DNA of 39,347 nucleotides, taken from the NCBI GenBank assembly GCA_913057675.1, contig CAJXOL010000008.1, forward strand, positions 1 through 39,347, read 5' to 3'. This DNA comes from an uncultured Pseudomonadota bacterium (lineage in GTDB: Bacteria > Pseudomonadota > Gammaproteobacteria > Burkholderiales > Eutrophovitaceae). Positions 1-39,347 of the stretch are shown here, in pieces. Every line of letters starts with the position of its first letter. Position 1 is the stretch's first letter. The notes beneath the pieces are model-generated. The model did not search any database. It had not been told where the DNA came from and worked only from the letters and a program-made list of their open reading frames with translations. A program made the position numbers and the translations under genes.

Positions 1-48
1 TCTACACACTGCATATCGTCGGCAGCGTCAGATGTGTATAAGAGACAG
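1..48 (+). other. Nextera i5/Read-1 sequencing adapter with 8-nt index (non-biological)
   Basis: Contains TCGTCGGCAGCGTCAGATGTGTATAAGAGACAG preceded by TCTACAC and an 8-nt index ACTGCATA; same sequence is reverse-complemented at the other end. Confidence 0.98.
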
Positions 49-49
49 G

Positions 50-169
50 TTCATGAGATTTTTACCGGGCGTTGAGCCACGGTTTAAACAACCCATTAAG
101 TACGCTGATTTAAGATATGTGAATGGTTTTTCCGTTAGCGCAACAGTTGTTCGGGGGAAAGGGTCTTAA
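50..169 (+). CDS. ftsQ: Cell division protein FtsQ, C-terminal fragment (5' truncated by contig end)
   Basis: Frame ending TAA at 167-169 reads FMRFLPGVEPRFKQPIKYADLRYVNGFSVSATVVRGKGS; the ADLRYVNGF motif is typical of the FtsQ C-terminus; directly upstream of ftsA. Confidence 0.85.
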   Translation, partial: FMRFLPGVEPRFKQPIKYADLRYVNGFSVSATVVRGKGS

Positions 170-171
170 AT

Positions 172-1440
172 ATGAAAAATATTGATTGGACGAAAAACGG
201 AACGAAAGCCAAGTCCCAATATGCTGACATTATTGTCGCTCTAGATATCGGTACGTCGAAGATAGCGGCTGTTGTAGCTGAAGTTAAAGATGATGGCCAA
301 TACGAGGTTATTGGACTCGGGAGTTCTACATCGCAAGGCATGAAAAAAGGCGTTGTCGTGAACATAGAGTCTACGGTGAATGCGATTCAGCGTGCGCTTG
401 AAGAGGCAGAGCTGATGGCTGACCGAAAAATTAAAGAAGTTTGGACTGGGATTGCAGGTGGTCACATTAAAAGTTTTAACTCCCATGGCATGGTTGCAGT
501 CCAAGGTCATGAGGTGACTCAAGTTGATATTGATCGAGTTGTAGAAACTGCTCGAGCGATCCCAATACCTACGGATCAACAAATTCTCCACGTGCTTAAT
601 CAAGAGTTCGCTATTGATGGTCAAGAGGATGTTCGAGAGCCGTTAGCTATGTCTGGTATGCGCTTAGAAGTAAAGGTGCATATTGTGACAGGAGCGGTGT
701 CGGCAGCTCAAAATATTCTTAAGTGCGTACGCCGTTGCGGTCTAGAAGTAGGCGAATTAATTTTACAGCCCTTGGCATCTGCGATCGCGGTTCTGTCTGA
801 GGATGAGAAAGATCTAGGCGTTTGTCTCATTGATATCGGGGGAGGAACAAGCGACATCGCAATTTATACGCAAGGAGCGATTCGGCATACAGCAGTTATT
901 CCAATTGCTGGAGATCAGATAACGAGCGATATTGCGATGGCTTTTCGAACGCCTACCAAAGAAGCGGAAGATATTAAACGACGTTATGGTTGCGCACTTC
1001 GTGGACTCGCAGATTCCAATGAGACCATCGAGGTGCCTGGAGTAGGCGATCGCCCCCCTAAAAAGTTATCACGACAAATGCTCTCTGAAGTTATTGAGCC
1101 CAGAGTGGAGGAGTTATACGGATTAGTTTTGGCGGAAATTAGCAGGAGTGGATTAGGAGAGTTGTTGTCCTCTGGCATAGTAATTACCGGGGGAAGCAGC
1201 GCGATGGAGGGGATGGTTGAGCTCGGAGAAGAGGTTCTTCACGTACCGGTTCGGCTTGGCACTCCGACCTACACTGGCTCTTTGGCGGAGGTTATTCGTA
1301 ATCCACGTTATTCGACATCCGCAGGCCTCTTAAGTGCGGCGGTTTTCCATAGAGAGAGACAAAAAGTAGATCAAATGAAGAACGGCTCAGTAAAAACGGT
1401 AGTATCCAAAATGAAACGATGGTTTGAAACAAACTTTTGA
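172..1440 (+). CDS. ftsA: Cell division protein FtsA
   Basis: ORF 422 aa; IVALDIGTSKIAAVVAEV, IDIGGGTSDIAIYTQGAIRHTAVIPIAGDQITSDIA and ITGGSSAMEG actin-fold motifs; followed by ftsZ. Confidence 0.97.
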   Translation: MKNIDWTKNGTKAKSQYADIIVALDIGTSKIAAVVAEVKDDGQYEVIGLGSSTSQGMKKGVVVNIESTVNAIQRALEEAELMADRKIKEVWTGIAGGHIKSFNSHGMVAVQGHEVTQVDIDRVVETARAIPIPTDQQILHVLNQEFAIDGQEDVREPLAMSGMRLEVKVHIVTGAVSAAQNILKCVRRCGLEVGELILQPLASAIAVLSEDEKDLGVCLIDIGGGTSDIAIYTQGAIRHTAVIPIAGDQITSDIAMAFRTPTKEAEDIKRRYGCALRGLADSNETIEVPGVGDRPPKKLSRQMLSEVIEPRVEELYGLVLAEISRSGLGELLSSGIVITGGSSAMEGMVELGEEVLHVPVRLGTPTYTGSLAEVIRNPRYSTSAGLLSAAVFHRERQKVDQMKNGSVKTVVSKMKRWFETNF

Positions 1441-1511
1441 CGATGTAACTAGTTAATGGACGAAGTAATTGTTACACTCTGATCATAAATAAAGACTTAG
1501 GAGTTGCCCAT

Positions 1512-2666
1512 ATGTTCGAGATCCTAGATAGCCAGTCGCAAGAGGCAGTTATAAAAGTTATCGGAGTTGGTGGCTGCGGCGGTAACGCTGTAGACCATAT
1601 GATAAAAAAGGGTGTTGAGGGAGTTGAATTTATCTGTGCGAACACTGATGCGCAGGCATTATCTCGCAACAAATCTGAGCGTACAGTTCAGCTGGGAGCT
1701 CAGATCACCAAAGGTTTAGGAGCTGGGGCAAACCCAGGAGTTGGGCGAGAAGCGGCCATAGAAGATCGCGAGGTAATCGCAGAAATAATTGATGGTGCTG
1801 ATATGATTTTCCTAACTGCTGGCATGGGTGGCGGTACGGGTACTGGAGCAGCCCCAATTTTTGCTGAAGTCGCTAAGGAGTTAGGCATCTTAACGGTAGC
1901 GGTTGTGACTAAACCTTTTGCCTTTGAAGGTAGGCGTGAAAAAATAGCATCTGAGGGATTATCAGAGCTAACTAAATATGTTGATTCATTAATTGTTATT
2001 CCTAATGATAGATTGATGGCCGTACTTGGGGAGGATGTGTCCATGTTAGACGCATTTGAGGCAGCTAATGACGTGCTATATGGCGCTGTATCCGGAATTG
2101 CTGAGGTCATTAAATGCCCAGGTCTAGTTAATGTTGATTTCGCTGATGTAAAAACCGTCATGTCTGAGATGGGTATGGCGATGATGGGCTCACATATGGC
2201 CTCTGGTGATGATCGAGCAAAGAGGTCCGCGGAAGGTGCTGTTGCAAGCCCTTTGTTAGAGGGCGTCGACCTGAATGGTGCGAGAGGTGTATTAGTTAAT
2301 ATTACTTCTAGCCTGAATTTGAAGATGAAGGAAGTTCACGATGTAATGGCGACGATTAGAAAATTTACCGCTGAAGATGCAACTATTATCGTAGGTACGG
2401 TTATTGATGAAGAATTGGATAATGATTTGCGGGTTACGATTGTGGCTACTGGAATTGGTGGCGGCGAAAGCAGGACAGAGGTTGTCCCGGTGTCAGTGGT
2501 AAGAACTGAAGCGGATGACGATGTCGTAGAGGATGTGATGAGTGAAGACCCAGATACACCAGCAGTTATTAGAAGAAGAGGGCGCCAGGCGGCTGTGACT
2601 GCGCTGAGGCGGACTGGGGTTGAAGATATGGATATACCGGCGTTTTTGCGCCGGCAAGCTGACTAA
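1512..2666 (+). CDS. ftsZ: Cell division protein FtsZ
   Basis: ORF 384 aa; GGCGGNAVDHM, tubulin signature GGGTGTGAAP, C-terminal peptide DMDIPAFLRRQAD. Confidence 0.98.
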   Translation: MFEILDSQSQEAVIKVIGVGGCGGNAVDHMIKKGVEGVEFICANTDAQALSRNKSERTVQLGAQITKGLGAGANPGVGREAAIEDREVIAEIIDGADMIFLTAGMGGGTGTGAAPIFAEVAKELGILTVAVVTKPFAFEGRREKIASEGLSELTKYVDSLIVIPNDRLMAVLGEDVSMLDAFEAANDVLYGAVSGIAEVIKCPGLVNVDFADVKTVMSEMGMAMMGSHMASGDDRAKRSAEGAVASPLLEGVDLNGARGVLVNITSSLNLKMKEVHDVMATIRKFTAEDATIIVGTVIDEELDNDLRVTIVATGIGGGESRTEVVPVSVVRTEADDDVVEDVMSEDPDTPAVIRRRGRQAAVTALRRTGVEDMDIPAFLRRQAD

Positions 2667-2803
2667 GTTATTCGAGATTAAGATCGTCTCAGAGCTCCTT
2701 GTTGATGTAACTTAATTCTTGATATCATGGAGTTAGGAGTAGAATTCCGAATTAATTCGGATCCCTAACAATTTTTTTATTAGCATGTATTGACTTACTG
2801 ACG

Positions 2804-3715
2804 ATGATTCGCCAACGCACTTTAAAGAATTTAGTTAAGGCTACAGGGATTGGTTTGCATACGGGAAAAACGGTTGCGCTCATACTCCGTCCCGCTGCTC
2901 CAAACACAGGTGTTGTGTTCAGGCGCATAGATCTTAATCCGGTTGTAGACATTAAGGCAGACCCATTCTTGGTGGTAGATACCCGCCTTTCCTCTTGTCT
3001 CGAATACCGAGGAGTTAAAGTACAAACTGTAGAGCACTTGATGTCCGCATTGTGTGGTTTAGGTATCGATAATGTATATGTCGACTTAACTGCAGCTGAA
3101 GTACCCATTATGGATGGATCTGCTTCGCCCTTTGTGTTCTTGATCCAATCGGCAGGAATTGAGGAGCAGTCAGCGCCGAAAAGATTCATTCGAATTAAAA
3201 GTAAAATACGCGTTGACGATGGAGGCAAGTGGGTTTCTTTTTCTCCACACAATGGATTTAAAATTGATTTCAGTATTGATTTCAAACATCCGGCATTTGC
3301 CGATAAAAATAGATCGGTTTCGTTGGATTTTCAAACTACTTCTTATGTGAAAGAAGTCAGCCGTGCGAGGACTTTTGGATTCACGCAGGATGTTGAAATG
3401 TTGCGATCTCAGGGGTTGGCGCTCGGTGGAAGTTTTGAAAATGCTATTGTGATGGACGAATATCGAATACTTAACTCAGATGGGTTGAGATATGACGATG
3501 AGTTTGTTAAGCATAAAGCACTCGATGCTATTGGCGATCTATATTTGCTTGGTAGGCCTCTTATCGGTGCGTTTTCAGCTCATAAATCTGGACATGAGTT
3601 AAATAATAAGTTACTGCGTAAATTGGTGGGGAACGCATCGGCTTGGGAGCAAGTCGAATTCCTACAGAAAGACAATTTACCGGGCTTTATACACACCAAC
3701 TTGCAGGTAGTCTGA
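2804..3715 (+). CDS. lpxC: UDP-3-O-acyl-N-acetylglucosamine deacetylase LpxC
   Basis: ORF 303 aa; [58 protein letters not shown]. Confidence 0.97.
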
Positions 3716-4117
3716 TTATGATGTGAGTAGTTTTTTCCTCATTTCCTCAATGAATCCCAAACTGCTCGTAGTGTGATCTATCGATTTTCGTTTCACGTGA
3801 GCTATACCGTTTTCGGGAGGCGTAACCTTAATGTCAATTGTTTCAATTATTGCATATTCTTTTTTACTCTGAATGTGCCTGAGTATCGTGGGTGACATCT
3901 GTCTGATTTTTGCGCCAATGATCTGGTTTCCAGCAAATATAGTTAATTTTTTTGGATTGGCTAAAACGATCTCTATTTTATTCTGAATAGTTTTGGGAAG
4001 GATCTCTTTAATCTGGACTCGCATGCTTTGCATGGTCTTGATTTGATTCTGGAGGTTGGTCAGTTCTGGATGACTCTTTATGATCTCGGCAATGTTAGTA
4101 TTTTTGGCCATGGGCAA
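3716..4117 (-). CDS. dciA: DUF721 / DciA-like protein (predicted replicative helicase operator)
   Basis: 133-aa ORF with DUF721-like pattern (VLANPKKLTIFAGNQIIGAKIRQMSPTILRHI...IKVTPP); lies between lpxC and secA, a location known for this family in other Gammaproteobacteria. Confidence 0.65.
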   Translation of the reverse strand: MPMAKNTNIAEIIKSHPELTNLQNQIKTMQSMRVQIKEILPKTIQNKIEIVLANPKKLTIFAGNQIIGAKIRQMSPTILRHIQSKKEYAIIETIDIKVTPPENGIAHVKRKSIDHTTSSLGFIEEMRKKLLTS

Positions 4118-4262
4118 TAATTTGTATAGTTAATTTTTAATGGTGAACAAGCCTACTATGTACGCTTAGTCATGACCGATTAAAATCCTACTAGATGTAA
4201 TTGCAATGGTACACCACGTGTTAGACTAATAGGCTTAAGTAAACCATTCCGCTAAGGCGACG

Positions 4263-6938
4263 TTGATGATTTCTAAAGTGCTCCAAAAAATATTCGGTAG
4301 CCGTAACGATCGATTATTGAAGACTTACCAAAAGACAATTCGGCTGATAAACCAATTTGAAGATGAGTTGACCGCTCTTTCTGACGAGCAACTCAAAAGC
4401 AAGACGCTTGAGTTCAAGCAGCGTCTGGAGTCGGGTGAAGTCCTGGATGACATCTTACCTGATGCTTTTGCTGTTGTTCGGGAGGCAAGTAAACGTGTGT
4501 TAAAGATGAGGCACTTCGATGCTCAACTCCTCGGTGGGATAGCGCTTCATCAGGGAAAAATATCTGAAATGCGCACAGGTGAGGGTAAGACCTTAGTAGC
4601 CACTTTGCCTGCCTATCTAAACGCTTTATCAGGCTCTTCTGTGCATGTGATTACCGTAAATGATTATTTGGCTAATCGAGATTCCAGCTGGATGGGAAAG
4701 ATTTTTGAATTTCTTGGTATGACTGTTGGTGTGAATCTTTCTGGGCAGGATCATGAGCAGAAACAGGCAGCCTATACGGCCGATATAACTTACGGCACGA
4801 ATAATGAATTTGGCTTTGATTACCTTCGTGACAATATGGTTTTTCAAAAGTCGGATAAGGTTCAGAGGGACTTGTGTTTTGCCATTGTGGATGAGGTCGA
4901 TTCCATATTGATTGATGAGGCCCGAACACCGCTTATTATTTCAGGTCAAGCTGATGACAATACAGAGCTATATCTAAAAATAAATTCAATCGCATCAAAA
5001 TTAAAAAAAGTCGAACAAGAGACGCAGGAAGAAGGGCAGGAAGAGGATGGAGACTTTACTGTTGATGAGAAGTCTAACCAAGTTATATTGACTGAACGTG
5101 GGTATGACAATGCTGAGGAATTTCTGCTCTCAGTGGGGCTATTGACTAATGAAGGAAGTCTCTATGATCCTTCAAACATTTCCTTAATTCATCATGTATA
5201 TGGTGCGCTACGCGCTCATAACTTGTTTTTTAAGGATCAGCATTATGTGGTTCAGAATCAGGAAATTGTCATTGTTGACGAGTTCACTGGGCGGTTAATG
5301 TCGGGGCGACGTTGGTCTGATGGACTACACCAGGCTGTAGAGGCAAAAGAGGGTGTCAAGATTCAAAAGGAAAATCAAACCCTGGCATCGATAACTTTTC
5401 AAAATTACTTCCGAATGTACGATAAGTTGGCAGGGATGACGGGTACCGCAGATACGGAGGCTTTTGAGTTCCAGCAAATATATGGCTTGGAGACTGTCAT
5501 TATTCCAACCCATCGGAATATGATTCGTGCAGACAAGATGGATCAGATATACAAGACGAGCAAGGAGCGGTATAACGCAGTAGTGAATGACATTAAAAAT
5601 TGTTACTCGCACGGACAACCTGTACTCGTAGGAACAACATCTATAGAAAACTCTGAGCTTATTTCCACTTTGTTGGATAAAGAAGGGTTGTCCCACCAGG
5701 TGTTAAATGCGAAACAGCATGATCGTGAGGCGGAGGTCGTAGCCCAAGCTGGTCGTCCTAAAATGATCACCATAGCGACTAATATGGCTGGTCGTGGGAC
5801 GGATATTGTGCTTGGTGGAATGCCAACCGATACTGATCAAGTAGGTGAATGGCAGGAAAGGCATGACCAAGTATTGGCGCTCGGCGGTCTGCACATCATT
5901 GGAACAGAAAGGCATGAGTCTAGAAGAATTGATAATCAGTTAAGAGGACGTTCAGGAAGACAGGGAGATGCAGGTTCCTCTCGATTTTATTTGTCACTAG
6001 AAGATTCACTTCTCAGGATATTTGCTTCTGATAGGGTGGCGGCCATCATGGAGCGATTGAAACTGCCTGAGGGTGAAGCCATTGAGCATCCTTGGGTCAC
6101 TAAAGCGATCGAAAACGCACAAAGGAAAGTTGAAGGTAGAAACTTTGATATTAGGAAGCAACTGTTGGAGTTTGACGATGTTGCCAACGAGCAGCGCAAA
6201 GTTATTTATGAACAGAGAAACGCTTTACTAGATTCCATTGATACAGTCGATATGGTCTCTGGTATGCGAGATGGAGCCATAGAGGATCTGGTAGACAGTT
6301 ATATTCCACAAGGCAGTCTTGAAGAACAATGGGATGTGCCGGGGTTAGAGGCCGCGTTGCTAACCGAATATACGCTGGAGACTGATGTAGGTAACTTAAT
6401 GGATCAGGCGACGGAGTTAGAAGCACAAAACCTTGTAGACGAGATTAAGGGTAGAGCGCAAACTTTCTACGATGGAAAGATGACTGACGCTCCTACTGAA
6501 GCGGTGCAGCAATATGAGCGATCAGTTATGTTGCAAAGTATTGACTCGCATTGGCGTGATCACCTTGCTGCTTTAGATCATCTTAGACAAGGAATCCACT
6601 TGCGTGGTTATGCTCAGAAGAATCCTAAACAAGAATACAAGCGCGAAGCGTTTGAGTTGTTCTCGCTGCTGTTGCAAACAGTACGAAATGAGGTGACTAA
6701 GTTGCTGATGACAGTGCGAATTCGCAGCGCTGAAGAGGTTGAAAATGTCTCGAAAGAGCAACCTCGATTAACTGACATTGCATACAATCATGGAGACACG
6801 CAGGAAAAGAATCCACCACAACGAAATGCTAGCAAGGTTGATACGTTTGTTAGATCACAACAGAAGGTTGGACGGAACGAGCCTTGTCCTTGTGGTTCAG
6901 GTAAAAAGTATAAACAGTGTCATGGAAAGCTAGGGTAG
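4263..6938 (+). CDS. secA: Preprotein translocase ATPase SecA
   Basis: ORF 891 aa; [54 protein letters not shown]-terminal SEC-C zinc motif [21 protein letters not shown]. Confidence 0.98.
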
Positions 6939-6944
6939 TAACTC

Positions 6945-8174
6945 GTGTCGAGTGTTCAACCTGAGGATAAATTCGGTCGAGTGTTCGGCATCGATGGGCT
7001 TACTTTAGGAGCAACGAGTGCGGCAATCCGTAAGAAAGGCCGTCTTGATTTAGTCGTGTTATTGTTGAATAACACTGCTACCGTTGCAGGAGTATTCACG
7101 CAAAATAATTTTTGTGCAGCCCCCGTCCAACTGTGCAGACAACGATTGTCACGAGGTGGGCCAATTAGCGCGATGGTAATTAACACCGGGGTTGCAAATG
7201 CAGGTACCGGCGCAGGCGGCATTGAAGATGCGAAGAATATTTGTTATGAGTTAGCCCAACTACTCCAGGTAAATCCCGATTCAGTACTTCCTTTTTCGAC
7301 CGGAGTCATCATGGAACGATTGCCTGTAGAAAAAATACTTTCGGGGTTGCCCAAATGTTTGGACACTCAGCTTGTAATGGGTTGGGAAGAGGCCTCTCGA
7401 GGTATTTTGACGACTGACTTAGTGCCAAAAATATCCTCGCGAAATTTTCAAATCGATGGGCAATCAATCAGCATCACAGGAATGGCTAAAGGCTCTGGCA
7501 TGATTAAGCCGAACATGGCGACTATGCTTGCTTTTGTGGCAACCGATGCGCATGTGTCAAATAAGTGTCTAGATGAAATTGTGCGCTATGCAAATGACCG
7601 TACGTTTAATTGCATTAGTGTTGATGGAGACACATCGACAAATGACAGTTTCATGTTGATCGCGACAGGGGCGAGTAGCGACCCCAAGATCACTTCAGCT
7701 GATAGCCCTGGGTTTGTCAAAATTAGAGATGAAATTACATCGGTGTGTGAAGATTTAGCTAAAAAAATTGTTCTCGATGGAGAAGGAGCAACGAAATTTA
7801 TAGAAATCAGAGTAAAAGACTGTCAGTCCACGGCCGAAGCGCGTGAAGTGGGGTTTTCAGTTTCTAATTCTCCTTTAGTAAAGACAGCTTTTTATGCATC
7901 AGATGCTAATTTAGGACGAATCATGTCCGCTATTGGTGCTGCCCATGTAATAAACTTGGATGTTTCAAAAATTGATATATGGATTGGCGACGTTTTGGTT
8001 GCAAAGGATGGTGAGGTCGCACCTAATTATCGAGAACGGGACGTTAAGCCTTTGATGGAATCGGATGAGATTGTTGTGACAATAAGTTTGGGTCGCGGTA
8101 GAAATGCAGCGACTATTTGGACCTGTGACCTATCGCATGATTATATTAAAATTAATGCTGAATACAGGAGCTAA
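6945..8174 (+). CDS. argJ: Bifunctional glutamate N-acetyltransferase / amino-acid acetyltransferase ArgJ
   Basis: ORF 409 aa (GTG start); autoprocessing motif GMAKGSGMIKPNMATMLAFVATDA; downstream of secA. Confidence 0.95.
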   Translation: MSSVQPEDKFGRVFGIDGLTLGATSAAIRKKGRLDLVVLLLNNTATVAGVFTQNNFCAAPVQLCRQRLSRGGPISAMVINTGVANAGTGAGGIEDAKNICYELAQLLQVNPDSVLPFSTGVIMERLPVEKILSGLPKCLDTQLVMGWEEASRGILTTDLVPKISSRNFQIDGQSISITGMAKGSGMIKPNMATMLAFVATDAHVSNKCLDEIVRYANDRTFNCISVDGDTSTNDSFMLIATGASSDPKITSADSPGFVKIRDEITSVCEDLAKKIVLDGEGATKFIEIRVKDCQSTAEAREVGFSVSNSPLVKTAFYASDANLGRIMSAIGAAHVINLDVSKIDIWIGDVLVAKDGEVAPNYRERDVKPLMESDEIVVTISLGRGRNAATIWTCDLSHDYIKINAEYRS

Positions 8175-8176
8175 CC

Positions 8177-9070
8177 ATGTCTGATTGGACGAAGGTATTG
8201 GAGCGGGCAGAATCGTTGCTTGAGCGACTTGAGGCGCGCCTCCCAGCGCGACTCGAAAATCCAGATTGGAAAAAGGTTGTTGCGAGTCGTTGGCGTTGTT
8301 ATGGCGGCCGAGGATTTCTGCAGGCAGTGACTATTCCTGATCATATAAAGGTGCGGGATTTATCTGCCATCGACGAGCAAATAAAATTGGTTGACATGAA
8401 CACTCGTCAGTTCATCGCTGGGTTACCCGCCAATAATGTACTTTTAACTGGCTCAAAAGGTACAGGTAAGTCTTCATTGATTAAAGCTTTACTCAACAAG
8501 TATTCAAAAAAAACGTTAAGGCTTATTGAGGTAGATAAGGCTGAATTGCATGAGTTACCTCAAATCATCGATTTGATATCAAGTCAGCCGTATCGTTTCG
8601 TCATTTTTTGTGATGACCTTTCGTTTAGCGCTGATGACGATACGTATAAAACACTTAAAGTTGCGCTCGATGGATCGGTTGCGGCTACCTCGGATAACAT
8701 TTTGATTTATGCAACCTCTAATCGCAGGCATCTTTTGCCTGAATATATGACAGAAAATTTGGAGTCAACCTATAAGGGGGAAGAAATACACGCTGGCGAA
8801 AATATTGAAGAAAAAATATCTCTCTCAGAGCGTTTCGGTTTATGGGTTCATTTCGATGCCTTCACTCAAGACGAGTACTTAATGATTGCGGGTTATTGGG
8901 TGAAAACATTGTCTTCGGGGTCTGTTGATGTGGATGAAAGCGTGATCAGGCGATCTCTGCAGTGGGCTCTAGAGCGGGGGTCGCGAAGTGGCAGGGTGGC
9001 GTATCACTTCGCAAAAAATGAAGTTGGTACTAGGAAACTGCAAGATATTAAATCGAACCGTATTCGGTGA
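8177..9070 (+). CDS. DUF815 family AAA-type ATPase
   Basis: ORF 297 aa; Walker A LLTGSKGTGKSSLIKALL, RFVIFCDDLSF, YATSNRRHLLPEYMTEN typical of DUF815. Confidence 0.88.
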   Translation: MSDWTKVLERAESLLERLEARLPARLENPDWKKVVASRWRCYGGRGFLQAVTIPDHIKVRDLSAIDEQIKLVDMNTRQFIAGLPANNVLLTGSKGTGKSSLIKALLNKYSKKTLRLIEVDKAELHELPQIIDLISSQPYRFVIFCDDLSFSADDDTYKTLKVALDGSVAATSDNILIYATSNRRHLLPEYMTENLESTYKGEEIHAGENIEEKISLSERFGLWVHFDAFTQDEYLMIAGYWVKTLSSGSVDVDESVIRRSLQWALERGSRSGRVAYHFAKNEVGTRKLQDIKSNRIR

Positions 9071-9999
9071 ACAATGTGATCCGTGTAGTCGCGGGGATTC
9101 TAATTGATGCGGATGGACATTTTTTGCTGGCACAACGACCGATCGGTAAAATATATGAGGGGTTTTGGGAATTTCCTGGTGGTAAGGTTGAAGAAAAAGA
9201 ACTAGCATCTGATGCTTTAATACGGGAACTAGAAGAAGAGCTAGGAATTATCCCTGAGACATTTCATCCTTGGATTACAAAGACATTTCGATATCCGCAT
9301 GCGGACGTAAATATCAAATTTTTTAAAGTCACGCATTGGTCAGGAGAAGTTAAATCGCTAGAGGATCAGGAGCTGCATTGGCAAGGACCTGGTTCACTCG
9401 GGGTGTCACCGGTTTTGGAGCCAAACATCCCTATTTTGAAGTCTCTTCGCTTGCCTGATCACTATTTGATAACCAATCTGTCAGAATTGGGTGCGGAAAT
9501 ATTTTTCCAAGCTCTGTCGCGAGCAGTAAAGACTTCTCCGCAATTAATTCAAGTGCGAGAGAAAAATTTATCTTCCTCTGATTTGGAGGCTTTCACCAAA
9601 GAGGTGTTGAGTGTATGTCGCTCAACTGGAAGTAAGGTGTTAGTTAATACGCATTTTGACATCGCTGATAGAGTTGGAGCTGATGGCGTGCACTTGACTT
9701 CGCAACAACTCAAATCGACAATTCGCCGTCCACAAGTCCCTTTGTGTGCGGCCTCTTGTCATTCAAAGGAAGACCTAGTAAGAGTAGATGAATTAGAGCT
9801 TGATTTTGCTGTGCTCAGTCCGGTTAAAGTTACTGCGTCTCACCCGGATGAGAACCCTCTTGGGTGGAGTCTCTTTCAATCCTTGATTGAGGAGGTAAAG
9901 ACACCTGTATATGCGTTGGGTGGGTTGCTCAAGGAAGATTTAAGTGATGCGTGGACTCACGGGGCTGCAGGAATTTCGATGCTTCGAAGGGCTTGGTAG
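9067..9999 (+). CDS. Nudix hydrolase (MutT-like) fused to a thiamine-phosphate-synthase-like/TenI domain
   Basis: N-terminal Nudix box GGKVEEKELASDALIRELEEELGI; C-terminal QVREKNLSSSDLEAF...VNTHFDIADRVGADGVHLTSQQL...PVYALGGL, a ThiE/TenI pattern. 4-nt overlap with the upstream gene. Confidence 0.92.
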   Translation: MNNVIRVVAGILIDADGHFLLAQRPIGKIYEGFWEFPGGKVEEKELASDALIRELEEELGIIPETFHPWITKTFRYPHADVNIKFFKVTHWSGEVKSLEDQELHWQGPGSLGVSPVLEPNIPILKSLRLPDHYLITNLSELGAEIFFQALSRAVKTSPQLIQVREKNLSSSDLEAFTKEVLSVCRSTGSKVLVNTHFDIADRVGADGVHLTSQQLKSTIRRPQVPLCAASCHSKEDLVRVDELELDFAVLSPVKVTASHPDENPLGWSLFQSLIEEVKTPVYALGGLLKEDLSDAWTHGAAGISMLRRAW

Positions 10000-10003
10000 C
10001 AAC

Positions 10004-10180
10004 TTAGTGAGACTCGTCATCTGATAGCTTGTCTTCTGAGGCAACGCTATATTTTCCCATTGCCCAGTTTCCAGTGTCAATTAGCTTACATCGTTCCGAA
10101 CAAAAAGGACGGGATTTTGATTCTTTTTGCCAAATAACTGAATTGCCACAGTGCGGACAATTAACTATGGTTTTTTTCAT
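10004..10180 (-). CDS. yacG: DNA gyrase inhibitor YacG (zinc-binding)
   Basis: [40 protein letters not shown]; Met at 10180 preferred over the longer ORF start at 10204, which would overlap coaE. Confidence 0.93.
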
Positions 10181-10197
10181 ATTTATTTCTTTAATCT

Positions 10198-10812
10198 CTA
10201 ACAATTCTTAAGCGCCAAGGAAATTTGAATGTACTTATCATGCATTATGCGAACTTGCTTGAGGAGCGATGGCAGGTCATCGTTGTTGATAATAATGTCA
10301 TTTGCTACTTTTAACCGCTCTTGCCGATTCGCCTGGGTGCACATTATGTTGGTAACCTCAACGTCAGTCAGGCTACTTCGCTTCATAACCCTTTGAACCT
10401 GAATCAGCTCTTCACAATCCACGACTAAAATACGATTGATAAAAGAATATTGAGCTTTTTCAACAAGCAGTGGCACAACTATAATGATGTACGGCCCAAC
10501 TGCTCTCGAAACAGCCTTTCGGACCTCTTCTCGGATTCTAGGGTGAAGAATTTTCTCTAAATGCAATCTTGCAGCATCGTCACTAAAAACAATTGCCCTG
10601 AGTTTGGGTCTATTGAGTATCCCGTCTTGGATGATATCGCCGCCAAAATGATCTGTAATATTATCTATGGTGTCAGCATCATTCATCGTGAGTTGGTGGG
10701 ATATTTTGTCAGTGTCTATGACGTCAACGCCCAAACGTTCGAAGGCATCTGATACAGCACTTTTCCCAGAGCCAATCCCACCCGTTAGTCCAATGATTAA
10801 ACGTTTAATCAT
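10198..10812 (-). CDS. coaE: Dephospho-CoA kinase CoaE
   Basis: ORF 204 aa; [34 protein letters not shown]. Confidence 0.96.
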
Positions 10813-12086
10813 TCGACTACCGTTTTCCTTGGCACGAGTTTCACTGACTTGACTGACTTATCTTTTGTTTGCAAGATCTCCAAATAGTAGTCTGATATTT
10901 GAACTGAAATTCCAGTTTCTGGTATTTGTTGAAGGTGGTCTAGTATTAGACCGTTCAATGTTTTCGCGCCATCGAGGGGAAAATTTAAATTAAAGTCTCG
11001 GTTTAAGTCTCGAAGAGTTACAGCCCCGTCTATCACTAAACTGCCATCCAGCATTTTTTTTGCAGATGTCGTAAACAAGGGAGATTGCGTGGTGAACTCG
11101 CCTACGATTTCTTCGATGATATCCTCAATTGTAATCAAGCCCATTAAGTCGCCATATTCATCAACGACGTAAGCCATTCTTTCATGGCGTTCCTGAAAAT
11201 TTTGGAGTTGAGTAAGTAGGCTTGTATCTTTTGGTATGTAGTAAGGTTCTTTGAGAACTTGTTCAATAGACTCCATTGTGATCTGGTTATCTTCAGATAC
11301 ATTTAATAATTTACGCATATGAATGATGCCAATAATTTCGTCAGGACTGTCTTTAAAGGCTGGTATACGGGTGTGGTTAGAAGTGATGATTTCCGTTTGA
11401 ATGTCAGTGATTGGTGAGTTCAAGTTGATAGCCTCGATTTTGTTCCTTGGAACCATCAGGTCTTCAACCGTTATGGCTTGTAAATCAAATAAATTAGCCA
11501 GCATGCTTTGATGTTTTCGAGGCAAGTAGTTGCCGCCTTCTAGAACAAGTGTGCGTAGCTCTTCCTGACTTAATTGTGATGCTTGGTCTCCTAATACGGG
11601 CTTAATGCGTAGGGACCATAAAATGACCTTTACAATACTGTTGGCGACGGATACAAAGGGATGCATTAATCGCATTAGAGGTTCAAGAATATAACTTGCT
11701 GGGAGTGCAATTTTTTCGGGATAGCTGGCCCCAATGATTTTTGGGGTAATTTCGCTAAAAATAAGCAAAGCTACAGTGACAACGAGAGTTGCAATGGTTA
11801 ATGATAATTCACTTTCCCCGAGTAGTTTAAACGTGATAGCGGTAACCAAAGCGGCTGCTGCCGTATTGGATAGATTGTTCCCAAGAAGAATTGAACCTAA
11901 TAATCGATCAGTTTGCCCCAGAAGCTTGAGGGTTTTTTTCGCACCCCGATGCTTATTTTTGGCGAGGTGCCTTAATTGATATTTGTTTAACGCCATCATG
12001 CTTGTTTCGGATATTGAAAAAAATCCAGAAACAACGATGAGAATACAAAATATAATGAGGAGTGTTTGAATGGAAACGTCTTCCAT
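10809..12086 (-). CDS. HlyC/CorC family transporter (DUF21-CBS-CorC_HlyC domains)
   Basis: ORF 425 aa; FFSISETSMMALNKYQLRHLAKN (DUF21), DLMVPRNKIEAINL (CBS), VVDEYGDLMGLITIEDIIEEIVGE. Confidence 0.93.
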   Translation of the reverse strand: MEDVSIQTLLIIFCILIVVSGFFSISETSMMALNKYQLRHLAKNKHRGAKKTLKLLGQTDRLLGSILLGNNLSNTAAAALVTAITFKLLGESELSLTIATLVVTVALLIFSEITPKIIGASYPEKIALPASYILEPLMRLMHPFVSVANSIVKVILWSLRIKPVLGDQASQLSQEELRTLVLEGGNYLPRKHQSMLANLFDLQAITVEDLMVPRNKIEAINLNSPITDIQTEIITSNHTRIPAFKDSPDEIIGIIHMRKLLNVSEDNQITMESIEQVLKEPYYIPKDTSLLTQLQNFQERHERMAYVVDEYGDLMGLITIEDIIEEIVGEFTTQSPLFTTSAKKMLDGSLVIDGAVTLRDLNRDFNLNFPLDGAKTLNGLILDHLQQIPETGISVQISDYYLEILQTKDKSVKSVKLVPRKTVVE

Positions 12087-12156
12087 GTTCTTCGCCTATG
12101 TTTGAATGTGATGTTTTATTTGAGATCTAAAGAATGCTGGCAGTTGCTTACGTTGA

Positions 12157-12990
12157 TTAATATTGCGGGTTTTGTAAAATAACTTCAGATACCAAACGTG
12201 AGCCAAAGTAAGCAATAATTAATAGTAAGAAGCCGATAATTAAAATTTCTCGTGCGACTCTGCCTCTCCATCCAAGCAGATGTCTACCGATTAGTAATGA
12301 TGCGAAAAGTAGCCACGACGCAATACTAAAAATTGTTTTGTGGTTTATCGGCAGTATTGTGGACTGAATTTCCAAAGAGATAAAAATGCCACTCACCAAG
12401 GCTGCTGACAAAGTTAAAAAACCAAGAAGCACAATTGTGAACAAAAGAGTTTCTAATTTTAGTAGCGGCGGTAAATTTTCAATCAATGGTGAAAGTTTGT
12501 GCTGATGTAAGCTTTTTTCAAGGTAACTCATCATGAGCGTGTGAATTAATGATACCGATAGTAGGCCATAGGCAATAACCGATAATATCAGGTGTATTTT
12601 GAATATTGGTAATTCAGTGTGTGGTATTTGTACTGATGCCCCATCAAATATCGGCAGTAGAGAGGCGACTGCTCCAAATGGTAAGGAGAGCGCGGGCAAG
12701 GAGTTTGCGCCCGCCCATAAGCTATGAGTGGCATAAATGAGGCATGCTGTTGCGACAATGAGAGAGGTAAAGTTCCCTAACCCCAAGTGCAAGCCATTAA
12801 GTCCTAACGAGTAGTGATAAGTTAATGCGATGTGCAACCCAATGGGGACAAGAGTTAAGAAGTTGATCCAAGGTTTTACCTTGGCCCACTTCGAGTTCCC
12901 TACGGAAGGTGACTGTAAATGGCGCCAAATAATCAGCGACAACAACGCATAAGCAAAGGTCGTGGCAAGATGAAGTAAAATTGTATTCAT
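12157..12990 (-). CDS. CcsA/YpjD-like cytochrome c assembly family inner membrane protein
   Basis: 277-aa multi-TM ORF upstream of and divergent from ffh; HLILSVIAYGLLSVSLIHTLMMSYLEKSLH and ILPINHKTIFSIASWLLFASLLIGRHLLGWRGR match the CcsA-type pattern. Confidence 0.85.
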   Translation of the reverse strand: MNTILLHLATTFAYALLSLIIWRHLQSPSVGNSKWAKVKPWINFLTLVPIGLHIALTYHYSLGLNGLHLGLGNFTSLIVATACLIYATHSLWAGANSLPALSLPFGAVASLLPIFDGASVQIPHTELPIFKIHLILSVIAYGLLSVSLIHTLMMSYLEKSLHQHKLSPLIENLPPLLKLETLLFTIVLLGFLTLSAALVSGIFISLEIQSTILPINHKTIFSIASWLLFASLLIGRHLLGWRGRVAREILIIGFLLLIIAYFGSRLVSEVILQNPQY

Positions 12991-13065
12991 AATTTAATCC
13001 AGATCGTAACAGAATAAATAAGTCGAAATTTTATTAGGCTTTCTTTTAAAGAGTTTCAAAAAAAT

Positions 13066-14409
13066 ATGTTAGATACATTAACGGATCGCCTATCTAGAGT
13101 CATCAAAACCGTCAGGGGTCAAGCTAGACTCACAGACACCAATATTAAGGATGCTCTGCGAGAAGTACGCATTGCCTTGTTAGAGGCGGATGTCGCGCTC
13201 CCAATCGTCAAGGACTTCATTGAAGACGTCAAGGCCAAAGCGCAAGGCCAAGAGGTTTTGGGTAGTCTTACCCCTGGCCAGGCGCTTGTTGGGGTCGTTA
13301 GGGAAGAGTTAACAATGTTGATGGGGAGTCGCAATGCGGAACTTTCATTTGCCGCGCAACCCCCAGCTATTATCTTGATGGCAGGTCTTCAGGGAGCGGG
13401 AAAAACCACAACATGCGGTAAGTTAGCGCTGAAACTCTCGCAGGAGAAAAAACGCGTTTTAATGGTGAGTTGTGACGTGAGGCGTCCGGCCGCTCAAGCT
13501 CAATTGGAGATAATCGCCAAACAAGTGGGTGTCGACGCTTATCCACCCCAAGTTGATAAGTCTGCGATTGATCTCGCCACCGCAGCACTCGAGTTAGCTA
13601 AAAAAAGTTTTTACGATGTTCTGCTCGTCGATACCGCTGGCCGTTTATCAATTGATCAAGAAATGATGAATGAAATTAAGGTGCTTAGCGACACGTTAAA
13701 TCCTGTTGAGACTTTGTTCGTTGTTGATGCGATGCAGGGTCAGGATGCCGTTAATGTCGCACGTACCTTTGCGGACACCCTTGCGCTAACAGGTGTCATC
13801 CTTACCAAGATGGATGGTGATTCACGAGGCGGCGCCGCGCTGTCAGTGAAGAAGGTGACGGGCCAGCCTATTAAATTTATCGGTACTGGTGAAAAAATGA
13901 CTGGCTTAGAGCCTTTTTTCCCAGAACGAATCGCGAATCGCATTTTGGGGATGGGTGACATTCTTTCATTAGTGGATGATGCGAAAAGAACGGTCGATGA
14001 CAAAGAGACGGCCAAGCTTGCCAAAAAACTAAAGTCTGGGAAAAGTTTTAATTTGGAAGATTTCAAGGTGCAGATGCAACAAATGCAAAATATGGGTGGT
14101 ATGGGAGCGATTCTAGAAAAATTGCCTTCGAATTTATCTCAGGCTGCGAAAGGGGCTTCACTGGACGAGAAAGTCGCTCTTAGAACCATTGGTATTATTG
14201 ATTCGATGACGGCAGGAGAGCGACGTCGTCCAGAGGTACTCAAGGCCTCAAGAAAGCGTCGCATTTCTAAGGGGGCCGGTGTGACGGTTCAGGAAGTTAA
14301 TAAATTGTTGAATCAATTTGGACAAATGCAAAAAATGATGAAGCTAATGGGTAAGGCTGGAGGGCTTAAACGTATGCTTTCTGGCATGAAGGGCTCAATG
14401 GGCCGATGA
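13066..14409 (+). CDS. ffh: Signal recognition particle protein Ffh
   Basis: ORF 447 aa; GLQGAGKTTTCGKLAL, VDTAGRLSIDQEMM, LTKMDGDSRGGAALS, Met-rich M domain. Confidence 0.98.
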   Translation: MLDTLTDRLSRVIKTVRGQARLTDTNIKDALREVRIALLEADVALPIVKDFIEDVKAKAQGQEVLGSLTPGQALVGVVREELTMLMGSRNAELSFAAQPPAIILMAGLQGAGKTTTCGKLALKLSQEKKRVLMVSCDVRRPAAQAQLEIIAKQVGVDAYPPQVDKSAIDLATAALELAKKSFYDVLLVDTAGRLSIDQEMMNEIKVLSDTLNPVETLFVVDAMQGQDAVNVARTFADTLALTGVILTKMDGDSRGGAALSVKKVTGQPIKFIGTGEKMTGLEPFFPERIANRILGMGDILSLVDDAKRTVDDKETAKLAKKLKSGKSFNLEDFKVQMQQMQNMGGMGAILEKLPSNLSQAAKGASLDEKVALRTIGIIDSMTAGERRRPEVLKASRKRRISKGAGVTVQEVNKLLNQFGQMQKMMKLMGKAGGLKRMLSGMKGSMGR

Positions 14410-14451
14410 TAAATGCCATTTTTGTAATTTTAACTAGTAAGGAAAGTCCTA

Positions 14452-15216
14452 ATGCATCATGTTTTTAAGATTATATTTTTATTAGTTTTTTCCCCAACGA
14501 TTCCTGTCGGAGCGATTGAATACACTGCATATTCTGATTACGATCGAGAGAAAAATTGGGCGGATCAAATTATTCCGTCGATCATTGTGGGTGACCCTGT
14601 TTGGATAGAGCAGTCCAACGAGCATAAATTTTTAGGCATCTACACTGAAGCGGAAAACCCCAAGGGTGCAATTATCATAGCGCATGGTCGAGGGTGGAAT
14701 CCTGATTTTGAGCTCTATGGCATGCTACGTGTTTTGTTAGCAGAATCTGGTTACAGCACGCTGTCGATTCAAATGCCCATCCTTGGTGGAGGCGCAAAGG
14801 TTGGTGACTATATTCCGACTTATCCCGAGGCATTCCATCGATTTGATTTGGCTGCTGAATTTCTAAATGTAAGAGGTTTTGATAATATTTCCATTGTTTC
14901 CCATAGTCTTGGGGCTACTATGGCTAATCACTATCTCATTACTGTAGATGAGACACTAGTTAATTCCTGGGTATTTGTTAGCATTCTTAATGGGTTACAG
15001 GAAATGTTTAGAATTAAGATCCCCGTTATGGATGTGTTTGCCTCAGACGACTGGGAAATTACAGTGGTTGGCGGATATGAGCGGAAACAGCAAATAATAA
15101 AGGTCCCAGGATCCAGACAGGTAGTCATTCAAAATGCATTACATTTTTTTGAGCGTCGTGAGGAAACTCTTGCCTCAGAAATCAAACAGTTCCTCGATTC
15201 AATTTACGCTGATTGA
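14452..15216 (+). CDS. DUF3530-like / alpha-beta hydrolase-fold secreted protein
   Basis: 254-aa ORF with N-terminal signal peptide; GAIIIAHGRGWNPDF and ISIVSHSLGATMANHYL. Confidence 0.7.
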   Translation: MHHVFKIIFLLVFSPTIPVGAIEYTAYSDYDREKNWADQIIPSIIVGDPVWIEQSNEHKFLGIYTEAENPKGAIIIAHGRGWNPDFELYGMLRVLLAESGYSTLSIQMPILGGGAKVGDYIPTYPEAFHRFDLAAEFLNVRGFDNISIVSHSLGATMANHYLITVDETLVNSWVFVSILNGLQEMFRIKIPVMDVFASDDWEITVVGGYERKQQIIKVPGSRQVVIQNALHFFERREETLASEIKQFLDSIYAD

Positions 15217-15256
15217 CCTTATCTATTGTTGTAAAAACAGTTAGGTATGCAATTGG

Positions 15257-15286
15257 TTGCGTATTTCCACTAAAAAAGCGTAGAAT
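15257..15286 (+). promoter_or_regulatory. Candidate sigma70 promoter for rpsP-rimM-trmD-rplS
   Basis: TTGCGT (15257-15262), 18-bp spacer, TAGAAT (15281-15286), about 55 bp upstream of rpsP ATG. Confidence 0.6.
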
Positions 15287-15340
15287 ACGCGGCTGACTTA
15301 AATTCGGTTATCACATTAACCTAGACATTACGGATACCAA

Positions 15341-15595
15341 ATGGTTGTAATTAGATTATCAAGGAGTGGCAGCAAGCGTCGCCCGTTCTACAATATGGTC
15401 GTAGCGGACTCGAGGAAACCCCGTGATGGGAGATATCTTGAACGAGTTGGTTTTTATGACCCTCAGGCTCCTGACGGAGTTGAAGGCCTTCGTATTGACG
15501 TTGATCGAGTCACTTTTTGGCAAGGAAAAGGCGCTCAATTATCAGATACGGCAGCGCGTTTAGTCAAGCAGCTTGGCGGAAAAAAATCAGCCTGA
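15341..15595 (+). CDS. rpsP: 30S ribosomal protein S16
   Basis: [41 protein letters not shown]. Confidence 0.98.
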
Positions 15596-16091
15596 AGGCT
15601 TAATTTTTATGGGGCGGTTGTCAGCCCCGTATGGTATCAAAGGCTGGCTCAAAGTTCAGGCTTTTACCGCGTCTCCTCAATCTTTATCCAAATACTCACG
15701 ATGGTGTGTCCACTTCGAATCGAAGTGGACGTGGATTGCAGTTGAAGACTCTCGTATTCAGCATCAAGGTTTAATTGCCAAGTTCGTAGGGTATGAGGAT
15801 AGGGAGCAAGTAGCAAAATTAAGAGGTTCAGAATTTGGTGTTCGGCGTGATGAACTACCTGAGTTGCCGGAGAAAGAATATTACTGGCACGAGTTAGTCG
15901 GATTCACCGTAATTAATATCAAGGGTGAACCCCTTGGGATGATTGATTATTTGTTTGATTCTGGCGCTCAGCCAGTGATTGTTTTGAAAGACGGGAAAGA
16001 AGAGCGTCTTATCCCCTGGGTAGACCATATTATTGATCGTATTGATACGGGGAATAAGATCATCACCGTTGAATGGGAGCTAGACTATTAA
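15573..16091 (+). CDS. rimM: Ribosome maturation factor RimM
   Basis: [50 protein letters not shown]; operon position rpsP-rimM-trmD-rplS. Start (TTG 15573 vs ATG 15609) uncertain. Confidence 0.95.
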
Positions 16092-16112
16092 CCTTGTAAA
16101 TGCTGGTAAATT

Positions 16113-16823
16113 ATGAAGCGCTTCGACGTGATCACGCTATTTCCCGAGATGTTTTCCGCGTTAACTCGCAACGGGGTTACTGGTCGTGGGGAGAGTCGGG
16201 GCATATACGATCTTGTGTGCTGGAATCCAAGAGAATTTACGGATGATCTGCGACGAACAGTCGACGATCGGCCCTATGGTGGCGGTGCTGGCATGATTTT
16301 AACGCCAAGCCCGTTAGTTAAGGCTATTCATACAGCTAAGTGTCGCCAATTGAGTACTGGTGCTGAGTCGAGCACCACGATTTATCTCTCACCTCAGGGT
16401 CGTATGTTAACTCAAGAGCTAGTCGAGGAGATGTCAAATATTGATGGTCTTATCTTGCTGTCAGGTCGTTATGAGGGAATCGATGAGCGAGTGATCGAGG
16501 AAAGTGTTGATCTTGAAATTTCTATTGGAGACTATGTGTTGTCCGGAGGTGAACTGCCTGCAATGGTGCTTCTAGATGCCATTATTCGATTGCTTCCGGG
16601 TGTGGTGAATCATCCGGAGTCGGTTGTCGATGAAAGTCATTCTTCGGGTATGCTTGAGTACCCCCAATATACTAGACCAGAGGTGTTTAATGGAAGGCGC
16701 GTCCCGGAAGTACTTATGAGTGGACATCATGATGAAATTAAGCGGTGGAGGCAGGAACAATCTGTTTTGCGTACGCGCCTGAGACGCCCAGATCTATTGA
16801 AGGCGGAAGAGTCAAGTCAGTAG
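16113..16823 (+). CDS. trmD: tRNA (guanine-N1)-methyltransferase TrmD
   Basis: [67 protein letters not shown]. Confidence 0.98.
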
Positions 16824-16922
16824 CAGATGTGAATAGTTCGAGTCAAAATGGATAAAGATTCACTACGTAATTGCCTTCTGGTCGGATATCGAGATATAAT
16901 TGCGGGTTAAGGAGTAACAATA

Positions 16923-17303
16923 ATGAATTTAATAGAGCAAATAGAAAAAGAAGAAATTGAGCGGTTGGGCGTAACTATCCCGGAATTTTCCGCTGGCGAC
17001 ACTGTGGTAGTTAACGTGAACGTCGTTGAAGGTGAGCGGAAACGTGTTCAAGCATACGAGGGTGTTGTTATTGCGAAGAAAAACCGCGGTTTGAATTCCT
17101 CATTCATTGTGAGAAAAATTTCCTCGGGTGTTGGTGTGGAGAGAACATTTCAATCATATTCGCCATTAATCGCGGGTATTGAGGTGAAGCGTCGTGGTGA
17201 TGTGCGGCGGGCTAAGCTGTATTACCTCAGAGATCGTTCAGGTAAATCTGCTCGAATTAAAGAAAAGCTCCCTCAGAGAAAAAAGGTTGTTGTCGAAGCT
17301 TAG
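16923..17303 (+). CDS. rplS: 50S ribosomal protein L19
   Basis: [61 protein letters not shown]. Confidence 0.98.
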
Positions 17304-17332
17304 ATTTTTTTTGGGATGTGCAAAATAAATAG

Positions 17333-17370
17333 AAATGGCGACTATTAATAGTCGCCATTTTTATTTATTT
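17333..17370 (+). terminator. Intrinsic terminator after rplS
   Basis: Perfect 13-bp inverted repeat AAATGGCGACTAT/ATAGTCGCCATTT followed by T-rich TTATTTATTTTT. Confidence 0.85.
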
Positions 17371-17437
17371 TTCATGGATTTCTTGAATTTATAAAACTAA
17401 CCTGACATGCTTGTAATCGATTAGATTGCTAACTGAT

Positions 17438-17908
17438 ATGTCTCATACACAATCCTATATTCGAGTTCCTTTTGGGTATATCAGGGTGCTAACCGCAAAC
17501 GATTTAGTTGTTAAGATTGATTGCTGTGAGCATGAACGACAATTGCTTAAAGCCAATCCTAACCGGTTATCTGTTGAGGTTCGGAAACAAATTAATGCTT
17601 ATTTGATTGACTCAAGTTTTATATTTGATCTGCCATTAGATGTAAAAGGAACAAGTTATCGAAAGCGAGTTTGGAATCAAATTGCACAGATACCATCGGG
17701 AGAGACCAGGACGTATAGTGAGATGGCTTTATTGATAAACTCTTCAGCACGAGCGGTGGGTGGCGCGTGTGGCGACAATCTGTTCCCTCTGGTGATTGCT
17801 TGTCACAGGGTTGTGGCACAAAACGGGATAGGCGGTTTTATGCATTCAACCGGGGTTTTCTCGCAGAAGGTAAAATGTTGGTTACTCAATCATGAGGCTA
17901 AAGCTTAA
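17438..17908 (+). CDS. Methylated-DNA-[protein]-cysteine S-methyltransferase-like protein
   Basis: VWNQIAQIPSGETRTYSEMA...ARAVGGACGDNLFPLVIACHRVVAQNGIGGFMH...KVKCWLLNHE; CHRV retained but Pro before Cys is Ala. Start at MSHTQ assumed (ORF opens at 17426). Confidence 0.85.
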   Translation: MSHTQSYIRVPFGYIRVLTANDLVVKIDCCEHERQLLKANPNRLSVEVRKQINAYLIDSSFIFDLPLDVKGTSYRKRVWNQIAQIPSGETRTYSEMALLINSSARAVGGACGDNLFPLVIACHRVVAQNGIGGFMHSTGVFSQKVKCWLLNHEAKA

Positions 17909-18824
17909 CGATAATCCAATGAATTTCAAAGGCAACGTTCAAACGGTTGATTATTTCTGCGATTCTTTATGGTTAGAGGATGGCCTATCTAAAAACACTT
18001 TATCCAGTTACCGACGAGATTTGTTTATGTTCTCACGGTGGCTTGAGGAAGTAAAAAATATCACGGATTTGTTGAAAGTTACAAATGGCGACATATTGGG
18101 ATATCTAGCCTATTGTTTTGACTGTAAAAAAAAATCTCGTACTACTGCGCGATGTTTGTCTGTCTTTAAGCGTTTTTATCAATTTTTGTTAAGAGAGGGA
18201 AAACTTAGAGTTGATCCAAGCCTTAACATAGAGGCTCCTAAAATATCAAAAAGTCTGCCTTCGATATTACTTGAGGACGAGGTCAGTCGGTTAGTTGAAG
18301 CTCCGGACACCAATACGACGATTGGTTTGCGCGATCGTGCAATGCTTGAAACCCTCTATGGGAGCGGTTTAAGAGTGTCCGAATTGGTGCCGTTAAAAAT
18401 GAATCAAATTAGTTTATCAGATGGAATTGTCCGAGTGATGGGCAAAGGTGCGAAAGAGAGGGTTTTGCCTCTTGGCGAGCAAACCTCTGACTGGATTACT
18501 CGCTATTTTCAGGAGGGTCGTCCCACTATTTTATCTGGACGTCTGTCTGACGACGTTTTTGTCACGAATCGTGGGTCGTCTATGTCGCGTCAAGCTTTTT
18601 GGAATTTAATCCAAAAATATGTGCTCGTATCTGGTGTCCGAAAAAAAGTATCACCGCATACGTTAAGACATGCATTTGCGACGCATTTACTCAATCATGG
18701 TGCTGACCTGAGATCAGTGCAGCTTTTGTTGGGGCACTCAGATGTGTCTACGACACAGATTTATACGCATGTTGCACGCGAGAGACTTAAGAATTTACAC
18801 CAACAGCACCACCCGAGAGGTTAA
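17892..18824 (+). CDS. xerD: Site-specific tyrosine recombinase XerD
   Basis: LETLYGSGLRVSELVPLKMNQI, MGKGAKERVLPLG, HTLRHAFATHLLNHGADLRSVQLLLGHSDVSTTQIYTHVA (R-HxxR-H-Y); downstream of rplS. Confidence 0.93.
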   Translation: MRLKLNDNPMNFKGNVQTVDYFCDSLWLEDGLSKNTLSSYRRDLFMFSRWLEEVKNITDLLKVTNGDILGYLAYCFDCKKKSRTTARCLSVFKRFYQFLLREGKLRVDPSLNIEAPKISKSLPSILLEDEVSRLVEAPDTNTTIGLRDRAMLETLYGSGLRVSELVPLKMNQISLSDGIVRVMGKGAKERVLPLGEQTSDWITRYFQEGRPTILSGRLSDDVFVTNRGSSMSRQAFWNLIQKYVLVSGVRKKVSPHTLRHAFATHLLNHGADLRSVQLLLGHSDVSTTQIYTHVARERLKNLHQQHHPRG

Positions 18825-18831
18825 TGGCTGG

Positions 18832-19464
18832 ATGTTTGAATTTTCATTGATTGGGTTGTTTGTGGCAAGTTATTTAACTGGCTCTGTTTCTTTTGCAGTT
18901 GCCGTCAGCAGAGTGATGTCGCTCCCAAGTCCCTATAGTTATGGTTCTGAGAACCCAGGTGCAACAAACGTACTTCGAACCGGAAATAAAGTCGCATCCT
19001 TCCTAACTTTGTTTGGTGATGGCGGCAAAGGTTTTTGTGCGGTTCTGTGTTTGCCTGTGTGGATATTGCCTGCAACAGTTTGGTCCGGAAACGAATGGGC
19101 AGTAGGCTTAGCCCTGATCGGGGTTCTTTTAGGTCATATTTTCCCTTTATTTCATGCGTTCAAGGGGGGTAAGGGGGTTGCAACAGCAGCTGGCGGCTTG
19201 CTTGCTCTTGATCTTAGAGTTGGTTTTACTGTGTTTCTGGTTTGGTTAATTGTTTCGGTTGTGTTTCGCTACTCTTCTTTAGCTGCTATCAGCGCGACCA
19301 TCATGGCCCCAGTAATTGTTTTTTGGCACTTGGGGAGCATAGAATTAACTGGGTTCACAACCACTGTGAGTCTGATATTGATTTTGAGGCACAAGCAAAA
19401 TATTATTAACTTATTAAATGGAGCTGAGTCGAAAATCGGAAAGAAAGACCACAACTCTTCCTAA
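18832..19464 (+). CDS. plsY: Glycerol-3-phosphate acyltransferase PlsY
   Basis: MFEFSLIGLFVASYLTGSVSFAVAVSR, YGSENPGATNVLRTGNKVAS, LGHIFPLFHAFKGGKGVATAAGGLLAL. Start moved from 18742 to 18832 to avoid overlap with xerD. Confidence 0.93.
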   Translation: MFEFSLIGLFVASYLTGSVSFAVAVSRVMSLPSPYSYGSENPGATNVLRTGNKVASFLTLFGDGGKGFCAVLCLPVWILPATVWSGNEWAVGLALIGVLLGHIFPLFHAFKGGKGVATAAGGLLALDLRVGFTVFLVWLIVSVVFRYSSLAAISATIMAPVIVFWHLGSIELTGFTTTVSLILILRHKQNIINLLNGAESKIGKKDHNSS

Positions 19465-19497
19465 AAGTATTACGATTAATGTACTGAGAAAGCTTAA

Positions 19498-20529
19498 TCA
19501 AGCGCTTAGTGGCCAGCGTGGTTTGATATCAAATGGATTTGGACCCGCAATCCCTTCCGATGTTTTTAAAGCCCCAACCAGAGCGACCATGGCACCGTTG
19601 TCCGTGCAAAATTCAATGGGAGGGTAGTATACTTTGAAGCCTTGTTCTTTCGCTTGCTGGTTTACTTTTCTTCGTAACTCAGTGTTAGCCCCGACTCCTC
19701 CCGCAATTACTAGAGATTTCGACTTGTTATGATGGAGCGAGCGACAACATTTCTTTGTTAGCACGTCGGTGACTGATTCTTGAAAACTTGCGGCGATATC
19801 CGCCTTTAGACTGCTGGATGCCATGACCTTGCTTGTACCCAATTTGTGAACTAATTGTGCGACTGCTGTTTTAAGGCCGCTGAAGCTGAAGTCGAGATCG
19901 GGTCTGTTAAGCATGGGTTTAGGTAATGGATATTTGAAGGCATCACCAGTCTCTGCGAGTTCTGAAAGTAAGGCTCCGCCGGGATAGGGCAGGCCAAGGA
20001 TCTTCGCCGTCTTATCAAAGGCTTCTCCTGCGGCGTCATCCCTAGTGTCACCCTGGATAGCGTAACTACCAATGCCGTCGACTTGAATCAGCTGAGTGTG
20101 GCCTCCAGAGACCAGTAAGGCTACAAACGGGAATTTAAGCTCAGGATTAGTCAGTAGCGGGGATAGCAAGTGGGCTTCAAGGTGATGCACCGCGATTACT
20201 GGTTTTTTGATCGCGTAACCTAGGGCGTTCGCAACGGTGGTACCCACAAGTAAGGCGCCTGAAAGACCTGGACCCCTAGTATAAGCTATGGTATCGATAC
20301 ATTTTAATGTTATTTTTGTCTCATCAAGTAAATCCTGTATCAGTGGCAGTAACTTCCGCACATGATCTCGAGACGCTAGCTCTGGGACGACGCCTCCATA
20401 CTCCGCATGGAGTTTTACTTGTGAATACAACTTGTGCCCCTTTAGGCCTTCTATAGTGTGATACAGCGCGACTCCGGTTTCATCGCATGACGTTTCAATT
20501 CCCAGTACCAACATTGGTTTCATGGCCAC
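19498..20529 (-). CDS. tsaD: tRNA N6-adenosine threonylcarbamoyltransferase TsaD
   Basis: [57 protein letters not shown]. Confidence 0.97.
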
Positions 20530-20553
20530 TCAGTTACCCTATTTTTTAGTTAT

Positions 20554-20583
20554 TTGCATATTAGGGGGAAACTTTGGTAAAAT
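20554..20583 (+). promoter_or_regulatory. Candidate sigma70 promoter for rpsU
   Basis: TTGCAT (20554-20559), 18-bp spacer, TAAAAT (20578-20583), about 50 bp upstream of rpsU. Confidence 0.65.
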
Positions 20584-20635
20584 CTCGCCCCTTCGCTGGA
20601 AAACTAGCGCAACTATACAGACTAAATATTTATAT

Positions 20636-20848
20636 ATGCCAATTGTAAGACTTAAAGAGAATGAGCCATTTGAGGTGGCAATGAGACGGTTCAAGAGAAC
20701 TGTTGAAAAGACTGGTTTATTGACTGAGCTTCGCGCGAGGGAATTCTATGAAAAACCGACTGCTGAGCGAAAGCGAAAGCACGCAGCGGCAGTTAAGAGG
20801 CATCACAAAAGAATTCGTAGTCAGATGTTGCCCCCAAAGATGTTTTAG
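20636..20848 (+). CDS. rpsU: 30S ribosomal protein S21
   Basis: [59 protein letters not shown]; Met39 of the listed ORF is the real start. Confidence 0.97.
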
Positions 20849-20875
20849 ACACGACTCATTTGTAGCGGTAAGTTG

Positions 20876-20909
20876 AAACGGTGCATCGCTAAGCGTGTAC
20901 CGTTTTTTT
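20876..20909 (+). terminator. Intrinsic terminator after rpsU
   Basis: AAACGGT...ACCGTTT with internal CGCTaAGCG stem, followed by T-run. Confidence 0.85.
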
Positions 20910-20981
20910 GTTGGAGCAAGACTGAAGTCGTGCTGGTGGGAAAGATTTTTTTGTATTGAGTAAATTCGAGGAGAGAGTCCG

Positions 20982-21425
20982 ATGAATCTGAAATCGCAAA
21001 TTGAACAAGATATTCGAAGTGCAATGAAAGCTAGAAGTGCAATTCAACTTTCTACGCTCAGACTACTTATGGCTGCATTGAAGCAACAGGAAATTGATCG
21101 CAGGGTTGACTTGAATGATGGGGATGTGATTGTTATTCTCGAAAAAATGATCAAGCAACGCAAAGAGTCTATGCGCATTTATCAGGAAGCCGATAGGGAA
21201 GAGCTCGCTGACCAGGAGCGAGCCGAGCTTGACATCTTGATCACGTACCTACCTCAGCAACTTGGTGAGGAAGAGATGAGGGCAGCAGTTGCTGCCGCTA
21301 TCGCGGATTCGAATGCAGAGGGCCCTAAAGATATGGGTAAGGTAATGGCACTATTGAAGTCTGAATTTGCTGGTAAGGCTGATTTTTCGGTAGTCTCGGT
21401 TCTAGTGAAGGAATTACTCTCGTAA
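20982..21425 (+). CDS. GatB/YqeY domain-containing protein
   Basis: 147 aa; LKSQIEQDIRSAMKARSAIQLSTLRLLMAALKQQEIDRR...MIKQRKESMRIYQEADREELADQERAELDILITYLPQQL; sits between rpsU and dnaG as in many Gammaproteobacteria. Confidence 0.93.
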   Translation: MNLKSQIEQDIRSAMKARSAIQLSTLRLLMAALKQQEIDRRVDLNDGDVIVILEKMIKQRKESMRIYQEADREELADQERAELDILITYLPQQLGEEEMRAAVAAAIADSNAEGPKDMGKVMALLKSEFAGKADFSVVSVLVKELLS

Positions 21426-21539
21426 CTAAATGGCTGATAAACCTTTAGTGTAGGGAATTTTGTTGTCTAGTCTCAGTGCTTACTGGACGATGAGGTTTTG
21501 AGTAACCGCATATGCTAATTACGTGATAATTTGAAGTAT

Positions 21540-23330
21540 ATGATCCCACAGATTTTTATTGATGAGTTGTTGAGTCGCGTTGATATTGTTGATGTCGTAG
21601 AGCAATTCGTGCCCTTAAAACGAAGTGGGGTCAACTTGTCAGCGTGTTGCCCTTTTCACGAGGAAAAAACTCCTTCTTTTACGGTTAGCCAACAAAAACA
21701 GTTTTATCACTGTTTTGGATGTGGTGCACACGGATCGGCAATATCTTTTCTCATGGAACAGCAAGGTTTGGGTTTTATTGATGCGGTTGAAAATCTCGCT
21801 GCGCGTGCAGGTATCGCAGTTCCTAGAGATCAGCGGAAAGACAACGACGAGCAGCGAAAAGATTCTCAAGAATATTTTTTGTCGACTAGTCGCGCGGCAA
21901 GCCACTACAAACGATGTCTTAAAGATGCACCCGGCGCTATTAATTATCTTAAGGCAAGAGGTATTGAAGGCAGTGTTGCAGCTAAATTTTTAGTGGGTTA
22001 CGCAAGCGAAAATTGGCAAGAGCTTAAGAATGAGTTTACAGACTATGATGACTCTACTGCGTTGCTGGAGGCCGGTCTTGTTAATGAGAAGGATGGCCGT
22101 CGTTATGACCGTTTTCGAGATAGAATTATTTTCCCAATTAGGGATTCTCGTGGTCGTGTGATCGCCTTTGGGGGACGTGTAATTGATAAGGGAGAGCCTA
22201 AATACCTCAATTCTCCTGAGACTCCTTTTTTTCACAAAGGGAAAGAAGTCTACGGATTTTGGGAATCACGACGTTCCATCAGGAAGGAACAGCGAATTTT
22301 GGTGGTTGAAGGCTATATGGATGTTGTGGCCCTTCATCAAAGTGGCATTACATATTCGGTAGCTACTTTAGGTACCGCAGTGACAGAATTTCAAGTTGCG
22401 AGATTACTTAAACAGTGTTCAGATTTGATATTTTGTTTCGATGGTGATTTGGCTGGACGTAAGGCCGCATTAAGAGCCTTGGAGAGCAGCCTTGGTCAGG
22501 TACAAGATGGAAGCAAAGTATCGTTTCTTTTCCTGCCAGATGGCGAGGATCCGGACAGTTTTGTTAGGGCGCAGGGGCGAGAAATTTTTGAGCGCAACAT
22601 TGCTGAGGCTGTGCCGATGTCCGATTTTTTAATTAATGACTTAACCCGTCAATCAGGGAATTTGGATTCCGTAGAAGGCAAGTCTAGACTGGCATCTTTA
22701 TTTAAGCCAGTCGTGGCTAGAGTGAACGCGCCTATGATTCGAAAGTTATTGATTGAAAAAGTATCAGCCTTAACCGGTCTGGTGGCTTTCGACCTAGGCG
22801 ATGTACCTCAAGTACGAACGTCTCAATCTTTTCGAAGAGCTCCCAACGTTCAGGGGTCCGAGCGATCGCGCGCAACGAGCGCGCCATCTGTGCTGAAGCA
22901 CCTCATTCAAATGTTAATTGTCTTTCCGGAATTGGCTCGTAGTGCCGATAGTGCGCACTTACTTAATGTGCGCCCGAGCTTACAACGACGGTTTGCTGCT
23001 TCGGAATTTGACTTATTGTCTGAGTTGTTAGAATTAGCTGTAAAACAGTTGAATCAGAGCCAGATCATAGAGCGCTTTAGAGGTTCAGTTTTTGATGAAG
23101 CCGTGCTTAAAGCTTCGAGCTTAGCGCACACAAGATATCAGCAAGGAAGCATTGATTTCAATCTTGTGAAAGAGGAGTACGCCCAGGCCTGGGATCAATT
23201 AAACCGTTTAACCCGTCTGAACTTACAAAAGGAATTACTATCAAATAGAACGATTTCAAGTCTCACAGAGGAAGATAAGGCTCGTTATAGAAGCTTGACT
23301 CAGTTACAAACAGACCCAAATTCAGACTGA
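21540..23330 (+). CDS. dnaG: DNA primase DnaG
   Basis: MIPQIFIDELLSRVDIVDVVEQFVPLKRSGVNLSACCPFHEEKTPSFTVSQQKQFYHCFGCGAHGSAISF zinc finger; VVEGYMDVVALHQSG TOPRIM. ORF opens at TTG 21531; ATG 21540 preferred. Confidence 0.97.
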   Translation: MIPQIFIDELLSRVDIVDVVEQFVPLKRSGVNLSACCPFHEEKTPSFTVSQQKQFYHCFGCGAHGSAISFLMEQQGLGFIDAVENLAARAGIAVPRDQRKDNDEQRKDSQEYFLSTSRAASHYKRCLKDAPGAINYLKARGIEGSVAAKFLVGYASENWQELKNEFTDYDDSTALLEAGLVNEKDGRRYDRFRDRIIFPIRDSRGRVIAFGGRVIDKGEPKYLNSPETPFFHKGKEVYGFWESRRSIRKEQRILVVEGYMDVVALHQSGITYSVATLGTAVTEFQVARLLKQCSDLIFCFDGDLAGRKAALRALESSLGQVQDGSKVSFLFLPDGEDPDSFVRAQGREIFERNIAEAVPMSDFLINDLTRQSGNLDSVEGKSRLASLFKPVVARVNAPMIRKLLIEKVSALTGLVAFDLGDVPQVRTSQSFRRAPNVQGSERSRATSAPSVLKHLIQMLIVFPELARSADSAHLLNVRPSLQRRFAASEFDLLSELLELAVKQLNQSQIIERFRGSVFDEAVLKASSLAHTRYQQGSIDFNLVKEEYAQAWDQLNRLTRLNLQKELLSNRTISSLTEEDKARYRSLTQLQTDPNSD

Positions 23331-23432
23331 ATTAAGAAAAACACGATATAATCCCCTGTTAGCTGCGAGGCGTGATAATTAATGCGCTGGGTAGATGAAT
23401 TTCCTACGATTTTTACTTAGAGGCTAGATTTT

Positions 23433-25376
23433 ATGGTGAGTGGCTCCCTGTCAAAAAAACGAGGCAGAAAGAAAAAAAATAAACAAGCTGAAAGCCAGCA
23501 GCCTATAGATCCTGAAATTCGGCGTACGCGTTTAAAGACCCTAATCGTTCAAGGCAAGGAACGGGGGTTTTTGACGTACGCTCAAATTAATGATCATCTG
23601 CCTGATGAGATGTTGCAGACGGATCAATTAGAGACGATTGTCAGCATGATTCATGACATGGGCATCCAAGTTTATGACGAGGCTCCGGATTCCGAAGCGC
23701 TGCTTTTAAATGAAAATGCCCCGCCAGTCGCTGACGAAGATGCAGTAGCGGAAGCGGAACAAGCGCTGTCCACAGTAGATTCAGAGTTCGGTCGCACGAC
23801 CGACCCGGTTCGTATGTACATGCGTGAGATGGGAACCGTCGAGCTACTCACCCGTGAGGGCGAAATAGAAATCGCGAAGCGTATTGAGGAAGGGTTAAAA
23901 CATATGGTTCAAGCGATTTCAGCTTGCCCAATGACAATTGCTCACTTGCTTGAGGTTGCGGAAAAAATTGAAAATGGTGACGTCAAAGTTGACGACATCG
24001 TAGACGGCCTGATTGATCCAAATGCAGAAATTAATGAGGAAGAGAATATTACGCCTGTTTCAGTCGCGTCAATTGTCAGTCAAGACGATGACTCTGATGA
24101 CGAAGAAGAGGAGGATGATGAGGAGGCGCTAGCAGCTATTCGAGCGGCTAACTTAGCAATGCTGCGTCAGGAGTCACTGGCACGGTTCTCAAAGATCAAG
24201 GCATTAAACGCAAAGATGATCAGAGCCTTAGCGCGGGGTGGACCAACTTCCCCAGCCTACCTCAAGCATCAATCTGATATATCAGAGGAGCTGCTATATA
24301 TTCGCTTCGGTGCGAAGCATATTGAGAGTATGTGCGATGCTGTGAAAGCGGTGGTTAATGAGGTCCGCACACAAGAGAGAACTATAATGGACTTGGCTGT
24401 TGATAAAGCTGGTATGCCTAAGTCCAGATTTATTAAAACGTTTCCAGGTCATGAAGTTGACCCTGAGTGGATAGAGAGAGAAATGGAGGTACGTAAGTCT
24501 TACGTCGAGACCTTAGTGCGTATAGCTCCAGATATTCTTGAGTGTCAAAAAAATCTGGCGAGTATACAAGTCTATATAGGCATTCCATTGACGGCGCTAC
24601 GAGAAATCAGTAAGAAAATGTCGACAGGGGAAGCTAAATCACGACGCGCAAAGAGGGAGATGACAGAGGCTAACTTGAGACTCGTGATATCGATCGCCAA
24701 GAAGTATACAAATCGTGGTTTGCAATTCTTGGATTTGATTCAAGAAGGGAATATCGGATTGATGAAAGCGGTGGATAAATTTGAGTATCGACGAGGATAC
24801 AAGTTTTCGACTTATGCGACGTGGTGGATTCGCCAGGCGATCACTCGATCCATTGCTGATCAGGCCCGAACGATCCGTATCCCGGTCCATATGATTGAGA
24901 CAATTAATAAAATGAATCGTATTTCAAGGCAGATACTTCAAGAGACGGGTGCGGAGCCAGATCCCGCTACGCTAGCAGAGAAAATGGAAATGCCTGAGGA
25001 TAAAATACGAAAAATTCTCAAAATATCTAAAGAACCAATTTCGATGGAAACTCCTATTGGCGATGATGAGGATTCTCATCTAGGGGATTTTATAGAAGAC
25101 ACTGGCACTATGGCTCCGGTCGACGCGGCCGTGTATACGAGTTTAAAGGATGCGACTTCAGAGGTTCTTGATACGCTGACTTCTCGAGAGGCGAAAGTTT
25201 TGCGAATGCGTTTTGGTATTGAAATGTCTACGGATCATACTTTGGAAGATGTCGGTAAGCAGTTCGATGTGACACGAGAAAGGATTAGACAAATTGAGGC
25301 GAAGGCGCTTAGAAAGCTTCGTCATCCATCACGTTCTGAACGATTAAAAAGTTTTACGGATGGTGATAATGGTTAG
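23433..25376 (+). CDS. rpoD: RNA polymerase primary sigma factor RpoD
   Basis: [87 protein letters not shown]; region 4 [26 protein letters not shown]. Confidence 0.98.
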
Positions 25377-25404
25377 CGAAACAGTCAATTTTTAAAGTTT
25401 ACGT

Positions 25405-25481
25405 GGGCCTGTAGCTCAGCTGGTTAGAGCAGAGGACTCATAATCCTTTGGTCCTAGGTTCAAGTCCTAGCAGGCCCACCA
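25405..25481 (+). tRNA. tRNA with CAU anticodon (tRNA-Ile2 favoured over elongator tRNA-Met)
   Basis: 77 nt; acceptor GGGCCTG/CAGGCCC, D-arm AGCTCAGCTGGTTAGAGC, anticodon loop CTCATAA (CAT at 25439-25441), T-arm CTAGGTTCAAGTCCTAG, encoded CCA. Confidence 0.95.
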
Positions 25482-25491
25482 ATTATGAAAT

Positions 25492-25525
25492 AAAAAAAAC
25501 ACTTAAAATCTCAAGTGTTTTTTTT
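25492..25525 (+). terminator. Intrinsic terminator after the tRNA
   Basis: AAAAAACACTT aaaatctc AAGTGTTTTTTTT inverted repeat with T-tail. Confidence 0.75.
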
Positions 25526-25567
25526 GTAAAACTTGGGCACCCTGTTTTGGAGAGCCGACTAATCGAG

Positions 25568-25882
25568 TTAAGGCTTCAGACGTATATAAAGATTTCTCAT
25601 AATTATTAAGAGTGCCGCACCTTGTGCCGAAATGGAAATGCTTGCGACGATATCTTGCAGATAAATGCCGATTTCTGGTATTTCAGCTAGGACGGGAGCA
25701 AACATGGTCAGCGCTATAGAGCTTATGATCACCCGAACTTGTGCCTCGGATGGAGTGAAGTAACCAAGGAAAAATCCGGCAATTAGCAATAATAATGCTG
25801 CGTAAGGAATTGCTACTAATTCAATACCAACTAAAATTGCTATAAGTAGTCCTATGTAGCCAACGATTTTGTCTGTATTCAT
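25568..25882 (-). CDS. Small hypothetical multi-TM membrane protein (104 aa)
   Basis: MNTDKIVGYIGLLIAILVGIELVAIPYAALLLLIAGFFLGYF...; good Shine-Dalgarno (GGAGG) upstream of the Met at 25882; ORF as listed starts at 25951. Confidence 0.65.
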   Translation of the reverse strand: MNTDKIVGYIGLLIAILVGIELVAIPYAALLLLIAGFFLGYFTPSEAQVRVIISSIALTMFAPVLAEIPEIGIYLQDIVASISISAQGAALLIIMRNLYIRLKP

Positions 25883-25938
25883 AACGCCTCCGTGGAAGTT
25901 TTTGAAGTAAAACAATGCGCACCAAGACTGTGCATTGT

Positions 25939-25967
25939 ATTTATCCCCCACTTAAAATTTTTGTCAA
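25939..25967 (-). promoter_or_regulatory. Candidate sigma70 promoter for the small membrane protein gene
   Basis: On minus strand: TTGACA (25967-25962), 17-bp spacer, ATAAAT (25944-25939). Confidence 0.6.
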
Positions 25968-25984
25968 CAGGAAAGATTTTCCTG
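25968..25984. repeat. Perfect inverted repeat CAGGAAA-GAT-TTTCCTG abutting the minus-strand -35 box
   Basis: 7-bp arms, 3-nt loop, read directly from sequence. Confidence 0.8.
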
Positions 25985-26158
25985 AAATACATGTACTGTT
26001 TTTTTGGGATTTATGAAAAAGGTATCAAATTTGCACTGTGGACAGAGATGCAGGTGTGGTGAGGAAGAATAAGATTTACCGAGCTACTTTATAATAATGC
26101 ATGGCTAACTAATCATTTTATTTTATAGAAAACTAATTGTTTTAAATTACCAGTCCTG

Positions 26159-26272
26159 TAAAATAATAGATGTGGACTCGCGCTCTTTCGGTGAGAGTAT
26201 AGAAATTATCAACATTTGCTTGGTCCCAGTTCATAATTTCTAGCGAGCCCACACTATCACCATATTATTTTA
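26159..26272 (+). ncRNA. Candidate structured RNA element (nested inverted repeats, paper fold gives a multibranch structure)
   Basis: P1 TAAAATAATA (26159-26168)/TATTATTTTA (26263-26272); P2 TGTGGACTCGC (26171-26181)/GCGAGCCCACA (26243-26253), one A.C mismatch; P3 CTCT (26183-26186)/AGAG (26194-26197); P4 TAGAAATTAT (26200-26209)/ATAATTTCTA (26233-26242). Followed by intrinsic terminator at 26295. Confidence 0.45.
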
Positions 26273-26294
26273 TTTGTGTTAATGTCAATGTGCG

Positions 26295-26337
26295 ATGCAC
26301 AATATTGGTGTCATAGCACTATTTTTGTGCATTTTTT
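26295..26337 (+). terminator. Intrinsic terminator downstream of the structured element
   Basis: ATGCACAA (26295-26302)/TTGTGCAT (26325-26332) with inner TGGTG/CACTA pairing (one G.T), followed by a T-run to 26337; no gene on the plus strand between the tRNA terminator and this point. Confidence 0.75.
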
Positions 26338-26459
26338 ATCTATAATGAGATTTAAGGTGATGTTTTACTCGGTCTGAGCCCCATTTTTAAACACTGTTAT
26401 GATTACAGATTCGCGATAATTATCTAGCGCGAGTACTTCAATAAATAAGCATTGATCGG

Positions 26460-27320
26460 ATGATGCTACCAGTGACGAATTTTTTTAAAAATCGTAGCTT
26501 ATTCTTTTGCGTGATTATGGTTTTTTGTTCCTTAGTCTCTGCTAAGACGGCTGATTTTTCAGATTGTGATGTATGTCCCTTGATGGTACCTATACCCCAA
26601 GGTTCGTTCGAGCTGCGTGTTCCTCCCTGGGGACCTGGGCACCCGAATGATGAAGGCTATTTTTATACCGTAACTTTTTCCAAGCCTTATGCTATCGCTA
26701 AATATGAGATCACCGCTTTAAATTGGAGGCAGTGTGTTTCAGATAATGCTTGTCCTCAGCTTGAGCTGAAAAGATCAATTCGTGACGAATTTCCTATATT
26801 TAATGTGACCTGGCGAGAGGCCAATCGATTTGCAAAATGGTTATCCAAGAAAACAGGTTTTAGATATAGACTTCCGTCAAATGCCGAATGGGAGTATGCA
26901 GCCCGCGCGGGGTTGGGTATGAATCGTTATTTTGGTATTCCTGCCGCATCACTCTGTGTTTTTTCAAATACTTATGATCAAACTGCAGATCAAAAATACG
27001 AATCAGGGGCAGGGGTTATTCCTTGCTCGGATGGATTTCATGAGCTTGCTCCTGTAGGACAATTCGCGCCTAATAATTTTGGCGTTTACGATTCGATTGG
27101 TAACGTGTCGGAATGGACCGAGGATTGTGCGAGCCCGGATTGGCGCGGAGCGCCGCAAGATGGCAAAGCTTGGCTTAAGGGAGACTGTTCTTTGAGGGGC
27201 TTTAGAGGAGGGTCTTGGTTAAATAATGAACCGTATTATTTAGTTGAGTCCAGCCGTTTTAGGTACTGGGGTTCTCGGGCTGATGATTTAGGGTTTCGAC
27301 TGGTCAGAGAGGTTGAGTAA
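26460..27320 (+). CDS. Exported FGE-sulfatase-domain (SUMF1/EgtB/PvdO-like) protein lacking the catalytic cysteines
   Basis: Signal peptide then VPIPQGSFELR...YAIAKYEITALNWRQCV...FPIFNVTWREANRFAKWLSKKTGFRYRLPSNAEWEYAARAG...FGVYDSIGNVSEWTEDC...RGFRGGSWLNNEPYYLVESSRFRYWGSRADDLGFRLV. Confidence 0.9.
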   Translation: MMLPVTNFFKNRSLFFCVIMVFCSLVSAKTADFSDCDVCPLMVPIPQGSFELRVPPWGPGHPNDEGYFYTVTFSKPYAIAKYEITALNWRQCVSDNACPQLELKRSIRDEFPIFNVTWREANRFAKWLSKKTGFRYRLPSNAEWEYAARAGLGMNRYFGIPAASLCVFSNTYDQTADQKYESGAGVIPCSDGFHELAPVGQFAPNNFGVYDSIGNVSEWTEDCASPDWRGAPQDGKAWLKGDCSLRGFRGGSWLNNEPYYLVESSRFRYWGSRADDLGFRLVREVE

Positions 27321-27343
27321 GGAGATCAGTGAGCTTGGATTTT

Positions 27344-27628
27344 TTAATCCTGATCGTCGTATTCGTCTTCCCATTGAACAGATTCAATGAGGTCATCAAC
27401 AATATCCTCTATGTGCTCCGCGGTTTCTTCCTGTTCAAGAACATTCATGCCTTCGATTAACGAGCCGTCCTCACCATCGAGGCACCGCTCTAACAAGATT
27501 TGTGAGTTGGGCCAATTTTCCGAGAGCTCTTTTAAAAGCAGTGTCTTAAAAACGTCGAACTCGCTCGCAGAGGGAAAGTCGAGCATCTCCTCAGAAATAT
27601 AGTAAGTTATACGAACAGCATTGGCCAT
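27344..27628 (-). CDS. Hypothetical small acidic protein (94 aa)
   Basis: Intact ORF MANAVRITYYISEEMLDFPSASEF...EHIEDIVDDLIESVQWEDEYDDQD, highly acidic C-terminus; antisense to no better ORF. Confidence 0.6.
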   Translation of the reverse strand: MANAVRITYYISEEMLDFPSASEFDVFKTLLLKELSENWPNSQILLERCLDGEDGSLIEGMNVLEQEETAEHIEDIVDDLIESVQWEDEYDDQD

Positions 27629-27872
27629 GTATTCATTGTGCGGGTTGCGATTTTTTCAATTATCTTGCGTTTAATTTAACGGTTGGTCAATGACTTTTTT
27701 TAGCGTAAATTTAAGATGTAATTCTAAAATTTAATATTTTTGGTGTTCAAAAAACACAACGATGCTGTACAGTTACGAAGAGCTATAAATTTTTTTGGCT
27801 TTTTTCGAGTTAACTTTTTAGAGTTTGGACTGTGTCCGTATGAAAGAAACGTTTTGACCACCTGTTTCAGCC

Positions 27873-29276
27873 TTGCGTATATCACAAAGGAGTTTTTCGG
27901 AGGGCTTGATTGGCCATGGGTTTATCGTGGCTAATAACGTTGTTCCGCCAAGTTTAATTAGACGTGGTCGCCATGCTTGGTTTAGTCCTCGGCTATGGCT
28001 ACGAAGGGTAACCCTTTGGTTTGGTGCTGTCTTAGTCGGTGTTGTGGCAATTTTTTTTGCAATGAGCGCCGAATACGCCAATTCGCTCCATCAAGAAGTT
28101 GTAGAGCTTTCCCCATTATTACCGTTTGTAGTTGGCCCAGCGGGCTTGGCATTTGTTGTATGGATAACTCGCAAATTTTTTCCGGGTTCACAGGGTAGCG
28201 GTATTCCTCAAACGATAGCTGCTATTGATACGGAAAACGAGGAGCGTAGGGGACAATATTTGTCTATACGGCTTGCGCTCGGGAAGTTCTTGCTCACGGT
28301 GGTTGGTCTTTTTTCGGGTGCATCGGTTGGTCGAGAGGGCCCTACAGTGCAAATTGGGGCATCGATTATGCAATCTCTTGGTCGGTTCACCCGATTCTCC
28401 CGGGTAGAGACAAAGCGCGGCTTAATACTTGCAGGCGGTGCGGCAGGAGTGGCCGCGGCGTTCAACACACCGCTTGCGGGAATTGTGTTCGCGATTGAAG
28501 AAATGAGCCGAAACTACGAAAGTCGCACAAGTGGCACGGTACTAACTTCAGTTATTGTGGCGGGAATAGTGTCCATTTGGTGGCTTGGGGACTACACTTA
28601 TTTTGGGACGACATCGGCTATTCTGAATGGATCAAGCGCCTGGATTCCAGTCATTGTATGTGGCGTGATTGGAGGAGTCCTGGGTGGAGCATTCAGCCAA
28701 TCGTTAATTTTTATATCCCGCGGGATACCTGGGAAAATCGGTACATTTGCTAAAAATAGCCCCATTTATTTTGCTGCAGTATGTGGATTTTTGCTTGCAG
28801 TAATCGGCGCATTTTCGGGTAGTTCCACATATGGTACTGGCTATCACGAGGCGCGCATGATCTTGGAAGGAACGGGTGAGATATCTGAGTCATTTGGTTT
28901 TTTAAAATTATTGGCAACGCTAATTTCTTATGTTAGCGGTATTCCCGGTGGAGTGTTCGCTCCTTCTTTAGCAATTGGGGCGGGATTGGGCCAGAATATC
29001 GCACTGATTATTCCTTATGTCCCGTTAGGTGCAGTCGTTGTTTTAGGTATGGTTGCCTATTTTGCTGGGGTGGTTCAAGCTCCGGTTACAGCTTTTGTCA
29101 TTGTTATGGAAATGACCGATAATCACGACATGATTGTGCCGTTAATGGCAGCTTCTTTATTAGCCGCAGGTTGCTCAAAAGTTGTTTGTCGGAAGCCGTT
29201 GTATCGCGCCCTGGCCGATCAATTTATAAATGAGTCTCAGTCTAAGGAATCAAAATCTGAGCCGCGTGATAAGTAG
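27873..29276 (+). CDS. ClC-family chloride channel/antiporter
   Basis: GSGIPQTIAAI, SGASVGREGPTVQIGASI, FNTPLAGIVFAIEEM, GIPGGVFAPSLAIGAGLG. Start uncertain (TTG 27873, TTG 27906 or GTG 27927). Confidence 0.93.
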   Translation: MRISQRSFSEGLIGHGFIVANNVVPPSLIRRGRHAWFSPRLWLRRVTLWFGAVLVGVVAIFFAMSAEYANSLHQEVVELSPLLPFVVGPAGLAFVVWITRKFFPGSQGSGIPQTIAAIDTENEERRGQYLSIRLALGKFLLTVVGLFSGASVGREGPTVQIGASIMQSLGRFTRFSRVETKRGLILAGGAAGVAAAFNTPLAGIVFAIEEMSRNYESRTSGTVLTSVIVAGIVSIWWLGDYTYFGTTSAILNGSSAWIPVIVCGVIGGVLGGAFSQSLIFISRGIPGKIGTFAKNSPIYFAAVCGFLLAVIGAFSGSSTYGTGYHEARMILEGTGEISESFGFLKLLATLISYVSGIPGGVFAPSLAIGAGLGQNIALIIPYVPLGAVVVLGMVAYFAGVVQAPVTAFVIVMEMTDNHDMIVPLMAASLLAAGCSKVVCRKPLYRALADQFINESQSKESKSEPRDK

Positions 29277-29463
29277 TTCGCATTGAGATCTTGTGGTTTT
29301 TTGGTCTTAAGAATTCCTAGCGTCAGATTGATTTCTTCTTTTAATATTTCAATGCACTGTTTAACTCCAGCCCGTCCGCTTAAGGCGAGTCCATAAAACC
29401 ACAATGTACCGAGTATATGAGCCTTAGCGCCCAGAGCTATGGTTTTTACTACGCCTGAACTCT
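29270..29463 (-). pseudogene. C-terminal relic of an FMN-dependent alpha-hydroxy-acid dehydrogenase (LldD/GOX family)
   Basis: Minus-strand frame reads (TAG)SSGVVKTIALGAKAHILGTLWFYGLALSGRAGVKQCIEILKEEINLTLGILKTKKPQDLNANYL, resembling the family C-terminus D-V-V-K-A-L-A-L-G-A-x-A-V-x-I-G-R-x-x-L-Y-G-L-A-x-x-G-x-x-G-V...L. No start codon or N-terminal part; not in the ORF track. Confidence 0.75.
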
Positions 29464-29491
29464 ATCGAATCGTGAAGATGATACGTCTCAG

Positions 29492-30925
29492 TTAAGGGCG
29501 TTGCGGGTTTTCGCTCCAAATCATTGGTGTGTAATGATCGCGAGCATTAGATAGATCTTTTAAATAAAGTGAAGGAACCATTTCCCAAGAAGCCTCTAGT
29601 AATGCATCTGTGAGCTTATCAGCGATTTCTGGATATTTATTTACGACATTTATTTCTTCTGAAGGGTCTCTTCCAATATCATAGAGTTCCCTTTGCGACG
29701 GGAGTGTACTCACTAAAATGAGTTTCCAATTGTCTCTTAAGATAGCGCCACCCAGTTCTGTCACGTTGAGTATTAGTGTTCTGCTTAAGAGTAATTTATT
29801 TTCAAAAAGTAGCGGTGAGATGCTAATGCCGTCTACCGGTTTGACCTGGTCGTTTTTGCCCATGGGAGCTCCAGCAATTTCAAGTAATGTCGTATACAGG
29901 TCAGAGACGTGGACGCGCTCTGTAGAAATTGTTGGTTTGATTTTTGCGGGCCAGGAGACTATGGCTGGGACACGCACACCACCTTCATACAGTGATCCAC
30001 TGCCCGAACGAAATGGACCATTGTCACTGACGGTTTTTTGACTATCACCATCCCCAGATAAATATTTTCGTTTGACTGAGCCACCACTATCACTATGAAA
30101 AACAATGACTGTATTTTGGCGAATGCCTTTTTTATCGAGTGCCGAGAGAATTTTGCCAACACCCGCGTCAATTTGCGCAACCATACCCAGATAGGTTTGT
30201 GTTACTTGATCCTCGAACTGGTTGAATTTTGTCACAAGGTGTTCGGGTGCTTGAAGTGGCATTCCGGGCGTTGGGAAGCTAATCATCATAAAAAGCGGTA
30301 TGGTCTGATCGTGCTGATCAATGATAGCTGCAGATTTTTCACTAATTAAGTCGGTTGCATATCCAAATTCCGTAATTTGTTTTTCATTTTCAAACCAGTC
30401 AGTTAGACCGATGGTGTTAATTTTTTTTAGGTGGTCTCCAGTCGGAGTGAGGCTACCATAGAAATAATCAAACCCTCTTTGTGTTGGAAGATGATTCCTT
30501 TGAGCGTGACCCAGCAACCAAGAACCAAGCATGGCCGTTCGATAGCCCGCTAGGTTTAACGCTTGGGGAAGTAGGCGTTCTCCCTCAGGAATACCATAGG
30601 TACTCCAAGATAAAATTGAATTTGTTTGGAGTCCAAATCGATAGGGATAGCGGCCAGTCAGAAGTGCTGCACGCGACGACGACGAATAAGGTAGCGTATA
30701 AAAACCTTCGAGACGTACCCCAGAGTCTGATAGGGCATCAATATTAGGTGTTGGGGCACGTCCCCCATGTATCCCCAGATCTTTCCATCCTAAGTCATTC
30801 GTCATGATGTAAATGATATGGGGCTTATCTCCTGCGGTCGCCCATCCAGGATAGCTGACGCAACTTATGCAACCAATAAATGTCACGACGACAAAGAAAA
30901 ACCGTATAAATGGATTGAATCTCAT
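29492..30925 (-). CDS. Sulfatase-fold (arylsulfatase-like) secreted protein with degenerate active site; predicted pseudoenzyme
   Basis: 477 aa with signal peptide; HIIYIMTNDLGWKDLGIHGG, FYTLPYSSSSRAALLTGRYP, QRGFDYFYG, NTVIVFHSDSGG, SLYEGGVRVPAIVSWPAKI. Confidence 0.92.
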   Translation of the reverse strand: MRFNPFIRFFFVVVTFIGCISCVSYPGWATAGDKPHIIYIMTNDLGWKDLGIHGGRAPTPNIDALSDSGVRLEGFYTLPYSSSSRAALLTGRYPYRFGLQTNSILSWSTYGIPEGERLLPQALNLAGYRTAMLGSWLLGHAQRNHLPTQRGFDYFYGSLTPTGDHLKKINTIGLTDWFENEKQITEFGYATDLISEKSAAIIDQHDQTIPLFMMISFPTPGMPLQAPEHLVTKFNQFEDQVTQTYLGMVAQIDAGVGKILSALDKKGIRQNTVIVFHSDSGGSVKRKYLSGDGDSQKTVSDNGPFRSGSGSLYEGGVRVPAIVSWPAKIKPTISTERVHVSDLYTTLLEIAGAPMGKNDQVKPVDGISISPLLFENKLLLSRTLILNVTELGGAILRDNWKLILVSTLPSQRELYDIGRDPSEEINVVNKYPEIADKLTDALLEASWEMVPSLYLKDLSNARDHYTPMIWSENPQRP

Positions 30926-31051
30926 AGCCTCAGTATATCTGATCGGTTAATGCAACGATATTTTCCATTATCGTTATCCTCAAGCTATTTATATATTGTT
31001 GTCTGCGAAGTTAGGCGACCCATTTAGGCTTGGTATACAATCAGTGTCATA

Positions 31052-32653
31052 ATGTCTATATCTGGCTCCTCAGAAATTAAGCAGTTGGTCTCAGCTGTAG
31101 CTCGCAAATTAAGACTTAGTCGTCTGATAAGCGAGATTGGATTTGTTGTGGCTGTGATATTTTTTGCCTTTGCAGCTTTATTGGTTTTATCGATCCCTTT
31201 TGAATTCGTTACATCTCCTTGGGCATTCGTTGGCTTTGGTATATTTACCCTAGGTTTGTTCGTGTATGTCTGGTTCAAGGCTTGGACAAGTGTTGATGCT
31301 CAGGATGCGGCACGATATCTTGATGAGAGAGCAGGGCTGAAAGATGAGGTATTGAGTGCACTTTGGTTTATAGATTCGACCGGAAAGCAGTCAAGTATTG
31401 GGGGGGGCGATTTTGTTGCCGCTCATCTTGAACGTGCTGTCGCGCGTATCCAACCAATTAAGGCAGATAAGATGGTGCCACTGCGTTTCCCCCAAAGCAG
31501 CAAATTTGCAGTTGTAGCGATCTTATTTTTCTCAGTTACTTGGGTAGGGACATCAAATGTCGTGATTGCCCACAGGGCAGATTTGGCCGTTCGAACTACG
31601 CTAAGTTCGGAGGGTGTGGACGCAGTTCCGAGACCAGTTTTTGATGGGCGGGAAGCGGTTGGTATTGAAGAAATTAATGATGCCCTCGAAGCGCTCCAGC
31701 GCGATGACATCACTTTTGAAGCAAAAAAAGAGGCGTTAAAAAAGGCCAGAGAAGTATTGGACCAAATCAATATGGACGCAGTTATGACGCGCGAAGGATT
31801 GTCTAAATTGTCAAAACTTCTTATAGATCAAAAGGGCTTTGAAGGCGTTGGAAGAGCTTTGGAGCAGGGCAATATTCAAGAAGCCTTAGTGCTACTTAAA
31901 GAAAAGCAAGAAGAGCTTGCCGCTTTATCCGATATGGATGGGCAACTTGGTATTGAGGAGCAACAAGCAGGGTCAACGGCCCGCAGCGAAGACATATCTT
32001 CGGGCGAGCTTGGAGACGCTGCACGTGATCTTATGAATGAGGTTGGGCGACCAGACCCACGAAACATTACACGGTTAATCGAAAATTTAGAGCAAGCACA
32101 GCAGGATATGGAGTCTCAAGAAAGAGCGAATACAGCTGCATCTAGAATGGAGAGCGCGGGTGAGCGTATTGGGCTGGCCCAAACCGGTGCTGCGGATTAT
32201 GGCGGTAGATCAGCCACATCCGACCAAGCAGAAGCGGGCAATGGGACACCATCACCTGACGCTGGAAATAACGATATGGCGGGCGGCTCGCTTTTTCGTC
32301 AAGGCTCAGTGACTGCTAGCGAAGAAGACCAAGGGGATGATGGGAGCTCAACTGGGGCACCCGAAGGGCACGCTGCAGCATTAGCGTTGGAAGGCCGAAT
32401 GACGCAACGTTTGGATGCGGTTTTACGTCTAGAAAAAACTCAAGTTAAAGGGGATGATAGTGTTGAAGGTGAGGAGTCGGCTTGGGAGTTTCAAGCGAGC
32501 AAGAAAGGAAAAGCTCGAACCGAAATCGTCCAAGGAATAGATTCTGTCACTTATGATGACTCAGATGTACTTAACAGTGAATTTGTTTCTGTAGAGCAAA
32601 GACAAGCAGTGCAACAATATTTTTTAGAAATTCATGAAGGAAATAAGAGATGA
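31052..32653 (+). CDS. DUF4175-like membrane protein, first gene of MoxR/VWA operon
   Basis: Two N-terminal TM helices, YLDERAGLKDEVLSALWF, coiled/low-complexity C-terminus; overlaps the downstream MoxR gene by 4 nt. Confidence 0.6.
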   Translation: MSISGSSEIKQLVSAVARKLRLSRLISEIGFVVAVIFFAFAALLVLSIPFEFVTSPWAFVGFGIFTLGLFVYVWFKAWTSVDAQDAARYLDERAGLKDEVLSALWFIDSTGKQSSIGGGDFVAAHLERAVARIQPIKADKMVPLRFPQSSKFAVVAILFFSVTWVGTSNVVIAHRADLAVRTTLSSEGVDAVPRPVFDGREAVGIEEINDALEALQRDDITFEAKKEALKKAREVLDQINMDAVMTREGLSKLSKLLIDQKGFEGVGRALEQGNIQEALVLLKEKQEELAALSDMDGQLGIEEQQAGSTARSEDISSGELGDAARDLMNEVGRPDPRNITRLIENLEQAQQDMESQERANTAASRMESAGERIGLAQTGAADYGGRSATSDQAEAGNGTPSPDAGNNDMAGGSLFRQGSVTASEEDQGDDGSSTGAPEGHAAALALEGRMTQRLDAVLRLEKTQVKGDDSVEGEESAWEFQASKKGKARTEIVQGIDSVTYDDSDVLNSEFVSVEQRQAVQQYFLEIHEGNKR

Positions 32654-33645
32654 CGTCAAGCGTGGAACAACAGGTAAAAGTTTTTCAGGATCGTTTCTCT
32701 CAGGTGGTTGATGAGGTCTCGAAAGTTATTGTTGGTAATGGAGATGTGATTTCAAATGTCTTGACGTGTTTGCTGGTTCGCGGGCATGTGTTACTCGAGG
32801 GTATTCCCGGAGTAGGTAAGACGAAGCTCGTGCAAACGCTATCGGATGCTACTGATCTTGGCTTTTCCCGAATACAATTTACGCCTGACTTGATGCCTGG
32901 TGACATCATCGGTTCCAACGTCGTAAGAGAAACTGATGACGGTAAAAAATCGTTTGAATTTCAGAGAGGCCCCGTGTTTACAAACATCCTGCTTGCAGAT
33001 GAAATCAATAGAGCAACACCCAAAACACAGTCTGCCCTTTTGGAGGCGATGCAGGAAAATAGTGTCTCAGCCGGCGGTTCGACGCACAAACTTGATCAGC
33101 CGTTCTTTGTTCTCGCGACCCAAAACCCAATCGAGATGGAAGGCACCTATCCATTGCCTGAAGCACAAATGGATCGATTTTTATTTAAGTTGAGATTGGA
33201 TTTTCCCGAGGCAGCAGATTTGTTAACAATTGTTGAACGTACCACACAACAAGATGACTTGACTGCATCACACGTTCTCAGCAAAGCTGAGATATTGGAA
33301 ATGAGGGAAACAGCACGTGCAGTTGCTGTTGCTCAGCCGGTTATGCAGTATGCAATAGCTCTTGCGCTTGCGACTCATCCTGAAAGTAGCGAAGGACATG
33401 ATTTAGCTAAGCGATATGTTCGATTTGGTTCGAGTCCTCGAGGCGTGCAGTCATTGATTTTGGGTGCGAAAGTAAATGCGCTGCTCAATGATCGGTTTTA
33501 TGTGAGTGTTGAAGATGTCAAAGCGGTTGTGATGCCAGCATTAAGACATCGCGTTCTGATTAACTTTGAAGCTGAGGCGGAGAAAGTAGACTCTGACCAC
33601 ATTCTTGAGGAAATTGTTCGCTGTGTTGCATTACCTAAAACGTAA
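32650..33645 (+). CDS. MoxR family AAA+ ATPase
   Basis: LLEGIPGVGKTKLVQTLS, FTPDLMPGDIIGSNV, LLADEINRATPKTQSALLEAMQE, FVLATQNPIEMEGTYPLPEAQMDRFLFKL. Confidence 0.97.
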   Translation: MTSSVEQQVKVFQDRFSQVVDEVSKVIVGNGDVISNVLTCLLVRGHVLLEGIPGVGKTKLVQTLSDATDLGFSRIQFTPDLMPGDIIGSNVVRETDDGKKSFEFQRGPVFTNILLADEINRATPKTQSALLEAMQENSVSAGGSTHKLDQPFFVLATQNPIEMEGTYPLPEAQMDRFLFKLRLDFPEAADLLTIVERTTQQDDLTASHVLSKAEILEMRETARAVAVAQPVMQYAIALALATHPESSEGHDLAKRYVRFGSSPRGVQSLILGAKVNALLNDRFYVSVEDVKAVVMPALRHRVLINFEAEAEKVDSDHILEEIVRCVALPKT

Positions 33646-33700
33646 ACGTCAGTGCTCAAATACTTTAAACACGGCTTCTACTAAAGACTAGTGAAGATGT

Positions 33701-34579
33701 ATGTCGACTCTTCTAAGTAAGGAATTTCTGCGTCGTTTAGACGGCATTTCATTGCTACTTCGCCGGCCGGTGGCGGGGCACTTGCGCGGGCAACATAGAT
33801 CACGTCGAACTGGTTTTGGCATGATCTTTGCTGATTATCGACCTTATTCTTCTGGTGATGATACTCGGAACCTCGATTGGGCTACTTACATGCGCTTGGA
33901 TCGCTTGGTACTTCGTATGTTTGAGGAAGAGGCTGACACGCCGATATATATACTTATTGACAATAGTGCATCAATGGGTGGTGCGGAGTCAGAAAAGCTG
34001 AAAGTGGCCAAAAAATTTGCTGCAGTTTTGGCTTATGTAGGACTTCTAAATCATGATCGTGTGAGCTTAATTTCATTTTCTGACGGTGTGCTGAAAGAGA
34101 TGCCGGGGCGACGTGGTAAGAACCAAATGTGGCGCGCAATACATTTTCTTGATTCTTTGAAAAATGAAGGCCGAACAAATTTGGCCAATACTTTTCGGCG
34201 ATTTTTTGGAACTGGCCGGACCCGAGGTCTAGTATTCGTGATTTCAGATTTTTTGTTTGAGCAAACATTGGAAGATAGTTTTCGCCCGCTTACTCAACAC
34301 GGACATGATGTTTTTGCTGGACACATTATTGACCCGGAGGAAGAAAGTCCCAGTTTGAATGGGCAAGTTGTTTTGGTCGATTCAGAAACGCGCGAATCGC
34401 TAAACGCTCAAGTGACAGAAACGATGCTGGCAAACTATCGAGCGGAATTCAATAAGTACCGAACGAAGACAGAGCAGTTTTTTAAGCACGCAGGATGGAA
34501 CTATGTGCCTATAAGAACAGACGGAAATTTTGAAGCTTCTGTTCTCGCCGCTCTAAAGGGCGAAGGTATCTTTAGATGA
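33701..34579 (+). CDS. DUF58 domain-containing protein
   Basis: RSRRTGFGMIFADYRPYSSGDDTRNLDWATYMRLDRLVLRMFEEEADTPIYILIDNSASM. Confidence 0.95.
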   Translation: MSTLLSKEFLRRLDGISLLLRRPVAGHLRGQHRSRRTGFGMIFADYRPYSSGDDTRNLDWATYMRLDRLVLRMFEEEADTPIYILIDNSASMGGAESEKLKVAKKFAAVLAYVGLLNHDRVSLISFSDGVLKEMPGRRGKNQMWRAIHFLDSLKNEGRTNLANTFRRFFGTGRTRGLVFVISDFLFEQTLEDSFRPLTQHGHDVFAGHIIDPEEESPSLNGQVVLVDSETRESLNAQVTETMLANYRAEFNKYRTKTEQFFKHAGWNYVPIRTDGNFEASVLAALKGEGIFR

Positions 34580-36366
34580 TGAATTTCTTCACATCCAGCC
34601 CTTTGTTCTCGCTCTTGTTAGTTGGATTGATCGGTACGGTGATCCTGCTCTATCTTTTGCGGCCTCCAGTGCTCAATCGATTGATATCATCTAATCTGAT
34701 TTGGAAGCGAGTGATTGGTTCTTCTCCTTTGATTAGTGAGCGTTGGCAGTGGTGGTTGTCCCTTTTGTTAGCTTTGTTGATTACGATTTTCTTGTTGTCA
34801 TCTGCGTTACGTCCTTCGGTTGATGGCCAGGCCGACGACAGAACATTGATCATTCTTGATAACTCTCCCTCTATGGAGGCTTTGACGCAGAGTGGACTCA
34901 GTCGCTACAGTGTTGCTAAAGATTCTGTTATGAAACTTTTGGCGTCTCTATCGAAAGATGTTCAAGTCATGCTGGTTGACACACAACGGCAAATCACCAC
35001 ACCCTCATTTAGTTCGGTTCCAGAAGCTTTTCAAATTCTAGAGCAACTTAAAATCGGCACGAGTCTTGAGGCTCTAGTCCCATCTCAGGTGGCTACAGTC
35101 GATGCTTCGAAAAAATTCATTTTTACGGATGGTGTCTTGATTGGTAGTGCCCCTGAGGGCTTTACTCTTGTCTCGGTGTTTCAATTAGCTCCTAATGTAG
35201 GGATCACCCGATTATCGTTTGCCACTGTTCCTGGGGATACACAAAGGAGGCAGGCATTCGTTGAGGTTGTGAATGCTGGGGGCGATTCGCAACTTGTTGA
35301 GATAGAATTGGCTCAGTCTCAGTCCCTAAATCTAACGAGACGAGTCGATGTAGGTCCTTATGAGAAAGTAACCCACATATTTGATGCTACGAAGTTTGAT
35401 AGTGGCCCGGTAAAGGCGGCTGTGTTCTCTAGCACTGACAGGTTTAAGGCGGACGATACCGCTTTTGGATACATCACCGAGAAGAAGCAAGTTCGGGTGG
35501 GGTTTGTTGCGAACACGCAGGAGTCGAAGTTACTAACTTTACTCAGCTTAATGCCGCGTGTGTCTGTGAACGCACTAACACCGGCCGAGTATGATGCTCT
35601 TAAGCCTGCGGAGATGAGTTTTGATGCATTGGTATTTGATGGCGTTCCAGCTGAGCGTAAACCTATTGTTCCGTCTATTTTCTTTGGCGTTGATTCGCCT
35701 ACTTGGTTGGATATTACTGTCACGCCAATTCGCAGTTCACAATTGGCAGTCAAAAAAAATACCGCACACCCTATTCTTCGAAATATATCTATGTCAGATC
35801 TGTTGTTAGAGACTGCGTTCGTTTTTGGCGCTAGTGATTTAGCGGATACCTTGCTTGAAGCTGAGAGTGGTGAAATTGTGGCAGTTGCTGTACCCGGTTC
35901 AGTTAAAAATATTTTACTTGGATTCGATCTTGATAAATCTAATCTTACATTTCTTGCGGATTTTCCAATTCTCCTCTCGAATTCAATTGCTTGGTTAGTT
36001 GATGGCGCTCCGATTTTAAGTGTTAATCCGGGAGTTGTGAAGCTTCCGGGAGATGTGACAAAGGTTTATCGTATCGATGGTGTCGATATACCCCTTTGGT
36101 TTGCTGATGGAAAGGCATATTTCCACACTCAGGAGACGGGGTTGTACACAGCGTTTACGTCCAATGGCCCTTTAAGGGTTTCGGTCAGTCAGTTGGATCG
36201 TCGTTTTAGCGATATTAACGCTTCAAAGTTGCCGACTCTTGGGTCTTCTCAAGACATTGTGAATCCGGGATTGAGAGGATATTCGTTTGCATTTCTGGCT
36301 GGCGCTTTGACCCTTATTTTATTGATGCTCGATTGGTACTTGTACCACCGGCGTATTACCCAGTGA
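34576..36366 (+). CDS. BatA-type N-terminal domain plus VWA-containing membrane protein
   Basis: N-terminal TM pair (SPLFSLLLVGLIGTVILLYLLRPP), VWA MIDAS-like TLIILDNSPSMEAL, C-terminal TM; 4-nt overlap with DUF58 gene. Confidence 0.88.
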   Translation: MMNFFTSSPLFSLLLVGLIGTVILLYLLRPPVLNRLISSNLIWKRVIGSSPLISERWQWWLSLLLALLITIFLLSSALRPSVDGQADDRTLIILDNSPSMEALTQSGLSRYSVAKDSVMKLLASLSKDVQVMLVDTQRQITTPSFSSVPEAFQILEQLKIGTSLEALVPSQVATVDASKKFIFTDGVLIGSAPEGFTLVSVFQLAPNVGITRLSFATVPGDTQRRQAFVEVVNAGGDSQLVEIELAQSQSLNLTRRVDVGPYEKVTHIFDATKFDSGPVKAAVFSSTDRFKADDTAFGYITEKKQVRVGFVANTQESKLLTLLSLMPRVSVNALTPAEYDALKPAEMSFDALVFDGVPAERKPIVPSIFFGVDSPTWLDITVTPIRSSQLAVKKNTAHPILRNISMSDLLLETAFVFGASDLADTLLEAESGEIVAVAVPGSVKNILLGFDLDKSNLTFLADFPILLSNSIAWLVDGAPILSVNPGVVKLPGDVTKVYRIDGVDIPLWFADGKAYFHTQETGLYTAFTSNGPLRVSVSQLDRRFSDINASKLPTLGSSQDIVNPGLRGYSFAFLAGALTLILLMLDWYLYHRRITQ

Positions 36367-36370
36367 AAAT

Positions 36371-38950
36371 GTGGTTCCTATGTTGAGTATTGAAAATCCA
36401 CACGCACTCTGGTTGATAGTAGGCTTGCCATTGATTTGGTGGATGGCTTTAAACACAAAGACGGCTCTTGGGCGTCGACATCTCCGATTGGCCAGTGGCC
36501 TTCGTGGGTTGGCGGTTTTAGCCATAATTGTAGGTTTGGCTCAGCCAATCGTTCGATATGCTAGTCAGGACGTGTCCGTAATCTATGCGGTTGATGTGTC
36601 ACGAAGTGTTGCTACGGAGTTCATAGGCAAAGCACTTAATTGGATTGATGCAGTAGAAGAACGGCATGACCCTGCGCTCTCCAAGATTGTGATTTTTGGG
36701 AAAAACCGCGCTGTCGTCTCTTCGACTCAGGAAGCAAGAGCCATAACCATTGCTGACTTTGGTTCAGACGCCCCGTTGAACGACTCCGAATACGTAGAGC
36801 AATCGGGTACTAATCTTCAAGATGCTATCGACGAGTCGCTTGCTTTACTGGATTCTGATTCTATTAAGAGGGTGGTTTTGTTTTCAGATGGCAATCAGAC
36901 GACAGGCTCGTTATTAGATTTAGTTCAATCTGCTCAAAGGTCTGATGTGCGTATTTTCCCCATGGTTGCTGAGTCTGCTCAGGTGGAAGATGCATGGATT
37001 AGCAACGTAAAATTGCCTGATCGACTCAGGGAATTTGAGCCTACGACTGCGTTGATCAATGTGTATAGTCCCAAAAAAGCCACTATTGAGGTCTCGATTT
37101 CAACTAATGGTCGATTAATTTCAACTCAAGTGTATCCGGTCGATCGTGGCTTCAATGATATGCAAATGAATATTAATTTTTCAGAGTCAGGATTGATACC
37201 TTTGGACATCTCAATCAATGTTGAAAATGATCCCTACCTTGAGAATAATCGTTCTCGAATGAGTGCGTGGGTTGAGAAAAAAGCTAGGGTGCTGTATCTG
37301 GAGGGCGTATCAGAATCTGCATCGTATTTGAGTGAGGCCTTGTCTGAGGAGGGCTTTGAGGTAGTTGTTCAGAACCGCATTCCTAAATATGATGAGTTGA
37401 AGTCGTATGATGCTCTGATACTCTCCGATATGTTGGCTCAAGAGATCTCCTCGAATTCTATGAAAGATATTAAGCGGTATGTTAAAGATTACGGTGGAGG
37501 GCTGATTTTTGCGGGAGGTGAAAACACATTTGGAGATGATGGATATTCCAATTCCGTTATTGAAGATTTGTTGCCTGCCAGTTTTCAAGCGCAGGAAAAA
37601 CGTAAAGATATTGCCCTTGTGATTGCAATTGACCGGTCATACAGTATGAAAGGTCGCAAGATTGAATACGCAAAAGAGGCTGCTCGGGCTTCTCTAGATT
37701 TGCTCGAAGAGCAGCATTACTTTGGTGTTGTTGCTTTTGATTCCCAGCCTTACGTCCCGGTGCCTGTTGAGACGGTCAAGTCCAAACGTAAGGCGGAGGC
37801 GCTTATTAGTCGTATTCAGGCGAGTGGGCAAACTAATATATACCCAGCGTTAGGCATCGTTTACCGGTTGCTCAAAGATCTTGAGGTCCCTACGAAGCAT
37901 GTCATTCTCCTATCAGATGGCGATACTGCCCCAGCAGAGTATGAGCGCTTGGTTCAAAGAATGAAGGATAGCAATATCGTGATCTCAACTGTGACGATTG
38001 GCGAAGGTGGAAATCCGGGTTTGATGCGGCAATTATCAGACTGGGGTGGAGGGCGGAATTATTTGGCGCTTTCCGCGGAATCGATTCCGCAGATTTTCAC
38101 GGAGGAGACGAAGAAGGTTGTGGGTACCAGCCTTGTAGAAGAGCCAACCCTGACAGTGATAAAACAAGAAATCGGGTCTTTATCCGGTATAGATTTACGA
38201 GCGGCTCCGCCGCTTAAGGGTCACATTGCCGTCAAGCCTAAAGATACCGCGGAGACAATATTGGTGACGCAACAGGGCGCGCCTTTATTAACGCGTTGGC
38301 AGTATGGTTTGGGGAAGACAATGTTTTTTACGTCGGACGTAAAAAACCGCTGGTCTGCTGATTGGGTTCAGTGGGCCGGCTATGGAAAATTTTGGTCACA
38401 ACTCACGCGCGATGTTCTGAGGCAGTTAGGTTCTACGACCGTGTTTTTCGATGGTGAGCGACAAGAAGGCGCAGCTATCTTTAATTTAATGTTACTTACG
38501 GAGGGGGGTAATTTTAGGAATGGTCTTGTTCCCGAGTTGAGCCTCAGCATTGGGCAGGAAGTTCGGACAGCTAACATGTCGCAAATTGCTCCGGGCCAAT
38601 ATCAATTACTAGTGCCATTCAAGGATCAGCAGCCAATTTCAGCGACGCTGTTAGCGAAGAGTGCTATCTCTGATGAGATTGTCGATATGGCTGGGTCAAG
38701 ATCTGTTTTCCCTGGGTTCCCTGCCGAATATCGCTTCTCAGGCCCGAATCTAGATTTATTATCGGCGGTTGCTTTGTCAACGGGGGGGCTGCTGGATGCG
38801 CGGGCTGAGGAAGTTTTTTCGCCTGCAACGGATGCAGCACATAAGCGTTTTGCATTGTGGCCTATCTTGATGATTTTGGCGCTGATCGCATATCTGGTTG
38901 ATATCTTTGTGCGCCGCTCTTCACTAGCTTGGGAACATTTATCCGACTAG
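36371..38950 (+). CDS. Large membrane protein with two VWA domains flanking a GATase1-like segment
   Basis: VSVIYAVDVSRSV (VWA1), YDALILSDMLAQEISSNSMKDIKRYVKDYGGGLIFAGGENTFGDDGY (GATase1-like), DIALVIAIDRSYSMKGRKIEYAKEA (VWA2), C-terminal TM. Start GTG 36371 or ATG 36380. Confidence 0.9.
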   Translation: MVPMLSIENPHALWLIVGLPLIWWMALNTKTALGRRHLRLASGLRGLAVLAIIVGLAQPIVRYASQDVSVIYAVDVSRSVATEFIGKALNWIDAVEERHDPALSKIVIFGKNRAVVSSTQEARAITIADFGSDAPLNDSEYVEQSGTNLQDAIDESLALLDSDSIKRVVLFSDGNQTTGSLLDLVQSAQRSDVRIFPMVAESAQVEDAWISNVKLPDRLREFEPTTALINVYSPKKATIEVSISTNGRLISTQVYPVDRGFNDMQMNINFSESGLIPLDISINVENDPYLENNRSRMSAWVEKKARVLYLEGVSESASYLSEALSEEGFEVVVQNRIPKYDELKSYDALILSDMLAQEISSNSMKDIKRYVKDYGGGLIFAGGENTFGDDGYSNSVIEDLLPASFQAQEKRKDIALVIAIDRSYSMKGRKIEYAKEAARASLDLLEEQHYFGVVAFDSQPYVPVPVETVKSKRKAEALISRIQASGQTNIYPALGIVYRLLKDLEVPTKHVILLSDGDTAPAEYERLVQRMKDSNIVISTVTIGEGGNPGLMRQLSDWGGGRNYLALSAESIPQIFTEETKKVVGTSLVEEPTLTVIKQEIGSLSGIDLRAAPPLKGHIAVKPKDTAETILVTQQGAPLLTRWQYGLGKTMFFTSDVKNRWSADWVQWAGYGKFWSQLTRDVLRQLGSTTVFFDGERQEGAAIFNLMLLTEGGNFRNGLVPELSLSIGQEVRTANMSQIAPGQYQLLVPFKDQQPISATLLAKSAISDEIVDMAGSRSVFPGFPAEYRFSGPNLDLLSAVALSTGGLLDARAEEVFSPATDAAHKRFALWPILMILALIAYLVDIFVRRSSLAWEHLSD

Positions 38951-39025
38951 TTCCAGTGCTTGCCTTTCTCTTGTCTAGAGGCTATGTTACTTCTACCTTT
39001 TTGACTTAACCATTTGGATTGATTG

Positions 39026-39298
39026 ATGCGTGAGCCGCATGAATTAGAGCCAAAACTGCTTGGGGTTGGCATGTTTCTTTTTCGTGGTTTATTGCTTTTC
39101 AGTTTCGTAGTTGCATTTTCAGCTCAGGCTAATGTGACGGATGGCCAACGTGCGTACGAAGCAGAAAATTACATTGTCGCCTTTAGTATTTTTCAAAAAT
39201 CGGCTATTAACGGGGATCCACAAGGGCAATTTTATCTTGGTGAGTGTTACTTTAATGGGCGAGGAGTGCCTCAAGACTTCACTTTAGCAGTGAAGTGG
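39026..39298 (+). CDS. Sel1/TPR-like repeat protein, 3' truncated at adapter junction
   Basis: Signal peptide, then GQRAYEAENYIVAFSIFQKSAINGDPQGQFYLGECYFNGRGVPQDFTLAVKW (Sel1 repeat); remainder of the listed ORF (SLIHI) is adapter. Confidence 0.85.
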
Positions 39299-39347
39299 CT
39301 GTCTCTTATACACATCTGACGCTGCCGACGATATGCAGTGTGTAGAT
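39299..39347 (-). other. Nextera i5/Read-1 sequencing adapter, reverse complement (non-biological)
   Basis: CTGTCTCTTATACACATCTGACGCTGCCGACGATATGCAGTGTGTAGAT is the reverse complement of positions 1-48 plus 1 nt. Confidence 0.98.

Follow-up and report, generated by a model that had tools for sequence, protein, structure and literature searches.

The window, by which we mean the whole stretch of 39,347 nucleotides analysed, carries on its minus strand (29492..30925) a gene for a sulfatase-fold protein whose inactivity is well supported by its sequence, and which belongs to a clade of Burkholderiales proteins encoded beside an operon of the MoxR/VWA type. On balance, we lean towards the view that an exported dead sulfatase was recruited once by a MoxR/VWA envelope machine, in which it would be a subunit without catalysis and act as an adaptor or sensor. 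The earlier note on this DNA had described the eroded active site; the partnership with the operon, which it had not noticed, is the strongest new signal to emerge from the present analysis.

Active site and fold of the pseudo-sulfatase

The open reading frame starts with ATG and encodes 477 amino acids, and it is full length, as the earlier note had stated without naming the strand. Its only hydrophobic segment, found by a hydropathy scan at residues 6-24, lies in a predicted N-terminal signal peptide of about residues 1-31 (30833..30925, minus strand; cleavage site inferred), which indicates that the protein is exported. The PF00884 model is covered completely (1-301/301; E 1.5e-52, 179 bits against a cut-off of 25), together with a weaker match to SGSH_C, and the AlphaFold2 model (mean pLDDT 85, pTM 0.86) finds human arylsulfatase B, ARSB (1fsu), as its top match in the PDB with a TM score of 0.80, so that the sulfatase fold is preserved.

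Residue columns were taken from a phmmer alignment to ARSB (1fsu; E 1.6e-62), in which all landmarks were placed unambiguously; the ARSB numbers are those of structure 1fsu. Seven of ten landmarks are replaced in the protein of the window (D53 by N43, C91 by S81, K145 by S135, H147 by L137, H242 by G221, N301 by S280 and K318 by S309), and three are retained (D54 as D44, R95 as R85 and D300 as D279). Every substitution listed in the earlier note was thus correct, and the catalytic residues have not been relocated elsewhere in the protein, but its statement that essentially the whole active site had been replaced is not literally true, since D44, R85 and D279 remain. The cysteine that would be converted to formylglycine is Ser81, within a signature that reads S-S-S-S-R instead of C/S-x-P/A-x-R; the catalytic histidines and lysines are absent, their places being taken by S135, L137, G221 and S309; and two of the four metal ligands are kept (N43, D44, D279, S280). 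No second PF00884 protein was found in the genome (2.13 Mb in 157 contigs, about 95% complete), which very probably lacks sulfate-ester hydrolysis.

A serine at the nucleophile position could belong to a Ser-type sulfatase matured by anSME. That candidate was rejected: no anSME match over the curated cut-off was obtained in 17 genomes and, with the histidine and lysine residues gone as well, Ser81 does not mark a Ser-type enzyme. A second candidate for a maturation partner, the FGE-domain (PvdO-type) protein encoded at 26460..27320 on the plus strand, near the pseudo-sulfatase in most members of the family, was also rejected as a real maturase. Its C-terminal motif reads RGGSWLNNEPYYLVESSRFRY, in which the two catalytic cysteines are missing, and because of their absence the protein cannot count as a formylglycine maker, whereas the FGE genes beside active relatives carry both (GGSFLCAPNYCRRYR). 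All the FGE-like ORFs recognised by this motif in the family loci that were read lack both cysteines, and when a bona fide FGE served as the query, the matches were partial only (22 genomes). Each genome of the family has from one to seven FGE-domain matches, with the recognised ORFs again devoid of both cysteines (L116, L117, L123, L129 and L137-L140), and such an expansion of PvdO-type proteins is surprising for genomes this small.

Distribution and graded loss of the active site

An orthologue is present in 17/17 genomes of the window's family, with identities from about 85% down to 48% and identical core losses, and close matches were obtained in 30 of the 399 sampled genomes of the order, including members of four further families (f17, f23, f29 and f39). 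The substitutions are therefore common to the whole family and to four others, which answers the question of shared orthologous changes that the earlier note had raised. We read the active site in 44 clade sequences, all from Burkholderiales. Serine replaces cysteine in 44/44, the substrate-side histidine at 221 is lost in 44/44 and that at 137 in 43/44, the exception being a copy of family f39 (L205), the sole one in the clade to retain it. The proline of the sulfatase signature is gone from most members, and the lysine partners are often lost beside both histidines. At least three landmarks have been lost by every one of the 44, as against ten of ten kept in all 27 sister and outgroup homologues, a contrast far removed from chance.

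Erosion is graded within the clade. Three of the four MoxR-type copies of family f23 keep seven landmarks of ten (D D S R K Q Q D N K); six are left in genus g3, four in the main copy of genus g4, and three or four in the window's genus. D44 and R85 are invariant (44/44), most members from other genera than the window's still have the metal ligands, and D279 and N280 are usually kept; position 43, a metal-ligand aspartate, is asparagine in the window's genus. The change N280S is the least general of all: it occurs in four of the 44 sequences, one of them from an independent genome (L005), and the majority of the window's genus has asparagine there, whereas the other changes recur in all or many of the relatives. 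In family f39, two copies (L205 and L210) have changed D279 to N and N280 to C or S, separately from the changes in the window's genus.

This pattern bears on whether the protein might have kept some chemistry. In those members of other genera that have D44, R85 and the metal ligands still in place, the protein may bind some ligand or carry out an altered chemistry. Ser81 could conceivably serve as nucleophile at the remaining metal site, as in those enzymes of the alkaline phosphatase superfamily whose nucleophile is serine, and the serine is indeed as invariant (44/44) as D44 and R85. We nevertheless hold such altered catalysis to be improbable, for both histidine partners and often the lysine partners have gone, positions in the pocket region vary, and the lineage of the window has lost two metal ligands as well and is still under purifying selection.

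Outside the clade, the nearest homologues are mostly alphaproteobacterial (Rhizobiales/Rhodobacterales) and have complete sites (10/10). No active clade member was seen within the order among matches at E<=1e-80 (399 genomes), and no clade member outside it, where searches of the class (369 genomes) and the phylum (399 genomes) yielded complete enzymes only. The best plasmid matches are rhizobial genes about 50% identical, and viral contigs gave a single remote match (27% identity).

Four genomes of genus g4 (G013-G016; L021, L022, L025, L027 and L031) have seven to ten PF00884 matches each, several of them with intact Cys-type sites, and searches of these genomes recovered no bona fide FGE and no anSME.

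Phylogeny and selection

The 44 clade sequences fall on one side of a branch with an SH-aLRT value of 97, in a tree built without the active-site columns by a quick method without bootstrap, in which a few of the outgroup branches are long; their neighbours are complete enzymes, mostly of Rhizobiales and Rhodobacterales. We count this single clade in favour of one recruitment, which we would place in a common ancestor of several families of the Burkholderiales.

Nei-Gojobori dN/dS of the pseudo-sulfatase was 0.067-0.177 over the computable pairs within the genus, close to the values for dnaG (0.07-0.10) and for the VWA, Bat-like and first membrane genes of the operon (0.07-0.17). Because the most distant pairs approach or have reached saturation at synonymous sites, it is the closer pairs (0.10-0.18) that carry weight, and they too point to purifying selection. 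No internal stop was present in any match to the pseudo-sulfatase query, in the family and order searches alike. Seen alone, the gene of the window would look like an ordinary decaying gene or an assembly error; however, the losses are shared by 44 sequences free of internal stops, the gene is universal in the family, dN/dS is 0.07-0.18 and N280S recurs in the independent genome, so that decay or artefact was ruled out and retains a practically negligible probability. The proposal of the earlier note that the protein is selected for a non-catalytic role, and is not decaying, gains support from the shared losses, from these dN/dS values and from the preserved fold.

Linkage to a MoxR/VWA operon

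A divergent intergenic region of 126 bp (30926..31051) separates the pseudo-sulfatase from an operon on the plus strand. Its first gene (31052..32653) encodes a membrane protein of 533 amino acids with two to three predicted transmembrane segments and no Pfam match over the cut-off, and is the divergent neighbour of the pseudo-sulfatase in most clade members. It is followed by genes for a MoxR-type AAA+ ATPase (AAA_3, AAA_lid_2; 32650..33645) without transmembrane segment or signal, a DUF58 protein with a VWA_2 match (33701..34579), a Bat-like membrane protein with a weak VWA_2 match and predicted transmembrane segments near both ends (34576..36366), and a membrane-anchored protein of 859 amino acids that combines VWA and glutamine-amidotransferase-like (GATase) regions (36371..38950). 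On the other side, a ClC-type chloride channel gene (27873..29276, plus strand) lies between the FGE-like gene and the pseudo-sulfatase; we do not think that this neighbour is part of the module.

Operon genes cluster with the pseudo-sulfatase at every one of the 41 clade loci whose flanks were readable, that is, in 18/18 loci of the window's family (window included) and 23/23 of the other four families, and the linkage is well supported on these counts. MoxR is visible in 28 of them, eight are of a MoxR-less type and in five the contig ends before MoxR would be reached. The MoxR-less type is a second form of the operon, which lacks DUF58 as well and keeps the Bat-like protein, the VWA protein and the pseudo-sulfatase (L159, L196, L199, L201, L203, L206, L211 and L213); our search did not recognise the first membrane gene in some of these clusters, and the distance to the Bat-like gene is as large as about 4 kb (L206). 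The arrangement is divergent in 39 loci and codirectional in two (L199 and L203), and since these two are still linked, the association outlives rearrangement. Moreover, the VWA and pseudo-sulfatase trees contain the same groups, with pairwise distance correlations of 0.90 for the VWA protein and 0.92 for the Bat-like one. Judged by these sequence comparisons, the pseudo-sulfatase is co-duplicated with the operon.

The reverse dependence is looser. Three operon copies of close type (L221, L222 and L223) have no recognisable pseudo-sulfatase adjacent to them, and more distant operons (L218-L220; families f6 and f46) have none either, which means that the protein is not needed by every operon of this kind. 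Near the complete relatives no MoxR/VWA operon was found; several of them adjoin an FGE gene instead. It is quite conceivable, if a little short of an even chance, that the clade is a new pseudoenzyme family in which catalysis was lost once, the FGE partner was replaced by the MoxR/VWA operon and the protein became a dedicated exported receptor subunit.

It might be supposed that the sulfatase-fold protein is a client, folded or metallated by the machine as NOR is by NorQD, with its real job elsewhere. Dedicated targets are indeed remodelled or metallated by MoxR/VWA pairs (PMC13036017), but the protein is predicted to be exported, whereas MoxR has neither transmembrane segment nor signal, and its metal ligands are eroding; we rate this explanation as very improbable.

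Conserved surfaces and a possible role

Comparison with active relatives separates two kinds of positions. Several that are invariant in those enzymes, W146, E162, H137 and H221 among them, lie in the pocket region and vary in the clade, while S103, R117, D292, D294, W470 and N473 are newly conserved in it. D292 and D294 belong to a GDGD loop modelled with low confidence. W470 and N473 belong to a C-terminal tail (residues 464-477, ...PMIWSENPQRP, W..NP.R; 29495..29536, minus strand) in which the former is conserved and the latter invariant; the tail is absent from active relatives and is also modelled with low confidence. Conservation of unstructured segments suggests partner contacts, and a conserved tail with a low-confidence model is what would be expected of a docking segment, so we regard the tail as a candidate docking motif.

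The example of glycan or ligand binding offered in the earlier note is not specifically supported by these data, as W146, E162, H221 and other positions of the pocket region vary. A related idea, for which YejM would be the model but which we consider unlikely, is that some envelope component, whether sulfated, phosphorylated or lipid, is still bound by the inactive pocket and reported by the protein, which would then be a sensor and not a structural subunit of the operon's machine. Retention of D44, R85 and usually D279/N280 would allow an anion or a metal to bind in most members, and YejM keeps a hydrophobic pocket without the catalytic residues of LtaS (PMC7240159). Nevertheless, positions of the pocket region that are invariant in active relatives vary in the clade, and the window's genus has changed D43 to N and, in some members, N280 to S.

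We return to the adaptor or sensor within the MoxR/VWA machine, a role that we infer from the linkage, the co-duplication and the tail. The folded domain would sit in the periplasm and bind the periplasmic part of the Bat-like or VWA membrane proteins, perhaps through the conserved W..NP.R tail, and it would not cleave sulfate esters. Through the membrane VWA proteins, it might then signal the presence of a client, or the state of the envelope, to the cytosolic MoxR AAA+ ATPase.

Relation to known systems

The pseudo-sulfatase shares its fold and PF00884 with S1 sulfatases such as human ARSB (1fsu), the carrageenan sulfatases 6bia and 6psm, and the Rhizobiales/Rhodobacterales arylsulfatases (L040-L054), an alphaproteobacterial group to which it is 38-42% identical. 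Unlike them, it has no cysteine nucleophile and no catalytic histidines or lysines, no FGE or anSME maturase was found for it, and its genomic neighbours are others. Automated annotation by fold or by PF00884 would name the proteins of this clade sulfatases and ascribe to the genome an ability to split sulfate esters, very probably wrongly.

The nearest precedent for a hydrolase-like domain in the periplasm without catalytic activity is the envelope protein YejM/PbgA/LapC of Enterobacteria, a likeness drawn from its published description. Its structure is related to the LtaS hydrolases, the solved domain lacking the catalytic residues of LtaS (PMC7240159), and it works with the AAA+ system FtsH (PMC7240159; PMC9356133). 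The two differ in that YejM has five N-terminal transmembrane helices, resembles LtaS and acts on LpxC through LapB/FtsH, whereas the pseudo-sulfatase has a signal peptide only, resembles ARSB and adjoins a MoxR/VWA operon. A different lesion is seen in nine SulfAtlas sequences, whose signature no longer has its positively charged residue and which are possibly inactive (PMC5066984). A full-text search for a sulfatase-type pseudoenzyme ("pseudosulfatase") found no description, in a literature where subscription papers are partially covered, so that this absence is no proof. Pseudoenzymes of the superfamily are already known; what appears to be undescribed is a whole clade of them tied to a MoxR/VWA operon.

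On the side of the operon, the MoxR-VWA systems (Bat, RavA-ViaA and NorQ-NorD) have, within a single operon, genes for a MoxR AAA+ ATPase together with those for DUF58 and for membrane proteins of the VWA type, as here (PMC3557215; PMC13036017), and none with a linked sulfatase-fold protein was found in the literature searched. Leptospira biflexa from which every bat gene had been deleted showed no phenotype in growth, in morphology or under oxidative stress (PMC3557215). The strict, co-duplicating link described above offers a concrete way into the question of what is recognised by envelope systems of the MoxR/VWA (Bat-like) kind and, if the clade is the new family of dedicated subunits considered above, these systems would gain an extracytoplasmic recognition module, a receptor for a substrate or for the state of the envelope. 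The different degrees to which the genera have lost the active site also provide a natural series for studying the change of an enzyme into a binding protein.

Two further features of the locus are conserved. Between rpoD and the FGE-like gene, the minus strand encodes (25568-25951) a small membrane protein of 127 amino acids with four predicted transmembrane segments, which has no NCBIfam match and has orthologues in two other loci (L144 and L146). The intergenic region upstream of the operon contains TTGGTATACAA, an element that other members of the genus also have near the start of the operon; a conserved TTGTATACCA element occurs there genus-wide, close to the operon start (the window, L143, L144, L145, L146, L147 and L150), and may be an operator or promoter element.
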